NCBI RefSeq assembly: GCF_019977395.1
Contig: NZ_AP024660.1
Location: 4,216,001-4,280,000 of the forward strand
Source: Arthrobacter sp. NicSoilC5
GTDB lineage: Bacteria; Actinomycetota; Actinomycetes; Actinomycetales; Micrococcaceae
Direction of reading: 5' to 3'
Length of the DNA stretch: 64,000 nucleotides
The notes under the pieces are model-generated. The model was not told where the DNA came from. It did not search any database and saw nothing but the letters and a program-made list of their open reading frames with translations. Both the position numbers and the translations under genes were made by a program. Positions 1 through 64,000 of the stretch are shown here, piece by piece (within the stretch, counting starts at the first letter, position 1; each line of letters begins with the position of its first letter).

Positions 1-631
1 TGAAGTCACGGACCGGCACGGCCAAGGAGTACAGCCCGGGCTCGGCCTCTTCGTCCACGATCGAGTATCCGCGGGCGCGCGCCGCCTCCCGCCGCGCCAG
101 GAACTCGTCCACGCTTGCGGGCGTATTGGGGCCGTGGCGCGTGAACACGACCTGTGAAAACACGCTCCGGACCTCCTCTTCCGGAGCCTCCCACAGGACC
201 GCCTGGCCGGCGTCACTGCAGTAGGCGGGATACGGGCGGCCCAGCCATGAACCCACCAGGTTGCTGCCGGCCGGGACACTCTCACCGATGGTCACCGTGC
301 TGTCACCGCGCAGCACTCCAAGGAAGCACGCCTCATTGGTCCCGGCGGCCAGGGCGTCCAGGGCGGTGGCGCCGTCGGCCTGGAGCCGGCGTTCGGTCAG
401 CAGTTGCGCGTCCGTGAAGACCGACCAGTCCAGGACATAGGTGCGCGCCGCAGTGCGGGCCAGGAAGCCTTCCTGTCCGCCGGTCCGCAGGCTGCGGGAC
501 ACCTGGCTCCGGTCCCTGTCCAGAGCGGCGGCGACCTCGGCGGCGCTGCCGCCGGGAAACCCCCGTGCGTGGCGTTCCCCCACGGCAAGCACGGCCTGGA
601 TTCCGCGGCCCATGCTGGAGGTCTTCGACAT
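1..631 (-). CDS. IclR family transcriptional regulator (partial, C-terminus off the left edge)
   Basis: The reverse strand reads open for 210 codons from an ATG at 631 to the window edge. It starts MSKTSSMGRGIQAVLAVGER and has an N-terminal winged-helix region (about residues 8-70, with AEVAAALDRDRSQVSRSLRT as the likely recognition part). An IclR effector-binding domain follows, recognisable from the GRPYPAYCSDAGQAVLWEAP segment that matches the family's GR-xxA-xxS-xxGxA signature. IclR proteins are dimeric DNA-binding regulators of catabolic genes. It is divergent from mmuM, with about 100 bases between the two starts, so it could act on the shared intergenic region. Its ligand cannot be told, and the last part of the domain is missing. 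Confidence 0.85.
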   Translation of the reverse strand, partial: MSKTSSMGRGIQAVLAVGERHARGFPGGSAAEVAAALDRDRSQVSRSLRTGGQEGFLARTAARTYVLDWSVFTDAQLLTERRLQADGATALDALAAGTNEACFLGVLRGDSTVTIGESVPAGSNLVGSWLGRPYPAYCSDAGQAVLWEAPEEEVRSVFSQVVFTRHGPNTPASVDEFLARREAARARGYSIVDEEAEPGLYSLAVPVRDF

Positions 632-697
632 AAAAGGGAGTCTAGCGATCCCAAAGGAGCCCTCCGGTACGGCCGGTTGCCGTTGCCAGGTAACACT

Positions 698-733
698 CAG
701 TAAAAGCATGAGTCCATGCCTATAGTGAACTTA
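698..733 (+). promoter_or_regulatory. Putative leaderless promoter of mmuM
   Basis: A good -10 hexamer, TATAGT, lies at 721-726. Only six bases separate it from the ATG at 733, so transcription would begin at or very near the start codon. No Shine-Dalgarno sequence is visible upstream of that ATG. The region at -35 (about 698-703, CAGTAA) is a weak match. Leaderless transcripts are common in actinobacteria. Confidence 0.45.
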
Positions 734-1689
734 TGCCTTCCCTTTCTTCCCTCTCCGCCGCACTGGAATCCGGCCGCACCCTGATTGCCGACGGCGCCCT
801 GGCCACCGAACTGGAGGCGCGCGGCTGCAACCTGGACGACTCCCTGTGGTCGGCCAAAGTCCTGCTGGAGCAGCCCGGGCTTATCCGGGACGTGCACCGA
901 GACTACTTCGCGGCGGGTGCGAACATCGCCACCACAGCCAGCTACCAGGCAACGCCCCGGGGGTTTGCGGCACGGGGCATGGCAGAGGAGGAAGCCCTGG
1001 ACCTGGTGGAACTGTCCGTCCGGCTGGCGGATGAAGCACGGCGGGAGCACCTGATGGAGCATCCGGACGCCGGGCCGCTGCTGGTGGGGGGCTCCGTGGG
1101 CCCATACGGCGCCTATCTCGCGGACGGCTCGGAATACCGGGGGGACTACAGCCTCGCCCCCGGGGAGTTCGAGGAGTTCCATGCTCCCCGCGTAGCGGCA
1201 CTGGTCAAGGCCGGCGTGGACTTCCTCGCCTTCGAGACGCTGCCCTCCTTCGCCGAGGCGGAGGCCCTGCTGGCACTCAGCCGGGAACACGGCGTCGACA
1301 CCTGGTTCTCCTTTTCCCTTCGCGACGGCGGCCACATCAGCGACGGCACGCCGCTGGCCGATGTCGCGCAACGCGTGAACGGGCACCCGCACGTTGCGGC
1401 GGTCGGAGTGAACTGCGTGCCCCTTGGCCTGGTACGGCCGGCGCTGGCCGCCCTGCGCCCGCACACGGACATACCCCTGGTGGCCTACCCGAATTCGGGG
1501 GAGACCTACGATTCCGCAACCAAGACGTGGAGCCAGGCAAGCGGAGACGAGGGCGGCGCGGCCGGGGGAGGGGCGCCTGCAAGCCTGGCCGCGGGTGCCG
1601 GGGAATGGCAGCAAGCGGGCGCGCGCATCCTGGGTGGCTGCTGCCGGACCACTCCCCGGGACATCGCTGCATTGGCCGCGCAGGCGTAG
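733..1689 (+). CDS. mmuM: Homocysteine S-methyltransferase
   Basis: A cytoplasmic enzyme that methylates homocysteine to methionine using S-methylmethionine or S-adenosylmethionine. The 318 residues form a single homocysteine-binding barrel domain of the usual length. It begins with the family motif DGALATELEARG (20-31). The three zinc and homocysteine ligands are all present: Cys228 in GVNC and Cys303-Cys304 in GGCCRTTP. A Gly/Ala-rich insertion lies at about 272-290, just before the last catalytic segment. The ATG at 733 is preceded by a -10 box rather than a ribosome binding site. The next gene starts 55 bases downstream on the same strand. Assignment is firm; which methyl donor is preferred cannot be seen. 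Confidence 0.92.
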   Translation: MPSLSSLSAALESGRTLIADGALATELEARGCNLDDSLWSAKVLLEQPGLIRDVHRDYFAAGANIATTASYQATPRGFAARGMAEEEALDLVELSVRLADEARREHLMEHPDAGPLLVGGSVGPYGAYLADGSEYRGDYSLAPGEFEEFHAPRVAALVKAGVDFLAFETLPSFAEAEALLALSREHGVDTWFSFSLRDGGHISDGTPLADVAQRVNGHPHVAAVGVNCVPLGLVRPALAALRPHTDIPLVAYPNSGETYDSATKTWSQASGDEGGAAGGGAPASLAAGAGEWQQAGARILGGCCRTTPRDIAALAAQA

Positions 1690-1744
1690 CCTTCCGGGAA
1701 CACTGCCGCCTCCACGGGTGTTAAACCCAGTGGAGAAGCGAACA

Positions 1745-2092
1745 ATGGACACCAGAACTTACACAGCACTTGTCATACCGGCCGGCAATGCCGAGCCCAT
1801 CCGCCTGGAACAGGTTGACGCGGACCTGAAGGCCCTTGAAGCCCTGGTGGGCGGCCCGCTGGAATCCGTGATCCGCGGCGACTGGCATGTCTACCTCAAC
1901 GCGGAAAGCGTCACGAGGCTCCTTCCGGTCAACTTCCGCGCTGGGCAGCTGATGCACGAATGCGGCCTGGACCTTGACGGGATCCGCGGCACCGCAGTTT
2001 TCCTGGGCCGCGGCGAACACGGCACCGAGACAGACATCCCCGAGCACCTGGAGCGGCTCGTGGAGGAGCTTTTCGGGGCGTTGGCCGCCTAG
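1745..2092 (+). CDS. DUF3846-like small protein
   Basis: A 115-residue soluble protein with a GGAGAAG ribosome binding site about 8 bases ahead of the ATG. The N-terminal half (YTALVIPAGNAEPIRLEQVD and ALEALVGGPLESV) has the look of the DUF3846 family, whose function is unknown. These proteins occur in actinobacteria and often on phages and plasmids. The rest (LPVNFRAGQLMHECGLDL, then GIRGTAVFLG) also fits that family. No membrane segment or catalytic motif is visible. It follows mmuM on the same strand with a 55-base gap, and its stop codon overlaps by 4 bases the stop of the convergent reductase-like gene. Confidence 0.8.
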   Translation: MDTRTYTALVIPAGNAEPIRLEQVDADLKALEALVGGPLESVIRGDWHVYLNAESVTRLLPVNFRAGQLMHECGLDLDGIRGTAVFLGRGEHGTETDIPEHLERLVEELFGALAA

Positions 2093-2643
2093 TCGCTGGC
2101 GCGTACCCCGTAGGTGCTCAGCACGTTGCCCTTGCTGGTTGCCGACTGCTCCTGCAGCACCAGGCGTGTCAGCGGGTCGCCGTCCTCGAACAGCCGGCGG
2201 CCGCTGCCGGCGATTACGGGGTGGGTCATCAGCTGCAGCGAGTCCAGCAGCCCGGCGAACAGCAGCTGCCGCACCACGGAGATGCTTCCGCACACGGCGA
2301 TTTCGCCGCCGTCGCGTTCCTTCAGCGCGCCCACGAATTCCGTCAGCGGCGCGTCCATCACCCGCGAGTTCTGCCATTCCAGCGGTCCCGTCAACGTGCG
2401 CGACGCAACGAACTTTTCCACGGGGTTGATGAACGCGCCAAAGTCCTGGTCCTGCGGAGCGGTGGGCCAGTAATCCGCCCACTCCTGATAGCTCACGCGG
2501 CCCAGGATGACGGTGTCCACGCTGTTGATCATCCTGGCCAGGCCCGCACCGAGTTCCTCATCGAAGCTGTCGAACTGGAACTTGAAAGGTTCGGACACCA
2601 CCCCGTCCACGGAGTGGAACAGGCCGGCAGTGACTTTGCGCAT
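2089..2643 (-). CDS. Dihydrofolate reductase family (RibD C-terminal domain) protein
   Basis: A 184-residue protein of the RibD_C/DHFR-like fold. It starts MRKVTAGLFHSVDGVV, the usual first strand and loop. It also carries the NADPH-site features GRVSYQEWADYWP (about residues 48-60) and GGEIAVCGSISVVRQLLFAGLLD (about 111-133). Its length is typical of the stand-alone actinobacterial group, which are presumed NADPH-dependent reductases with unknown substrates, not the housekeeping FolA. The family occurs in many paralogues per genome. The start ATG sits after a GGAG-like stretch (complement of 2644-2650). Its 3' end overlaps that of the preceding convergent gene. Confidence 0.85.
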   Translation of the reverse strand: MRKVTAGLFHSVDGVVSEPFKFQFDSFDEELGAGLARMINSVDTVILGRVSYQEWADYWPTAPQDQDFGAFINPVEKFVASRTLTGPLEWQNSRVMDAPLTEFVGALKERDGGEIAVCGSISVVRQLLFAGLLDSLQLMTHPVIAGSGRRLFEDGDPLTRLVLQEQSATSKGNVLSTYGVRASD

Positions 2644-2866
2644 GGGAGCCTCCAGATAATGTGCGGACAGGCCCTACGGTATTCGGCCAGGTCCTTTGCG
2701 GGAAGGGTTTTGGGGCGGCCGTTTCGGCCCCCGGATACGGACGACGCCGGAAGCCGCGTTAGCTTCATCACTCGCCGTGTTGCCTTGCGCGGTTTCGAAC
2801 CTGCCGGGCCCCATACTGGTGAGTGAACGGCTTTCGCCGTCCCCCCGGCCAGGCAGGAGGAAGTGC

Positions 2867-3277
2867 ATGGAAACCCTGAAAAAAGTCGTGACCAACCAGT
2901 ATTTTCCTGCCGGCGCCGTGCTGACGGCCGTCCTGCTGTTCTGGGTCGTCGCCATGCTGGGCGGCCTGTCGCTGCTCAACAACAACCAACCGCCGTTGAC
3001 CACCCTGACCTGGATGCTGTTCGTCTACGCCGCAGCCGTGCTGACGCCCCTCGCAGGACTGCTGGCCGCCGTCGACCTGGTGCGCCGCTGGCGCCGCGAC
3101 CGCGCTGCCGTCCCGGCCGCCTCCACGCCCGCCGGCACGGCCAGCGTTCCTGCCGGTGCCGGGGAACCGGCCCAGCCCGCGCAGCCGCAAAACTCCCAGC
3201 CGCAGGCTTCCCAGCCCCAGTCTTCCCAGCCGGCGCCGGGCAAGCCGCAGCGCCCGGGCCGCCAGGAAGCAGCCTGA
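2867..3277 (+). CDS. Small membrane protein with Pro/Gln/Ala-rich tail
   Basis: A 136-residue protein with an AGGAGGAAG ribosome binding site just before the ATG. Two hydrophobic segments (about residues 13-38 and 46-70) are followed by a basic stop-transfer stretch, RRWRRDR. The last 50 or so residues form a low-complexity Pro/Gln/Ser/Ala tail built on short Q-P-Q-x-S-Q-P repeats, presumably cytoplasmic. I do not recognise a family. The tail is a compositional oddity and not evidence of function. It converges on the GGDEF-EAL gene with 16 bases between stop codons. Confidence 0.75.
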   Translation: METLKKVVTNQYFPAGAVLTAVLLFWVVAMLGGLSLLNNNQPPLTTLTWMLFVYAAAVLTPLAGLLAAVDLVRRWRRDRAAVPAASTPAGTASVPAGAGEPAQPAQPQNSQPQASQPQSSQPAPGKPQRPGRQEAA

Positions 3278-3293
3278 CCCCGGAGCCTTCCGG

Positions 3294-5468
3294 CTACCTG
3301 CCCTTCAGCGCGTTGAGGGCTTCTTCCGCGTGGTGCAAAGCCTGGTGCAGCCTGTCACCGGGTTCCGGCAGCGAGAAAAGGTACCCCTGGAGTGAATCGC
3401 ACTCCAGTGCCGTCAGGTAGTCCGCCTGCGCTGCTGTCTCGATGCCCTCGGCCGTCACGGTCAGGCCCAGGCTGTGCGCCATGTTGATCATGGAGCTGAG
3501 GATGGGCAGGCGCTCATTGCCGGTCCGCACCATGGAGACGAAGGTCTTGTCGATCTTGACGGTATCCACAGGCAGGTCCTGCAGCCGGCCCAGCGAGGAA
3601 TAGCCGGTGCCAAAGTCATCCAGCGCCACCCGGGCGCCCGTATCCCGCAGCGCGCTGAGCTGCTGGATCAGGCTGCAGTCGGCGTCGAAGAACACGCTCT
3701 CGGTAACTTCCACGACCAGCTGGTAGGGCGCCACCCCGCTGGCTTCCGCCAGCCGCAGGACGTTTTCGGCGAAGTCGGGTTCCTGCAGCTGCACGCCGGA
3801 GACGTTCACGGCCAGGGACCGTGACGGATCCTCGCTGAGCCACTGGGACAGCTGCACCATTCCGGTGGCCATTACCTCGGCCCCGATCTCGCCGATCAGC
3901 CCGGTGCGCTCGGCGAGTGGGATGAAGATCGACGGCGGTATCCGCTCGCCGCCCCGGTCCCACCTGGCCAGCGCCTCCAGTTGGACCACCTGCCCCATGC
4001 GGTGCGAGACGATCGGCTGGAAGTCCACGGTGATTTCGCCGCGGGGCACCGCCAGCTGGAGCCCGCTTTCCATGTGCGTCCGCTGCACCAGGGCCTGCAT
4101 CATGTCCGGGTGGAACCGCAGGAACCGGTTCTTGCCGGCGGCCTTGGCGGCGTACATCGCGATGTCCGCATGCCGCAGCAGTTCGGACGGGCCCACGCTG
4201 TCCTGGCCCAGGGAGGCGAGCCCCAGGCTCAGGCTGGGGCGCAGGACGGTGCCGCCGATGGTCACCGGGACGTGCAGGCAGCGCACGATGCACGCGGCGA
4301 TTGCGTCGGCGTCGGGGCAGGCCGTCAGGAGGACCACAAACTCGTCGCCGCCCAGCCGGGCCACGACGTCGGCCGTGGGAACGCAGCCGCGGAGCCGGCG
4401 TGACACCTCGATGAGCATGTCGTCGCCCGCCTGGTGGCCAAGGATATCGTTGACTTCCTTGAAGTCGTCGAGGTCCAGGAGCAGGACATCCACGGTCTTC
4501 AGCCGCGGTTCCTGCAGGGATTCGGCCAGGGCATCGTTGAAGACGGCCCGGTTGGCCAGCCCGGTCAGGGGGTCCTGGAAGGCCATGGCGCGCAGCTTCT
4601 CAGCCTGCACGGCGAGGTCCATCAGGGCCTGCTGTGCCTGCTCCTGCGCTTTCCGCCGTGGCGTCACGTCGCGGAAGCTCCATACGCGGCCCACGATTTT
4701 CTCGCCGACGCGTTGCGGGCGGGAATAGCGTTCCAGGGTACGGCCGTCGCGGAGTTCCACCACGTCGTGGCTTTCGGCTGCCGGGTCCTCCTGGACTTCG
4801 CCCAGCCGCGCGGCGAAGGGCACGGGATCTGCAATTTGCGCCATGACCAGCCGCAGCGCCGGCTCCTCGCTGTCGGCCTCCATCATCTCGGGAGGGATGC
4901 CCCACATGGTGAGGAACTGGTCGTTGAATCCGGCCACGCTGCCGTCGGTGGCGATGACCAGGATGCCGTCTGCAGTTGATTCAAGGGTGGCCGTCAACAG
5001 GGACATGGCCTCGCGGAGGTTGGCGTCGGCTGTCTTGCGGTGCGCAGTGCCGCGCGCAGAGAGCAGCAGCCGTGCGCCGGCCGGGCCGCTTATGCCGGCG
5101 CCGTTTCGTTGGGTGCCGTCCGGGTCCGGCCCGGGGAGGACGGCCACGGCCAGTTCGACGGCGGTCTCGGTGCCATCCCCGCGCAGGGCGCTGATTTCCA
5201 GCGGCGGGGGATGCTCTTCCGGGTGGGTGAGGAGCTGGTGCAGCAGATGGGCCACGTCGTCGCGGAAACCCTCGCCGATCAGCAGCCGGTGGTCCAGGCC
5301 GGTGAAGGCGTCCCGGTGCAGGGCAAACAGCCGTGCCGCTGCCGCGTTTACCGCCAGGACGGTGCCGTCCGCAGCCAGGGCCAAAAGGGCATCCGGACTT
5401 GCGTCCATGACCCCGCCAAAAGTTTGTAATGCCACATTGTTGTCACGGCCCGAAAAACCGGTCATCAC
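3294..5468 (-). CDS. PAS-PAS-GGDEF-EAL cyclic-di-GMP turnover protein
   Basis: A 724-residue cytoplasmic signalling protein that probably makes and/or degrades c-di-GMP. Two PAS sensor domains (about 18-140 and 155-275) are followed by GGDEF (about 290-450; intact GGDEF at 373-377 and the DFKEVND substrate loop) and EAL (about 470-715; EAL at 498-500, then LAVNVSG, VVEVTES, DDFGTGYSSL and KIDK). Both active sites look complete. No RxxD inhibitory site is visible five residues before GGDEF, so the cyclase may lack product feedback. There is no transmembrane segment, which suggests it senses a cytoplasmic cue such as redox or a small ligand. It is transcribed alone. Confidence 0.93.
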   Translation of the reverse strand: MMTGFSGRDNNVALQTFGGVMDASPDALLALAADGTVLAVNAAAARLFALHRDAFTGLDHRLLIGEGFRDDVAHLLHQLLTHPEEHPPPLEISALRGDGTETAVELAVAVLPGPDPDGTQRNGAGISGPAGARLLLSARGTAHRKTADANLREAMSLLTATLESTADGILVIATDGSVAGFNDQFLTMWGIPPEMMEADSEEPALRLVMAQIADPVPFAARLGEVQEDPAAESHDVVELRDGRTLERYSRPQRVGEKIVGRVWSFRDVTPRRKAQEQAQQALMDLAVQAEKLRAMAFQDPLTGLANRAVFNDALAESLQEPRLKTVDVLLLDLDDFKEVNDILGHQAGDDMLIEVSRRLRGCVPTADVVARLGGDEFVVLLTACPDADAIAACIVRCLHVPVTIGGTVLRPSLSLGLASLGQDSVGPSELLRHADIAMYAAKAAGKNRFLRFHPDMMQALVQRTHMESGLQLAVPRGEITVDFQPIVSHRMGQVVQLEALARWDRGGERIPPSIFIPLAERTGLIGEIGAEVMATGMVQLSQWLSEDPSRSLAVNVSGVQLQEPDFAENVLRLAEASGVAPYQLVVEVTESVFFDADCSLIQQLSALRDTGARVALDDFGTGYSSLGRLQDLPVDTVKIDKTFVSMVRTGNERLPILSSMINMAHSLGLTVTAEGIETAAQADYLTALECDSLQGYLFSLPEPGDRLHQALHHAEEALNALKGR

Positions 5469-5560
5469 ACCACCCCTTCGCCATCATAAAGGCCGCAGGG
5501 GGAAATTGGGCCGGTACCCATACCTTCATTTTGGTCCAGCACGGACCTGGCCCCGGACGT

Positions 5561-5594
5561 AAAAAGCGCCGGACCCCACAATGGGGTCCGGCGC
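5561..5594 (-). terminator. Rho-independent terminator of the YeaQ-type gene
   Basis: A perfect 12-bp stem (5566-5577 with 5583-5594) and 5-base loop is followed on the minus strand by TTTTT (5565-5561). It lies directly downstream of the YeaQ-type membrane protein gene. Confidence 0.9.
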
Positions 5595-5621
5595 CTCTTA
5601 CTGATGGATAGGGGAAAGCCG

Positions 5622-5891
5622 CTACACCCGGCGGCCGCTGCGGTTGGTGACGGCGCCGTAGATCAGCAGCACGATGATCGAGCCGAGGATGGCCAGCAGC
5701 CAGGTCCTGATGTCAAAGAATTCGGCCAGTCCGCCGCCGAAGATCAGTGATCCGATCCAGCCGCCCAGGATGGCCCCAACAACGCCGAGGACCATGGTGA
5801 TCACCCAGCCGCCGCCTTGGCGTCCCGGCAGGATGGCCTTTGCAATGGCTCCAGCAATCAGGCCCAAAATGAGAAATCCGATAATGCCCAT
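5622..5891 (-). CDS. GlsB/YeaQ/YmgE family stress-associated membrane protein
   Basis: An 89-residue integral membrane protein with three hydrophobic helices and the family's glycine-rich pattern (LIAGAIAKAILPGRQGGGW, then VGAILGGWIGS). The family was once called 'transglycosylase-associated' and its members are often stress-induced, but the molecular role is unknown. I chose the ATG at 5891 because AAGGAG lies at the right distance upstream; an in-frame start at 5945 would add 18 unconserved residues. It has its own terminator, so it is probably a single-gene unit. Confidence 0.88.
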   Translation of the reverse strand: MGIIGFLILGLIAGAIAKAILPGRQGGGWVITMVLGVVGAILGGWIGSLIFGGGLAEFFDIRTWLLAILGSIIVLLIYGAVTNRSGRRV

Positions 5892-6090
5892 GTTGCCACT
5901 CCTTGTCAGTAAGTTGTGCCGGGCCCCCATTTCCGGTTCCCTCATTCAATCAGCAGGCTTACTACTCTGCAAGGCTTTCAATATCACAGGATGACTGTCA
6001 GTTTGACCCGAATTCCGCGAACTTTTCTCCGGCGGTAAAGCGGCTGCCGGTAGGATTGGGTGTCCCTGCATCTGATGAAGGAGCTCCGGC

Positions 6091-6954
6091 ATGTCCAGCC
6101 ACACCCAGCGGCCGCGTGCCATCTTCCTTGACATCGACGGCACCTACGCTGACCACGGGCTGGCTCCGGAGGCCCACGTGGATGCCGTCCGGACCGCACG
6201 GAAGCTGGGCCACCTGGTGTTCGTCTGCACCGGACGTCCCCTGTCCATGGTGCCCGGGCACATCCTCGAAGCAGGATTCGACGGCACCATTACCGGCGCC
6301 GGCGCCAGGGTGGAGGTCAGCGGTGAAGTCCTCAAGGACACCCGCTTTGAGCCGGAGCTGGCGGCACGCATCGTCGAAACGCTCGACGCGCACGGTGCGG
6401 CCTACATCCTGGAAGCGCCGGAGGCCCTGCACGGCCGGACGGGCGTGGACCGGCGGCTGCGGGAGGTCCTCGGGCCCATCTTTGCCGGCCGGCCGCAGCA
6501 TGACGGCGTCCTCAGCACGGACGTTGATCCGCTCGAGGACATCCTGGGGCCCATGCAGTACAGCGACGACCTCCGCGCCACGTCCTACGCCAAAATCTCC
6601 TGCTTCGACTCGCCGGTGCCGCTGGGCCGCCTGATGGAAACCTTCGGCCCCGGGGTGGGGCTGATTCCCAGCTCGCTGTCGGCGCTGGGCGAGCGTGCCG
6701 GGGAGATCTACATGGCGGGCACCCATAAGGCCGTGGGTATCCAGGTGGTGGAGGCCCGGCTCGGCCTGGACCGGGCAGACATCGTGGCCATCGGCGACAG
6801 CGCCAACGACGTGGAGATGCTCGAGTACGCGGGCGTGGGCATCGCCGTGGAAGGTGGCCATCCCTCCGTTCTTGCCGTAGCGGACAGGGTTACCGCCGCG
6901 CCGGCCGGTGGCGGCGTTGCGCTGGCCTTCGCCGAGCTGGGGCTCCTGGGCTGA
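6091..6954 (+). CDS. Cof-type HAD-superfamily phosphatase
   Basis: A 287-residue soluble hydrolase of the haloacid dehalogenase superfamily. Motif I is FLDIDGTYADHG (Asp nucleophile near residue 12). Motif II is in VFVCTGRP and motif IV is GDSANDVEMLEYAGVGIA near the C-terminus. The large middle region between motifs II and III fits a type-IIB (Cof) cap. Relatives dephosphorylate sugar phosphates or similar small molecules; the substrate here is unknown. An AAGGAG ribosome binding site lies about 8 bases before the ATG. It converges on the UDP-glucose dehydrogenase gene with 3 bases between stop codons. Confidence 0.9.
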   Translation: MSSHTQRPRAIFLDIDGTYADHGLAPEAHVDAVRTARKLGHLVFVCTGRPLSMVPGHILEAGFDGTITGAGARVEVSGEVLKDTRFEPELAARIVETLDAHGAAYILEAPEALHGRTGVDRRLREVLGPIFAGRPQHDGVLSTDVDPLEDILGPMQYSDDLRATSYAKISCFDSPVPLGRLMETFGPGVGLIPSSLSALGERAGEIYMAGTHKAVGIQVVEARLGLDRADIVAIGDSANDVEMLEYAGVGIAVEGGHPSVLAVADRVTAAPAGGGVALAFAELGLLG

Positions 6955-6957
6955 ACC

Positions 6958-8322
6958 TCAGTGTGCGGCCGCCGCCAAGGCCCCCGCGGCGGTCCCAAGT
7001 CCTCGCACCACCCAGCCCTGTTCCTGCCAGGCGGCAGCATCCAGCACATTGCGCGCATCCAGGACCACCCGGCGTCGTACCTGCTGCCCGGTCGAGGCGG
7101 GGCACAGCTGCCGGTACTCGTCCCATTCGGTGAGGAGCAACACCAGTTCGGCGTCCTGGAGCGCCCGCGCCGCGGAGGACTCGAACCGGAGGCGTGGGTA
7201 GCGGCGCCACGCAAGGTTCACCGCTTTGGGGTCCGTGACGGTCACATGGGCACCGGCGGCGGCCAGCCGGTCCGCGACATCCAGTGCCGGGGAGTCGCGG
7301 ATGTCGTCGGTATCCGGTTTGAAGGATGCACCCAGCACGGTGATGGAACGCCCGGCGAGCGCCCCGCCGCACAGTTCCGCCGCCAGGCGCACCGTGCGTT
7401 CCCGCTGGCCCAGGTTCACTGCATCCACCAGCCGCATCCAGTCCTCCACCGCGGGCACGCCCAGGGTGGCTGCCTGGGTTCGGAAGCTGCGGATGTCCTT
7501 GGGCAGGCAGCCGCCGCCGAAACCAAGACCCGCGTGCAGGTACCGGCCACCGATCCGCGGATCCAGCCCCATCGCCTCGCTGAGTTCGGTGACATCAGCG
7601 CCCGCGGCATCGCACAATCCAGCGACGGCGTTGATGAAGCTGACCTTGGTTGCCAGGTAGGCGTTCGCTGCCGATTTGATGAGCTCTGCCGTGGCGAAAT
7701 TGCAGACCAGCCGCGGGATGCCGGCAGCCAGCAGCGGCTCATAGACGCCGTCCAGGGCCGCCGTCACCCCCAGGGGTGCGCCGGTGGCGGGATGGAAGGC
7801 GGCGGCCCGGCCGCCGTCCACGCCGTAGACCAGCCGGTCCGGAACCAGGGAGTCCTTGACGGCGGTGCCCTGCCGGAGGAACTCGGGATTCCAGCCGAGC
7901 AGCACATCAGGCCGTGCGGCCAGGACATCCTGAAGCATGTCCACGGTGCCAACGGGCACCGTGGATTTACCGACGACGACGGCGCCCGCGGCCAGGTGCG
8001 GCAGCAAGGCCGCTGCGGCGGAGACCAGGAAGGTGAGGTCGGCGGCGTCGGACGTCTTGTCCTGCGGCGTCCCCACGCACAGAAAGTGCACCTGGGCGTC
8101 CCCTGCGTCGGCGGGATCGGTGGAGAAGTGCAGCCGTCCGGTGGCGCGGCCGTGCTCCAGGAGTTCATCCAGTCCAGGTTCGTGGAACGGTGCGGCTCCC
8201 CGTGCCAGTTGCGCCACCTTGCCGGGGTCGACGTCGATGCCCACCACGGTGTGGCCCATGGAGGCCAGGGTTGCTGCGTGGACCGCGCCCAGGTATCCGC
8301 AGCCGATCACGGAAATCTTCAT
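6958..8322 (-). CDS. ugd: UDP-glucose 6-dehydrogenase (UDP-glucose/GDP-mannose dehydrogenase family)
   Basis: Oxidises UDP-glucose to UDP-glucuronate with two NAD+. The 454-residue length is standard. The Rossmann motif GCGYLG (7-12), Lys216 in AELIKSAANAY and the catalytic Cys272 in GFGGGCLPKD are all present. The C-terminal UDP-binding domain begins near residue 320. The ATG at 8322 was chosen for its AGGAG site and because it overlaps the stop of the upstream glycosyltransferase gene by 4 bases. A longer in-frame extension to 8541 would run into that gene. The coupling suggests UDP-glucuronate is made for the neighbouring transferase. A UDP-ManNAc dehydrogenase is less likely. Confidence 0.9.
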   Translation of the reverse strand: MKISVIGCGYLGAVHAATLASMGHTVVGIDVDPGKVAQLARGAAPFHEPGLDELLEHGRATGRLHFSTDPADAGDAQVHFLCVGTPQDKTSDAADLTFLVSAAAALLPHLAAGAVVVGKSTVPVGTVDMLQDVLAARPDVLLGWNPEFLRQGTAVKDSLVPDRLVYGVDGGRAAAFHPATGAPLGVTAALDGVYEPLLAAGIPRLVCNFATAELIKSAANAYLATKVSFINAVAGLCDAAGADVTELSEAMGLDPRIGGRYLHAGLGFGGGCLPKDIRSFRTQAATLGVPAVEDWMRLVDAVNLGQRERTVRLAAELCGGALAGRSITVLGASFKPDTDDIRDSPALDVADRLAAAGAHVTVTDPKAVNLAWRRYPRLRFESSAARALQDAELVLLLTEWDEYRQLCPASTGQQVRRRVVLDARNVLDAAAWQEQGWVVRGLGTAAGALAAAAH

Positions 8323-9476
8323 GATGATGCTCCTGCCTTTGAAACCTTTTGTGCTGGTGCGGGCGCCCCCGCGATGACGTCCGCGTAGTGCTGCACCAGT
8401 TCCGTGCAGAGCGCGGGCCATGTCCTGTCCTGGACCGAGGCGTGTGCTGCGGCCGCAAATGCCCGCCGTTTGGCGTCGTCGCCCACCAGGTCCTGCACCC
8501 GGGCCCGCATGGCGGACAGGTCGCCCGGTTCGTAGAGCCACCCGGTGCGCGAGTTCTCCACCAGGTCCAACGGGCCGCCCCGCCCTGTGGCCACCACCGG
8601 TACACCCGATGCCATGGCCTCCTGGATGGTCTGGCAGAAGGTTTCGAACTCGCCGGGATGGACGAACAGGTCGAACGATGCCACCGCCCGTGCCAGGTCA
8701 TCACCGCCCAGGAATCCGGTGAAGACTGCCCGGGGGAGTGCCGCCTCAAGGGCTGCCCGCTGCGGGCCGTCGCCCACAACCACAAGCCTGGTGTTGGGAA
8801 TGCCGGCGAGGGCGGCAAGGTCTTCCACCTGCTTTTCGACCGCCAGCCTGCCCACGTAGCCGATGATCCGTTCCCCGCCCGGAGCCACCGAAGCCCGCCA
8901 CCCGTCGTCGCGCTTTGCCGGCGAAAACCTCGCGGTGTCCACGCCGCGGCGCCACATGCGTACACGCGGAATGCCCCGGCCGCGCAACTGGTTCAGCGCG
9001 AACGTGGAGGGCACCAGGGTGCGTGAGGAGAGCAGGTGGATGTTCTCCACCCTGTTCCAGGCCCAGTTTTCCAGGAAGGGAACGCCGTACCGGGCGGCGT
9101 AGCTGGGAACTTCGGTCTGGTAGATGGCCACGGTGGGGATGCCCAGCTGGTGCGCAGCCTGCGCGGCGCGCCAGCCCAGCACGAACGGCGAGGCAAGGTG
9201 GACAACGTCGGGCGCGTACTCGGCAAGGATTCGCTTGACCCGGTACACACCTCCCAGCGCCACCCGCACATTCGTATAGCCGGCCAGCGGGACCGCGGGC
9301 AGCCTGTGCACCTCCGCCCCCTTGACCCGGCCCGCGGCCTCCCCGTCATGTCCGGAAGGCGCGATGACCAGCACCTCGTCGCCGCGCTCCTGGAGGTGGT
9401 CCAGGACCCGCAGGATGGAATGGGTGACGCCGTTCATCAGCGGCAAAAAAGATTCGGCAACGATTGCGATCCTCAC
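8319..9476 (-). CDS. GT4 family glycosyltransferase (MgtA/PimB-like)
   Basis: A 385-residue GT-B retaining glycosyltransferase. It opens MRIAIVAESFLPLMNGVTHS, the typical acceptor-domain start of actinobacterial MgtA/PimB-like enzymes. The donor domain (from about residue 200) has IIGYVGRLAVEKQVEDL and the E-x7-E-type segment in HPGEFETFCQTIQEAMASGVPVVA. Corynebacterial relatives build mannosylated or glucuronosylated diacylglycerol and phosphatidylinositol glycolipids at the inner face of the membrane. It is upstream of, and overlaps by 4 bases, the UDP-glucose dehydrogenase gene, which suggests UDP-glucuronate as donor. That is inference, and GDP-mannose remains possible. Confidence 0.85.
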   Translation of the reverse strand: MRIAIVAESFLPLMNGVTHSILRVLDHLQERGDEVLVIAPSGHDGEAAGRVKGAEVHRLPAVPLAGYTNVRVALGGVYRVKRILAEYAPDVVHLASPFVLGWRAAQAAHQLGIPTVAIYQTEVPSYAARYGVPFLENWAWNRVENIHLLSSRTLVPSTFALNQLRGRGIPRVRMWRRGVDTARFSPAKRDDGWRASVAPGGERIIGYVGRLAVEKQVEDLAALAGIPNTRLVVVGDGPQRAALEAALPRAVFTGFLGGDDLARAVASFDLFVHPGEFETFCQTIQEAMASGVPVVATGRGGPLDLVENSRTGWLYEPGDLSAMRARVQDLVGDDAKRRAFAAAAHASVQDRTWPALCTELVQHYADVIAGAPAPAQKVSKAGASS

Positions 9477-9595
9477 CCCTCCACCGTGGGCGCCTTCCTT
9501 GAAATGACGGGGGAGGAAGCGTTACCCCGAGGAGAAGGCCGGGTGAACAACTGCCGCGGGCCGCCAAAAAAATTACTAAGTAGGCTTTGCATTTG

Positions 9596-9611
9596 ATGCT
9601 AAGCATGCTTA
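9596..9611. promoter_or_regulatory. Palindromic site ATGCTAAG-CA-TGCTTA ahead of the DUF2382 gene
   Basis: It contains the perfect 12-bp palindrome TAAGCATGCTTA (9600-9611) in an AT-rich stretch 127 bases before the ATG at 9738. The same 16-base pattern with only the two central bases changed occurs at 26072-26087, upstream of a secreted-protein gene. It may be a binding site for a shared regulator. Confidence 0.5.
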
Positions 9612-9737
9612 CGGTAGTGGGGCAGTCAGCGCAGAGCCTCAAGCAGCCGGGGCGGAAGCCGGATGACGGGAGAATGCCCCGGTCCGGAACATCCACTGCT
9701 GGCAGACCCAGTGCAAAGACCATCCAAAGGAGACGTC

Positions 9738-10595
9738 ATGCTCAACAGGGAAAACCTTGAAAACCTGCTCACCAAGGGCGGCCACGTCGTCGGTTCCGAC
9801 GGCACGAAAATCGGTTCGATCGGTCAGCTGTACGCAGACGATGACACGGGCGAGCCCACATGGGTCACCGTGAAGACGGGGCTCTTCGGTACCTCCGAGT
9901 CCTTCGTTCCGGTGGAGGGCGCGCACAACCAGGGCGAAGACCTGGTGGTTCCCTTCACCAAGGAGCACGTCAAGGACGCTCCCCGCGTGGATGCGGACGG
10001 CCACCTCACCCCAGAGGAAGAGGACCGGCTCTACACGTACTACGACCGCGGTGCCCGGACCTACACCGAGGCCCGTTCCGGCACCGCCGGGGACGTGGAC
10101 CTGCAGGGCGACGCCGACCTGAACGCAGGCACCCCCACCGCCGGGATCGGTGCAGGCCGCGACACGTATGACCGCGACGAAACCGCACGCGGAACCGTTG
10201 GCCACGACACCTCCGGCCCCACCACGGACGACGCCATGACGCGGTCCGAGGAGCAGCTGCACGTGGGCAAGGAACGTGAGGCCACCGGCCGCGCACGGCT
10301 GCGTAAGTACGTCACCACCGAAAACGTCACCAAGACCATCCCGGTGGAGCGTGAAGAAGTACGCATCGAGCGGGAGCCCATCACGGACGGCAACCGCGGT
10401 GGAGCCTTCGACGGGCCTGCCATTAGCGAAGAAGAGCACGAGGTGGTCCTGCACGAGGAACGCCCCGTTGTTGAGAAGGAAGCCGTTCCCGTGGAGCGGG
10501 TCCGCCTGGACAAGGAAGTTGTCCGTGACGATGTCACGGTCAATGAGGAAGTCCGCAAGGAAAACATCGAAACAGACGGCGACACCCGTCGCTGA
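9738..10595 (+). CDS. PRC-barrel and DUF2382 (YsnF-like) stress protein
   Basis: A 285-residue soluble acidic protein. The N-terminal PRC-barrel domain (about 1-80; GGHVVGSDGTKIGSIGQLYAD) is joined by an acidic linker to a C-terminal DUF2382 domain (about 170-275; IPVEREEVRIEREPI and VPVERVRLDKEVV). This architecture is common in actinobacteria and resembles Bacillus general-stress protein YsnF. Its molecular function is unknown. AAAGGAGA lies before the ATG; longer reading to 9663 has no support. It is monocistronic, with a long upstream region carrying the palindrome at 9596-9611 and two hairpins downstream, consistent with independent, probably stress-responsive control. Confidence 0.88.
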   Translation: MLNRENLENLLTKGGHVVGSDGTKIGSIGQLYADDDTGEPTWVTVKTGLFGTSESFVPVEGAHNQGEDLVVPFTKEHVKDAPRVDADGHLTPEEEDRLYTYYDRGARTYTEARSGTAGDVDLQGDADLNAGTPTAGIGAGRDTYDRDETARGTVGHDTSGPTTDDAMTRSEEQLHVGKEREATGRARLRKYVTTENVTKTIPVEREEVRIEREPITDGNRGGAFDGPAISEEEHEVVLHEERPVVEKEAVPVERVRLDKEVVRDDVTVNEEVRKENIETDGDTRR

Positions 10596-10666
10596 TCGGG
10601 ACCCGGGGCTCCGGCCCCCAGTTCCGCGGGCAGCCCGGATGAATCAGCTGCCCTGACACGGTGAAC

Positions 10667-10699
10667 GGCGCCGGGAGCCTCCAGGAGGCTCCCGGCGCC
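10667..10699 (+). terminator. Strong hairpin terminator after the DUF2382 gene
   Basis: A perfect 14-bp GC-rich stem (10667-10680 with 10686-10699) and a 5-base loop lie 70 bases after the stop codon. The following sequence is only weakly T-rich. Confidence 0.75.
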
Positions 10700-10713
10700 G
10701 CACTGTTTAAAAC

Positions 10714-10751
10714 GCTGGTGCAGCCGCGCCGGAAGCGGTGGCTGCACCAGC
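10714..10751. other. Second tandem hairpin
   Basis: A 12-bp perfect inverted repeat (10714-10725 with 10740-10751) with a 14-base loop, immediately after the terminator at 10667-10699. It may be a back-up terminator or an RNA-stabilising structure. No T-run is attached. Confidence 0.5.
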
Positions 10752-11033
10752 CAGTAGGACGAATATCTTCAGAACTTACGGTTCATCTCTCATTCGCGGC
10801 TCCTGTTTTCCCGGTTGACGGTATCCGGGTACACGGCTGGCAGTGTCCACGTCCGGCAGCCAGCAGAAATCACACCATGCCCCCAGCGGGGCGGCGGGTT
10901 GTGGTTTCTACCAATTTTACGGCGGGGCAGCGCAAAAAGCGCCGCACGCCGGGGCATTTGATTGGTGATCAGTGGCTCCCCGGAGCCTGTCGTTCGCGGG
11001 TCCGGCACGCCCGGCGTGACACCATGGAACACG

Positions 11034-12350
11034 ATGAAACTGCGCGCTGATCAGACCGGAGACCGTGGCCTACCCATGCCGTTGTGGCTGCAGGGTGCCC
11101 TTGAAGCGGCGCAGGCGGCCATCATCTCGGCCCTGGTGGTCGTGGCGCCCATCGTTGCCGTCTGGGCCACTGCCGGATTCCAGAACGGGCAGTTCGAAGT
11201 CCTGGCCCGCCTGGCCGGGCAGTCCTGGCTCCTGGTCCATGGGGTGCCGCTGGAACTTGCCGGCACAGGACCCGGGACTGCCACCCACGGCGGGTCCGGC
11301 ATCCTGAGCCTGATTCCGCTGGGCCTGACCCTCATCCCTTTCCTTCTGGCCTGGCGCGCCGGCCGGCGGCTGGCCCGCGCCTCCTATACGGACCAGCTGT
11401 GGCAGGCGCTGCTGGGCTCGTGGGCAGTGTACGCAGCGTTCGGCGCCGCTACCGGGTTCGTCTGCCGCAGCGCCGACGTCGGCATCAACCTCTGGTTCGC
11501 CATGCTGGTTCCCCTGGTCCCGTTCGGGCTGGGAATGGTGGTTGGCGCCCGGAGGGAGGCCGGGTCCTGGAGCCGGCTCATCGGCGTTGACGCGGTGGAC
11601 TGGATCTCGCGCACCAGCCAGCACTCACGCTGGGCCGGATCGTACTTCGCGTCCGCGGCGAAAGCGGGGACCGTCGCCGTGCTGTCCGCCCTCACCTTCG
11701 CCGCAGTGCTGCTGGCGGCAGACCTGTTCATCCACTGGAACCTGGTGGTTTCCGTTTATGAAGCGCTCGACGCCGGGCCGGTGGGAGGTGCCGCCCTCAC
11801 CATCGCCCAGCTGGGCTTCCTGCCCAACCTTGTGGTGTTCGCCCTCGCCTGGACGTCGGGCGCCGGTTTTGCGCTGGGGGCGGGCTCCCAGGCCGGGGCG
11901 CTGGGGACCGCCGTCGGGCCGCTTCCGTCCATACCGGTCCTGGCTGCCATCCCGTCGGGGTCCCTGGACTACGCCTTCGTGGCCCTGGTTGTTCCGGTGC
12001 TGGCAGGTGTCATGGCGGGATGGTGGTTCCTGCGGGAGGGCGAAAACCACTTCGACGAGTGGCTCGCCATCAAGGTGCATGCCCGCTGGTTCACCGCCAC
12101 CGTCTCCACGCTGGTGCTCGGCGTGCTCGTGGGCGTGGCGGCGGGCCTGCTGACGGCCTGCCTGGCCTGGATCGCCAGGGGGTCAGCCGGCCTTGGCCGC
12201 CTGACGGCCATTGGGCCCGACCCCCTGTGGACCGGGCTGTGGGTGGCTGCCGAGGTAGGCATCGGCGTCGTTGTCGGTTACGCTGCCGGACCGTGGCTGG
12301 AGCGGGAGAACACCGGGGCGGCGGAACACGATGCGGAGCTGGTCCACTAG
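11034..12350 (+). CDS. DUF6350 family polytopic membrane protein
   Basis: A 438-residue integral membrane protein with about nine or ten hydrophobic helices. It fits the actinobacterial DUF6350 family, which typically lies just upstream of purN as here. Some databases label the family 'cell division protein PerM', which is not evidence of function. The ATG at 11034 begins MKLRADQTGDRG; MPLWLQGALEAAQ at 11076 is an alternative start. No catalytic motif is visible. It is followed by a convergent small membrane gene 13 bases after its stop. The conserved position next to the purine genes is its main recognisable trait. Confidence 0.8.
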   Translation: MKLRADQTGDRGLPMPLWLQGALEAAQAAIISALVVVAPIVAVWATAGFQNGQFEVLARLAGQSWLLVHGVPLELAGTGPGTATHGGSGILSLIPLGLTLIPFLLAWRAGRRLARASYTDQLWQALLGSWAVYAAFGAATGFVCRSADVGINLWFAMLVPLVPFGLGMVVGARREAGSWSRLIGVDAVDWISRTSQHSRWAGSYFASAAKAGTVAVLSALTFAAVLLAADLFIHWNLVVSVYEALDAGPVGGAALTIAQLGFLPNLVVFALAWTSGAGFALGAGSQAGALGTAVGPLPSIPVLAAIPSGSLDYAFVALVVPVLAGVMAGWWFLREGENHFDEWLAIKVHARWFTATVSTLVLGVLVGVAAGLLTACLAWIARGSAGLGRLTAIGPDPLWTGLWVAAEVGIGVVVGYAAGPWLERENTGAAEHDAELVH

Positions 12351-12363
12351 AACCGGGCCGCCT

Positions 12364-12795
12364 CTAGCGGACCTTGGTGGGCAGGACGTCCTGGAACTGG
12401 GCCATGCACGCATGGGTGGCCCGGTCCGTCAGCGCCCGGCCCAGGCACGCCTGGTACTCGCGCACCTGGTCAAACAGGACCATGGTGGTGACGATCAGCA
12501 GCACCATGACGGCGGCCACCACCAGTCCGGAAATGGTGCCGAGGAGAACCAGCCTGGATTCCTTGAGGCGGATTGACCGGACCAGCAGGACGACCCCCAG
12601 GACCAGGCCCGCGGCGGTCAGCACGGTCGCCAGCCACAGGTAGCCGACGTCCAGCTGGTACACGAAGAACGAACCGAGGACCGAGACCACGAACATCCGG
12701 AACAGGGTGCGGGTCTTGGCAAGGGAGGCTTTCGCCGCCTCGCTGAGCGGGGGCCTGACCTGCTGCTGCCCGCTCCGGCCCGGTTCGCTGTTCAT
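12364..12795 (-). CDS. Small membrane protein of unknown function
   Basis: A 143-residue protein starting MNSEPGRSGQQQVRPPLSEAAKA. Three hydrophobic segments (about residues 33-50, 53-70 and 80-105) are followed by a C-terminal soluble part with two cysteines (QACLGRALTDRATHACMAQF) that might form a disulfide outside the membrane. I do not recognise a named family. It is encoded divergently from purN, with 39 bases between the two start codons, so the two genes must share overlapping promoters. Confidence 0.78.
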   Translation of the reverse strand: MNSEPGRSGQQQVRPPLSEAAKASLAKTRTLFRMFVVSVLGSFFVYQLDVGYLWLATVLTAAGLVLGVVLLVRSIRLKESRLVLLGTISGLVVAAVMVLLIVTTMVLFDQVREYQACLGRALTDRATHACMAQFQDVLPTKVR

Positions 12796-12834
12796 GTTTT
12801 CCAGCGTACGCGAGCCTGCACCTAAGCTGGACCA

Positions 12835-13428
12835 ATGCGTATCGTCGTCCTCGTTTCCGGAACCGGGTCCAATCTCCAGGCAGTTATTGACGCCGTCAAG
12901 GCGGGGGACCTCGACGTGGACATCGCAGCGGTGGGCGCGGACCGCGAGGGAACCTACGGCGTCGAGCGTTCCGCTGCCGCCGGGATCCCCACCTTCGTGG
13001 TGGACTTCAAGGCCTACCGGGACCGCGCGGACTGGAACGCAGCGCTGACCCGGGCTGTGGCCGCCTACAAGCCGGACGTGGTGGTTTCTTCCGGGTTCAT
13101 GCGGATCGTCAGCCCGGAGTTCATCGACGCTTTCCACGGCAAATACCTCAACACGCACCCGGCACTGCTCCCCGCTTTCCCCGGTGCGCACGGCGTCCGG
13201 GATGCCATGGCGTACGGCGTGAAGGTCACCGGCTGCACCGTGCACTGGGCAGACGCCGGCGTGGACACCGGCCCCATCATTGCCCAGGAAGCCGTGGCCA
13301 TCGAGGACACGGACACCGAGGAAACCCTGCACGAGCGCATCAAGGTGGTGGAGCGCCGGCTGCTGGTCTCCACCCTGGCCGCCCTGGCGGCAGACCCCGC
13401 GTACTCCGCCGCGCCCCACCCCAACTAG
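12835..13428 (+). CDS. purN: Phosphoribosylglycinamide formyltransferase 1
   Basis: Transfers the formyl group of 10-formyl-THF to GAR in step 3 of purine synthesis. The 197 residues cover the whole formyltransferase fold. It starts MRIVVLVSGTGSNLQAVI (phosphate loop). The catalytic Asn and His are in KYLNTHPALLPAF (about 102-114) and the catalytic Asp is in DAGVDTGPII. Its last codon and stop (AAC TAG) lie at the edge of a palindromic repeat (13427-13478). It is separated from purH by 2.6 kb holding a DUF559 gene and an oppositely oriented transporter, although the two act in one pathway. Confidence 0.95.
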   Translation: MRIVVLVSGTGSNLQAVIDAVKAGDLDVDIAAVGADREGTYGVERSAAAGIPTFVVDFKAYRDRADWNAALTRAVAAYKPDVVVSSGFMRIVSPEFIDAFHGKYLNTHPALLPAFPGAHGVRDAMAYGVKVTGCTVHWADAGVDTGPIIAQEAVAIEDTDTEETLHERIKVVERRLLVSTLAALAADPAYSAAPHPN

Positions 13429-13478
13429 GTCGCGCCAAGTGTCGTTTAACCCCCTCAAAACGACAGCTGGCGCTACCT
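13427..13478. repeat. Palindromic repeat element, copy 1 (end of purN)
   Basis: A 21-bp inverted repeat with three mismatches (13427-13447 with 13458-13478) around a 10-base loop. It overlaps the TAG stop of purN. It shares the arm core GCGCCAAGTGTCGT with copy 2 (14488-14547) and the outer sequence AACTAGGTCGC with copy 3 (41911-41970, reverse strand). Confidence 0.85.
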
Positions 13479-13548
13479 ACATTGTTTGAGTGGGCCGAGC
13501 CTGTGGATAACGTCCAGCAAAGACAGTTGCGGCTGCCACCATGGGCTG

Positions 13549-14487
13549 ATGAAGGTTCCTCGTCCCATGCCCGGACAATTTGAGTCGCTGCCGTTCACCT
13601 TCCGGGAGGCAGTCGACGCCGGCATCACCCGCCGCCGGCTGCGTCACCGGGGCTTGCAGCGGCCCAGCAGGGGCGTCCGGGTGCCGGACTCCTGCGGCCG
13701 ATCGGATTTGGCCGCTTGCCTCCGGCCCTACACCCTGGTGACGGAATTTGCCGCGGCTTCCCACGCATCCGCTTTTCTGTTGTGGCAGTTTCCAGGGTTC
13801 CTGCCAGGCTGCAACGAACCGCTGTTGCATGTCTCCCGTCCCGACACGGTGGCCATCATGCGCCGGCCCGGTGTGAGGGGCCACCGGGGACAGTTTTTCG
13901 ACGACGAGATTGTCAGCCACCAGGGCCTGCTGGTCACGTCGCGGACCCGGACGTGGCTGGATTGCTCCCGCAAGATGGGCATCGAGGAATTGACCGTTGT
14001 TGCAGACCATCTGATCCGATACCCGCGCCCGGAATTCGAAGGCAGATTCGAACCCTATGCAACGCTTGAAGATCTGGCGGAGATGCTGGACAGGCACAAG
14101 GGAACACCCGGAATACGCAAGGCCCGTCTTGCCCTTGATTTGGCCAGGGTGGGTTCCGACTCCGCACAGGAAACCAGGCTGCGGCTGGCTCTGGAGTATG
14201 CCGGCTTGCCCGAACCTCTACTGAACGTGCCCACGCCGCTGGCCCCCGGCGTCGTACGTCAACCCGACCTGAGCTATCCCGAACAGAAGGTGGCGGTGGA
14301 ATACGACGGTGAGGGACATTCGGCAGCGGGACAGATTGAGCGGGACATTGCCCGCGAAGAGGATTTCGGACGCGGTGGATGGATTCTTGTGCGAATCTCA
14401 AAGCGGCACATGGAACAAGACGCGAAGCTGGCGGTGGCAAAAGTGCGGCGGACAATGCTGGCCGGCGGCTGGTTGCCCGGAGGCTAG
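13549..14487 (+). CDS. DUF559/endonuclease-fold protein with AbiEi-like N-terminus
   Basis: A 312-residue protein. The N-terminal part (LPFTFREAVDAGITRRRLRHRGL, then RPSRGVRVP) resembles the winged-helix segment of type IV antitoxin AbiEi-like proteins. The C-terminal part (VRQPDLSYPEQKVAVEYDGEGHS, about 245-267, then WILVRISKRHM) matches the DUF559 endonuclease-like fold, with the acidic D-x-n-E-x-D pattern and a following Arg/Lys-rich strand. Function is unproven; very-short-patch-repair or restriction-like nuclease activity is the usual guess. No partner toxin or methylase is adjacent. It is flanked by palindromes on both sides, one starting right after its stop. The start is uncertain: ATG 13549 or ATG 13567, neither with a strong ribosome site. 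Confidence 0.78.
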   Translation: MKVPRPMPGQFESLPFTFREAVDAGITRRRLRHRGLQRPSRGVRVPDSCGRSDLAACLRPYTLVTEFAAASHASAFLLWQFPGFLPGCNEPLLHVSRPDTVAIMRRPGVRGHRGQFFDDEIVSHQGLLVTSRTRTWLDCSRKMGIEELTVVADHLIRYPRPEFEGRFEPYATLEDLAEMLDRHKGTPGIRKARLALDLARVGSDSAQETRLRLALEYAGLPEPLLNVPTPLAPGVVRQPDLSYPEQKVAVEYDGEGHSAAGQIERDIAREEDFGRGGWILVRISKRHMEQDAKLAVAKVRRTMLAGGWLPGG

Positions 14488-14547
14488 AACCAGGTAGCGC
14501 CAAGTGTCGTATTGAGGCTCCAGAACGACACTTGGCGCTACCTGGTT
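14488..14547. repeat. Palindromic repeat element, copy 2 (end of the DUF559 gene)
   Basis: A perfect 23-bp inverted repeat (14488-14510 with 14525-14547) with a 14-base loop, starting at the base after the TAG of the DUF559 gene. Its arm core is the same as in copy 1. It lies between convergent genes and could also terminate transcription from both sides, although no T-run follows. Confidence 0.9.
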
Positions 14548-14555
14548 GGGAAAGG

Positions 14556-15908
14556 TTACTCCAGGCGGGCCTGGCGGGTTTCGGGGGAGAAGAACGCCAT
14601 CCACAGCACGGAGGCCAGCACCAGGGCACCGGCCAGGGCGAAGGATGTGGCCAGCCCGAGTTCCGGCCAGAAGTAGTTGGCGAAGATCAGCGGCCCAAAA
14701 CCCGCACCGAGCCGGGAGAATGTGGACGCCCAGCCGAATCCGGTGCCGCGCAGTTCGGTGGGATAGAGCTCGGAGACATACGCATAGAGCACCGGAATGG
14801 CCACCTGCACCACGAACCCGAACACCAGCAGCCAAGACACCGCGGCCGTGGGGATGTCCACCACGAATGCCACGATCACCAGGGTCAGCGCGGACAGCGG
14901 ACCGGTGATGGCAAGGATCCATTTGCGCCCCACACGTTCCACCAGGAGCGCCGCCACCACCACGCCCAGGAAGCCGACGGCGGCCATGGACGCCGTGGTG
15001 ACGAACGCCTTGTACTCGGCGAAACCTGCGCCGATAAGGATCCTCGGCATCCATGTCAGGGACAGGTAGTACACCAGCAGGATGCTGAAGAACAGGGCCC
15101 AGGCGGCAGCCGTGATCTTCCAGTTGAACTGCCACACCGAGCGCAGCTGGGTCCAGGCGCTGCCGGCGGAAAGCCGGGGAACGTCCCGGGCGTCGGGAAG
15201 GCTGTAGGCGCGGGGTTCCGCCCCGGTGGCTTCCACCAGCCCATCGATGATTTTGGCGGCTTCTTCCCGCCGCCCCTTCCTGATCAGGAACAGCGGGGAT
15301 TCCGGCACGCTCCGCCGGATCCAGAAGACCAGCAGGGCGGGAAGCACCATCACCAGCATGGTCAGGCGCCAGTCGCCGTAGAGGGCCACCAGTCCGGCGG
15401 AGACGAACCCCGCCAGGGCTGCGCCGATGGGCCACCAGCCGTCCATGGCTGTCAGCACCTTGCCGCGCTGCTTCCGGGGGGTGAACTCACCCACCAGGGC
15501 GTAATCCACGGGAATGCAGCCGCCCAGGCCAAACCCGGCCATGAACCGGAAGAGGCAGAACCAGATGAAGTCGGGGGCGAACGCGCCCAGGACGGTGAAG
15601 ACCGAGAACAGCAGCAAGGTGGCGGTGAAGGCCTTCTTGCGGCCCACGGTGTCCGCGATCGTTCCCCAGATGAAGGCACCCAGGGCCATGCCGATCAGGT
15701 TTGCGGTACCCACCCAGGCGGCCTCTCCCGCGGAGAGCGACCAGTGCTTGGACAGCAACGGAATCAGGATGCCGTTCAGGGTCACATCCCAGGCGTCGAA
15801 CATGAAGCCGAGGCCCCCGATCAGGAAGATCCTGCCCTGGACTTTCCATCGCCAGGGCAGTTCCTGGACCACCTGTTCGCCGCTGGGCACAGTGGTGTAA
15901 GTGTTCAT
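14556..15908 (-). CDS. MFS transporter, metabolite:proton symporter type
   Basis: A 450-residue, 12-helix major facilitator protein in the cytoplasmic membrane. The loop 2-3 signature GTIADTVGRKKAF (about 86-98) and the loop 4-5 motif FRFMAGFGLGGCIPVDYALVGEF are clear, as is FTPRKQRGK after helix 5. The central loop is around residues 205-245. The pattern FMFDAWDVTLNGILIP in helix 1 fits the sugar/acid symporter branch. The substrate cannot be told. It is transcribed against the direction of the surrounding purine genes, between the DUF559 gene and purH. No regulator is adjacent. Confidence 0.88.
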   Translation of the reverse strand: MNTYTTVPSGEQVVQELPWRWKVQGRIFLIGGLGFMFDAWDVTLNGILIPLLSKHWSLSAGEAAWVGTANLIGMALGAFIWGTIADTVGRKKAFTATLLLFSVFTVLGAFAPDFIWFCLFRFMAGFGLGGCIPVDYALVGEFTPRKQRGKVLTAMDGWWPIGAALAGFVSAGLVALYGDWRLTMLVMVLPALLVFWIRRSVPESPLFLIRKGRREEAAKIIDGLVEATGAEPRAYSLPDARDVPRLSAGSAWTQLRSVWQFNWKITAAAWALFFSILLVYYLSLTWMPRILIGAGFAEYKAFVTTASMAAVGFLGVVVAALLVERVGRKWILAITGPLSALTLVIVAFVVDIPTAAVSWLLVFGFVVQVAIPVLYAYVSELYPTELRGTGFGWASTFSRLGAGFGPLIFANYFWPELGLATSFALAGALVLASVLWMAFFSPETRQARLE

Positions 15909-16050
15909 CGCCGCCTCCTGTTCAAAACTCTAGCCCGCCCCCACAGCGTTCACACTCCGGCTGACACACCGGCCAACCGCGCCTTCGCGATAAACTGGCC
16001 CTATCCCCACCAACCGCGGCCCTGTTCCGCGAGATAAGACGGAGACATTT

Positions 16051-17736
16051 GTGAGCTTCACGCAGCATGAGCGCGTATCCATTGACCGTGTACCCATCCG
16101 CCGGGCCCTGATCTCGGTTTACGACAAAACCGGTCTGGAGGAGCTCGCAACGGGCCTGCACGCCGCGGGCGTAAAGCTCGTCTCCACCGGTTCCACGGCC
16201 AAGAAGATCGCCGCCGCGGGCATTCCCGTGCAGGAGGTTGAGGAAGTCACCGGTTCGCCCGAGATGCTGGACGGCCGCGTCAAGACGCTGCACCCGCGCG
16301 TCCACGGCGGAATCCTGGCGGACCGCCGCGTCCCCGCCCACATGGAAACCCTCGCCAGCATGGACATCGAAGCCTTCGACCTGGTGGTGGTGAATCTCTA
16401 CCCGTTCGTGGAAACCGTCAAGTCCGGTGCCGCGCAGGATGACGTCGTGGAGCAGATCGACATCGGCGGCCCCGCCATGGTGCGGTCGGCCGCGAAGAAC
16501 CACGCCGCCGTCGCCATCGTGGTGGATCCGTCCTTCTACGGCCAGGTGGTGGAGGCTGCCGCCGCCGGTGGCTTCGACCTGAAGACGCGCCGCCGCCTCG
16601 CTGCCAAGGCATTCGCCCACACCGCTGCCTACGACAACGCGGTGGCCACCTGGACCGCCAGCCAGTTCCTGGACGAGGACGGCGACGGCGTCATCGACTG
16701 GCCCGCCTACGCCGGCCTGTCCCTGGAGCGTTCCGAGGTCCTGCGCTACGGCGAGAACCCGCACCAGCAGGCTGCCCTGTACGTGGACAAGGCTGCGCCG
16801 ATGGGCATCGCCCAGGCGGACCAGCTGCACGGCAAGGCCATGAGCTACAACAACTTCGTTGACGCCGACGCCGCCCTGCGTGCCGCCTACGACTTCGCTG
16901 AGCCCGCCGTCGCCATCATCAAGCACGCCAACCCGTGCGGTGTGGCCGTCGGCTCCGCCGATGCCGCGGACCCCATCGCCGATGCCCACGCCAAGGCGCA
17001 CGCCTGCGATCCGGTCTCGGCGTTCGGTGGCGTCATCGCCGCGAACCGCACCGTGACTGCCGGGATGGCCAACACCGTCAAGGACATCTTCACCGAGGTG
17101 GTCATCGCTCACGGCTTCGAGCCCGAGGCAGTGGAGATCCTCTCCAAGAAGAAGAACATCCGCCTGCTCGCCCTGCCCGAGGGCTACGGCCGCTACCCCA
17201 CGGAGTTCCGCCAGGTTTCCGGCGGCATGCTGGTCCAGGTCACGGACAAGGTGGACGCTGAAGGCGACAACCCCGCCAACTGGACCCTCGCCGCCGGTGA
17301 AGCCGCGGACGACAAAACCCTCGCGGACCTCGCCTTCGCCTGGACCGCCTGCCGGGCCGCGAAGTCCAACGCCATCCTCCTGGCAGAGAACGGCGCCGCA
17401 GTGGGCATCGGCATGGGCCAGGTCAACCGCCTGGATTCCTGCCGCCTGGCCGTGGAGCGGGCCAACACCCTGGGCGTCACGGTGGAGTCCGACGTCGAGG
17501 GTGCCGGCGGCGCTTCCAACGCGAGCGGTTCAGGCGCACCTGAGCGGGCCCGCGGTGCCGTGGCCGCCTCCGACGCGTTCTTCCCGTTCGCCGACGGACT
17601 GCAGATCCTGATCGACGCCGGCGTCCGCGCCGTGGTGCAGCCGGGCGGTTCCGTCCGGGATGAGGAAGTGATTGCGGCAGCGAACGCCGCCGGCATCACG
17701 ATGTACTTCACCGGAGCCCGCCACTTCTTCCACTGA
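16051..17736 (+). CDS. purH: Bifunctional AICAR transformylase / IMP cyclohydrolase
   Basis: Catalyses the last two steps of IMP synthesis. 561 residues. The N-terminal MGS-like IMP cyclohydrolase domain (about 12-160; [36 protein letters not shown]) is followed by the AICAR transformylase domain with the catalytic KHANPCGVA motif (about 291-299) and the PGGSVRDEE end. A Gly/Ser/Ala-rich stretch at about 485-510 is a typical actinobacterial loop. The GTG start has a GGAGA site 7 bases upstream. It ends before a perfect 50-bp palindromic terminator. Confidence 0.96.
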
Positions 17737-17765
17737 TCCCCACCGCTTCATCGCGGGCCCGGATT

Positions 17766-17815
17766 AACGACGACGGCGCCCGTCCCCTGCGCAGGGGACG
17801 GGCGCCGTCGTCGTT
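17766..17815. terminator. Perfect 50-bp palindrome, bidirectional terminator after purH
   Basis: The 25 bases at 17766-17790 are the exact reverse complement of 17791-17815, with no spacer. It lies 29 bases after purH and 8 bases past the end of the convergent small ORF, so it can stop transcription from both sides. Confidence 0.85.
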
Positions 17816-17822
17816 GTGCTGG

Positions 17823-17996
17823 TTAGTCCTGGTCGTCTTGGCCGGGGCCGGGCTCCGGGAGTTGAATCTCCCGGGCCTTTGCCGCCGCCATCCGCTCCTC
17901 TGTCCAGTACTCGAGGACTTCCTCGGGGGACTGGGTCAGGTCCACGTGGCTGACGGGATCCTCCTTCGGATCAGGTGCCTTAGGACTTTGCTGCAC
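17823..17996 (-). CDS. Small ORF with a protease pro-region-like YWTxERM motif
   Basis: A 57-codon reading frame begins at a GTG (17996) inside the end of the protease gene and is offset from it by one frame. Its middle reads SPEEVLEYWTEERMAAAKA, which resembles ADYWTPERMQSA in the propeptide of the protease encoded just upstream. It has no signal peptide, is acidic (ending GPGQDDQD), and stops 8 bases before the purH terminator. A second possible GTG start at 17945 lies 14 bases after AAGGAGG and would give 40 residues. Its coupling to the protease gene suggests a linked role. The function is unknown and its expression is unproven. Confidence 0.6.
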   Translation of the reverse strand: MQQSPKAPDPKEDPVSHVDLTQSPEEVLEYWTEERMAAAKAREIQLPEPGPGQDDQD

Positions 17997-18948
17997 TGTT
18001 GAAGGTTGCCTGGATGACTTTTCCCCAGTACGGGCCGTACATCACAGCTGAGCCGTTGTAGCCATAGCTGTTGATGGAGTTCTGTACGCCGTCTGAGCCG
18101 ATGCCGATGAACCACGGGCCACCCGAGGAGCCGCCCGTCATGTCGCACGGGATGCCCTGGGTACCGAACTGGGGGTTGTTGGGGTCATCCGTGGCCGTAC
18201 CGGTGCAGCTGAACAGGGACGTGCCGTTGAACGGCGAGGCCTGCGGGTAGCCGTACGACGTGTAGGTCAGGCCCCGTGCCTGGTTGAAGGCAGTGCCAGA
18301 GCCGCCGACAACGTCGGTGAGCCGGTCTCCGTTGCTGTCCGTATTCACGACGGCGAAGCCGGTGTCGTAGGTCATGTCGCCGTTGGAGGCCCACTGGGTG
18401 GGGGCGTACAGGGCCCTGGCGGTCCACTTGCCGTAGGGTGCCGCGCCGTTGTCGTAGGCGGGCACGAAGACGAAGTTGGTGGCGTACGCGCCTGGGCCCT
18501 CGTTTACGCAGTGACCGGCGGTAGCCACGGTGCTGCCGTTGGTCGAGGCCACGGCGTTGCCCGAGCACACATAGTTGGTGCCGCCCATGGTGAAGAAGAC
18601 TTTGCCGATGTGGGAGACGGGATTCTCGCTCTGGGCAATGGTGGGCTTGCCCTTGGTCCCCTTGGTGGAGGAAGGCTTGCCCTTCTCGACCAGGGCGGCG
18701 CTGGAGCGGTTGCCGCGGCCCAGCGCCTTGCCGGCCAGGGTGTCACCTGAAACGGCGCTCTGCATGCGCTCCGGAGTCCAGTAATCCGCTGCGCCGGCGG
18801 CATTGAGGGTGACGCCGGCCACGGACGGGGCTTCATGCCCATCCGACGGTGCGGGCGCGGCTGAGGCCCCGCCGGCCGAGGTGAGTGCCAGCACGGCGGC
18901 AGCCGAGAAAGTCAGGAGGCCGGAAGCCAGAGACCTGGTGCGAGTCAT
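17980..18948 (-). CDS. Secreted trypsin-like serine endopeptidase
   Basis: A 322-residue exported protease. A signal peptide (1-30, cleavage after ASA) precedes a pro-region containing YWTPERMQSA (56-65). The catalytic domain starts near residue 110, with the triad His146 (TAGHC), Asp195 (DMTYDTG) and Ser275 (GGSSGGPW). Cys128/Cys147 and Cys248/Cys268 probably form disulfides. The family includes glutamyl endopeptidase-like proteins of soil actinobacteria; the true cleavage preference is not visible. A TTGTCC/TAAGTC promoter-like pair lies upstream on this strand. The small ORF downstream overlaps its last codons. Confidence 0.92.
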   Translation of the reverse strand: MTRTRSLASGLLTFSAAAVLALTSAGGASAAPAPSDGHEAPSVAGVTLNAAGAADYWTPERMQSAVSGDTLAGKALGRGNRSSAALVEKGKPSSTKGTKGKPTIAQSENPVSHIGKVFFTMGGTNYVCSGNAVASTNGSTVATAGHCVNEGPGAYATNFVFVPAYDNGAAPYGKWTARALYAPTQWASNGDMTYDTGFAVVNTDSNGDRLTDVVGGSGTAFNQARGLTYTSYGYPQASPFNGTSLFSCTGTATDDPNNPQFGTQGIPCDMTGGSSGGPWFIGIGSDGVQNSINSYGYNGSAVMYGPYWGKVIQATFNSAAKS

Positions 18949-21496
<2,548 letters not shown>

Positions 21497-21517
21497 TACC
21501 GGCTGGTAAGGCAGAGA

Positions 21518-21557
21518 GAAGCGGTGCCCCGGTTTCCACCGGAGCACCGCTTCTTTT
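21518..21557 (+). terminator. Rho-independent terminator of icd
   Basis: A 10-bp stem (21518-21527 with 21544-21553), extended inside by CCGG/CCGG pairing and followed by TTTTGCTTTG, 21 bases after the icd stop codon. Confidence 0.88.
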
Positions 21558-21583
21558 GCTTTGTCACCTAGCCTGGGCGCGGT

Positions 21584-22087
21584 TCAGTTCTTGCCTTTGC
21601 CCTTGTCGCCGTTGTTCTTGCCGCCGTCCGCTCCGTTGCCGGCGGCACTGCCCTGTGCCGGGGCCGGTGCGGGAGCTGCCTGCGACGCAGGTGCGGGGGA
21701 GGGATCCTGGGCTGCCTGGGCGGCGGCAACGCGGGCGTCTTCGGCAGCCTTCGCGGCCGCCGCCTGAGCGGCAACTGCTTCAGTGAGGTCTGCCCGGACG
21801 GCGGTGGCCACGGTGGTGATGCTGCGGCGCCGCTCTTCGGAGACCTGGCCCTTCGCCTGGGCAGCCGAAAGGTCCGCTTCGAGGCCCTCCAGTGCCTTGA
21901 GCGCGGCTGCGGGATCGTTTTGGGAGGAAGCCTGGGTCACCTCAAGGACCCGCGCCTGGAGCTGTGTTGCCGCTTCGCGCTGCAGCCCGCTCCCGGGGGC
22001 GGCACAGGCGTTGAGGAAGGTGGCCGCCAGCAGGGCCGCCGCGCAGGCCAGCAGCAGCCGGCCCGGCACGGCCTGCCGAAGGGTCAC
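21584..22087 (-). CDS. Putative lipoprotein coupled to the Ser/Thr kinase
   Basis: A 167-residue exported protein with a type II signal peptide. The lipobox is LNAC, with the lipidated Cys at residue 28. It is followed by a helical, Ala/Gln-rich central part (about 35-120, likely coiled coil) and a low-complexity C-terminus rich in Ala, Pro, Gly, Asn and Lys. Its GTG start overlaps the kinase stop by 4 bases, so translation is probably coupled. I do not know a family; similar small lipoproteins lie next to PknB-like kinases in related genomes. It could be an extracellular partner or substrate of that kinase's system. Confidence 0.78.
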   Translation of the reverse strand: MTLRQAVPGRLLLACAAALLAATFLNACAAPGSGLQREAATQLQARVLEVTQASSQNDPAAALKALEGLEADLSAAQAKGQVSEERRRSITTVATAVRADLTEAVAAQAAAAKAAEDARVAAAQAAQDPSPAPASQAAPAPAPAQGSAAGNGADGGKNNGDKGKGKN

Positions 22088-23379
22088 GGCGCCACGCTCT
22101 TTTGAAGTTCCTGCAGGTGGTCGCCCAGGACACCGGTTACCGTGGGGTAGGGGACGACGTCGGCGGGCCGGGCGGAGATGCTCATCATCACCGCGGCAGC
22201 GGCTGCGGCAATCACCAGGGCAGCGAGCACCACGGCAAGCCAGATCCGCTGGTTCCGTGAGAGGCGGGGCTTGCCGGAAGCCTTGGCAGGGGAGGGGGTG
22301 GCCGCCGTCCCGGAACCGGATTGCCGGACAGAATCAGATGCGGGCGCAGGATCAGATGCGGTCGCAGGAGCCTGGGCCGACGGATCGTCAGAGGACCCCG
22401 TCGCTCCGGTGGCCCCGGCTGCCTCCCGGACGTCATCCACCGACTCTTCGGCAGTGATGGTCGGAGGGTGGAAGGGCATGGCCGGCAGTACCCGCGTGGT
22501 CTCCGGCGCCAGTTCTCCGGGCGTTGAGGCCGGGGAAACCAACGCCTGGCGGAGGGCGGTCTCTATGTCGGCGGCCGATGGCCGCTCCAGCGGCTCGATG
22601 GTGGTCATGGACCGGATGAGGTCGGCCCACTCGGCGGGGACGTCGTCGGGAATTTCCGGGGCGCGGTGAAGCCGGGCAACCGCGGATTCCACCGCGCTGC
22701 CGGGGTATTCCACGGTGCCCTTGATGCATTCCAGCAGAACCAGCCCGAAGGAGTAGATGTCCGTGGCTGACGACAGCGGCTTGCCCAGGGCCTGTTCCGG
22801 GCTGAGGTAGGCGGCGGTGCCCACCATGGTGCCCGTGGCAGTGAGCCGGGTGGAATCCACGATCCTGGCGATGCCAAAGTCCGTGAGCTTGGGCCGCAGC
22901 GGCTCGCCGGGACGGATCTGGACCAGGAGGATGTTGCCCGGTTTGATGTCGCGGTGGATGATGCCCAGGCCGTGCACATAGGCCAGCGCGTCCGCGATGC
23001 CTGCGCCGATGACGCTCAGCTCTTCAAGGGGTACCCTGCTGTGCCGGATACGGGCGCGCAGGTCCTGGCCCTCCACGAGCTCCATGGTCAGGAACGGCCG
23101 GGGCTCATCCGGAATGCGGTCATCGATACCGGCGTCGAAGAGGGTCACCAGGCCGGGGTGGTTGAGTGTGGCGAGGAGCTGGATCTCCGCTTCCTGGCGT
23201 TTGAGTTCATCCGCGTCCGGGGCCTGCGGGGCGAAGAGCTTCAACGCCACATCGCGGCCCAGGTTTTCGTCCCGCGCACAGTACACCGATGACATTCCGC
23301 CGCGGCCGATGACATCACCCAACCGGTAGCGACCGCCGACAACTTCATTCTTGATGGAGCTAGGCGATTCCGCCACCAT
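22084..23379 (-). CDS. Membrane-anchored serine/threonine protein kinase (PknA/PknB-like)
   Basis: A 431-residue Hanks-type kinase. The catalytic domain (about 17-280) has IGRGGMSSVY (glycine loop), ALKLF (ATP lysine), HRDIKPGNILL (catalytic loop), DFGIAR (metal site) and a short activation segment with TGTMVGTAAYLSPEQ. A long Ala/Pro/Ser/Thr juxtamembrane linker (about 285-375) leads to one membrane helix (about 384-406). A very short outside tail of some 25 residues carries YPTVTGVLGDHLQELQ. There are no PASTA repeats, unlike PknB. It heads an operon with the lipoprotein gene. Confidence 0.93.
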   Translation of the reverse strand: MVAESPSSIKNEVVGGRYRLGDVIGRGGMSSVYCARDENLGRDVALKLFAPQAPDADELKRQEAEIQLLATLNHPGLVTLFDAGIDDRIPDEPRPFLTMELVEGQDLRARIRHSRVPLEELSVIGAGIADALAYVHGLGIIHRDIKPGNILLVQIRPGEPLRPKLTDFGIARIVDSTRLTATGTMVGTAAYLSPEQALGKPLSSATDIYSFGLVLLECIKGTVEYPGSAVESAVARLHRAPEIPDDVPAEWADLIRSMTTIEPLERPSAADIETALRQALVSPASTPGELAPETTRVLPAMPFHPPTITAEESVDDVREAAGATGATGSSDDPSAQAPATASDPAPASDSVRQSGSGTAATPSPAKASGKPRLSRNQRIWLAVVLAALVIAAAAAAVMMSISARPADVVPYPTVTGVLGDHLQELQKSVAP

Positions 23380-23665
23380 GACCGTTCCTCCCGGTGCGCT
23401 GCGGCACTGTCGTACCTCAAATTATACGGGCGGTGAGGTGGAAGCAGCGATTGACCAGGGCTTCCCGTTCCGGCACGCCGACGGCCCGGCGGCGATTTTA
23501 CGAACCTTCGCCGCCGGACCACCGGCTTCAAGGACATGTGTGCTGACGACATGTTTCTTGTGCTGTTGTTGTGTTTCGGGGCTGCTGTCCTCCTTCCGTC
23601 AGCCCGCCGGGTGCTGCCGCTTCAGGCGCACAGGCGCGGGCGGTTACTGTTCTGCCGTGGGGCCG

Positions 23666-24979
23666 CTAGGACACCTTGCGCTTGCGGAGCGCCAGGAGTC
23701 CGGCGGCCAGGAGCAGCAGGGCCAGGGGGACCAGCGATCCGTCCCAGCCGGTCTTGGCGAGGCCGGTGTGGGCAGCGCCTCCGTTGGCAAGGGCAGCATT
23801 ACCGGCGGCCGTGTTGCCGCGGGGGACCGTTACGGTGCCGATTGCCCCGCCCACCGCGGTTGAGCCGGCCGGTGCTGCCGTGAAGCCCTCTGTTCCTGTA
23901 TCACCGGCGCCACCGCTGGAGTCGCCGCCCGGGGTGTCCGAGCCCGGGGTGCTGGTGCCGGGATCCATCGTTCCGGGATCAGCTGTTCCCGGGTCAAGGG
24001 TTCCGGTGTCGCCCGTGGTTCCGTCACCCGGGGTGGTGCCGGGATCGGAAGTTCCCGGCGTGCCTGTGGTGTTGTCGCCGCCGAGCCCGAGGTCAATGCC
24101 AAGATCGACCACAGCATCCAGGCCGCTGCCGCCTGCTGTCCCGGAGCCCACAGCAGCACCAAGGTCCGCGGCTGCATCGATGACACCTGCCGTGTCACCG
24201 TCCGTGACAGACCCTAGGGTGATGCCGAGGGCTGCGTCCACCGTGCTGCCAGCCCCGGTGGCGTCACCATCGGTGAGGCCGCCCAGGCCCAGGCCTGCGG
24301 CTGCATCGACCGCGAGGTCTGCCACGGTGCCGTCCGTAGTCCCGGTGCCGGTGGTGCCGAGGCCGAGGTTGACGTCTGCCGCGGCTGCCGTGCCGGTGGT
24401 GCCGGTGGTGCCGAGGCCGAGGTTGACGTCTGCCGCGGCTGCCAGGTCGGTGGTGCCGGTGGTGGCGGGGTCGGTGGTGGTCACCGTGCCGAGGCCGAGG
24501 TTGACGTCTGCCGCGGCTGCCAGGTCGGTGGTGCCGGTGGTTGCGGGGTCGGTGGTGGTCACTGTGCCGAGGCCGAGGTTGACGTCTGCTGCCGCTGCCA
24601 GGTCGGTGGTGCCGGTGGTTGCGGGGTCGGTGGTGGCCACAGTCCCGAGTCCGAGGTCCACGGCGGCACCGACGGCGAGGTTCGTCGTGGTGCTGTCCGT
24701 CGTTCCGGTGCCGATGGCGGCGGGATCAGTGGTCGCCACAGTCCCCAGTCCGAGGTTGACGTCCACTGCGGCGGCGACACCTGTTGATCCGGCCGGCGTT
24801 GGGTCACCCAGCAGGCCCAACGACGTCGAGTCAGCGGGTGCCGCCGCCGAGATGAGGGCGGAGGCGGAAAGGTCCGTCCCGCTGGTGGTGTCCGCCGCGT
24901 TGGCGGTGGCGCAGCCGAAGGCCAGGAGGCCGCCGGCAAAGAGGGTGCTCAGCAACCCCCTGCGAAGGGTGCAGTTCAT
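23666..24979 (-). CDS. Repeat-rich surface protein with LAxTG sortase signal
   Basis: A 437-residue protein with a signal peptide (about 1-33, ending ANA-AD) and a long Gly/Thr/Asp/Ala repeat region. Three copies of a 26-residue unit (core ADVNLGLGTV-TTDPATTG) sit amid shorter variants. A Gly/Thr/Pro/Ser-rich spacer and the cell-wall signal follow: LAKTG (about residue 407), a hydrophobic helix and the RKRK tail. LAxTG is the signal recognised by class E sortases in high-GC Gram-positives. I chose ATG 24979 because AGGAG lies upstream. The aspartate-rich repeats might bind calcium or act as a stalk; no adhesion domain is recognisable. Confidence 0.82.
   Translation of the reverse strand: MNCTLRRGLLSTLFAGGLLAFGCATANAADTTSGTDLSASALISAAAPADSTSLGLLGDPTPAGSTGVAAAVDVNLGLGTVATTDPAAIGTGTTDSTTTNLAVGAAVDLGLGTVATTDPATTGTTDLAAAADVNLGLGTVTTTDPATTGTTDLAAAADVNLGLGTVTTTDPATTGTTDLAAAADVNLGLGTTGTTGTAAAADVNLGLGTTGTGTTDGTVADLAVDAAAGLGLGGLTDGDATGAGSTVDAALGITLGSVTDGDTAGVIDAAADLGAAVGSGTAGGSGLDAVVDLGIDLGLGGDNTTGTPGTSDPGTTPGDGTTGDTGTLDPGTADPGTMDPGTSTPGSDTPGGDSSGGAGDTGTEGFTAAPAGSTAVGGAIGTVTVPRGNTAAGNAALANGGAAHTGLAKTGWDGSLVPLALLLLAAGLLALRKRKVS
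24423..24656. repeat. Three tandem 78-bp repeats inside the LAxTG protein gene
   Basis: Successive copies start at 24423, 24501 and 24579, each beginning TTGACGTCTG on the + strand and differing at a few bases. A related shorter unit of 54 bases starts at 24369. The near identity indicates recent duplication or gene conversion, so copy number may vary between strains and between assemblies. Confidence 0.88.
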
Positions 24980-25069
24980 GGTGTTTACTCCTGAAATAGT
25001 TGAGTGTCCGGGCGCTGGACAGCTGCCCGTAAAGCCGCGTGCTGCCCTCGGGAGGGCAGAGGGCCTCAA

Positions 25070-26029
25070 CTAGTCAGGGGAAGAGCCGGGGTCGAACGAC
25101 ACCGGCGCAGGGGCATGCTCGGAGGACCGGTCGGCGCGAACACTTCCGGCCCGGTCAAAATCAAAGTCGAAAGGGTCGAGCCACGCAGCGGCAGGGGACG
25201 CTCCGCCCGCTGATCCTCCGCTGCCCGTGCCGGACGCCGGGGCTGCCGGAGCCTGGGCAGGCAGGGGCAACGGGTCCGGCAGGGGCTGCTCCTGGACGGC
25301 GCCAGCCATCACGGATTCCCCGGACTGCGGCGCCGCCGTATGGGCCAGGATGCCCGCGCCCGCGGCTTCCATGCCCGCGCCGGGGTGGGCTGCTGGTTCC
25401 GTGGATGAGACTTCAACAGCCTGGTCAGATTCCGGGGCCGTGTTCATGGCACCCGGCGCATCGTCCACGGCTGCCGGTTGATCCTGCGCGGGAGCAGGGA
25501 CCACCTCGGCGGGAACGTCCACTTGCACGGCATCCAAGGGCGGGACGGGCAACGGAACAGTTCCGGTCAAAAGATCTGAAACCGGTTGGAGCACAGGCTC
25601 CAGGACCGGAACCGCCTCGGCTGCAGGGGCTGCGACTTCCTGGGCTACACCGGCAGCCACAGTATCGGCCAGCTCAGCAAGGGGAGCCGAGACCTCTGAA
25701 ACCGTTCCGGCCGGAACCACCTGGTCCACCACGGGAACGGCGGCAATAAGGTTGTCCGCGAGGCCGGCAACCGGCGTTACGACAGGCTGCAGCAGCCCGG
25801 GGGACGCGGCTGGTCCAGCCGCGGACCCCGCAGGGACCGGTGAAACCGCAGCTGCAAGATCCTGGCTCAGGGAAGACACCGAACTGGTGGCGCCGCCGAG
25901 CAGTGAAGTGGAATCGGTCCCGGCATCGGCAGTTGCAGCCGTTGATGAAAGAGTCAACCAGGTGGCCGCGGCTGCTCCTGCCAGGAGCAGTGGGCGCAGG
26001 GCATGCCATGGCGAACTACTACGAGCCAT
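25070..26029 (-). CDS. Secreted Ala/Pro/Val-rich protein of unknown function
   Basis: A 319-residue protein with a signal peptide (about 1-35, WHALRPLLLAGAAAATWLTLSSTAATADA). The rest is low-complexity and rich in Ala, Val, Pro and Asp (for example VLEPVLQPVSDLLTGTVPLPVPPL), with no cysteines in the mature part. It has no LPxTG-type motif and no C-terminal helix, so it is probably released or loosely wall-bound. The start is ATG 26029; a GTG at 26038 is possible. It is upstream of, and co-directional with, the LAxTG protein gene (90-base gap), so both may form one surface-protein unit. Its upstream region carries the same 16-base palindromic site as the DUF2382 gene. Confidence 0.72.
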   Translation of the reverse strand: MARSSSPWHALRPLLLAGAAAATWLTLSSTAATADAGTDSTSLLGGATSSVSSLSQDLAAAVSPVPAGSAAGPAASPGLLQPVVTPVAGLADNLIAAVPVVDQVVPAGTVSEVSAPLAELADTVAAGVAQEVAAPAAEAVPVLEPVLQPVSDLLTGTVPLPVPPLDAVQVDVPAEVVPAPAQDQPAAVDDAPGAMNTAPESDQAVEVSSTEPAAHPGAGMEAAGAGILAHTAAPQSGESVMAGAVQEQPLPDPLPLPAQAPAAPASGTGSGGSAGGASPAAAWLDPFDFDFDRAGSVRADRSSEHAPAPVSFDPGSSPD

Positions 26030-26071
26030 GCGTACCACCCCCCAGTGACCGGCGCAATCGATGCTTTCTAA

Positions 26072-26087
26072 ATGCTAAGACTGCTTA
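26072..26087. promoter_or_regulatory. Palindromic site ATGCTAAG-AC-TGCTTA ahead of the secreted-protein gene
   Basis: Fourteen of 16 bases match the site at 9596-9611; only the two central bases differ. It lies 43 bases upstream of the ATG at 26029 (minus strand), a promoter-proximal position. Confidence 0.5.
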
Positions 26088-26235
26088 TCGCCTGAAGTCC
26101 AGCATTCACTAAAGGGAATTTACAAATGCCGGAAACGGGTGCAGAAACTGTCACGGCAGAATCGGGCAGTCACAGTGGCGTGACCAGCGGGCAAAAGCTG
26201 CCCGCCGCCGTCGAACGCAGCCTTTGATGATCCTG

Positions 26236-27306
26236 CTAGTGGCTGTCGTTGGGGTAGGTCACGCCGAGCTGTGCGCGCACACCGTCGAAGAGGCGCATGG
26301 TGTTCAGGGTGTCCTCAAGCGGCATGACCGGACTCTCGGTCAGCCCCTGCTGGACACACCTCATCACCTCGCGCAACTCGTAGGCGTAGCCCTTTCCCAC
26401 GACGTCGAAGGTCTCCGTCCGGCGGTCCTCCCACCCCTTCGCGATGACCAGTTCGCGGGGGTTGTTGATGGAACCCACGCTTTGCAGGAAGCCCAGGCTG
26501 CCGGCCACCGTGGCAGTGCGGGGTCCGTGGGCCAGCAGGGAGGAGGTGAGCTGGACCTGGGCGGCGTGGCCGTAGCCAAGGCTCAGGGCGTTCTGCGCAT
26601 CGACGCCGTCGTCGTTGACGAAGCCCGTGGCGCTGACGGTCTGCGGGAAGCCAAGCGTGCCGAGCGCCCACAGGAGCGGGTACACGGACAGATCCAGCAG
26701 TGCGCCCCCGCCGTCCTTCCGGGCCCACAGCCTGGCGTTGGGGGAGTACGGTGCCGGGAAGCCAAGGTCAGCGGTCACCCAATGGATGTCGCCCAGCTCT
26801 CCGGAAGCAGCGATGTCGAAGGCACGCTGCATCGAGGGCAGGAACCGGCTCCAGACCGCCTCCATGAGGAAGAGCTTGCGGCTGCGCGCCACCTCGATGA
26901 GTTCCGCCGCTTCCCGGGCGTTGATGGTGAAAGCCTTCTCGCACAGCACGTGCTTGCCGGCGTTGAGGGCGGCGAGAACCATCTCGTGGTGCTGCGCGTG
27001 CGGCGTCGCGACGTACACAACATCCACGGCGTCATCGGCCAGCAGCCGCTGGTAGCCGGGCACCCCGCCGTCGTCCCCGTACGCCTTGGAAAAGTCATAC
27101 GCCACGGCAAACGCGTCCGCGGTGTCCTGCGCCCTGGAACTGACCGCATACAGCTCGGCATCTTCAAGCAGCGCGAGATCCTGCGAGACGGCGCGGGCAA
27201 TGCTGCCCGTGGCGATGATTCCCCAGCGCAGGGGAGCCCCGGTGGCGGACCGGGGATCCTGGTTGGGCTGGCTGGAAAGCCACGGCTTTGCGATCGGAGC
27301 AGTCAT
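26236..27306 (-). CDS. Gfo/Idh/MocA family oxidoreductase
   Basis: A 356-residue NAD(P)-dependent dehydrogenase. The N-terminal Rossmann domain begins RWGIIATGSIARAVSQDL (about residues 27-44). The usual nucleotide and catalytic-lysine motif EKP reads EKAF here (in HVLCEKAFTIN), so the lysine is kept while the proline is replaced by alanine. The C-terminal domain contains the substrate-binding strand with HWVTADLGF. Typical substrates are sugars, inositols and related polyols; none can be named. It is monocistronic, located between the secreted-protein gene and an ABC exporter. Confidence 0.87.
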   Translation of the reverse strand: MTAPIAKPWLSSQPNQDPRSATGAPLRWGIIATGSIARAVSQDLALLEDAELYAVSSRAQDTADAFAVAYDFSKAYGDDGGVPGYQRLLADDAVDVVYVATPHAQHHEMVLAALNAGKHVLCEKAFTINAREAAELIEVARSRKLFLMEAVWSRFLPSMQRAFDIAASGELGDIHWVTADLGFPAPYSPNARLWARKDGGGALLDLSVYPLLWALGTLGFPQTVSATGFVNDDGVDAQNALSLGYGHAAQVQLTSSLLAHGPRTATVAGSLGFLQSVGSINNPRELVIAKGWEDRRTETFDVVGKGYAYELREVMRCVQQGLTESPVMPLEDTLNTMRLFDGVRAQLGVTYPNDSH

Positions 27307-27465
27307 AGCTGCAATCCTGTCACAGGGCCGCCGGACGGCCCCGGAATTCCGCGCCCCGTGCGGTGGCTGGCAGCGGAAAGAGGCCGACGGCGGGAGGACG
27401 CTTTGGGCGCTCCCCCCGCCGACGGCCCTGCCGGGCCCGGTTTCTCTGGGTCAGGTTTCTCCGGG

Positions 27466-28173
27466 TCAGGCCGTGGCGGCGACGGCGCTCCGTCCCCGGA
27501 CCGGCTCTTCCGTCAGCTTGCCCTGCTGCAGGCGGAACCGGCGGTCGGTCTTGTTCGCCAGGACCCTGTCGTGGGTGACCACCAGGATGGTGGTGTTGTG
27601 GTCGCGGCTCAGCGAGCTGAGGAGCTCGATGATGTGGTCGCCGGTCTGCTCATCCAGGTTGCCCGTGGGCTCGTCCGCCAGGATCAGTTTCGGCTCATTG
27701 GCCAGGGCGCGGGCAATGGCCACGCGCTGCTGCTCGCCGCCGGAGAGCCTGTTGATCCGCCGGTCGTGCTTGGACGGATCAAGCTGGACCTGTTCCAGCA
27801 AGTCCTTGGCGCGCTGCAGCCGCGCGGCCTTGCGGACCCCCGCGAACTCCATGGGCAGCATGACGTTGTCCACGGCGGACAGGTTGGGGATCAGGTTGAA
27901 CTGCTGGAACACGAAGCCGATGTCCCGGCGCCGGTATTCCGTCAGCTTGGTGTCCGGCAGGCTTGCCAGGCTCACGCCGTCCACCACGACGTCCCCGCTG
28001 GTGGGTTTGTCCAGCGCACCCAGCAGGGACAGCAGGGTGCTCTTGCCGCTGCCGCTCTTGCCCACGATGGAGGCCAGGGTGCCCTGCTCCAGGACAAAGC
28101 TGACATCGTTGACCGGCTTGATGGTGCGGTCACCGGAGTTGAAGGTGCGGACCAGGTTCTTGACTTCAATCAT
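27466..28173 (-). CDS. ABC transporter ATP-binding protein (MacB/LolD type)
   Basis: A 235-residue ATPase subunit. Walker A is GKSGSGKST (about 37-45), the Q-loop is in FVFQQFNLIPNLS, the signature is LSGGEQQR, Walker B is LILADEPTG and the H-loop is VTHD. The pattern follows the MacB/LolD/FtsE branch, which powers export or mechanotransmission rather than import. It is cotranscribed with the permease gene 2 bases upstream. Confidence 0.92.
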   Translation of the reverse strand: MIEVKNLVRTFNSGDRTIKPVNDVSFVLEQGTLASIVGKSGSGKSTLLSLLGALDKPTSGDVVVDGVSLASLPDTKLTEYRRRDIGFVFQQFNLIPNLSAVDNVMLPMEFAGVRKAARLQRAKDLLEQVQLDPSKHDRRINRLSGGEQQRVAIARALANEPKLILADEPTGNLDEQTGDHIIELLSSLSRDHNTTILVVTHDRVLANKTDRRFRLQQGKLTEEPVRGRSAVAATA

Positions 28174-28175
28174 GG

Positions 28176-29609
28176 CTATTCTCCTCGCAGGACTTCGATG
28201 GGACGGATGCGCGCGGTAAGCAGCGCGGGGACCAGGGCGCCGATAATGGCCACGCCGAACACGGCGGCGATGCCACCGGCGATCACGCCCGGCGATGCGC
28301 TCGCGGTGACCGAGTTCAGGAGCTGGGAGGCGCCGCCGAAGGGGCCGCCCTGGCCGCCCGGGAAGCCGCCCGCCCCGCCGGGGCCGCGGCCCGTGCTGGC
28401 AGTGGTTGTGGTGGTGTTGCTGCTGATCAGGGCGGACGCGATGCCGCCGCTGGCGAAGGATGCTATGGCTGCGCCCACTGCGCTGCCCAGGGCCGCGAGG
28501 ACCAGGGCTTCGAGGACGAACTGCAGGCCGATGGTGCGGTTGGGGGCGCCGATGGCTTTCAGGACCCCGATTTCGCGGCGGCGCTCGCGGACCAGCATCA
28601 CCATGATGAGCAGGATGATCAGGCCAGCGGTTCCGAGGGCGGCAATGAAGGCGATGAAGGAGATGTTCTTGACGCTGTCCAGGGAGCTGACGGCGGTCTG
28701 CAGGTTCTGCCCCTGGGTGACGTCGGCCTTGCCACTGCCCAGGGCGGCCTGCAGGGCCGTCTTGGTGGTGGCGACGTTGTCCATGGAATTGACCGTGACG
28801 ATCATGCTGGACAGTTCGCCCGGTGTCCCGGCGAGCGACTGGGCGGTGGGGAGCGTGAGGTAGGCGGCGTTGTTCCCGAACGCCGTACCGGCGTCGAACA
28901 ATCCGGTCACCGTGTAGGTCTGGTCGTTGATGGTGAAGGTGGACCCAACGGTGAGGCTGTTTTTCTCCGCCAGCGTGGTGCCCAGCAGTGCTCCCGTGGA
29001 CACTGCCGAGTAGTCGCCCAGTCCGGTGCCCTGCGTAATGTTCAGTGCCTTGCCCGTGGTGTCCACTTCAGCGCCGATACCCGTGGCGGTGATCGGCAGG
29101 GACCGGACCGGCTGCTGCGTGCTTCCGGTGGATCCGGTGGTTCCGTTGGCCTGCTGGTTGCGGTTGCCCAGGGTGCCTGCATCCACCGCGGCGGTGAGGC
29201 TTGTGGTCAGGGGCGCTGCGGCCTGGCCGCCGGGGCCTCCCTGCCCGGTTTGGCCGCCCGGTGCGGTTTGTCCAGCCTGCGCCGTTTGTGCCGCGGCAGC
29301 CGCCGCGTTCCGCAACCGCAGGGATGAGGTCCCGACGACGGCGCTGACGTTGGGGACGCCGGCGGCGGTGGCTGCCTGGGCGGCTGTGAGCGGCTCTCCG
29401 CCGCCTTCGAAGCCTTGGCCGCCGGCGGGGTTGACGGTCAGGACGGTGCCGACGGAGGCGTTGAGCTCCTGCACTTTCGCCCCGACTGCCTGGTTCGCCA
29501 CCAGCATGGCCAGTGCCAGGCCAATGGCGACGGCCAGCACCGCAACAACAGCTGCGGTGCGGACCTTGTTTCTGAAGGCATTGCCTACGCTTCGGGCAAG
29601 GACGCTCAC
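28176..29609 (-). CDS. ABC transporter permease (MacB/FtsX type)
   Basis: A 477-residue permease with the MacB topology: one N-terminal helix (about 18-40), a large extracellular domain (about 45-310) and three C-terminal helices. The sequence NAFRNKVRTAAVVAVLAVAIG opens the first helix. FtsX-domain features appear from about residue 318 (IAALGTAGLIILLIMVMLVRERRREIGVLKAIGA). Two glycine-rich insertions are unusual: one in the extracellular domain (GQTAPGGQTGQGGPGGQ) and one between helices 3 and 4 (GRGPGGAGGFPGGQGG). No membrane-fusion partner is nearby. The cargo is unknown; lipoprotein, peptide or antibiotic efflux are family options. Confidence 0.9.
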   Translation of the reverse strand: MSVLARSVGNAFRNKVRTAAVVAVLAVAIGLALAMLVANQAVGAKVQELNASVGTVLTVNPAGGQGFEGGGEPLTAAQAATAAGVPNVSAVVGTSSLRLRNAAAAAAQTAQAGQTAPGGQTGQGGPGGQAAAPLTTSLTAAVDAGTLGNRNQQANGTTGSTGSTQQPVRSLPITATGIGAEVDTTGKALNITQGTGLGDYSAVSTGALLGTTLAEKNSLTVGSTFTINDQTYTVTGLFDAGTAFGNNAAYLTLPTAQSLAGTPGELSSMIVTVNSMDNVATTKTALQAALGSGKADVTQGQNLQTAVSSLDSVKNISFIAFIAALGTAGLIILLIMVMLVRERRREIGVLKAIGAPNRTIGLQFVLEALVLAALGSAVGAAIASFASGGIASALISSNTTTTTASTGRGPGGAGGFPGGQGGPFGGASQLLNSVTASASPGVIAGGIAAVFGVAIIGALVPALLTARIRPIEVLRGE

Positions 29610-29741
29610 GTTACTCCTATGGCTCAGGTGCCGGCGCGGGAGGCCGGCTTCCCATCAACCCTCGCCGGGCATCCTGTGCCGCAATCCGGCCGGACCTGTG
29701 TTTGGCCTGTGAAGGATGTTGCTGTTGAGGCAGGACGCAGG

Positions 29742-29772
29742 AAAGCCCGGTCCTGTTGAAGGACCGGGCTTT
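29742..29772 (-). terminator. Terminator of the sugar ABC operon
   Basis: A perfect 12-bp stem (29742-29753 with 29761-29772) with a 7-base loop. The minus-strand arm ends in TTT. It lies about 35 bases after the solute-binding protein stop codon. Confidence 0.85.
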
Positions 29773-29808
29773 CCGCTTGCCGGGGTTTACCCGGCGTTAC
29801 CGACTGTG

Positions 29809-30903
29809 TTACTTGGTGATCGGGCCGAGTACGGGATCGTCCGTGTAGGCCGTCTTGACGTTGGCCGAGGTCACGATGACCGGCTCCAGCAGGTAGGCGG
29901 GAACAACCTTGTTGCCATTGTTGTAGGACTTGTCGTCGTTGACCTCAGGCTTCTTGCCGGCCTGCAGGTCCTTGACCATGGTGATGGCGTGCTCAACGAG
30001 CTTGCGGGTGTCCTTGTTGATGGTGGAGTACTGCTCGCCTGCGATGATCGACTTGACCGACTCAACCTCGGAGTCCTGGCCGGTGACAACCGGGATCGGC
30101 TTGCCGGCAGCCTTGACCGAGGTCAGGATTGCGCGGGCCAGGGTGTCGTTGGGGGAGAGGACGCCGTCCACGTTGGCGCTGGTGTAGCTGCCGCTGAGCA
30201 GGGTGTCCATGCGGCGCTGGGCGTTTTCAGCCTTCCAGCCCTGGGTCACGGCCTGCTCGAAGCTGTTCTGCCCGGAGACGACCTTCAGGGTGCCGTCGTC
30301 GATCTTGGGCTTCAGGACGCTCATGGCACCGTTGAAGAACACCTTGGCGTTGGCATCGTCCGGGGAACCGGCGAACAGTTCGATGTTGTACGGACCAGTG
30401 GGCTTCTTCGCCTTCATGCCGTCCAGCAGGGCCTGGCCCTGGAGCACGCCGACCTTGAAGTTGTCATAGGCCACGTAGTAGTCCACGTTGTCCGTGTTCA
30501 GCAGGAGGCGGTCGTACGCGATGATCGTGGCGCCGGCGTCCTTGGCCTGCTTGAGCTGGGTACCCAGCTGGGAGCCGTCGATGGCGCCCACGATAATGAC
30601 CTTGGCACCCTTGGTGACCATGGCGCTGATCTGGTTCTGCTGCTCCGACACGCCGCCGTTGGCGAACTGGACGTCAGCCTTGAACCCGGCACCGTTGAGG
30701 CCGTCGTTGAACAGCTTTTCGGCCAGGACCCAGTTTTCACTGGTCTTCTGGGGGAGGGCAACGCCGATGGAGGACTTCTGGTCGAATCCCGCGGCACCGG
30801 TGCTGGACCCGCCGGACGGCTCCGAGCGGCCGCAGCCCGTCAGCGCCAGTGCTGCGATGGCAGCTACCGCTGCGGCCTTTCCTGCTTTACCAAACATTCG
30901 CAT
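29809..30903 (-). CDS. Sugar ABC transporter substrate-binding lipoprotein (ChvE/XylF-like)
   Basis: A 364-residue lipoprotein; the lipobox LTGC places the lipidated Cys at residue 24. The mature part is a type I periplasmic-binding-protein fold of the ChvE group (IGVALPQKTSENWVLAEKLFNDGL, then GAKVIIVGAIDGSQLGTQL, then VLSPNDTLARAILTSVKAAG and VVTGQDSE). Relatives bind xylose, arabinose, glucose or galactose. It is the last gene of the ATPase-permease-binding protein operon, an order that gives high binding-protein levels only if the mRNA 3' part is stabilised; the terminator hairpin could do that. Confidence 0.92.
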   Translation of the reverse strand: MRMFGKAGKAAAVAAIAALALTGCGRSEPSGGSSTGAAGFDQKSSIGVALPQKTSENWVLAEKLFNDGLNGAGFKADVQFANGGVSEQQNQISAMVTKGAKVIIVGAIDGSQLGTQLKQAKDAGATIIAYDRLLLNTDNVDYYVAYDNFKVGVLQGQALLDGMKAKKPTGPYNIELFAGSPDDANAKVFFNGAMSVLKPKIDDGTLKVVSGQNSFEQAVTQGWKAENAQRRMDTLLSGSYTSANVDGVLSPNDTLARAILTSVKAAGKPIPVVTGQDSEVESVKSIIAGEQYSTINKDTRKLVEHAITMVKDLQAGKKPEVNDDKSYNNGNKVVPAYLLEPVIVTSANVKTAYTDDPVLGPITK

Positions 30904-30952
30904 TGTTGGTTCTCTTTCTTTGAGTGATGGAACGGTATTCAGGCTGCAAACT

Positions 30953-32236
30953 TCAGGCTTCCCTGGCGATCGCTTCCTTGGTGGAGGTGGTTTCGTCGGG
31001 CTGGATGGGGCTGCTGGGTCCGCCGGAGGGACGGTTCATGTTCCGGGTCAGCATGCCGATGATGGAGCGTTTGCCCTGGGACTTGTTGTAGACGTCGAAG
31101 GCGACGGCGATCAGGAGCACCAGGCCCTTGATGATCTGGGTGAGGTCGGCGCCGACGCCGAGGAGCTGCAGGCCGTTGTTGAGCACTGCCATGACCAGGC
31201 CACCAATGATGGAGCCGACCACGGTACCCACACCGCCGGTCACTGCCGCGCCGCCAATGAAGACGGCGGCGATGGCGTCCAGCTCCCAGCCCACGCCGTC
31301 GAAGGGTCCTGATGCGGTGGAGCGGCCCACGAAGATCATGCCGGCCAGGCCGGCCAGGATGGACATGTTCATCATGACCAGGAAGTTGACCTTCTTGGAC
31401 TGGACGCCGGAGAGTTCGGCCGCATGCCGGTTGCCGCCGACGGCGTAGACGTGGCGGCCCAGGATGGTGCGGGAGGAGATGAAGCCGTAGATCAGTACCA
31501 GCACGGCCAGGATCAGGCCGGGGATGGGGAACGAGGTGCCGGGACGGCCGGTGGCGAAGAGGTACGTGGCGTAGAGGATGGCGGCGCAGATGAGCACCAG
31601 CTTCAGCACGGTGACCCACATTTCGGGGACCTCGGCGCCGAGCGCCTTGGCCCGGGCCCGGGAGCGGAGTTCGCCCACCACGACGAAGACCGCGACTGCG
31701 ACACCCATCAGGATCGTGAAGTTGTTGTAGCCGGTGTCCGGACCCACCTCGGGCAGGTAGCCGGAGCCGATGTACTGGAAGTCGTTGGGTACGGGAATGG
31801 TGTTGGACTTGCCCACGAACTGGTTGAAGCCGCGGAAGAGGAGCATGCCGGCCAGCGTCACGATGAAGGCGGGGATGCCCACATACGCGGTCCACCAGCC
31901 TTGCCAGGCGCCGATGACCGCACCCAGCACCAGGCCCAGCAGGACGCCTGCCCACCACGGGATGCCCCAGTCGCGGATGGCGAGGGCGACGGTGACGCCG
32001 ACGAACGCGGCGACGGAGCCGACCGAGAGGTCGATGTGGCCTGCGATGATCACCAGCACCATGCCGATGGCCAGGATCAGGATGTAGGAGTTGCCGTTGA
32101 AGAGGTTGATGACGTTGCCGGGGGTCAGCGTCCGGCCTTCGGTGGCGAACTGGAAGAAAATGATCAGGGCCACGAGGGCAAAGATCATGCCGAATTGGCG
32201 GGTGTTGCCGCCAAACAGCTTTTTGAGGGCGTTCAT
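30953..32236 (-). CDS. Sugar ABC transporter permease (XylH/MmsB-like)
   Basis: A 427-residue polytopic permease with about 10 helices. Features of the ribose/xylose family are VLVIIAGHIDLSVGSVAAFVG (about 58-78), a long loop after TVLAGM-like segments, and AVGGNRHAAELSGV, the cytoplasmic EAA-like coupling loop. Its length fits the XylH-type permeases. It lies between the ATPase (44-base gap) and the binding-protein gene (49-base gap) in one operon. Confidence 0.92.
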   Translation of the reverse strand: MNALKKLFGGNTRQFGMIFALVALIIFFQFATEGRTLTPGNVINLFNGNSYILILAIGMVLVIIAGHIDLSVGSVAAFVGVTVALAIRDWGIPWWAGVLLGLVLGAVIGAWQGWWTAYVGIPAFIVTLAGMLLFRGFNQFVGKSNTIPVPNDFQYIGSGYLPEVGPDTGYNNFTILMGVAVAVFVVVGELRSRARAKALGAEVPEMWVTVLKLVLICAAILYATYLFATGRPGTSFPIPGLILAVLVLIYGFISSRTILGRHVYAVGGNRHAAELSGVQSKKVNFLVMMNMSILAGLAGMIFVGRSTASGPFDGVGWELDAIAAVFIGGAAVTGGVGTVVGSIIGGLVMAVLNNGLQLLGVGADLTQIIKGLVLLIAVAFDVYNKSQGKRSIIGMLTRNMNRPSGGPSSPIQPDETTSTKEAIAREA

Positions 32237-32280
32237 GGTGTCAGTCCTTGTGTCCGGAAGGTTCTGGATGGGCCAGAGGG

Positions 32281-33840
32281 TCAGGCGGCTTTTCGGGTGG
32301 CGGAGGTCATCAGCTTCATCAGGCTTTCCTGGCTGGCCTCGTCTTTGTTCAGGACACCTGTGATGGCGCCTTCGAAGATGGTGTAGATGCGGTCGGACAA
32401 GCCCAGGAGCTCGGGCAGTTCGGAAGAGATGACGATGACTCCCTTGCCCTGGTTGGCCAGCTGCTGGATGATCCCGTAGATCTCGTATTTGGCTCCGACA
32501 TCGATGCCGCGGGTGGGTTCATCCAGGATCAGCAGGTCCGGGTCGGTGAACATCCACTTGGCCAGGACCACCTTCTGCTGGTTGCCGCCGGACAGCTTGG
32601 CCACGCCTTCCTCCACGGAGGGCGTCTTGGTGCGCAGTGACTTGCGGTACTGCTCGGCCACCGTGAACTCCTGGTTGGGGTCAACCACCGAGTTGTGGCT
32701 GATCTTCTTCAGGGCGGCTGCCACGGTGGTGGTCTTGATGTCATCGAGGAGGTTCAGGCCCAGGGTCTTGCGGTCCTCGGTGACGTATCCCAGCCCGGCG
32801 TCGATCGCCTGGCGGACGTTCTTGAGGACCACTTCCTTGCCGTCCTTGTAGATGTGGCCGTCAATGAAACGGCCGTAGGAGCGGCCGAAGACGGAGCGGG
32901 CCAGTTCGGTGCGTCCGGCGCCCATGAGGCCGGCGAACCCTACGATTTCTCCGCGGCGGACGTAGAAGCTGGAGTTCTTGCAGATCAGGCGGTCCTGGAC
33001 GTTGGGGTGGCCCACGGTCCAGTTCTTGACCTCGAAGAACACCTCTCCGATCTTGGGGGTGTGGTCCGGGAACCGGGATTCGAGGGTGCGGCCCACCATG
33101 CCCTTGATGATGCGGTCCTCATCCACGCCGTCCTTCTTGACGTCGAGCGTCTCGATGGATTTGCCGTCGCGGATGATGGTGATGGAATCGGCGATCTGCT
33201 CGATCTCGTTGAGCTTGTGGGAGATGATGATCGACGTGATGCCCTTGGCCTTCAGGCCCAGCATCAGGTCCAGCAGGTGCTGTGAATCCGATTCGTTCAG
33301 GGCTGCGGTGGGCTCGTCCAGGATGAGGATCTTCACGGACTTGTTCAGGGCCTTGGCAATTTCCACCAGCTGCTGCTTGCCGACGCCGATTTCCTTGATG
33401 GGGGTATCGGGGTCGTCCCGCAGGCCGACCCTGGCCAGGAGGTCCAGGGACCGCAGGCGGGCCTCGCCCCAGTCGATGATGCCGCGCTTGGTGGGCTCGT
33501 TGCCCAGGAAGATGTTCTCCATGATGGACAGTTCGGGGATCAGCGCCAGTTCCTGGTGGATGATCACGATGCCGGCGTGCTCGCTGGCCCTGATGTCCCG
33601 GAACTGCTGGACCTGCCCCTGGTAGACGATGTCGCCGTCGTAGCTTCCGTACGGGTACACGCCGGACAGGACCTTCATGAGGGTGGATTTGCCGGCGCCG
33701 TTTTCGCCGCAGATGGCGTGGATTTCGCCTGCCTTCACCCGGAGGCTCACGTTCGACAAGGCTTTAACGCCGGGAAATTCCTTGGTGATGGACCGCATCT
33801 CGAGAATGACCGGGTCCGCGTGCGTGGTCTGGGACGTCAT
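32281..33840 (-). CDS. Sugar ABC transporter ATP-binding protein, double NBD (XylG/MmsA-like)
   Basis: A 519-residue ATPase with two tandem nucleotide-binding domains. The first has Walker [10 protein letters not shown] (about 42-50) and Walker [12 protein letters not shown]. The second has a degenerate P-loop region ([12 protein letters not shown]) and an intact signature LSGGNQQKV with Walker [13 protein letters not shown]. This is the CUT2 sugar-importer arrangement. I chose ATG 33840, preceded by GGAGGG, rather than the upstream in-frame start at 33885. It is the first gene of the importer operon. A promoter sits in the 131-base gap after the ROK gene. Confidence 0.92.
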
Positions 33841-33928
33841 GAGCCCTAACCCTCCAATGCAATGACTTCTTTGTCCGGCCGGCAAAGCGCAGGGCCGTCT
33901 GAACCAAAAGTAAACTGGATCACAGCTA

Positions 33929-33949
33929 TTGTCGTCAAGTCTTTAACGC
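33929..33949 (-). promoter_or_regulatory. Putative ROK operator / -35 region of the ABC operon
   Basis: On the minus strand the site reads GCGTTAA-N3-CTTGAC-N-ACAA. It includes a TTGACG -35 box, followed 18 bases on by TTTACT. Seventeen of 21 bases match the site at 35190-35210 ahead of the ROK gene itself. Confidence 0.55.
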
Positions 33950-33971
33950 AATTGCTGGATAACGAAATGGT

Positions 33972-35162
33972 CTACGCCTTGCGGATCCCGGCGTGCTGGA
34001 ACACCAGGGCGGCGGCGCCAAGCGCCTCCGCCCGGTCCCCGAGCGAGGACATGGTGAGGGTTGTCGTCTCGCCGATCACGGGCACTGCATGGCGGATCAA
34101 TCCTCTGCGGATGGGGTCCAGCAGGATGTCGCCCAGGCCCGCCAGGGGCCCTCCCACCACGATGACCTCAGGGTTGATCAGGTTGGCCACATTGCCCAGT
34201 GCGCGGCCCACGGCCAGTCCGGCATCGTCCACGACCCTAAGGGTGGCGGAGTCGCGGTTCAGGGCCTTGCGGACAATGTCGGCCGGAGTCATCGGCGGGT
34301 CTTCGCCGCGGCTGAGGAGCTCGATCATGGTGGTGGTGGAGGCGATGGTTTCCAGGCAGCCGCGGTTGCCGCAACGGCACACCAGGCCCTGCTCATGGAT
34401 GGTCGCGTGCCCTATTTCGCCGGTGATTCCCACGTTGCCGTAGTAGGGGGCGCCGTTGAGGATCAGGCCGGCACCGATGCCCGATCCGATCTTCATGAAC
34501 ATCAGGTTGCTGACCCCGGAGTGCTGCCCCCACGTCACCTCGGACCAGGCGCCGAGGTTGGCGTCATTGTCAACAAAGACGGGGATTCTCAAGGTTTCCT
34601 CAAGGTGCTGGAGGATGTTGATGCCTACCCATTCGGGAAGGATTGCGCCCTGGGCCACCGTCCCTGTCCGGCGGTCGATGGGGCCCGGAATTCCGACGCC
34701 GGCGCCCACGACCGAGGAGCGCTCCACCCCGCTTTCCCGCAACAGTTTCTCCAGGAGCGCCACCGCGGCCTGGATGCCGTCATCCGCCTGGTGGCCCAGG
34801 GGGAGCATTATCGATTCTTCGGCGATGACGTGGTAGCTGAGCGAGGCGAGGACCACCCGCAGGTGCCGCCGGCCGAAGTCGATGCCCACGGCCACGGCGC
34901 CGTTGCTGTTCAGCCGCACGTTCAGTGCCCGCCGCCCGGAGCTGGTGATCGGCTCGGTGGATGCCAGACCGGAATCGAGCATGATCTTGACGATGTTGGA
35001 GACGGTGGCGGTGGACAGCCCCGTCTGCCGGGCCAGTTCCGCCTGGGTGGACGGGCCGCCCATCAGGGTCTCGATAATCCGCTGCTGGTTCAGCTGCCGC
35101 AGGGCGGACTGCGATCCGGGATTTTTAGGTTTGCTCCTCGTTGAGCGCGTAGTTGCGGACAT
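33972..35162 (-). CDS. ROK family transcriptional regulator (XylR-like)
   Basis: A 396-residue repressor-type ROK protein. The N-terminal winged helix (about 20-80; QQRIIETLMGGPSTQAELA, then TGLSTATVSNIVKIML) is followed by a sugar-kinase-like ROK domain. The domain has a glycine-rich ATP-like loop (VGIDFGRRHLRVV), the GIPGPID segment and the zinc-binding CRCGNRGCLE motif. Members such as XylR and NagC respond to sugars. It is encoded directly upstream of the CUT2 importer on the same strand. Shared operator-like sites in both promoters suggest it controls itself and the importer. Its -10 region ends 7 bases before the ATG, so its mRNA may be leaderless. Confidence 0.9.
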   Translation of the reverse strand: MSATTRSTRSKPKNPGSQSALRQLNQQRIIETLMGGPSTQAELARQTGLSTATVSNIVKIMLDSGLASTEPITSSGRRALNVRLNSNGAVAVGIDFGRRHLRVVLASLSYHVIAEESIMLPLGHQADDGIQAAVALLEKLLRESGVERSSVVGAGVGIPGPIDRRTGTVAQGAILPEWVGINILQHLEETLRIPVFVDNDANLGAWSEVTWGQHSGVSNLMFMKIGSGIGAGLILNGAPYYGNVGITGEIGHATIHEQGLVCRCGNRGCLETIASTTTMIELLSRGEDPPMTPADIVRKALNRDSATLRVVDDAGLAVGRALGNVANLINPEVIVVGGPLAGLGDILLDPIRRGLIRHAVPVIGETTTLTMSSLGDRAEALGAAALVFQHAGIRKA

Positions 35163-35189
35163 GCTAAGAAGATTGCCCTACCGCTGCGC

Positions 35190-35210
35190 TTGTAGTCAAG
35201 AAGTTAACGC
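35190..35210 (-). promoter_or_regulatory. Putative autoregulatory operator / -35 region of the ROK gene
   Basis: On the minus strand it reads GCGTTAA-N3-CTTGAC-N-ACAA, with TTGACT as -35 and CAATCT 18 bases later as -10. It lies 28 bases upstream of the ATG at 35162. Confidence 0.55.
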
Positions 35211-35400
35211 ATGGCTGCGTCGAATGCAGTTGGGAACGGTACGCAGGGCCCAGGCCGGATCCCCGTGCATTCCGTCCCGGCATGCCTGCGGGTGGGTCCA
35301 AACGACCCGTCATCCGCCGCCTGCGGCTGGCTAGGCTGGTAGGCGGAAACAATCCAGCCCAGCCCTGTTCCCGTGGCCGGGCATGAAGAAGGTGGTAATG

Positions 35401-36258
35401 ATGCTGCTCTCCGTCCTGCAGGCGAATGCGGTGGTCCTGGATATTGGGGCCAACCTGCGCACCGTGGACGATGCCGCCCGCCGGGCCGCGCAGGCCGGTG
35501 CCGACGTGCTGCTCACGCCGGAACTGTTTCCCGTGGGCTATGCCCCGCTGCGGCTGCGCAGCGAACTGGATCCGGCGGCCCTCCCCGCCATCCGCGCCCG
35601 CCTGGCGGACACCGCGCGCCGGCACAGGATCGCGCTCGTCTACAGCCTGCCCGTCCCGGTGCGCACTGAACCACCATCCGCCGGTGCGGCCGGATGGCAC
35701 ATTTCAGCCACCCTGGTGGACGCCCACGGCATGGAAATCCTCAACTACGCCAAGGTGCACCTCTTTGGCAACGAGGAACGCGAGGCATTTGTCGCAGCCG
35801 CGGAACCTCCCGCCGTCGTGGATTTCCACGGCATCCCTACCTCACTGCTGATCTGCTACGACATCGAGTTCCCCGAGGCCGCACGGGCGGCTGCTGCCCG
35901 GGGTGCCGAGCTGCTCCTGGTGCCCACCGCATTGTCGGCCGGCTTCGAGGCAGTACCGCAGGTGCTTGTCCGCGCCCGTGCGCTGGAAAGCCAGCTCACT
36001 GTGGCGTACGCCAACCACTGCGGAAGCGAGGACGCCTACGCTTTTGGGGGCGGAAGCGTGGTGGCGGGGCCCGACGGGACGCTCCTCGCCGAGGCCGGCG
36101 ATGCCCCGGCGCTGCTGTTTGCCGAGGTGGGCACGGAGGCCGTCCGGGCAGCACGCAATGCAGTCCCGTACCTGCGGGAACGCCGGCCCAGGCTGTACCG
36201 GGAGTGGGAGGCAGCCCTGCTGCGGGAACCGGGCCACCCTGGGGGCATCGGCGCCTAG
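35401..36258 (+). CDS. davA: Carbon-nitrogen hydrolase, probable 5-aminovaleramidase (DavA-like)
   Basis: A 285-residue nitrilase-superfamily amidase with the full triad: Glu41 in LTPELFPVGY, Lys118 in NYAKVHLFGNEE and Cys152 in LLICYDIEFPE. The combination of HLFG, CYDIEFPE and the end ...AVPYLRERRPRLY is what I recall of the Pseudomonas DavA amidase, which hydrolyses 5-aminovaleramide to 5-aminovalerate. A lysine 2-monooxygenase-like gene 3.4 kb away supports that role. The start is uncertain: ATG at 35398, 35401 or 35383; GAAGGTGG best fits 35401. It has a 142-residue-equivalent promoter gap from the divergent ROK gene. Other aliphatic amidases are possible. Confidence 0.82.
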   Translation: MLLSVLQANAVVLDIGANLRTVDDAARRAAQAGADVLLTPELFPVGYAPLRLRSELDPAALPAIRARLADTARRHRIALVYSLPVPVRTEPPSAGAAGWHISATLVDAHGMEILNYAKVHLFGNEEREAFVAAAEPPAVVDFHGIPTSLLICYDIEFPEAARAAAARGAELLLVPTALSAGFEAVPQVLVRARALESQLTVAYANHCGSEDAYAFGGGSVVAGPDGTLLAEAGDAPALLFAEVGTEAVRAARNAVPYLRERRPRLYREWEAALLREPGHPGGIGA

Positions 36259-36293
36259 CCGCTGCCCGTCAGCCCGTCAGCCAGTCCCGTCCC

Positions 36294-37901
36294 TCAGTCA
36301 GCCCTGCCCGCCAAGCTGTCTGCGTACTGCAGCGCAATCCACAGCTCTGCCCGCACCTGTGCCTGGTTCAGGTCCATCTGGAGCAGCTCGCCAAGGACGC
36401 CGATCTGCCGCCGAACGCTGTTCCGGTGCAGGCCCAGCAGTTTGGCGGACGCGTCCCAGCTGCCGTTCTCGCTGAGCCAGCCGCGGAGGACAGACAGCAG
36501 CGGATGGCGCCGGTCCGGCTCCAGCGCCAGGACCGGCTGCAGGAGGCGTTCGGCCAGCAAAGTCCCGGCCTCACGGCCCAGCAGTCCGGTGACGGACCAG
36601 GACACCTCATCGGCCCGGATGCTCTGCCCGCTTCTCTGGACCTGGCCGCGCAGGGAGGTGGCCCGCTGGTAGGCGGCGGACAAGCCGGCGAGCTCGGTCG
36701 GTTCGCCCACCACCAGGCGCCACCCGAGCTTCTCCACATCGGCAAGCAGGGCATCATCCACCCTGAGCCGGGTCACGGCGGCGAAGCCGTAGTCAGTGAT
36801 CTCCACCAGTTTTGTGTCGAGCATCCGGCGCCACTGCAGCAGTTCCCGGACGGGGCCGTCTCCTGCCGGCCACTGGGGCGCTTCCACGTTGATGCCCTGC
36901 ACAACCCGCATGGGCGCGGACCGGGTGGAGGAAAGGCTCTGCGCCAGCAGGTCCTTGAGCCCATTCACATGCCTGGTCCCGCCCGCGGTGAGGCTTTCGG
37001 GGTGCAGCAGGACGGCGGTGGCCAGCTGGCTTGGAGCCAGCGACCCGCTGGTGCGTTGCCGCACCAGCAGTTCGAGCAATCCGACCGCGGACTGGACCAC
37101 GTTGTTCTGTGCGGGGGTCAGCGGAACGTCGGAGCCCAGAACCAGGGCGCCAAGATTGGCATCCTTGGTGCTGCGCAGCGGGTGGCCCACCACCAGCGCC
37201 GAGCCCGGCAGGTCAAAGCCGTCCATCTCCACCCGGGGGCCCCGGCCGGACAGCAGCCGTTCCAGCATCGGTTCCAGCAGGGAAAGTTCGACGGCGGTGC
37301 TGCCGCCGGCACTGGTGCCGCGTGCCCGGACCCGGCCGTCCGCCCCCACCATGACCGCCCATACAGGCACGCGCTGGACCAGGGCGGCCAGCAGTTCATG
37401 CTCCGGCCTGGGGGAGAGGACGGCCCGCATGAGTTGCCGGTTGGTCTCCGCCAGCTGCCGGAAAACCCGGGCATTGTCAGTCTCCAGGAGCTGTGAGAAC
37501 TGGAGGCCGATCGCCGCGAACGGAAGCGACTCAGGCACCTCGAACAGGGTGAGGTTGTGCCGCCGGCACGCGTCCAGCACCACGTCCGGGACGGCATCGA
37601 AGTAGGGCCTGATCCCGAACCCGAGGGCCGCCACCTTGGCCTCCACCAGCCGCCGGACATACGCATCCACCCTGGCCGGCGTGCCGCCGTCGCCCAGGAA
37701 GGGAAGTCCGGCGGTGAGCAGGAACTCACCCTCCGGCAAATAGGGTGTGGGGTCCTCCAGTTCGCTGGGTTCAACCCACCGCAAAAGACGGCCGCCGCTG
37801 CCGCCGTCGTGGAGCGTTTTCAGCAGCGGCGGCAGCTGGTCAAGGAACTGCTGGAGGGTGACGAAGCTCAGCCGTCCGGACTCCGCGGGTCCCACAGTCA
37901 T
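36294..37901 (-). CDS. PucR family transcriptional regulator
   Basis: A 535-residue regulator. The N-terminal PucR ligand domain (about 12-125; YLPEGEFLLTAGLPFLG) is followed by a GGDEF-like middle region and a C-terminal helix-turn-helix (about 485-520; WDASAKLLGLHRNSVRRQIGVLGELL). PucR-type proteins control purine, amine and amino-acid catabolism. It sits between the DavA-like gene and the permease-davB pair, divergent from the latter with about 200 bases between starts, and so is the likely regulator of the lysine module. I chose ATG 37901 over the in-frame start at 38009 because PucR homology begins near it. Confidence 0.88.
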   Translation of the reverse strand: MTVGPAESGRLSFVTLQQFLDQLPPLLKTLHDGGSGGRLLRWVEPSELEDPTPYLPEGEFLLTAGLPFLGDGGTPARVDAYVRRLVEAKVAALGFGIRPYFDAVPDVVLDACRRHNLTLFEVPESLPFAAIGLQFSQLLETDNARVFRQLAETNRQLMRAVLSPRPEHELLAALVQRVPVWAVMVGADGRVRARGTSAGGSTAVELSLLEPMLERLLSGRGPRVEMDGFDLPGSALVVGHPLRSTKDANLGALVLGSDVPLTPAQNNVVQSAVGLLELLVRQRTSGSLAPSQLATAVLLHPESLTAGGTRHVNGLKDLLAQSLSSTRSAPMRVVQGINVEAPQWPAGDGPVRELLQWRRMLDTKLVEITDYGFAAVTRLRVDDALLADVEKLGWRLVVGEPTELAGLSAAYQRATSLRGQVQRSGQSIRADEVSWSVTGLLGREAGTLLAERLLQPVLALEPDRRHPLLSVLRGWLSENGSWDASAKLLGLHRNSVRRQIGVLGELLQMDLNQAQVRAELWIALQYADSLAGRAD

Positions 37902-38098
37902 GGCTCGCACCGGCGTCGACCGGCACCCGGCAGGCGGCGCACCCGGCCGCCGCAGGCGCCGGATTGCGGGATCCGCTGCGTTTGTGCATAAAGTCTCACG
38001 GTGGATCACTATAAGTCATTTTGCACCAGCTTGAGAGTTGGCTCACATGCCAATGTTGGTCAGGGGAAACCGACAACTACTCTGAAGGGACGTCAACG

Positions 38099-39625
38099 GT
38101 GACTGTGCCTGTAACCACCGAAAAACCCATCGCGCCAACCATCGGACGGCCCGGCCTCCGGGCCCAGCTGCTCCGGCGTAAACCGATAGGCCACATGGTC
38201 AGCGAAGCCGAAGGCGCCGGTGGGGGAACCGGCCTGGTGCGCAGCTTCGGCGTCCTGCACCTGACGATGATCAGCGTGGGTGCCACCCTGGGGACGGGCA
38301 TCCTGGTGATCCTCGGCGAATCGGTTCCACTGGCCGGACCGGCCATCTGGATTTCATTCATCATCGCCGGCCTGGCCGCGCTGCTCTCCGCGGTGTCGTA
38401 CGCCGAGATGGCCGGCCTGGTCCCGGCCGCAGGGTCGAGCTACTCCTATTCCTACGCCACCATGGGGGAGGGCATGGCCTGGATCTGCGGATGGTGCCTC
38501 GTCCTTGAATACGCCGTTTCCGTGGCCGCCGTGGCCGTCGGCGCGGGCCAGTACGTCAACGAAACGCTGGCTGTGTTCGGGCAGGTGCTGCCCGACGCGA
38601 TGTCCCAGCCTCCCGGCGACGGCGGCCTGGTGAACGTTCCGGCGGTGGCCATCGTCGTGCTCGCCACCATCCTGCTGGTCCGCGGTGCCCGGGAAAGCGC
38701 CTGGATCAACACCGTCATCGTCATCGTCAAAGTAGGCATCCTGCTGTTCTTCTGCGCCGTGGCTTTTACCGCCTTCAACGCAGGAAACTTCGAGCCGCTC
38801 ATGCCCATGGGGGCCGCAGGCGTCTCCGCCGCCGCCTCCAGGGTGTTCTTTTCCTACATTGGGTTCGACGCCGCCTCCACGGCCGGCGAGGAAGCCCGGA
38901 ACCCCAAGCGCGACCTGCCCCGCGCCATCCTGCTGTCCATGGTGATCGTCACCGGCATCTACGTCCTGGTGGCCGTTGCCGCAATCGGCGCCCGCCCCTG
39001 GGGCTGGTTCGACGGAACCGAAGCCGCCCTGGTCCAGATCCTCGAGGAGACCACGCACCAGCCGTGGATTGCGTTGGTCTTCTCCGTCGGCGCTGTCCTT
39101 GCGATCGCCAGCATCGTCCTCACCGTCCTCTACGGGCAGACCCGCATCCTCATGTCGATGTCCCGGGACGGACTGGTGCCCGCGGTCTTCAGCCGCGTCT
39201 CACCCCGCACCGGCACCCCGGCCGCCGGTACCCTGATCGTCGGCACCGCCGTCGCCCTCACCGCAGGGCTGGTGCCGCTTGGCGCCCTGGCCGACGCCAC
39301 CAGCATCGGAACCCTGTTCGCGTTCGCGCTGGTCAACGTGGCCGTTATCTACCTGCGCCGCAACCGCCCGGACCTGAAGCGCAGCTTCCGGGTGCCGCTG
39401 TACCCCATCACCCCCGTCCTGGGCACGCTCATGTGCGCCTACCTGATGGCAAACCTTGGCGCCGAAACCTGGGTGGTGTTCGGCGCGTGGATGCTCGTGG
39501 GCATCGCCATCTACTTCGGCTATGGACGCCGGAACTCCAAGGTAGCGGCCCTGAGCGAGCTCGACTACCGTGAACTGACCGCCAAGGCCCCCGGCCAGGA
39601 ACCTGTGAAAGCAGAACAATCATGA
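38099..39625 (+). CDS. APC family amino acid permease
   Basis: A 508-residue, 12-helix amino acid/polyamine/organocation transporter. The first-helix signature VGATLGTGILVILGESVPLAGPA (about 61-83) and the cationic-amino-acid-type segment RVFFSYIGFDAASTAGEEARNPKRDLP are clear. The latter resembles the bacterial CAT/YfnA group. The GTG start has AAGGGA about 9 bases upstream; an in-frame start at 38021 lacks support. Its stop overlaps the davB start (ATGA), so both are translated as a pair. I infer import of lysine, or of its product, for the monooxygenase. Confidence 0.9.
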   Translation: MTVPVTTEKPIAPTIGRPGLRAQLLRRKPIGHMVSEAEGAGGGTGLVRSFGVLHLTMISVGATLGTGILVILGESVPLAGPAIWISFIIAGLAALLSAVSYAEMAGLVPAAGSSYSYSYATMGEGMAWICGWCLVLEYAVSVAAVAVGAGQYVNETLAVFGQVLPDAMSQPPGDGGLVNVPAVAIVVLATILLVRGARESAWINTVIVIVKVGILLFFCAVAFTAFNAGNFEPLMPMGAAGVSAAASRVFFSYIGFDAASTAGEEARNPKRDLPRAILLSMVIVTGIYVLVAVAAIGARPWGWFDGTEAALVQILEETTHQPWIALVFSVGAVLAIASIVLTVLYGQTRILMSMSRDGLVPAVFSRVSPRTGTPAAGTLIVGTAVALTAGLVPLGALADATSIGTLFAFALVNVAVIYLRRNRPDLKRSFRVPLYPITPVLGTLMCAYLMANLGAETWVVFGAWMLVGIAIYFGYGRRNSKVAALSELDYRELTAKAPGQEPVKAEQS

Positions 39626-41358
39626 CCATCGCCACCGAACTGCCTGCCTCCGACCCCTCCAGCACCTCCACGCCGCCGGCGGACGCGGCAGGGCGGGGCA
39701 CCGGTGAACAGGCAGCTCTCATCACCATGCTGAACCCCGATTTCCCGTTCAGCTACGACCACTACCTGGCCCACCCGGACGGACTGGGAACCGTCCCGCC
39801 GGAGCTGCACGGCACGGAGGTGGCCGTCATCGGCGCCGGGCTGTCCGGGCTGGTGACCGCCTATGAACTGATGAAACTCGGACTGCGGCCCGTGGTCTAT
39901 GAAGCGGACCAGATCGGCGGCCGGCTCCGCACCGCAGCCTTCCCGGCGGCGCCCGGCGTGGTGGCGGACCTGGGCGGCATGCGGTTCCCGGTCTCCGGCA
40001 AGGCCTTCTACCACTACGTGGACCTGCTGGGCCTGGAGACCCAGGACTTCCCCAACCCCCTGGCCGAGGCCACCTCCAGCACGGTGATCGAACTGGCAGG
40101 CAAGAAGTACTACGCGGAAAAGCCGGGCGACCTTCCGCCGTTCTTCCGCGAAGTGGCCGACGCCTGGAAGGCAGCAGTCAACGACGGCGCCAGGTTCGTG
40201 GAGATGCAGGACGCCATCAAGGCGCGGGACATGGCCAGGATCAAGGAACTCTGGAATGAGCTGCTCCCGCTCATGGATGAGCAGACCTTCTACGGTTTCA
40301 TCGCCGCCAGCGAGTCCTTTAAGAAGGCAGGCTTCGCCCACCGTGAAGCCTTTGGCCAGGTGGGGTTCGGCACCGGCGGCTGGGACACGGACTTCCCCAA
40401 CTCCATCCTGGAAATCCTCCGCGTGGTCTACACCGACGCAGACGACCAGCACCGGCTGATCCGCGGGGGAGCGCAGCGGCTGCCCGAGGCACTGTGGCAG
40501 CACGCGCCGTCGGACATGGTGCACTGGCCGGCCGGCACCTCCCTGGCCTCGCTGCACTCCGGCTCGCCCCGCGGCGCTGTGGGGAAGATCAGCCGGGACC
40601 CTGACGGCAACCTGCGGGTCCGGGAGCGTTGGGGCCGCGAGGCCAGCTACCCGGCCGTCGTTACCACATGCCAGTCGTGGCTGCTGTCCACCCGCATCCA
40701 CACCGAGGAGGCCCTGTTCCCGGCCGAACTGTGGACCGCCATGGAGAAATCGCATTACATGCAGTCCTCCAAGACCTTTGTGATGGTGGACCGGCCCTTC
40801 TGGAAGGACATCGACCCCGAAACGGGCAATGAGGTCCTGTCCATGACGCTGACGGACAGGCTGAACCGCGCCACCTACCTGCTGGACAACGGCCCGGACC
40901 AGCCCGCCGTCATCCTGTTGTCCTACACCTGGAATGACGACGCCCTGAAGTGGCTGGCCCTGGACGCGGACGAGCGCGTGGAACTGATGCTGCACTCGCT
41001 GGAGCAGATCTACCCCGGCGTGGACATCGCCGGGCACATCGTGGGCCAGCCCATCACCGTGTCCTGGGAGGCGGACCCCAACTTCATGGGGGCCTTCAAG
41101 GCCAACCTCCCCGGACACTACCGCTACCAGCAGCGGCTGTTCACGCACTTCAAGCAGGACAGGCTGCCGGAATCCCAGCGCGGCATATTCCTGGCGGGCG
41201 ACGACGTCTCCTTCACCGCCGGCTGGGCAGAAGGCGCCGTGACCACCGGGCTGAACGCGGTGTGGGGCGTGGTGAAGCACCTGGGCGGGTCATCGGCGCC
41301 GGGGAACCCGGGCCCAGGCGACCTGCTGGACGAGTTCGGGCCGATCAGCCTGGATTAG
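39622..41358 (+). CDS. davB: FAD-dependent L-lysine 2-monooxygenase (DavB-like)
   Basis: A 578-residue flavoprotein. The GAGLSG dinucleotide motif is at 71-76 and the pattern YELMKLGLRPVVYEA follows. Long stretches (DLGGMRFPVSGKAFYHYVD, then GQVGFGTGGWDTDFPNS, then MQSSKTFVMVDRPFWKD and GIFLAGDDVSFTAGW) match what I remember of Pseudomonas lysine 2-monooxygenase, which converts L-lysine and O2 to 5-aminovaleramide, CO2 and water. Length agrees (about 560). An N-terminal low-complexity extension of about 35 residues precedes the conserved start NPDFPFSYD. Tryptophan or arginine/phenylalanine 2-monooxygenase activity is the main alternative; the DavA-like partner favours lysine. Confidence 0.85.
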   Translation: MTIATELPASDPSSTSTPPADAAGRGTGEQAALITMLNPDFPFSYDHYLAHPDGLGTVPPELHGTEVAVIGAGLSGLVTAYELMKLGLRPVVYEADQIGGRLRTAAFPAAPGVVADLGGMRFPVSGKAFYHYVDLLGLETQDFPNPLAEATSSTVIELAGKKYYAEKPGDLPPFFREVADAWKAAVNDGARFVEMQDAIKARDMARIKELWNELLPLMDEQTFYGFIAASESFKKAGFAHREAFGQVGFGTGGWDTDFPNSILEILRVVYTDADDQHRLIRGGAQRLPEALWQHAPSDMVHWPAGTSLASLHSGSPRGAVGKISRDPDGNLRVRERWGREASYPAVVTTCQSWLLSTRIHTEEALFPAELWTAMEKSHYMQSSKTFVMVDRPFWKDIDPETGNEVLSMTLTDRLNRATYLLDNGPDQPAVILLSYTWNDDALKWLALDADERVELMLHSLEQIYPGVDIAGHIVGQPITVSWEADPNFMGAFKANLPGHYRYQQRLFTHFKQDRLPESQRGIFLAGDDVSFTAGWAEGAVTTGLNAVWGVVKHLGGSSAPGNPGPGDLLDEFGPISLD

Positions 41359-41882
41359 CCTTCAGAAGCGTGGAGCTCGCGGTGTTTCGCCGCGAGTTCC
41401 ACGTAGCGCGCCGCATTGGCGCGGACGCCGTCGAACTCTTCATCGGTGAGTTCGCGGCGCACCTTGGCGGGTACGCCCGCCACCAGCGAGCGGGGCGGAA
41501 CCACCGTACCTTCGAGCACCACGGCGCCGGCGGCCACCAGCGAGCCGGCGCCGATTACTGCACCGTTGAGGACGGTGGCGCCCATGCCGATCAGGCAGTC
41601 GTCCTCCACCGTGCAGCCATGCACGACGGCGGCGTGCCCCACGCTGACCCGCTGGCCCACCGTGCAGGGGAAGCCGGGGTCGGCGTGCAGCACCACATTG
41701 TCCTGCAGGTTGCTTCCGGCGCCCACGGTGATGGCCGCGGTGTCGGCGCGGACGGAGACGCCGTAGAAAGCGCTGGCGTCCGGGCCCAGGTTGGCCTTGC
41801 CGATGATCGAGGCCGACGGGGCCACGAACGCTGATTCATGGACAGCCGGGGAATTGCCGGCGAAAGGGTAGAGAGGAGCCAT
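41355..41882 (-). CDS. Gamma-class carbonic anhydrase-like hexapeptide protein
   Basis: A 175-residue left-handed beta-helix protein with repeating [LIV]-G-x4 turns (about 30-150). The metal histidines are placed as in gamma-carbonic anhydrases (NVVLHADPGFP, then VGHAAVVHGC). The group also includes PaaY/CaiE-like proteins, so CO2 hydration is likely but not proven. It ends with the typical C-terminal helix (ARYVELAAKHRELHA). Its 3' end overlaps davB by 4 bases on the opposite strand. A palindromic repeat lies just upstream of its start. Confidence 0.88.
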   Translation of the reverse strand: MAPLYPFAGNSPAVHESAFVAPSASIIGKANLGPDASAFYGVSVRADTAAITVGAGSNLQDNVVLHADPGFPCTVGQRVSVGHAAVVHGCTVEDDCLIGMGATVLNGAVIGAGSLVAAGAVVLEGTVVPPRSLVAGVPAKVRRELTDEEFDGVRANAARYVELAAKHRELHASEG

Positions 41883-41910
41883 GGCTTCACCCTAAGCCAC
41901 CCCTCCACCC

Positions 41911-41970
41911 AACTGAGTAGCAAAAGATGCCGTTTTGGGGCTTCAAAACGGCATCTACTGCGACCTAGTT
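41911..41970. repeat. Palindromic repeat element, copy 3 (end of purU)
   Basis: A 60-base imperfect palindrome. The inner arms pair perfectly over 13 bp (AGATGCCGTTTTG, 41925-41937, with 41944-41956). The outer ends AACT and CTAGTT pair partly. On the minus strand its outer end reads AACTAGGTCGC, identical to copy 1, and here the TAG is the purU stop codon. Confidence 0.82.
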
Positions 41971-42825
41971 GAAGACCACCGTACGGTTGCCGTCCAGCAG
42001 CACCCGGTGCTCGGCGTGCCACTGCACGGCCTGCACCAGCGTGCGGCCCTCCACGTCGCGGCCCATCTGCACGAACTGCTCGGGCGTGCGCGCATGGTCC
42101 ACGCGGATGACTTCCTGTTCGATGATCGGGCCCTCGTCCAGGGCGGCGGTCACATAGTGTGCCGTGGCGCCGATCAGCTTCACGCCGCGGGCATGCGCCT
42201 GGTGGTACGGCTTGGCACCTTTGAAGGACGGCAGGAACGAGTGGTGGATGTTGATGGCCTTGCCGGTCAGGTCGGTGCAGAGCTCGTCGGAGAGGATCTG
42301 CATGTAGCGGGCTAGGACGGTCAGCTGGATGTCGTGTTCGGCGATGAGGGCGCGGAGCTTGTCCTCGGCCTGGACCTTGGTGTCCCTGGTCACGGGGATG
42401 TAGTGGAACGGGATGCCGTAGAACTCGGCGAGCCCTGCCAGGTCCTGGTGGTTGGAGACGATGGCGGGGATTTCAATGGGGAGCGTGCCGGAACGCTGCT
42501 GGAAGAGCAGGTCGTTGAGGCAGTGCGCCGAGGTGCTGGCCATCACCAGGGTGCGCACCTTGTCACCACCGGTATCGAGGTTCCACTGCATGGAGAACGC
42601 TTCCGCCACCGGTTCCAGCGCCGCCCGCAGCTCGGACTTGGGGGCTGCCGTGGTCACCTCCACGCGCATGAAGAAGTTGCCGGTGGAAGGGCTGCCGTAC
42701 TGCTGCGAGTCCATGATGTTGCACCCTGCAACCAGCAGGGCTCCGGCCACGGCGTGGACGATCCCGGGGCGGTCCGGGCAGGACAGGGTGACGACGTACG
42801 CTTGGTTCAGCTGCTCTTGATTCAC
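41965..42825 (-). CDS. purU: Formyltetrahydrofolate deformylase
   Basis: Hydrolyses 10-formyl-THF to formate and THF, which balances one-carbon pools. 286 residues. An N-terminal ACT domain (about 10-85; YVVTLSCPDRPGIVHAVAGALL) is followed by a formyltransferase-like domain with the catalytic INIHHSFLPSFKGAKPY segment and the Asp in ALDEGPIIEQEV. The GTG at 42825 was chosen because the ACT domain starts there. An in-frame extension to 43017 would cross the riboswitch region and is unconserved-looking. Its terminal codons AAC TAG lie within palindromic repeat copy 3. Confidence 0.95.
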   Translation of the reverse strand: MNQEQLNQAYVVTLSCPDRPGIVHAVAGALLVAGCNIMDSQQYGSPSTGNFFMRVEVTTAAPKSELRAALEPVAEAFSMQWNLDTGGDKVRTLVMASTSAHCLNDLLFQQRSGTLPIEIPAIVSNHQDLAGLAEFYGIPFHYIPVTRDTKVQAEDKLRALIAEHDIQLTVLARYMQILSDELCTDLTGKAINIHHSFLPSFKGAKPYHQAHARGVKLIGATAHYVTAALDEGPIIEQEVIRVDHARTPEQFVQMGRDVEGRTLVQAVQWHAEHRVLLDGNRTVVFN

Positions 42826-42871
42826 GCGTAATAGCCTACCCGCGCCGCGGGTGCCGGTTTTGGTAGGCTGG

Positions 42872-42948
42872 AAGGGTCGCAACTGGCGTTGGGTGGCTAA
42901 CCACCAGGGAGCGGCAATCACGAAGACCACGGATCGTACGCCTGGGCC
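42872..42948 (+). promoter_or_regulatory. ZTP (pfl) riboswitch ahead of glyA-folD
   Basis: The leader carries the pfl-motif landmarks in order: GGGTCGC-AACTGGCG (42874-42888), a GGTGG/CCACC hairpin (42892-42905), AGGGAGCGGC, a variable spacer and the 3' CGCCTGGGCC element (42939-42948) that forms the pseudoknot. It lies about 150 bases before the glyA GTG. These riboswitches bind ZTP or ZMP, which signal 10-formyl-THF shortage, and turn on folate and purine genes. I see no obvious intrinsic terminator between it and glyA, so the expression platform is unclear. Confidence 0.85.
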
Positions 42949-43100
42949 GAGGGTCATGTCTTGCCGGAATTGGGGTTGCCCCTGCGTCAGCACAGCAGCA
43001 CCATGCCGGGCTTTCACGCCCTGTCATCAACGCGGTGCGGAAGCGTGCCAGCCGGTAGCCTGACCTAAGCAGTGCCCGTATCCCTAGCCAGGAGTTCTTC

Positions 43101-44399
43101 GTGACTACTACAGCCACCTCAACCACAGCCGTCAGCAACCAGCCGCTGGCTGAGCTTGACCCCGAAATTGCCGCAGTCCTTGAGCAGGAGCTCGGCCGCC
43201 AGCGCGGCACCCTGGAAATGATTGCTTCCGAGAACTTCGCGCCCCGCGCCGTGATGGAAGCCCAGGGCTCCGTCCTCACCAACAAGTACGCCGAGGGCTA
43301 CCCGGGCCGCCGCTACTACGGCGGCTGCGAATACGTCGACGTTGCAGAACAGCTGGCCATCGACCGGGTCAAGGCCCTGTTCGGCGCCGAGTTCGCCAAC
43401 GTCCAGCCGCACTCCGGTGCGCAGGCCAACGCCGCCGCGCTCTCCGCCATGATCACCCCCGGCGACAAGATCCTGGGCCTGTCCCTGGCCCACGGCGGCC
43501 ACCTGACCCACGGCATGAAGCTGAACTTCTCCGGCAAGCTGTACAACGTGGCTGCCTACCAGGTGGAGGAAGACAACTTCCGCATCGATATGGACAAGCT
43601 CCGCGAGCAGGCCATCGCCGAAAAGCCCCAGGTCATCATTGCCGGCTGGTCCGCTTACCCACGCCACCTGGACTTCGCCGCCTTCCGCTCCATCGCCGAT
43701 GAAGTGGGCGCGCTCCTCTGGACCGACATGGCACACTTCGCCGGCCTGGTGGCAGCCGGCCTGCACCCCAGCCCGGTGCCGCACTCCGACGTCGTCACCT
43801 CCACCGTGCACAAGACCCTCGCCGGTCCCCGCTCGGGCGTGATCCTTGCCAAGGAACAGTGGGCCAAGAAGCTCAACTCCAGCGTCTTCCCGGGCCAGCA
43901 GGGCGGCCCGCTGATGCACGTCATCGCTGCCAAGGCCGTGGCCTTCAAGATCGCCGGCACCCAGGAATTCAAGGAGCGCCAGGAGCGCGTCCTGGAAGGC
44001 GCCAGGATCATCGCCGACCGCCTGAACCAGGCCGACGTCGCCGAAGCCGGCGTCTCCGTCCTCACCGGCGGCACCGACGTGCACCTGGTGCTGGTTGACC
44101 TTCGCAACTCGCAGCTGGACGGCCAGCAGGCCGAGGACCTCCTGCACTCCGTGGGCATCACCGTCAACCGCAACGCCGTGCCGTTCGACCCCCGCCCGCC
44201 GATGGTCACCTCCGGCCTGCGCATCGGCACCCCGGCCCTGGCCACCCGCGGCTTCGGCGCCAACGAGTTCACCGAGGTTGCCGAGATCATCGCCACCGCC
44301 CTCAAGGCAGGCAGCAGCGCCGACGTCGAGGCCCTCCAGGCCCGCGTGGACAAGCTGGCGGCCGACTTCCCGCTCTACCCGCAGCACGAGCAGTGGTAA
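43101..44399 (+). CDS. glyA: Serine hydroxymethyltransferase
   Basis: A PLP enzyme that interconverts serine and glycine while charging THF with a methylene group. 432 residues, standard length. Recognisable parts are [31 protein letters not shown], the PLP lysine in [14 protein letters not shown] and the C-terminal [12 protein letters not shown]. The GTG start has AGGAG at good spacing. It lies downstream of the ZTP riboswitch and 3 bases upstream of folD, forming a one-carbon operon. Confidence 0.96.
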
Positions 44400-44402
44400 G
44401 CA

Positions 44403-45305
44403 ATGACTGAAACCACAACCGCACAGATCCTTGACGGCAAGGCCACCGCCGCTGCCATCAAGGCCGAGCTGACCGAACGCGTGGCCGCACTCAAGGCCAA
44501 GGGCGTCACTCCCGGCATCGCCACTGTGCTGGTGGGCGCCGACCCTGCCTCGCAGCTGTATGTCTCCATGAAGCACAAGCAGTCGGTGCAGATCGGGATG
44601 AACTCCATCCAGCGCGAGCTCCCGGCGGACGCCACCCAGGAACAGGTAGAGGCCCTCATTGACGAACTCAATGCGGACCCCGCCTGCCACGGGTACATCG
44701 TGCAGCTGCCGCTGCCCAAGCACCTGGACACGGACGCCATCCTGGAGCGGATCGACCCCGCCAAGGACGCCGACGGGCTGCACCCCACTAACCTTGGCCG
44801 GCTGGTGCTGAACGTCAACAACAAGATCACCACCCCGCTGCCGTGCACCCCGCGGGGAGTCATCGAGCTGCTGGAGCGCAACGGGTACAGCCTGGCCGGC
44901 AAGCACGTGGTGGTGGTGGGCCGCGGCGTCACCATCGGCCGCTCGATCGGCCTGCTGCTCACGCGGCGGGACGTCAACGCCACCGTGACCCTGACCCACA
45001 CCGGCACCACCAACCTCTCGGAGCTGCTGAAGCAGGCGGACGTCATTGTGGGCGCGGCGGGCGTGAAGCACATCGTCAAGGCCGCGGACGTGAAGCCGGG
45101 CGCTGCCCTGCTGGACGTCGGCGTCACCCGCGAGACCGATCCGGAGACCGGCAAGAGCCGCGTCTACGGGGACATCGATCCTGCCGCTGCCGAGGTGGCC
45201 GGCTGGATCTCACCGAACCCCGGTGGAGTAGGCCCCATGACCGTGGCGCTGCTGATGACCAACGTTGTGGAGGCTGCCGAACGCGCAGCAGGCGTCGGGG
45301 AGTAG
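44403..45305 (+). CDS. folD: Bifunctional methylenetetrahydrofolate dehydrogenase/cyclohydrolase
   Basis: Converts 5,10-methylene-THF to 10-formyl-THF in two steps using NADP+. 300 residues. The cyclohydrolase/dehydrogenase signature is present: [14 protein letters not shown] (catalytic Lys), [18 protein letters not shown] and the Rossmann segment [15 protein letters not shown]. It ends with the family's [16 protein letters not shown] motif (here [12 protein letters not shown]). It is cotranscribed with glyA, and a GC-rich hairpin follows. Confidence 0.96.
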
Positions 45306-45322
45306 TCCCGGCCCAAACCGCT

Positions 45323-45370
45323 CGACGGCGGCACGGTAACTTTCGCAGGGAAGGTGCCGGGCCGCCGTCG
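45323..45370 (+). terminator. Hairpin after folD
   Basis: A 10-bp outer stem (45323-45332 with 45361-45370) plus a short inner GGCAC/GTGCC pairing. No T-run follows, so it may be a weak terminator or a processing signal. Confidence 0.55.
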
Positions 45371-45415
45371 GCCGTTTAAGCGCAGCGCAGGCTGAGCCAG
45401 GCGCGGCCGTGCACC

Positions 45416-45431
45416 TACTCCCGGGGGAGTA
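45416..45431. promoter_or_regulatory. Operator TACTCCC-GG-GGGAGTA ahead of the two-component operon
   Basis: A perfect 7-bp inverted repeat with a 2-base spacer, 57 bases upstream of the histidine kinase ATG. A nearly identical site precedes the SHOCT gene (47313-47326). The form is typical of autoregulatory boxes for NarL-type response regulators. Confidence 0.65.
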
Positions 45432-45488
45432 CGGGCGCTACGCCGCCTATCTGATTACTTTCGCGGCCCGCGGGAATAGGCTCGGACC

Positions 45489-46625
45489 ATGCAGCGCCGA
45501 TTCAGGGGACCACCCACCGCCGTCATCGTGGTGGTGGTCGCCGTGATCCAGGTGGCGGGGTCGGCGTTCGCGACGGTGCGCCAGCCTGGACACGCGCCGC
45601 TGGACCCCCTGGCGCTGGCATTGCTGCTGCTGGGGCCCGCCGCGCTGGCTTTCCGCCGGCGCGCGCCGCTGGTGATGCTGCCCGTTGCCGCCGGGGCCAC
45701 CGCAGCCTACCTTGCCCTGGGCTACGCGTGGGGCCCGGTGGTCCTCTCCTTTGCGCTGGCACTGATCATGACGGCGGCGGCCGGAAAGCGCGCTGTGGCA
45801 TGGTCCGGGGCCGCGGCGGGAATCCTGGCATTGTTTTTGGCCGCCGCGCGCAGCGGCGATGAAGCGGCGTTCGTCCGCGCCTTCGCCGGGTCCTCATGGC
45901 TGGCCATCCTGGTCCTGATCGGGGAAGGGGTGCGGTTCCGCGGCGAACGGGTGGCCGAACGGCGCCGCCAGGAGGCCGCGGCGGAGCAGGCTGCCCGCGA
46001 CGAATACCGGCTTGCCCTGGCGCGGGACATCCATGACGTGGTGGCCCATTCGCTGTCCCTGATCAATGTCCGGGCCTCGGTGGCGCTGCACCTGGGCGAG
46101 AAGGATCCGGCGCAGTTCCGCCCTGCCCTGGAGACCATCAAGGCAGCGAGCAGGGAATCACTGGCTGAAGTCCGCCAGCTGCTGGGCGTGCTCCGGGAAG
46201 ATGCGCCGTTGAGCCCCACCAGCCGGCCCAGCCTGGCCCGGGTCCCGGAAGTCGTTGACAACGCGCGGCGGGCCGGGCTCGATGTCCGGTTCCAGGGCGG
46301 CCCGGACCTGGACCACGTTCCCGCTGCAGCCCAGGAAGCGGCATACCGGATTGTGCAGGAGGCCCTGACCAATGTGGTCCGGCATTCCGGGGCGCGGACG
46401 GCCCGGGTCTCCATCCACGCGGCGAAAGGGGAACTGCTGGTGACCATTGACGACGACGGCGCCGGGGCCGGCACAGCGCCTGACGGCAACGGCATCACCG
46501 GCATGCGGGAGCGGGTGGCGGCTTTGGGCGGCAGGCTTGAGCTGGGGCCGGCGCAGTCCGGTACGGGCTGGCGGGTCCGCGCGGTTCTCCCGCTGGCCGC
46601 TGATGCAGGGCAGGGACCAGGATGA
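45489..46625 (+). CDS. Two-component sensor histidine kinase (NarL/DesK type)
   Basis: A 378-residue membrane kinase with four or five N-terminal helices (about 10-145) and almost no extracellular loop, suggesting it senses the membrane itself or an envelope stress. The HisKA_3 domain has phospho-acceptor His182 in RDIHDVVAHSLSL. The HATPase domain has the N-box region (EALTNVVRHSGA), G1 DDDGAGAG and G2 NGITGMRERVAALGG. Its stop overlaps the response regulator start by 4 bases. Confidence 0.92.
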   Translation: MQRRFRGPPTAVIVVVVAVIQVAGSAFATVRQPGHAPLDPLALALLLLGPAALAFRRRAPLVMLPVAAGATAAYLALGYAWGPVVLSFALALIMTAAAGKRAVAWSGAAAGILALFLAAARSGDEAAFVRAFAGSSWLAILVLIGEGVRFRGERVAERRRQEAAAEQAARDEYRLALARDIHDVVAHSLSLINVRASVALHLGEKDPAQFRPALETIKAASRESLAEVRQLLGVLREDAPLSPTSRPSLARVPEVVDNARRAGLDVRFQGGPDLDHVPAAAQEAAYRIVQEALTNVVRHSGARTARVSIHAAKGELLVTIDDDGAGAGTAPDGNGITGMRERVAALGGRLELGPAQSGTGWRVRAVLPLAADAGQGPG

Positions 46626-47287
46626 TCAGCATCCTGCTGGCCGATGACCAGAACCTGATCCGTGCGGGCTTCCGGGCTCTGCTGGACGCCGAAGCCGACA
46701 TGAAGGTTGTAGCCGAATGCGGGACCGGGCGCGACGCGGTGCGGCTGGCCCGCCAGTGGCATCCCGACGTGGTCCTGATGGATATCCGCATGCCGGACGG
46801 TGACGGCCTGGAGGCTACGCGGCAGATCCTCTCCGATGCGGCGCTGCCAGGTACCCGGGTGGTCATTCTCACCACCTTCGAGCTGGACGACTACATCACC
46901 GAGGCGGTGCGGGCCGGGGCCGCCGGTTTCCTGGTCAAGGACACTGAACCGGCCGAGCTGCTGCGCGCAGTCCGCATTGTGCACGACGGAGACGCGCTGC
47001 TGTCGCCCTCGGTGACCCGGCGGATCATGGCCCAGGTGGCGCGGAACTCCCGCGCCGCCGAACCGCCGGTGGCACTGGACCGCATCACCGACCGGGAACG
47101 GGAAGTCCTCCAGCTTGTGGGGGAGGGTTTGAACAACGCGGAAATCGCCGGACGCCTGTTCATCACTCCGCTCACGGCAAAGACGCATGTCTCGCGGATC
47201 ATGGCGAAGCTGATGGTCAGGGACAGGGCGCAGCTGGTGGTGCTGGCCTACGAATCCGGCCTGGTCCGGCCCGGCTGGGCCGGCTGA
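46622..47287 (+). CDS. LuxR/NarL family response regulator
   Basis: A 221-residue regulator. The receiver domain (1-120) has ADDQ, the phospho-acceptor Asp54 in VVLMDIRMPDG, the switch Thr in ILTTF and the Lys in FLVKDTEP. The C-terminal LuxR helix-turn-helix (about 155-215) contains LTDRE-like ITDREREVLQLVGEG and TPLTAKTHVSRIMAKL. It forms a pair with the overlapping histidine kinase. Candidate targets are the operator in front of its own operon and the one before the next gene. Confidence 0.93.
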   Translation: MISILLADDQNLIRAGFRALLDAEADMKVVAECGTGRDAVRLARQWHPDVVLMDIRMPDGDGLEATRQILSDAALPGTRVVILTTFELDDYITEAVRAGAAGFLVKDTEPAELLRAVRIVHDGDALLSPSVTRRIMAQVARNSRAAEPPVALDRITDREREVLQLVGEGLNNAEIAGRLFITPLTAKTHVSRIMAKLMVRDRAQLVVLAYESGLVRPGWAG

Positions 47288-47312
47288 GTCCGGCACGGGA
47301 TGCAGCAGCCGG

Positions 47313-47326
47313 ACTCCCCAGGGAGT
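47313..47326. promoter_or_regulatory. Operator ACTCCC-CA-GGGAGT ahead of the SHOCT gene
   Basis: A 6-bp inverted repeat with a 2-base spacer. It shares CTCCC-N2-GGGAGTACG with the site at 45416-45431. It lies 114 bases upstream of the ATG at 47440, right after the response regulator gene. Confidence 0.6.
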
Positions 47327-47439
47327 ACGCGGCCCCCTAGAGGTGACTCCCGCCGCCGGACGCGCCGGCCGGGGTCCGGCAACGAGACTCGATACAAGGC
47401 CGGATCCCCGGCCGGCTAAGAGAGTCTGGAGAACAAGAA

Positions 47440-47772
47440 ATGTTGGCTTCACTGAGCACCGCCCTGTCCACCACCGCCCTGTCCACTGCGGCCCTGTCCG
47501 CGGCTGCGCAGGTGCCGGCCGATACGGTCGTCTACGGACCCTGGCACGGTGCCTTTTCCCCCTGGTTCCTGTTGTTCCCGCTCTTCTGGATCCTGGTCAT
47601 CGCGCTGTTCATCTTCGTGGCCCGCAGGACCTGGCGCCGCAACCAGCACTGGGCAGCAGCCCAGGGGGCCGAAGGAGTGCTGCGTGAGCGCTATGCCCGG
47701 GGCGAGGTTGACGAGACCGAGTACCGCCAACGGCTGGAGGTCCTGCGCAGCGGGGACCGGCGGCAGAAGTGA
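47440..47772 (+). CDS. Small membrane protein with SHOCT domain
   Basis: A 110-residue protein. A hydrophobic N-terminus (residues 1-28, which may be a signal peptide or first helix) leads to a second strong helix (about 42-62, FSPWFLLFPLFWILVIALFIF). A basic stretch follows, and then a short C-terminal SHOCT domain (about 80-108; VLRERYARGEVDETEYRQRLEVL). Such proteins are frequent targets of envelope-stress two-component systems. It lies 152 bases after the response regulator and has that system's operator in its promoter, which supports regulation by it. Confidence 0.85.
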   Translation: MLASLSTALSTTALSTAALSAAAQVPADTVVYGPWHGAFSPWFLLFPLFWILVIALFIFVARRTWRRNQHWAAAQGAEGVLRERYARGEVDETEYRQRLEVLRSGDRRQK

Positions 47773-47847
47773 ACCGGGCCGCCCGGAGCTGTTCGCCGGG
47801 GGTGGAAGGCGGCCGAAGCACAGGCCGGGGTTTGAGACAATAGCTCC

Positions 47848-48411
47848 ATGCGAACTTTGGGCAGCTCCTCGTCATCCGCCAAACCCGCAAGGGCCGGTTT
47901 TTCGATGTTCCGGATCAGCGGGCCGGGCCTGATGGTCCTGGTGACGGCGTTCATTGTGGCCGTCATCTTCGCCGCCAACCAGAACGACGTCGTGGGCTGG
48001 GTTGTTGCCGTCATCGCCGCGTTCTGGCTGGCACTGGCCGCGTTCGTGGTCTTCAGCATCCAACGGGCCGCCAAAAAGGCCGGTGCCAAGCTGTCCGAGG
48101 CACAAAGCGCCTTCCACACCGCAACCGGCCGCGCCCCGGCACAGGCATCGGCCGACCATGGGGGCACCCGGGTAGTGTACGAACGCACCGAGGCCGACGA
48201 AGTACGCGACCTGAAACTGGACCACTCCTTCAAAATCGTCCAGGTACAGATCCGCGTCGTGGAAGAGGAACGGGCCAAGGGCGCCGCCGCCAACCAGGAC
48301 ACCATCAACCGCGCCCTCGAGACGATCGAGATCACGGCCACCAATGCCCGGGACATGATCAAGTCCTCCGGCGGCAGCGGAGAGCCGGTGACCGGAACCA
48401 TCATCGACTAG
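47848..48411 (+). CDS. Membrane protein of unknown function
   Basis: A 187-residue protein with two adjacent membrane helices (about 28-48 and 52-73) near the N-terminus and a charged cytoplasmic part. The soluble region (YERTEADEVRDLKLDHSFKIVQVQIRVVEEERAKG, then NQDTINRALETIEITATNARDMI) is likely alpha-helical coiled coil. I do not recognise the family. Its stop is 1 base before the start of the exonuclease III gene, so the two may be cotranscribed. Confidence 0.78.
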   Translation: MRTLGSSSSSAKPARAGFSMFRISGPGLMVLVTAFIVAVIFAANQNDVVGWVVAVIAAFWLALAAFVVFSIQRAAKKAGAKLSEAQSAFHTATGRAPAQASADHGGTRVVYERTEADEVRDLKLDHSFKIVQVQIRVVEEERAKGAAANQDTINRALETIEITATNARDMIKSSGGSGEPVTGTIID

Positions 48412-48412
48412 A

Positions 48413-49255
48413 GTGGAGCGGGTGAGCTCGGCATTGAACAAGGACCACCTTCGCATCGCATCAGTCAACGTCAACGGCCTCCGGGCTGCCTACAAAAACG
48501 GCATGGCGGCGTGGCTGGAACCGCGCGAAGTGGATATCCTCTGCCTGCAGGAAGTGCGCGCCCCTGACGCGATCGTCCGGCAGCTGCTCGGCGAAGGCTG
48601 GCATATCCTGCACGCCGAGGCGGAAGCAAAAGGCCGTGCCGGCGTCGCCATCGCCTCCCGCCAGGAGCCGCTCGAAACCAGGAACGGCATTGGGGATGAC
48701 TACTTCGCCACCGCCGGGCGCTGGGTGGAGGCCGATTTCCGCGTCCCTGACGCTGCGGGAAACCCCGTCCAGCTCACCGTTGCCAGCGCCTACGTGCACT
48801 CCGGCGAGGTAGGGACTCCCAAGCAGGACGACAAGTACCGCTTCCTTGACGTCATGAGCACCCGGCTTCCGGAGCTGACCAAGCACAGCGACCATGCGCT
48901 GGTGGTGGGGGACCTGAACGTCGCCCACACGCCCCGGGACATCAGGAACTCCAAGGGCAACCTCAAGAAGGCCGGCCACCTGCCGGAGGAACGCGCGTAC
49001 TTCGACCGGTTCTTTGGTGAGGAAATCGGCTGGCATGACGTCCACCGGAACCTTGCCGGCGACGTCGACGGGCCATACACATGGTGGTCCTGGCGCGGCA
49101 AGGCGTTCGACAACGACACCGGGTGGCGCATCGACTACCACATGGCCACCCCCGGACTGGCAGCATCCGCCATTTCCGCCGTTGTCGACCGTGCAGCCAC
49201 CTGGGATACCCGCTTCTCCGATCACGCCCCGCTGGTAGTGGACTACCAGCTCTAA
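48413..49255 (+). CDS. xth: Exodeoxyribonuclease III family DNA repair enzyme
   Basis: A 280-residue endonuclease/exonuclease/phosphatase-fold protein acting on abasic sites and 3' blocked DNA ends. Key motifs are ASVNVNGLRAAYKNG (Asn), DILCLQEVRAP (metal Glu), GDLNVAHTPRDI (Asp/Asn) and SDHAPLVVDY (catalytic His at the end). The start is GTG 48413, with GTG 48422 as the alternative. It precedes trpS by 15 bases, so both are in one transcription unit with the small membrane gene. Confidence 0.93.
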   Translation: MERVSSALNKDHLRIASVNVNGLRAAYKNGMAAWLEPREVDILCLQEVRAPDAIVRQLLGEGWHILHAEAEAKGRAGVAIASRQEPLETRNGIGDDYFATAGRWVEADFRVPDAAGNPVQLTVASAYVHSGEVGTPKQDDKYRFLDVMSTRLPELTKHSDHALVVGDLNVAHTPRDIRNSKGNLKKAGHLPEERAYFDRFFGEEIGWHDVHRNLAGDVDGPYTWWSWRGKAFDNDTGWRIDYHMATPGLAASAISAVVDRAATWDTRFSDHAPLVVDYQL

Positions 49256-49270
49256 GCCCGAAAGTTTTCC

Positions 49271-50314
49271 ATGACCACCCAGACTCCCTCCACTGCCAAG
49301 AAGCGCATCCTTTCCGGCGCCAAGCCCACCGCGGATTCCCTGCACCTGGGCAACTACATCGGCGCCGTGCGCAACTGGGTGGACATGCAGGCGGAATACG
49401 ACGCCGTCTTCTTCATCCCGGACCTGCATGCCATCACGGTGGATTTCGATCCCGCCGAACTGGCCAAGCGCACCCGCATTGTGGCGGCGCAGTACATCGC
49501 CGCCGGCATCGACCCGGACAAGAGCATCTTCTTTGTCCAGTCCCATGTCCCGGAGCACGCACAGCTTGCCTGGGCGCTGAACTGCATCACCGGCTTCGGT
49601 GAGGCGTCCCGGATGACCCAGTTCAAGGACAAGACCCAGAAGTCGGGCGCTGACGCCGCAACGCTGGGCCTGTTCGCCTACCCCACGCTGATGGCCGCGG
49701 ATATCCTCCTGTACCAGAGCGATCTGGTGCCGGTCGGCGAGGACCAGCGGCAGCACCTGGAACTGACCCGGAACCTCGCGCAGCGTTTCAACACCCGGTT
49801 TGGCCACACCTTCACGGTTCCCGAGGCGACGATCGTCAAGGAAAGCGCCAAGATCTACGACCTCCAGAACCCCAGCGCCAAGATGTCCAAGACGGGGGAG
49901 TCCCCCAACGGTGCCATCCAGCTGCTGGAGGATCCCAAGATCGCCGCCAAGCGCATCAAATCGGCAGTGACGGACGCGGGCACGGACATCCGCTTTGACG
50001 CCGAGGAGAAGCCCGGGGTCTCCAACCTGCTGACCATCTACTCTTCCCTGACCGGGAAGTCGGTGGCGGAGCTCGAAGCCGAGTACCAGGGGAAGATGTA
50101 CGGCCACCTCAAGGTGGACCTCGCGGAGGTGGTGGTGGACTTCATCACCCCGCTCCGCAACCGGACCAACGAGCTGATGGCTGATCCCGCCGAGCTTGAC
50201 CGGCTGCTGGCCCTCGGTGCGGAACGGGCCCGGGAAATTGCCTCCGTCACGCTGGGCCAAGCATACCAGCGCATGGGCTTCCTGCCGTCCCTCAGCCTCG
50301 CAGGAGTCCGCTAG
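49271..50314 (+). CDS. trpS: Tryptophanyl-tRNA synthetase
   Basis: Class I aminoacyl-tRNA synthetase charging tRNA-Trp. 347 residues. The HIGH-type motif is in [11 protein letters not shown] (HLGN at 25-28) and the KMSKS motif reads KMSKTGES near residue 205. The Trp/ATP-site segments IPDLHAIT and [16 protein letters not shown] are present. It lies 15 bases after the exonuclease III gene. No T-box or leader peptide is visible. Confidence 0.96.
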
Positions 50315-50318
50315 CGCT

Positions 50319-51023
50319 ATGTCTTCGAGAAACGTCACCGCCAGGGGAGGTGCCTTCTCCGCCGGCCAGGCGGAGCGGAACCTGGCTGACCGCTTCGAAG
50401 ACCAGTCCGGCCACAACGCGGCAACGGACCGTGAGATGCCCCGCAGCGACGAAATCAGTGTGGGCGTCATCCTGGGCTTTCCCGCCGAGATAGCTGACGA
50501 ACTGCAGCGCTGGCGCGCGTCCTTTGGCGATCCCCTGGCCGGGGTGGTGCCCGCGCACATCACGCTGGTCACCACCACTCCCACCCAGGACTGGGAGGCC
50601 ACCCGCCGGCACGTCCGCGAGGTGGCCCGCTGCCAGAGCCCCTTCATGGTGACCATCGCCGGAACCGGAACTTTCCGGCCGGTTTCGCCGGTGGTGTTCA
50701 TCAACGTGGAGGACGGCTTCGAGGAGTGCGTGGACCTGCACCGCAAGCTGCAGCAGGGTCCCCTTCACCGGGAACTGCCCTTTGCTTACCATCCCCACGT
50801 CACCATCGCCCATGATGTCGCCCCTGAAAGCCTGGATGAAGCCGAAACGGTGCTGAAGAACTACAGGGCCACCTTCCCCGTGGTTAGCATGGGACTCTAT
50901 GAGCATGATGCCGACGGCATCTGGCAGCTACGGGAAGAGCTGGACTTTGGGACCGAAACTGACAACCACGCCGGCACCAGCTTCACGGACGCTGCCGCGG
51001 ACACCACAACCGAAGGCGGCTGA
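50319..51023 (+). CDS. 2'-5' RNA ligase / 2H phosphoesterase family protein
   Basis: A 234-residue protein. The conserved 2H core (about 46-200) has two H-x-T motifs: HITL at 80-83 and HVT at 160-162, the pair expected to form the active site. Family members are cyclic phosphodiesterases or RNA ligases; the activity here is unknown. A polar 40-residue N-terminal tail is unusual. ATG 50319 is 4 bases after the trpS stop. The tail end overlaps the possible N-terminal extension of the next gene. Confidence 0.85.
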   Translation: MSSRNVTARGGAFSAGQAERNLADRFEDQSGHNAATDREMPRSDEISVGVILGFPAEIADELQRWRASFGDPLAGVVPAHITLVTTTPTQDWEATRRHVREVARCQSPFMVTIAGTGTFRPVSPVVFINVEDGFEECVDLHRKLQQGPLHRELPFAYHPHVTIAHDVAPESLDEAETVLKNYRATFPVVSMGLYEHDADGIWQLREELDFGTETDNHAGTSFTDAAADTTTEGG

Positions 51024-51081
51024 CCGGCCGCCGCTGCCCACGCAGCATGCCCAGCTGAAGCTGGCCGTCATCCAAAAGCGG

Positions 51082-52056
51082 ATGGAATGGGGAAAAGCCA
51101 GGAGAGCGGGCGGCGGCGTGGTGCCGGGCCTGATGGCACTGATCCAGTGGCTGCTGGCCAAACTCAACACCTTGCGCCCCATGCGGGCCTTCCAGCACTA
51201 CAACCTCCAGCACGGGCCCCTGCTGAGCGCCGGCATTGGCTTCCGGATGTTCTTCTCCATCACCGGCCTCCTCACCACCGGGTTTTCGATAGCCGGGCTT
51301 GTCCTCAGCGGACAGCCGGCCCTCCTCGACACCATTGTTGCCACGGTGGCGCACAGCGCCCCCGGCCTCCTGAAACTCGGCAACGGGGACGGACTGGTGG
51401 ACCCGAAGGACCTCCTGAACCCGGGCGGCCTTGGCTGGACGGCGGTTATTGCCGCTGTGGTCACCATCATCACCTCGCTGGGCTGGATCAACGGGATGAG
51501 GGACGGGCTGCGCGGGGTGCTGCAACTTCCTCCGCTTGTGGTCAACCCCATCCTGGTGCGGCTGCGCGACGCCGGTACCCTGCTGCTGCTGGGGCTGGCC
51601 CTGGTGATCAGCGCGGGCGCCTCCCTTGTCTTCGGCACGGCGGCGGGTTGGGTGGTGGGTTTCCTGCATCTCAGCGACGCCGTGGCCGGTCCCCTCACCA
51701 CGTCCGTCAAGATCGTGGTGCCTCTGGTCCTGAACTGGGTCACCGCGCTGATCATGTTCCGGCTCGCCGCCGGACTGAAACTGTCCCGGCAGGCGCTGCT
51801 CGAAGGCACCATCCTGGCCGCCGTAGGCACTACCGTTCTGCAGATCTTCAGCACTGAGCTGCTGGCAGGTGCCAGCCGGAACCCAATCCTGGCCTCATTC
51901 GCCATCATCATCGGACTGCTGATCTGGTTCAACCTGGTCAGCCAGGTCTACCTTGTCTCAGCCGGGTGGTCGGCGATCCGTGAGGCTGACCTGGAGTCCG
52001 GCGGCGCTCCGCGGAAAACCATCCTCGGCGCGCGGCGGGCCACGCCCCAGACCTGA
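51082..52056 (+). CDS. YihY/virulence factor BrkB family membrane protein
   Basis: An integral membrane protein with about six helices (in the 324-residue version). Typical family segments are RAFQHYNLQHGPLLSAGIGFRMFFSITGLL near the start, GWINGMRDGLRGVLQLPPL and the C-terminal IIIGLLIWFNLVSQVYLVSAGWSA. The start is unclear. ATG 51082 has no good ribosome site. The frame is open back to 50899 with conserved-looking residues (LPTQHAQLKLAVIQKRMEW) just upstream, so the real start may overlap the previous gene. YihY was once miscalled RNase BN; function is unknown. Confidence 0.78.
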   Translation: MEWGKARRAGGGVVPGLMALIQWLLAKLNTLRPMRAFQHYNLQHGPLLSAGIGFRMFFSITGLLTTGFSIAGLVLSGQPALLDTIVATVAHSAPGLLKLGNGDGLVDPKDLLNPGGLGWTAVIAAVVTIITSLGWINGMRDGLRGVLQLPPLVVNPILVRLRDAGTLLLLGLALVISAGASLVFGTAAGWVVGFLHLSDAVAGPLTTSVKIVVPLVLNWVTALIMFRLAAGLKLSRQALLEGTILAAVGTTVLQIFSTELLAGASRNPILASFAIIIGLLIWFNLVSQVYLVSAGWSAIREADLESGGAPRKTILGARRATPQT

Positions 52057-52107
52057 CCTGCCGTCCCGGGTGAGGCCGGCAGGGATATCGGGCCGTGGCC
52101 GGCTGTT

Positions 52108-54384
52108 CTACGGCGCCGGCACCAGCCCCTCCCACGCCACCGTCCAGCCCGCTGGAAAGCCGGGGGCGTGCCGGTCCGGGCCGTTGTCCCAGCCGGCTGC
52201 CATCAGGGCGACGGCGGCAAGCAGGCCGCCATTGCCCGGCAGGTACAGGGGCAGCGAGTCCGTCTGGCGGTTGTGCCCGTTGGACAGCACCGTATTCTTT
52301 CCGGCCTCCTGCAGGAGCGCGTTGACTGCGGCCTCGGGGCGGCCCAGGCGCGCAGCGGTCATGGCCATGACCGGATAGTCCCAGCCCCACGTGCTGTCCC
52401 AGTCCCAGTCCGCCAGGACATCCTCCAGCGTGGCGTTCATGATGCCTTCGTCGATCAGGTCCGTCAGCGGAAGGACGCCGAGCGCGCAAAGCATTGAGGG
52501 GTGGTCTGTCCTGATGGTGAAGGGTTCCACGTCCATGGCCGCGTAGACGCCGTTGAGCACGCGCGGGGGCACCAGGCCGTCCGCCACCGTGAGCCAGGAC
52601 TGCACGGGTTCCAGCCCCAGCCGCTCCCGCCAGGCGGCGGCCGTGCGCAGGCCCCACTGCCAGTACGCGAGTTCAAAGGTGGGGTTGGTGACGGTCCCGC
52701 GGAGGGGACCGTAGCTTTCCTGCGCGGGAATGAGGGGCGGGCCCAGCTCAAAACCGCGCGGTGTGGGGTGGGCGAACCCGGCCATGAAGTGGGCGGATTC
52801 GAAGACGATGTCCGCAAATTCCTCCAGCACCTCCCGGCCCGGACGGCTCCGGTACACCAGTTCCGCCAAGTGGATGGGATGCGGCTGCTGCCAGATAAGG
52901 AAGGTGCCGATCGGGCTGGGGCTCTCCCTTCCGTCCGGACCTGTTTGCTTTGGCCAGCGGGCGCCGTCGAACCCTTGTCCCCGGGCCGTTTCCCGTGCGC
53001 CCTCCAGCACCGTGGCGTACCAGCGCAGGGACGGCAGGAGGAGCTACACCCGGTTCCAGTGCGCAAAGTGGGCGGCGTGCCACCAGTGCATCTCCAGGTG
53101 GAAACGTCCGCGCCACGAATTGCAGACCAGCCCGGTTTCCTGCGGCGGCAGGGACCCTGAACAGTTGACGGCCGTGAGGTATTGGGAGAGCACGATGCGC
53201 CGTTCAAGCTCAGCGGCCCGGGGATCCGCCGTGGCAGCCAGTTCCACGGCACCGCCGGATCCCCAGAAGCGTGGCCAGTGCGACGCCGACGCGGCGGCGA
53301 CAGTGCTGCCAGGCAACGGAGGAGCCCCCATCGGATGCCCGGCGCCGGGAGGCAGCGGAGTGCTTGCGCCCGCCTTTCCGGCCACCCGGGAAAGGCCCGC
53401 GCCGCCGCGCGGAATACAGTCACCATCTCCGGCGGTAAGGAAGGCGATGGACAGGTCCAGGACGGCCGGATCCGCATCCACGCACGAACGTATCCTCACG
53501 TGGTGCGTCCCTGTTTGGTCCACGGTCAGGCCCTGCCCCGAAACCACCGCCTGGTACCGCGCGTTATCCAGTTCGCGGTGCACGATCCAGCTGGTGGATC
53601 CGGGGTGGAGCTCTGAGGGGTGTGGTTGGCCAAGGCGGGTTGTGTGGGCCTCGGGCTGCTCCCAACCGGCCGCGTTGTGCCACGCCTCTGAGCCGTACGG
53701 AAAGTCAATGCCGATCACCAGCCCGTCCCGGACCGCAGTCGACTCCACCCGGATGCCCAGTTCGTCGCGGTCCGGATGGCAGGCTGTGGTGACCTTGGCC
53801 GGATGGCCCGCAACCGTGAACGTACTGGTGACGGTGCCGGTCCACAGATCCAGGGTCTGGCTGGTGCCGGAGAGTTCGCCGCTGCTGAGCGGCCGGCCGG
53901 TGCCGCCCTGCAGCAGGTGGAAGCCGATGCGTCCGAGGTCCAGGCGGTGCGGGTTGGCGCGAAGCCATGTTTCTGCTGCTGAGGTGCCCGTTTCACGGTC
54001 ATTGACGATGTCTCCCACCATGTCCACGTACGGCACCGGGCCGCGCGGTGAATCGTAGAGGACAGTGGACCCTGCCAGGGTGCAGTGTTCCCCGCCCGGC
54101 GTGGAGTGCCAGCCCCACGCGGACTGTGTCCCCAGCAGGGTTCCCGGCGGGAGTGCGTCCTCGCGCGGCCCCACAGGGTAATCGCGCGGAAGCGTCTGCA
54201 GCCCGGTGAGGTCCATGGTGAAAGCGAACTCGCCGTTGCCCACGGAGAGGGGACTGCGCGGATCAAGCGTCCGCTGCCGGACATTGTGGCGCCGCACCAG
54301 TGCTTCCCGGTCGATGGGGGCTGGACCGTCTGAAGGGACTCCTCCGGCTCTGTCCGGTCCTGCAGTGCTGCCGTGGCTGCGCAA
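52108..54384 (-). pseudogene. Glycoside-hydrolase-like gene broken by an in-frame amber codon
   Basis: A single minus-strand frame of about 758 codons runs from a TTG at 54384 (AGGAGG 9 bases upstream) to 52108, interrupted only by TAG at 53044-53046. The sequence reads on without a frame change after the stop (HFAHWNRV-stop-LLLPSLRWYATVLEGAR). The conserved part (CNSWRGRFHLEMHWWHAAHFAHW, later GDYPVMAMTA-like) resembles six-hairpin glycosidase-like proteins of carbohydrate loci. Substrate unknown. The stop falls in a conserved region. An ATG start at 54570 is possible for the first half. Sequencing error or readthrough cannot be excluded. Confidence 0.75.
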
Positions 54385-54600
54385 AGTGCACGTCCTCCTG
54401 AGGGATGGCTGGTGACCGGGATGTCCGGCGCACGACGCGCCGTCCCGTCCACTGCGGACCAAGGTTCCCGGACGGTGAGAAAGCGGTTTCCGCGATCCAT
54501 CATTGGCTGGTTCCAGGGCGGTGTCAAGGCCTTCCCGGGCGCGGAACGGCCCGAAAGTTTTCGGCGGCAACGCCGTGCGGACCAGGATACCCGCCGCCTA

Positions 54601-54645
54601 TTGACGGCCTGCAAAACGTGTTGATACGTTTCACGAAACCGTTTT
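54601..54645 (+). promoter_or_regulatory. Promoter overlapped by a LacI-type operator, upstream of the broken binding-protein gene
   Basis: TTGACG (54601-54606), a 17-base spacer and ATACGT (54624-54629) make a good promoter. It is overlapped by the inverted repeat GTTTC-AC-GAAAC (54628-54639) inside an outer AAAACG...CGTTTT pair. The form fits LacI-family repressors; no LacI gene is in the window. Confidence 0.6.
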
Positions 54646-54677
54646 CCAGCCCCCTGATCCAGGAAGAAGTCTGCCCA

Positions 54678-55861
54678 ATGACGCGCCACGGTATGCCCCG
54701 CATTCGTCAGTCCATTGCCATCCTGTCAGCAGCAGCCATGCTGGCCGTGACCGCGGGTTGTTCCAGCCCATCGTCCAACAAGGCCGAGGATGGGCCGGTG
54801 GAAATCCGGTTCTCCTGGTGGGGCAACGCCGGCCGCGCCGACCTGACCAACAAAGCCATCGCGGAATTCGAGGCAGCCAACCCCACCATCAAGGTCAAGC
54901 CGGAGTACGGGGACATCGGCGGTTACTTCGACAAGCTTGCCACCCAGATGGCCGCCAACGACGCCCCGGACGTGATCACCATGGGCGGCGCGTATCCCGC
55001 GGAATATGCCAACCGCGGGGCGTTGCTGGACCTGTCGAAGGTAGAGGGGTCACTCGACTTGTCCAAGCTGGACCAGGGTGCGCGGGAAAACGGCCAGGTC
55101 AAAGGAAAGCAGTACGGGGTCTCCACGGGAGCCAACGCACTGGCGATCGTGGTGAACCCCGCAGTCTTCACGGCTGCGGGCGTCCCCATGCCGGATGACA
55201 GCACCTGGAGCTGGGATGACTTTGCCAGGACGGCCAACTGGGACTGGGCAAGGAGACGGTGCGGGACTACTTCGATTACTCACTGAAGCTCAGCGAATCC
55301 GGCGCCGCCCCCAGTGCTTCCGAAACGGTGGAAAAGCTCAACGTCAGCACCGAGCAGACGCTCATGGGCATGGGCAAGGCCGGGATGATGCTGACCTGGA
55401 GCGACTCGCTGACTGCCCTCAGCAAGGCTTCAGGCGCAGACCTAAAGCTGCTCAAGCTTCCCGGCGAAAAACCCACTCCGGGAATCTGGCTCCAGTCCTC
55501 GCAGTTCTACACCATCTCCGCCCGCAGCAAGCACACCGACGCTGCGGCTAAGCTGGTGGACTTCCTGGTGAACAACCAGGCCGCCGCCAGGATCATCCAA
55601 AGCGACAGGGGCATCCCCGGCAACGCCGATATGCGGGCCGCTATCCAGGACGGCCTCACGCCGCAGGGGAAGGTCGAAGCCGGGTACATCGACCAGATCG
55701 GCAAAATGGACTTCGCTCCCACCTACATCGGCCCTACCGGTTCCACCGCGGTTTCCGAGATCACCGCCCGGATCAACACCGACGTCCTGTTCAAGCGGCT
55801 CACACCGGAGAAGGCGGCCGAACAGTGGATCAGCGAGAGCAAGGCAGCCATCGGCAAGTAG
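54678..55861 (+). pseudogene. Sugar ABC transporter substrate-binding protein, deleted and frameshifted
   Basis: The first frame (54678-55286) encodes a lipoprotein signal (lipobox TAGC) and the N-terminal half of an extracellular solute-binding protein (VEIRFSWWGNAGRADLTNKAI, then DVITMGGAYPAEYANRG). It goes out of frame after SWDDFARTAN near 55242. A second frame, open to 55861, resumes at LGLGKETVRDYFDYSLKLSESG and gives the C-terminal half (GEKPTPGIWLQSSQFYTIS, then KAAEQWISESKAAIGK). Together they make about 394 residues against roughly 430 in intact relatives, so some 40 residues appear lost at the junction. No permease genes are adjacent. Confidence 0.8.
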
Positions 55862-55889
55862 GCTTCCCGCCACAGGCGGCGCGGCCGGA

Positions 55890-56663
55890 TCAGGCGGGGG
55901 TTGCGTCCAGGTACTGGTCAGCCCAGGCAGCGATAATCCGCGCGGCCCGTGCGGCCTGCCCCTTGCCGGTCAGGAGGTGGTCGCTTCCCTCGAGCGAGAC
56001 GAAGTTCCGCGGGTGCCGTGCGGTCTGGAAGATGGTGCTGGCATTCTCAATCCCCACGGTGTTGTCGGTAGGGGAGTGGAGCACCATCAGCGGCTTGTGC
56101 AGCTGCCTGATGCAGTCCGTGAGGTCCGCGTTCTCCAGGTCCTCCACGAAATGCCGGCGGATTTCCACGCGTTTGCCGCCCAGGTCCACCTCGGCGCTGC
56201 CCTCACTCAGGATCCGGTCCAGTGCGGCATCGAACACATGGGCCACGTGTTTGGGGGAGAAGGGCGCTCCCACGGTGGCAACGGCGTCCAGTTCGGGAAT
56301 TTCCCGGGCAGCGGCGAGGACCGCAGCGCCGCCGAACGAATGGCCCACCAGCAGCGAGATTTCCTTCCCCTCGCTGCGCATGAATTCCGCCGCCTTCACC
56401 GTGTCCGCAACCTTGTGGCTGAAGGATCCGGCAGACCATTCCCCGGCGGAGCCGCCCAGGCCCACGTTGTCGAAACGCAGCATGCCGATGCCGCTGTCAG
56501 CCAGGGCTTTGCACATCCGTGCCGCGGAGGGGCTGTCCTTGCCCAGCGTGAAGCCGTGCGAAAAGACGCCCCAGCCTTTGACGGGGCCCTCGGGAACATC
56601 GATGATGCCGGAGAGCAGCTCTCCGGTGGAGCCGGCGAAGGACACTTTTTCGGAGCGGGACAT
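55890..56663 (-). CDS. Alpha/beta hydrolase
   Basis: A 257-residue alpha/beta-hydrolase. The nucleophile elbow is GHSFGG (Ser in LLVGHSFGGAAVLAAA, about 107-112). The acid is likely in the PTDNTV region and the His in SDHLLTG near the C-terminus. The N-terminal half (GELLSGIIDVPEGPVKGWGVFSHGFTLGKD) resembles acyl-CoA thioester or osmC-linked hydrolases of the family. The substrate is unknown. It is transcribed alone, convergent with the broken binding-protein gene (28 bases between ends). Confidence 0.88.
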   Translation of the reverse strand: MSRSEKVSFAGSTGELLSGIIDVPEGPVKGWGVFSHGFTLGKDSPSAARMCKALADSGIGMLRFDNVGLGGSAGEWSAGSFSHKVADTVKAAEFMRSEGKEISLLVGHSFGGAAVLAAAREIPELDAVATVGAPFSPKHVAHVFDAALDRILSEGSAEVDLGGKRVEIRRHFVEDLENADLTDCIRQLHKPLMVLHSPTDNTVGIENASTIFQTARHPRNFVSLEGSDHLLTGKGQAARAARIIAAWADQYLDATPA

Positions 56664-56703
56664 GCTGTCCCCTTTCTGTGCGGAAAGGCTGTGCGGAAAC
56701 GAA

Positions 56704-56743
56704 CGACGGCGCCCTCCACCACGTGTGGTGGGTGACGCCGTCG
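56704..56743 (-). terminator. Terminator-like hairpin after sdhB
   Basis: The outer arm CGACGGCG (56704-56711) pairs with CGCCGTCG (56736-56743), and an inner CCACCAC/GTGGTGG stem completes a long hairpin. It lies 26 bases downstream of the sdhB stop. No T-run follows. Confidence 0.65.
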
Positions 56744-56768
56744 GCCGTTGTGTCTGTGTTGAACGCGC

Positions 56769-57551
56769 CTAGATCCTGCGGGCCAGGATGGCCTGCTTGA
56801 CCTCCGCGATGGCCTGCGTGACCTGGATGCCGCGGGGGCATGCCTCCGAGCAGTTGAAGGTGGTGCGGCAGCGCCACACGCCTTCCTTGTCGTTGAGGAT
56901 CTCCAGGCGCATGTCGCCGGCATCATCGCGGGAGTCGAAGATGAAGCGGTGCGCGTTCACGATGGCGGCGGGGCCGAAGTACTGCCCGTCGGTCCAGAAC
57001 ACGGGGCAGGAGGACGTGCACGCAGCACACAGGATGCACTTGGTGGTGTCATCAAAGCGCTCACGGTCCTCTGCGGACTGCAGGCGCTCCCGGGTGGGCT
57101 CGTGGCCCTTGTTGATCAGGAAGGGCATGACTTCGCGGTACGACTGGAAGAACGGCTCCATGTCCACGATCAGGTCCTTTTCCACCGGCAGGCCCTTGAT
57201 GGGCTCCACCGTGATGGGCTTGGACGTGTCCAGGTCCTTCAGGAGGGTCTTGCAGGCAAGGCGGTTGCGGCCGTTGATGCGCATGGCGTCCGAGCCGCAC
57301 ACGCCGTGGGCGCAGGAGCGGCGGAACGACAGGGTGCCGTCCATCTCCCACTTCACCTTGTGCAGGGCGTCCAGGACACGGTCCGTGCCGTACATGGTCA
57401 GGTGGAAATCGTCCCAGGTTGATTCCCCGGAGACCTCCGGGTTGTACCGGCGGACCCGCAGGTGGACGTCGAACGTGGGGATTTCCCCGCCCCCGCCAAC
57501 GCCGGCAGGAAGTTCAACCTTTGAGGCTGGCTCAGCGATTTCAGCGGTCAT
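56769..57551 (-). CDS. sdhB: Succinate dehydrogenase iron-sulfur subunit
   Basis: A 260-residue electron-transfer subunit. The N-terminal [2Fe-2S] cysteines are in CAHGVCGSDAMRINGRNRLAC. The C-terminal ferredoxin-type domain has CILCAACTSSCPVFW and FNCSEACPRGI, with ligands for [4Fe-4S] and [3Fe-4S]. All expected cysteines are present. Last gene of the sdhCDAB operon; its start is 1 base after the sdhA stop. Confidence 0.97.
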   Translation of the reverse strand: MTAEIAEPASKVELPAGVGGGGEIPTFDVHLRVRRYNPEVSGESTWDDFHLTMYGTDRVLDALHKVKWEMDGTLSFRRSCAHGVCGSDAMRINGRNRLACKTLLKDLDTSKPITVEPIKGLPVEKDLIVDMEPFFQSYREVMPFLINKGHEPTRERLQSAEDRERFDDTTKCILCAACTSSCPVFWTDGQYFGPAAIVNAHRFIFDSRDDAGDMRLEILNDKEGVWRCRTTFNCSEACPRGIQVTQAIAEVKQAILARRI

Positions 57552-57552
57552 C

Positions 57553-59352
57553 TTAGTACTTCCTCACCATCGGCTCGTAGCGGGTAAAGACAACCGGCTT
57601 GGTGGCCAGGCGGATGCCGGCGATTGATTCCGCCGATCCGTCAGCCGGCGCATGGTCATCCTTGTACGCCATGGAGTGCTTCATGAATTTCTCGTCGTCA
57701 CGCTCGGGGAAGTCCTCGCGGAAGTGTCCGCCGCGGGATTCCTCACGGTGCAGGGCGGCCACGGTCATGACCTTGGCCAGTTCCAGCAGGAAGCCGAGTT
57801 CCACGGCCTCGAGCAGGTCCAGGTTGAAGCGCTTGCCCTTGTCCTGGACGTTGATGCGCTTGTAGCGCTCCTCGAAGGATTCGATGTCGCGCAGCACCTG
57901 GTTCAGGGTGTCTGCCGTACGGAACACCTGCATGTTCGCGTCCATCGTGTCCTGCAGTTCCTTGCGGATCTGCGCCACTTTCTCGTCGCCGGTGCCGTTG
58001 CGGGCAATGTCCAGCAGCTCGGTGGTGTAGGCCAGCGGGTTCTCCGGCAGTTCCACGTAAGGCGCGGTCTTTGCGTACTCCGCGGCGGCGATGCCGGCGC
58101 GCTTACCGAAGACGTTGATGTCCAGCAGCGAGTTGGTGCCCAGGCGGTTGGAGCCGTGGACGGAGACGCAGGCAACTTCACCAGCGGCGTAGAGGCCGGG
58201 GATTACGGTGTCGTTGTCCTGCAGCACCTCGGTCTGGATGTTCGTGGGAATGCCGCCCATGGCGTAGTGCGCGGTGGGGAACACCGGCACCGGCTCGGTG
58301 TACGGTTCCACGCCCAGGTAGGTGCGGGCGAACTCGGTGATGTCCGGGAGCTTGGCGTCAATGTGCGCCGGCTCCAGGTGGGTCAGGTCCAGGAGGACGT
58401 AATCCTTGTTTGGGCCGCAGCCGCGGCCCTCGCGCACCTCGTTGGCCATGGAGCGGGCCACGATGTCACGCGGCGCCAGGTCCTTGATGGTGGGGGCGTA
58501 GCGCTCCATGAAGCGCTCACCCTCGGAGTTGCGGAGGATTGCACCTTCACCGCGGGCGGCCTCGGACAGCAGGATGCCCAGGCCGGCCAGGCCGGTGGGG
58601 TGGAACTGGAAGAATTCCATGTCTTCCAGCGGGATGCCGCGGCGGAAGGCGATGCCCATGCCGTCACCGGTCAGGGTGTGGGCGTTGGAGGTGGTCTTGA
58701 AGACCTTGCCGGCGCCACCGGAGGCGAACACCACGGACTTGGCCTGGAACACGTGCAGTTCACCGGAGGCGAGGTCGTATGAGACGACGCCGGCCACGCG
58801 CTTCTGCTTGTAGGCAGTGCCGTCTTCGCGGACTGCGTCCTCTTCAACCGTCAGCAGGTCCAGGACGTAGTACTCGTTATAGAACTCAACGTTGTGCTTG
58901 ACGCAGTTTTGGTACAGGGTCTGCAGGATCATGTGGCCGGTACGGTCCGCGGCGTAGCATGCACGGCGGACGGGAGCCTTGCCGTGGTCACGGGTGTGGC
59001 CACCGAAGCGGCGCTGGTCGATGCGGCCCTCGGGCGTGCGGTTGAAGGGCAGGCCCATCTTTTCCAGGTCCAGCACGGCGTCGATGGCTTCCTTGGCCAT
59101 GACCTCGGCGGCGTCCTGGTCAACCAGGTAGTCGCCGCCCTTGACGGTGTCGAAGGTGTGCCATTCCCAGTTGTCTTCCTCGACATTGGCAAGGGCTGCA
59201 CACATGCCACCCTGTGCCGCACCCGTGTGCGAGCGGGTGGGGTAGAGCTTGGTCAGTACTGCTGTGCGCGCGCGCTGACCGGACTCGATCGCGGCGCGCA
59301 TGCCAGCACCACCGGCACCGACGATGACGACGTCGTACTTATGGACCTGCAT
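57553..59352 (-). CDS. sdhA: Succinate dehydrogenase flavoprotein subunit
   Basis: A 599-residue subunit that oxidises succinate to fumarate with covalently bound FAD. The FAD-binding start is VVIVGAGGAGMRAAIE, and the flavin-linking His is in RSHTGAAQGG (about 38-47). The substrate-site segment HTRDHGKAPVRR and the C-terminal HGSNRLGTNSLLD are present. I chose ATG 59352 (MQVHKYDVV); the in-frame start at 59373 adds only MRERASG. Confidence 0.97.
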   Translation of the reverse strand: MQVHKYDVVIVGAGGAGMRAAIESGQRARTAVLTKLYPTRSHTGAAQGGMCAALANVEEDNWEWHTFDTVKGGDYLVDQDAAEVMAKEAIDAVLDLEKMGLPFNRTPEGRIDQRRFGGHTRDHGKAPVRRACYAADRTGHMILQTLYQNCVKHNVEFYNEYYVLDLLTVEEDAVREDGTAYKQKRVAGVVSYDLASGELHVFQAKSVVFASGGAGKVFKTTSNAHTLTGDGMGIAFRRGIPLEDMEFFQFHPTGLAGLGILLSEAARGEGAILRNSEGERFMERYAPTIKDLAPRDIVARSMANEVREGRGCGPNKDYVLLDLTHLEPAHIDAKLPDITEFARTYLGVEPYTEPVPVFPTAHYAMGGIPTNIQTEVLQDNDTVIPGLYAAGEVACVSVHGSNRLGTNSLLDINVFGKRAGIAAAEYAKTAPYVELPENPLAYTTELLDIARNGTGDEKVAQIRKELQDTMDANMQVFRTADTLNQVLRDIESFEERYKRINVQDKGKRFNLDLLEAVELGFLLELAKVMTVAALHREESRGGHFREDFPERDDEKFMKHSMAYKDDHAPADGSAESIAGIRLATKPVVFTRYEPMVRKY

Positions 59353-59419
59353 ACCAGACGCTCTTTCTCTCAAAATTCGCTATAAAACAACGGGGCGGCT
59401 TTGCCTGCTCCGCAAAACA

Positions 59420-59445
59420 GGGCCCGCGGACAAGCCCGCGGGCCC
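59420..59445. other. Hairpin between sdhD and sdhA
   Basis: A perfect 10-bp GC-only stem (59420-59429 with 59436-59445) with a 6-base loop sits 15 bases after the sdhD stop and within the operon. It could adjust sdhA/sdhB relative to sdhC/sdhD by partial termination or mRNA processing. Confidence 0.6.
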
Positions 59446-59460
59446 AGGGTCGTGCCAGTG

Positions 59461-59922
59461 CTAGGCAGGGCAGAAGCCGCCCGGAAGGGCAACGCCGTTC
59501 ACTACGGGGCACGGGTTGAAGGTGAAGATGACCAGGGTGCCCAGGAGGATGATGACCACAGCGGCCGCGTAGAGAACGGTCTTCAGCCAGCGGCGGGTGG
59601 ACGTCTTCTCGGCGTAGTCGTTGATGATGGTCCGCACGCCGTTGCTGCCGTGCAGCATGGCCAGCCACAGCATGGCCAGGTCCCAGAACTGCCAGAACGG
59701 GTCGGCCCACTTGCCGGCCACGAAGCCGAAGTCAATGGCGTGGATGCCTTCGCCGACCATCAGGTTCACGAACAGGTGGCCGAAGATCAGGACCACCAGC
59801 ACCACGCCGGAAAGGCGCATGAACAGCCAGGCGATCATCTCGAAGTTGCCCTTGGACCCGCCGCTGCGGCGGTACTGGGGAGCGATCCGGCCGCTGCGGG
59901 GGCTCTCGATGGTTGCAGTCAT
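59461..59922 (-). CDS. sdhD: Succinate dehydrogenase hydrophobic membrane anchor subunit
   Basis: A 153-residue membrane subunit with three helices (about 32-52, 70-95 and 120-145). The signature MIAWLFMRLSGVVLVVLIFGHLFVNLMVG carries the Arg and His expected for quinone and heme contact. The polar tail CPVVNGVALPGGFCPA is on the C-terminal side. It is 3 bases downstream of sdhC. Confidence 0.93.
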   Translation of the reverse strand: MTATIESPRSGRIAPQYRRSGGSKGNFEMIAWLFMRLSGVVLVVLIFGHLFVNLMVGEGIHAIDFGFVAGKWADPFWQFWDLAMLWLAMLHGSNGVRTIINDYAEKTSTRRWLKTVLYAAAVVIILLGTLVIFTFNPCPVVNGVALPGGFCPA

Positions 59923-59925
59923 GGC

Positions 59926-60306
59926 TTAGTGACCTCCGAGGGCGAGGGACAGGTGGCGGATGGAGAAGGCGACCATGGTCACGACCCAGAGGGCCAGGAC
60001 TGCCCACAGCATCTGCCGCTGGTACTTGGCGCCCTTCTTCCAGAAGTCGACCGCGATGATCCGCAGGCCATTGAAGGCGTGGAAAACGATGGCAGCCACA
60101 AGGCCGGTCTCACCCAGCGCCATCAGCGGATTCTTGTAGGCGCCGATCACGGCGGTGTAGGCCTCCGGTGACACACGCACCAAGGAGGTGTCCAGGACGT
60201 GGACCAACAAGAAGAAAAAGATCACTACACCGGTAATACGGTGTCCTACCCAGGACCACATGCCTTCACGGCCGCGGTACAAGGTGCCAGCTGGTTTTGT
60301 CGGCAC
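59926..60306 (-). CDS. sdhC: Succinate dehydrogenase cytochrome b556 subunit
   Basis: A 126-residue membrane subunit with three helices. The family start GTLYRGREGMWSWVGHRITGVVIFFFLLVHVLDTSL has the heme/quinone residues (His-Arg at GHRI, His at LVHV). A second heme-region His is in VFHAFNGLRII. The GTG at 60306 was chosen because GGGAGG lies 7 bases upstream; the frame is open to 60534 without other support. First gene of the sdhCDAB operon. Confidence 0.93.
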   Translation of the reverse strand: MPTKPAGTLYRGREGMWSWVGHRITGVVIFFFLLVHVLDTSLVRVSPEAYTAVIGAYKNPLMALGETGLVAAIVFHAFNGLRIIAVDFWKKGAKYQRQMLWAVLALWVVTMVAFSIRHLSLALGGH

Positions 60307-60581
60307 TGATAAACCTCCCTGCAACACAGCGGCGCTGGCATGAGATCCATGCGGGGGGAACGCCTGCTGCGAGAGCACTCGTAGCTCAGGCCTAAATCTA
60401 GGCTTCGCTAACAGCTTATTCAATTTAGGCGTTTGTTGGTGCCCAGTGCTGGAGCGGATTTTCCGGGGAAATGAGACAAACACCACATCCGTGCGGGCCC
60501 AAAGGCCGGGGCGGAGGCCAAAACGCGGGCCCATGCGCCGCCACAGGAGCCGCCCGCGGCCCTTCAGCTAAAGTAGCCGTG

Positions 60582-61715
60582 ATGAGTACAGACAAAGTGA
60601 CAAGCCCGGCTTCACCCCTTGACCGCTTCATTGCGGTGATTCCGGCAGGCGGAGTGGGGACCCGCCTCTGGCCTCTGTCACGAGCAGCAGCTCCCAAGTT
60701 CCTTCACGATCTCACCGGATCGGGCAGCACGTTGCTGCGCGCCACCTACGACCGGCTGCACCCCCTCGCGGGCAACCGGATGCTGGTGGTGACCGGCCAG
60801 GCGCACCGTGAAGCCGTGTGCCGCCAGCTTCCTGAGGTGCGCGACTCCGACCTTGTCCTGGAGTCCGAGCCCAAGGACTCCGGTGCGGCAATCGGCCTTG
60901 CAGCGGCAATCCTGCACGAACGCGATCCCGACACCATCATGGGTTCCTTCGCCGCCGACCAGGTGATCAGCCCGGACAACCTCTTCCAGGAGGCAGTCCG
61001 TGAAGCCATCCATACCGCTGCTGCCGGCAAGATCGTGACCATCGGCATCAAGCCCACCCACCCGTCCACCGGTTTCGGTTACATCCGTTCCGGCAAGGCC
61101 CTCCACATCGAAGGCGCCCCCAGCGCCCACGACGTCGTGGAATTCGTCGAAAAGCCGGACGAGACGGTGGCCCAGCAGTACGTGGACAGCGGCGACTACG
61201 TGTGGAACGCCGGCATGTTCGTGGCGCCCGTGTCGCTGATGCTCAAGCACCTCGAGGCCAACCAGCCCGAACTGTTCCAGGGCCTGCAGGAAATCGCCCG
61301 TGCCTGGGACACCCCCCAGCGTGATGAGGTCACTGCCCGCATCTGGCCCACCCTGCCCAAGATCGCCATCGATTACGCGGTGGCCGAACCCGCCGCCGAA
61401 GCCGGGGACGTCGCCGTCGTGCCCGGTTCCTTCCGCTGGGACGACGTCGGCGACTTCGCCTCGGTCGGCCGCCTCAACAGCGCCAAGGAAGTGGATGACG
61501 TCACCGTCCTCGGTGAGGGCGCCCGCGTGTTCACCGAGAACTCCAGCGGCGTCGTTGTCACCGACACCAAGCGTGTCATCGCCCTGATCGGAATCCAGGA
61601 CGTCGTCATCGTGGATACGCCGGACGCCCTGTTGGTGACCACCATGGCCAATTCCCAGCGCGTGAAGGCTGCCGTGGACGCCCTCAAGGCGAGCGGGGAC
61701 ACGGACGTCCTCTGA
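60582..61715 (+). CDS. manC: Mannose-1-phosphate guanylyltransferase
   Basis: A 377-residue nucleotidyltransferase making GDP-mannose from GTP and mannose-1-phosphate for glycolipid, lipoglycan and protein mannosylation. The activation loop is AGGVGTRLWPLSR (about 22-34), with FVEKPD (substrate binding) and WNAGMFV further on. It lacks the C-terminal isomerase domain of bifunctional ManC enzymes, as is usual in actinobacteria. ATG 60582 was chosen from the conserved start; no strong ribosome site is visible. It is divergent from sdhC across 275 bases. Confidence 0.92.
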   Translation: MSTDKVTSPASPLDRFIAVIPAGGVGTRLWPLSRAAAPKFLHDLTGSGSTLLRATYDRLHPLAGNRMLVVTGQAHREAVCRQLPEVRDSDLVLESEPKDSGAAIGLAAAILHERDPDTIMGSFAADQVISPDNLFQEAVREAIHTAAAGKIVTIGIKPTHPSTGFGYIRSGKALHIEGAPSAHDVVEFVEKPDETVAQQYVDSGDYVWNAGMFVAPVSLMLKHLEANQPELFQGLQEIARAWDTPQRDEVTARIWPTLPKIAIDYAVAEPAAEAGDVAVVPGSFRWDDVGDFASVGRLNSAKEVDDVTVLGEGARVFTENSSGVVVTDTKRVIALIGIQDVVIVDTPDALLVTTMANSQRVKAAVDALKASGDTDVL

Positions 61716-61722
61716 CCGGGAA

Positions 61723-61749
61723 CCTGCCGGCACTCCGCGTGCCGGCAGG
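61723..61749 (+). terminator. Hairpin after manC
   Basis: An 11-bp perfect stem (61723-61733 with 61739-61749) and 5-base loop begins 7 bases after the stop. No T-run is present. Confidence 0.65.
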
Positions 61750-61812
61750 GCCGGGATGTAACGCGGCTCAGTGAATGGGCGCTAATGCCGCCACCCTCGC
61801 TAGAGTGAAACA

Positions 61813-63030
61813 GTGCGCAACTACACTACTGAAGCCGAGCCCACCGCCCTGGTGGCTCCCTGGCTCGAACCGCTCCTGCCGGAACTGATCGAATTCCGCC
61901 GGGACCTGCATGCGCACCCGGAACTGTCCTTCAAGGAGTTCCGCACCACGGACAAGCTCGCCGAACGGCTCGAAGCCGCAGGCCTGAGCCCCCGCCGCCT
62001 GGAAGGCACCGGCCTGACGGTGGACGTGGGCGAAGGCCCCATTGCCACGGCCCTGCGCGGTGACATCGACGCCCTGCCCATCATCGAGGAGACGGGCCTG
62101 CCGTTCGCGTCGAAAAACCACGGCGTGACCCACGCCTGCGGCCATGATGTGCACACCACCACCATGCTGGGCATTGCCCTGGTCCTGCACCGGATGCACC
62201 AGGAAGCACCCCTCGGCGCCACCGTCCGCATCATCTTCCAGCCTGCCGAGGAAACCATGCCCGGCGGCGCACATGCCTGCATCGAGCAGGGTGTCCTGGA
62301 CGGTGTGCCCCGGATCCTTGCTCTGCACTGCGACCCGCGGATCGAAGTGGGCAAGGTGGGCACCAGGATCGGTGCCATCACATCGGCCTCGGACACCATC
62401 CGGATCGAACTGTCCGGGCGTGGCGGCCACACCTCCCGCCCGCACCTCACTGAGGACCTCGTGTTCGCGCTGGCGCAGATTGCTGTCAACGTGCCGGCCG
62501 TGCTGTCCCGCAGGGTGGACGTCCGCAGCGGCGTCTCCGTGGTGTGGGGCCAGATCACCGCAGGTTCGGCGCCCAACGCGATCCCCGGCAGCGGCTACAT
62601 GGCGGGAACCATGCGCTGCCTGGACCGGGATGCCTGGCATGCCGCCGGTGAACTGCTCGACGAGGTGGTGCACCAGGTGGCCGCGCCCTACGGCGTGGAC
62701 GTCCACCTTGAACACACCAGGGGAGTGCCGCCGGTGGTGAACTCCGAGCATGAGACGGCGATCATCGAGGCTGCTGCCCGCGCTGAGATCGGGGAAAGCG
62801 CCGTGGTGCTGACACCCCAGTCCATGGGCGGCGAGGACTTCGCCTGGTTCCTGGCCGAACTTCCGGGCGCGATGATGCGGCTGGGCACCAAAACGCCCGG
62901 CGGCGAGGACTACGACCTGCACCGCGGCGACTACATCCTGGACGAACGGTCCCTGGGCCTGGGCATCAGGGTGCTCACCGCGGCCGCCCTGCGCACCATC
63001 CGGGACCTGGAGCAGGCGCCCCTTTCCTAG
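61813..63030 (+). CDS. M20 family amidohydrolase (aminoacylase-like)
   Basis: A 405-residue metallo-peptidase-like amidohydrolase of the IAA-amino acid hydrolase/hippurate hydrolase subgroup. Motifs: LIEFRRDLHAHPELSFKE near the start, the metal site HACGHDVHTT with Cys and two His (about 108-117), PAEETMPGGAH, and the late metal His/Glu in MGGEDFAWF. A dimerisation (lid) domain is at about 190-300. Likely substrates are N-acyl amino acids or N-acetyl-diaminopimelate-like compounds. The GTG start follows 97 bases after manC. Confidence 0.9.
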   Translation: MRNYTTEAEPTALVAPWLEPLLPELIEFRRDLHAHPELSFKEFRTTDKLAERLEAAGLSPRRLEGTGLTVDVGEGPIATALRGDIDALPIIEETGLPFASKNHGVTHACGHDVHTTTMLGIALVLHRMHQEAPLGATVRIIFQPAEETMPGGAHACIEQGVLDGVPRILALHCDPRIEVGKVGTRIGAITSASDTIRIELSGRGGHTSRPHLTEDLVFALAQIAVNVPAVLSRRVDVRSGVSVVWGQITAGSAPNAIPGSGYMAGTMRCLDRDAWHAAGELLDEVVHQVAAPYGVDVHLEHTRGVPPVVNSEHETAIIEAAARAEIGESAVVLTPQSMGGEDFAWFLAELPGAMMRLGTKTPGGEDYDLHRGDYILDERSLGLGIRVLTAAALRTIRDLEQAPLS

Positions 63031-63130
63031 CCCCGTCCCGCCGCAGGGCCGGCCGGGAGGTGCGGATCCGGCGGTGGGAACGCACGACGGCGTTTCAACC
63101 GGGGGCGGTCCGCGCTGCGGTAAGTTGTGC

Positions 63131-63143
63131 ACAATTTAGTTGT
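63131..63143. promoter_or_regulatory. OhrR box upstream of ohrR
   Basis: ACAATTTAGTTGT matches 11 of 13 positions of the Bacillus OhrR half-operator ACAATTAAATTGT. It sits 16 bases before the ATG at 63160 and next to the palindrome TTGTGCACAA (63125-63134). This predicts self-repression released by organic peroxide. Confidence 0.65.
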
Positions 63144-63159
63144 GCGCTACGGTGGTTCT

Positions 63160-63594
63160 ATGACCGAAGCACCCCGCCTGGACCGGCAAGTATGTTTTGC
63201 GCTCTATTCGGCGTCCCGGGCCGCCACCGCCGTCTACCGGCCGGTCCTGGATGAGCTGGGACTCACTTACCCGCAGTACCTGGTGATGCTGGTCCTGTGG
63301 GAAAGCGAACCCCGGGGCGTGAAGGAGCTTGGCGGGGAACTTGGCCTCGATTCCGGCACCCTGTCGCCCCTGCTCAAACGGCTGGAAACGCTGGGGCTGG
63401 TGGAACGGCGGCGGTCCGGCGAGGACGAGCGCCGCGTTGCGATCCACCTGACGCCCGCCGGACGGAACCTCAGCGGCCCGGCGAGTGCCATTCCGCAGCG
63501 GCTGGCCGATGCCGCCGGACTCTCCCTGGAAGAACTTGAACAACTGCGGACCACGCTCGGCAAGCTCACGGCGGCACTGCACGAATCACTGTGA
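63160..63594 (+). CDS. ohrR: MarR-type organic hydroperoxide regulator OhrR
   Basis: A 144-residue dimeric repressor. The N-terminal RLDRQVCFALYSASR carries the peroxide-sensing Cys at residue 12, the OhrR hallmark. The winged helix (about 40-105) contains TYPQYLVMLVLWESEPRGVKELGGELGLDSGTLSPLLKRLE. Organic hydroperoxides oxidise the Cys and release DNA. I chose ATG 63160; the upstream GTG/ATG at 63127 would overlap the OhrR box. It lies 43 bases before ohr on the same strand. Confidence 0.92.
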   Translation: MTEAPRLDRQVCFALYSASRAATAVYRPVLDELGLTYPQYLVMLVLWESEPRGVKELGGELGLDSGTLSPLLKRLETLGLVERRRSGEDERRVAIHLTPAGRNLSGPASAIPQRLADAAGLSLEELEQLRTTLGKLTAALHESL

Positions 63595-63637
63595 CCCCGA
63601 ATACTGCACCATCCCAACAACAGGACGGATATCTTTC

Positions 63638-64000
63638 GTGAAGACTCTCTACACCGCAGAGGCCCTGGCCTCGGGCGAAGGCCGTGACGGCGCTGCCCGC
63701 AGCAACGACGGCCGGCTGGCCGTGGACCTGGCCAGCCCCCTGGAACTCGGTGGCAGCGGCCAGGGCACCAACCCTGAACAGCTCTTCGCCGCCGGCTACG
63801 CCGCCTGCTTCCACTCCGCACTGCGCCTGGTCGGCCGCAAGGCAGGCGCAGACCTCACGGACTCGGCCGTCGCGGCAAAAATCCACCTTGGGCAGCTGGA
63901 CGGCGGCGCCGGCTTTGGGCTGGCCGCCGAACTGGAAATCGCCCTTCCCGCCCTGGACCTGGCCACCGCAGAGGACCTGGTGGCCAAGGCACACCAGGTC
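63638..64000 (+). CDS. ohr: Organic hydroperoxide resistance protein (partial, C-terminus off the right edge)
   Basis: The reading frame runs 121 codons from GTG 63638 to the window edge. It begins MKTLYTAEALASGEGRDG and contains TNPEQLFAAGYAACFHSAL with the first active-site Cys (about residue 57). Ohr reduces fatty-acid and other organic hydroperoxides using a two-Cys mechanism. The second Cys of the family lies beyond the edge. It is directly downstream of ohrR, the usual regulator. Confidence 0.93.
   Translation, partial: MKTLYTAEALASGEGRDGAARSNDGRLAVDLASPLELGGSGQGTNPEQLFAAGYAACFHSALRLVGRKAGADLTDSAVAAKIHLGQLDGGAGFGLAAELEIALPALDLATAEDLVAKAHQV

Follow-up and report, generated by a model that had tools for sequence, protein, structure and literature searches.

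The window, a 64,000-nucleotide stretch of the Arthrobacter sp. NicSoilC5 genome, carries a four-gene module for an amidase, a regulator, a permease and a flavin-dependent monooxygenase (Table 1). A first-pass annotation had read these genes as a lysine-degrading davBA-like island. Profile matches place all four in the families it named, at close to the coordinates it gave. The stop of the permease gene and the start of the monooxygenase gene share the four bases ATGA, in keeping with the translational coupling proposed there. The PucR gene indeed separates the two halves of the module, convergent with the amidase gene and divergent from the permease gene. The same gene order was found again in modules of relatives. 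A ROK regulator adjoins the amidase gene's own upstream region.

Table 1. Genes and features of the module, in window positions.
Feature	Position	Strand	Basis
CN-hydrolase (nitrilase-superfamily) amidase	35401..36258 (possible longer start 35383)	+	PF00795 CN_hydrolase
PucR-family regulator	36294..37901 (ORF extendable to 38009)	-	PF07905 and C-terminal PF13556 (HTH_30)
Candidate operator/promoter block, PucR/permease intergenic region	37983..38047		Conservation in relatives; putative function
APC/CAT-type permease	38099..39625 (ORF from 38021; probable start GTG 38099)	+	PF13520 AA_permease_2 and AA_permease_C
FAD-dependent basic L-amino-acid 2-monooxygenase	39622..41358	+	PF01593 Amino_oxidase; 812 bits to 3we0

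The intergenic block is conserved in all 17 sequences aligned from a set of 21, the other 4 having been left out of the alignment for an insertion of about 1.2 kb. It contains the inverted arms GTGCA...TGCAC and TGAGA...CTCACA, and PucR probably controls the permease-monooxygenase operon through it. An operator common to this block and the genome's own ureohydrolase operon was considered and rejected, as 0 of 9 motif words occur upstream of the ureohydrolase gene. The permease scored 494 bits to BcaP and 300 bits to a cationic amino acid permease. Both scores fall below the cut-offs, so the permease sequence does not settle the substrate, and its family was dropped as substrate evidence. A role as an arginine/cationic amino acid importer is proposed.

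The amidase contains the motifs TPELF, YAKVHLFG and ICYDIEFPE, which we take to carry the nitrilase triad (Glu, Lys and Cys). Together with the PF00795 match they bear out the amidase pattern described earlier. Its best match in the PDB is the amidase 5jqn/3hkx (229 bits, 46% identity), presumably from Nesterenkonia.

Monooxygenase type and distribution

The monooxygenase is 61% identical to the Pseudomonas AIU 813 L-amino acid oxidase/monooxygenase (3we0) and 61.5% identical to Pseudomonas putida DavB, upholding the claimed DavB kinship. Identity to tryptophan 2-monooxygenase (4iv9) is 33%. These values make a monooxygenase chemistry a sound proposal. The 812 bits to 3we0 are far beyond what chance would give, against 205 bits to 4iv9. 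The enzyme is thus no tryptophan monooxygenase, one of the outcomes that the annotation had weighed against its reading, and it is not a venom-type oxidase. Seven of the nine AIU 813 pocket residues (R102, W235, D238, Q258, Y416, W418, F473, A515 and W516) are kept, as R121, W254, D257, Y435, W437, F492 and W535 in the window enzyme's own numbering. The other two are changed, Q258 to H277 and A515 to G534, and A273 stands at the position of C254. The AIU 813 enzyme itself acts on Lys, Orn and Arg (PMC5832979, Table 2), so altered pocket residues need not mean an altered substrate.

In a tree of 63 rows, the kind of phylogeny called for in the annotation, DavB-type enzymes form a single clade (support 100/100) with the window enzyme outside it. 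The window enzyme and its relatives have His258/Gly515 (AIU 813 numbering, as for all positions below). Fifteen positions are fixed differently between 22 DavB-type and 38 window-type rows; 237, 258, 514 and 515 coincide with pocket residues or adjoin them, and 470 is three residues from F473. The typing of loci relied on residues 258 and 515, with 349 added for DavB, and by definition all members keep these residues. Independent support for the split comes from the tree and from the Pseudomonas-type loci, which were picked by homology alone: 80 of 80 carry the Gln258/Ala515/Gln349 set that the window enzyme lacks. The 94 DavB-type loci consist of these 80 and a further 14, of which 8 come from the window's family. 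The tryptophan monooxygenase and L138–L140 form long branches, so no rooted order of the types is claimed and the window type may be paraphyletic. Both types occur together in two genomes (G138 and G016), and G153 combines a DavB-type copy with a second one, at 68%, that was typed by identity only.

Of the genomes sampled, 146 of 395 in the family and 65 of 394 in the class have a homologue; within the genus the count is 65 of 77. The module is therefore widespread in Micrococcaceae rather than a rare, isolated island. "Self-contained" was also too strong, as the proposed next enzymes, a guanidinobutyrase and GabT, are encoded elsewhere in the genome. At the cut-off used, a PucR gene was found in 26 of the 49 window-type loci and in none of the 94 DavB-type loci.

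A proposed route from arginine

Of 49 window-type loci, 12 have an agmatinase/guanidinobutyrase-type ureohydrolase within the stretch fetched; of 94 DavB-type loci, none does. One of the 12 (L124) is 9 kb off and cut by the locus end, and the count within 6 kb is 11 of 49. The ureohydrolase gene is a same-strand neighbor at 33–85 bp in six loci, and the fewest gains or losses of the linkage on the tree number four. It is nearby in none of the remaining 37, including all 4 Streptomyces-like and all 5 Rhodococcus-like loci. An annotated Tsukamurella locus reads speB, permease, CN hydrolase, oxidoreductase. L048 and L052 have the window's four-gene module with a ureohydrolase gene 37 bp from the monooxygenase gene and gabT beside the amidase gene; the L052 ureohydrolase matches guanidinobutyrase 3nio best in the PDB (281 bits). 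Genes of gabT type occur near both types (5/49 window-type and 2/14 DavB-type). Two further window-type enzymes (L135 and L136) have an amidase, a CoA ligase, a VinK-like acyltransferase and a type I PKS as neighbors. These gene sets match the arginine monooxygenase, hydrolase and CoA ligase set that makes arginine-derived starter units in arginoketide pathways (PMC5082578, PMC10322714).

The window genome has its own guanidinobutyrase-like ureohydrolase gene at 3,917,740–3,918,801. It is unlinked to the monooxygenase gene and orthologue-like to the linked ones: seven Micrococcaceae genomes with a linked ureohydrolase have one match each to it, and their linked enzymes are 61–66% identical to it. 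In the PDB it matches guanidinobutyrase 3nio best (278 bits), followed by 3-guanidinopropionase (271 bits), and NCBIfam names it agmatinase, over two cut-offs. That name and the close second match leave its subtype unsettled. A homologue is found in 356 of 395 family genomes, which makes co-occurrence with the monooxygenase uninformative, and it was dropped as evidence. The only other arginase-family gene in the genome is HutG, and no arginine deiminase was detected there; a route through agmatine is conceivable. As the annotation had noted, later steps are missing from the window itself; gabT was found outside it, at 1,812,954. The genomic link of the window type to enzymes that would use 4-guanidinobutanoate supports an assignment as L-arginine 2-monooxygenase rather than strictly defining it.

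Taken together, the module probably takes up L-arginine and feeds a route through 4-guanidinobutanamide and 4-guanidinobutanoate to GABA and urea, with the flavoenzyme as L-arginine 2-monooxygenase (EC 1.13.12.1); we put the probability at roughly 0.7. The permease would import the cationic amino acid, and the arginine guanidinium would be held against Asp257 (AIU 813 Asp238). Gly534 and His277, in place of Ala515 and Gln258, would accommodate the larger guanidino side chain. By homology, the flavoenzyme and O2 would oxidatively decarboxylate L-arginine to 4-guanidinobutanamide, from which the amidase would release NH3 to give 4-guanidinobutanoate. The ureohydrolase may then yield GABA and urea, and GabT may pass GABA into the succinate route.

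A two-branch form of the arginine pathway is conceivable but rather unlikely. Here a dual-function flavoenzyme would leak part of the flux to oxidase chemistry, as in AIU 813. The amidase would clear the amide branch, and a thiamine diphosphate (TPP) decarboxylase and an aldehyde dehydrogenase would clear 2-ketoarginine formed along with H2O2, the branches converging on 4-guanidinobutanoate. A TPP decarboxylase is encoded directly behind the genome's own ureohydrolase; its score against 5-guanidino-2-oxopentanoate decarboxylase is 315 bits, short of the cut-off of 500, and a "hypothetical protein" family scores higher, at 337 bits. Within 16.5 kb, L121 encodes a monooxygenase, an amidase, a ureohydrolase, two aldehyde dehydrogenases, a TPP enzyme with 61% identity to that of the window genome, and a gabT-cluster aminotransferase that is cut by the locus end.

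Alternative substrates and partners

Lysine, the substrate originally assigned, is probably wrong. A lysine 2-monooxygenase/5-aminovaleramidase pair, with GabT serving as DavT, would account for the 61–61.5% identities to AIU 813 and DavB, the conserved Asp238 and aromatic cage, and an amidase 42% identical to the one beside a P. putida DavB. It would also suit the presence of gabT and the name lysine 2-monooxygenase on some close homologues. Its standing is doubtful because the window enzyme falls outside the DavB clade and has a substituted pocket, ureohydrolase linkage was seen only in the window type among the loci examined, and separate DavB-type pairs exist within Micrococcaceae, sometimes in the same genome as the window type. 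No CsiD match, the sign of a glutarate route, was found in the window genome, with the control matched in 1 of 14 genomes. Lysine 6-aminotransferase (TIGR03251) gave only below-cut-off matches, as in all 14 controls, and is thus uninformative.

The enzyme could instead be a broad Arg/Orn/Lys oxygenase. The amidase would then accept 4-guanidinobutanamide, 4-aminobutanamide and 5-aminovaleramide alike, and GABA and 5-aminovalerate would go to one GabT. The three substrates of AIU 813 and the retained Asp238 are consistent with this, as is an amidase tree that does not mirror the type split, amidases of class-level window-type loci falling on the DavB-linked side. Type-wide fixed pocket differences and repeated ureohydrolase linkage suggest one main substrate, however, and make such breadth quite improbable.

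That the amidase is an unrelated neighbor of a permease-monooxygenase unit is hardly credible. In favor of this view, the amidase gene has a separate upstream region beside the ROK regulator, a single transcript with the monooxygenase would cross PucR, and no amidase was found in the fetched stretches of L050, L051, L124 and L129. Against it, an amidase is present in 45 of 49 window-type loci and persists through rearrangements in 38 of the 40 loci of the family. Beyond the family, 14 of 17 window-type loci have an amidase no more than 216 bp from the monooxygenase.

Comparison with known systems

The biochemistry of arginine oxygenase is known from older work, and no description of this catabolic module was found in the open-access literature. 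If the arginine reading is true, the module gives arginine 2-monooxygenase a catabolic setting in Micrococcaceae and further actinobacteria, and its enzymes suggest a means of producing 4-guanidinobutanoate or GABA from arginine. The window type could then be told apart from lysine DavB by two residues, His258/Gly515 instead of Gln258/Ala515. Homologues carry database names such as tryptophan 2-monooxygenase, lysine 2-monooxygenase or amine oxidase, and the case would show how easily such enzymes are mislabeled. In PMC12462448, a PF00795 neighbor is used to tell lysine from tryptophan monooxygenases; this approach would presumably label window-type loci lysine.

The Pseudomonas DavB-DavA pair (EC 1.13.12.2/5-aminovaleramidase; 3we0, 5yb6–5yb8) shares with the window the flavoenzyme family, the alpha-amino/carboxylate and cage residues, Asp238 and an adjacent CN-hydrolase partner. 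The window type differs in H258, G515, A254, the 15 diagnostic positions and its place outside the DavB clade, and many of its loci add PucR and a permease, with ureohydrolase linkage in relatives. Tryptophan 2-monooxygenase (4iv9) belongs to the same superfamily and shares Gly at 515, but has Phe235 and Val238 where the window enzyme has Trp and Asp. Guanidinobutyrase 3nio is the closest solved match of both the genome's own and a linked ureohydrolase; the own gene differs in its agmatinase name and unlinked position. In the tree, the Nesterenkonia amidase, the closest solved structure to the window amidase, joins the amidase of L060 (SH-aLRT 100). The monooxygenase next to the L060 amidase is of the window type, and a ureohydrolase is encoded 4.7 kb away. 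The arginine reading, if true, suggests a natural substrate for this crystallized enzyme. Azalomycin-type (arginoketide) Streptomyces systems (PMC5082578, PMC10322714) resemble the window module in the proposed arginine monooxygenase reaction and in the partner amidase, a 4-guanidinobutyramide hydrolase. In the window module a permease and PucR accompany these enzymes, and neither a CoA ligase nor a PKS adjoins them, which points to a catabolic rather than a biosynthetic role.

Anatomy of the module

The window genome is a single contig of 4.69 Mb, and the named proteins that match it most closely belong to Pseudarthrobacter/Arthrobacter. The module encodes an amidase, a PucR regulator, an APC permease and a flavin amine oxidoreductase (the monooxygenase), the last two overlapping by four bases. 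The permease likely starts at an in-frame GTG (38099) that aligns with the ATG of several relatives, and PucR likely at an ATG (37901). One block was conserved in an alignment of 17 of 21 sequences. No second flavoenzyme copy was found in the window genome, where the next matches scored ≤25 bits. This gene arrangement supports a role in importing a basic amino acid, opening it by oxygenation and then hydrolysing the amide.

A convergent gamma-carbonic-anhydrase-like gene follows the monooxygenase. Its homologue lies between a ROK regulator and the amidase in four relatives' loci (L036, L037, L040 and L047), and the gene therefore changes place within this neighbourhood. In some relatives an alanine-racemase-family gene (TIGR00492, 285–286 bits in L246 and L147) separates PucR and permease; it is predicted from a gap of similar length in L230, L245, L247, L035, L040 and L041. 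The gene is missing from the window, and the window genome encodes a single homologue at another place (44% identical). The racemase-family gene may supply the module with D-basic amino acids.

Coordinates of the module, of related genes in the window genome and of genes in relatives' loci (L numbers)
Feature	Sequence	Position	Strand	Remark
Amidase	window	35401-36258	+	within 35.4-41.4 kb
PucR regulator	window		-	within 35.4-41.4 kb
Conserved block	window	37983-38047
APC permease	window		+	within 35.4-41.4 kb
Flavin amine oxidoreductase	window	39622-41358	+	within 35.4-41.4 kb
Gamma-carbonic-anhydrase-like gene	window	41355-41882		convergent
Own ureohydrolase	window genome	3,917,740-3,918,801		unlinked
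gabT	window genome	1,812,954
Alanine-racemase-family gene	L246	4194-5441	-	sequence read
Alanine-racemase-family gene	L147	6129-7379	-	sequence read
Distant monooxygenase homologue	L139	7620-9134
Distant monooxygenase homologue	L140	7662-9146

Two monooxygenase types

The first-pass annotation proposed a DavB-like lysine 2-monooxygenase as opposed to an amino-acid oxidase or tryptophan monooxygenase. The best solved structure was the Pseudomonas L-amino acid oxidase/monooxygenase AIU 813 (812 bits, versus 205 for tryptophan 2-monooxygenase), which acts on Lys, Orn and Arg, holds the terminal charge with Asp238 and lines its site with Trp235, Gln258, Ala515 and others (PMC5832979). Cys254, Gln258, Ala515 and second-site Gln349 of AIU 813 are Ala, His, Gly and Ala in the window enzyme.

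An alignment of 179 rows comprised 30 closest-relative loci (the window's included), 40 family and 20 class-level loci chosen from those listed for spread over genera, not randomly, 7 of 11 plasmid records, 80 AIU 813-kind loci (79 Pseudomonas and one Paucimonas MAG), AIU 813 and tryptophan monooxygenase. R-W-D-C-Q-Y-W-F-A-W plus Q349 was kept in 80/80 AIU 813-kind loci (the best 80 of 558). Q258, A515 and Q349 (DavB type) were kept in 14 further loci: 8 Micrococcaceae, 1 other actinobacterial and 5 alphaproteobacterial plasmid. Most remaining rows carry H258/G515 (window type), including Streptomyces-like and Rhodococcus-like enzymes at about 57–64% identity to the window enzyme. Because residues 258, 515 and 349 served to define the types, they do not support membership independently; a 63-row tree and the Pseudomonas set, chosen by homology, do. 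In the tree the DavB type forms a single clade (100/100 support) with the window enzyme outside. The window enzyme did not group with amino-acid oxidases or with tryptophan monooxygenases; it belongs instead to a different type neighbouring DavB. Fifteen positions are ≥90% fixed to differing residues (22 DavB-type versus 38 window-type representative rows); 237, 258, 514 and 515 coincide with pocket residues or immediately adjoin them, and 470 lies three residues away from F473.

Four loci belong to neither type. L058 and L122 form a third subtype (Asn238, Ala254, Gln258, Gly515; own clade, 100/99), each near an amidase gene, and the L058 genome also carries a window-type copy (L057). L139 and L140 are distant (about 35%, Phe238), each preceded by a conserved gene pair (about 215 and 500 aa) whose 504-aa member in L139 had no Pfam match at 1e-10.

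Linked genes and the rest of the proposed route

An agmatinase/guanidinobutyrase-type ureohydrolase occurs in the fetched stretch of 12/49 window-type versus 0/94 DavB-type loci. The fetched flanks were unequal: most family and class loci had about 9 kb, the 80 AIU 813-type loci and most of the plasmid ones at most 6 kb. Restricting the comparison to 6 kb gives 11/49 versus 0/94, or 11/49 versus 0/14 without the 80. Given two arginase-family genes in the 4.69-Mb window genome, chance linkage within a 20-kb stretch is estimated at ~1% of loci. Six linked ureohydrolases are on the monooxygenase strand, 33–85 bp away. Upstream, downstream and divergent placements of the gene all occur, and on the tree its distribution takes no fewer than four gains or losses. 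In L048 and L052 the four genes stand in the same order as in the window, with gabT upstream of the amidase and the ureohydrolase following the monooxygenase. Tsukamurella is annotated with consecutive speB, permease, CN hydrolase and oxidoreductase genes. A gabT-family aminotransferase is near the monooxygenase-amidase pair in 5/49 window-type loci, and also in DavB-type L128 and L069, as expected there for 5-aminovalerate.

The window genome's own ureohydrolase is closest in the PDB to guanidinobutyrase 3nio (278 bits; 3-guanidinopropionase 271, best agmatinase 237) and is labelled agmatinase by NCBIfam (314 bits, cut-off 302). The following TPP enzyme resembles 5-guanidino-2-oxopentanoate decarboxylase (315 bits, below the cut-off of 500). 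The second arginase-family gene is HutG. Neither arginine deiminase nor CsiD was found in the window genome. Own-ureohydrolase homologues occur in 356/395 family genomes, so this gene is not tied to the monooxygenase. In the seven Micrococcaceae genomes that carry one, the linked ureohydrolase shares 61–66% identity with it, and one match was counted per genome; L071 has a second ureohydrolase, at 33% identity.

An amidase is near the monooxygenase in 38/40 family loci. The crystallised amidase 3hkx/5jqn groups with that of L060 (SH-aLRT 100), where the monooxygenase is window-type and a ureohydrolase is 4.7 kb away; from this grouping and context, its natural substrate may be 4-guanidinobutanamide.

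Substrate and known systems

Clade, pocket residues and genomic context favour arginine over lysine as the predicted substrate. The route would run through 4-guanidinobutanamide and 4-guanidinobutanoate to GABA and urea. The analysis establishes gene content, clade, residues and linkage, and from these we infer substrate, transport direction, regulation and flux through ureohydrolase and gabT. The enzyme could instead be promiscuous rather than single-substrate. Against arginine, linked ureohydrolases are absent from Streptomyces-like (0/4; L123, L125–L127) and Rhodococcus-like (0/5; L130–L134) loci, the amidase tree does not parallel the two monooxygenase types (class-level window-type amidases sit among DavB-linked ones), and the conserved block does not recur at the window genome's ureohydrolase.

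Titles and abstract openings on lysine/arginine 2-monooxygenase and guanidinobutyrase, including Arthrobacter/Actinobacteria, described no such catabolic module. L138, a 41% homologue, has an amidase and a CoA ligase, with no polyketide synthase found in the fetched flanks. By signature window-type, L135 and L136 combine an amidase, CoA ligase, type I polyketide synthase and VinK-like acyltransferase, the polyketide set being adjacent in L135 and about 12–30 kb away in L136. This context matches the gene set for arginine-derived starter units, which is described as comprising arginine monooxygenase, 4-guanidinobutyramide hydrolase and 4-guanidinobutanoate:CoA ligase (PMC5082578, PMC10322714).
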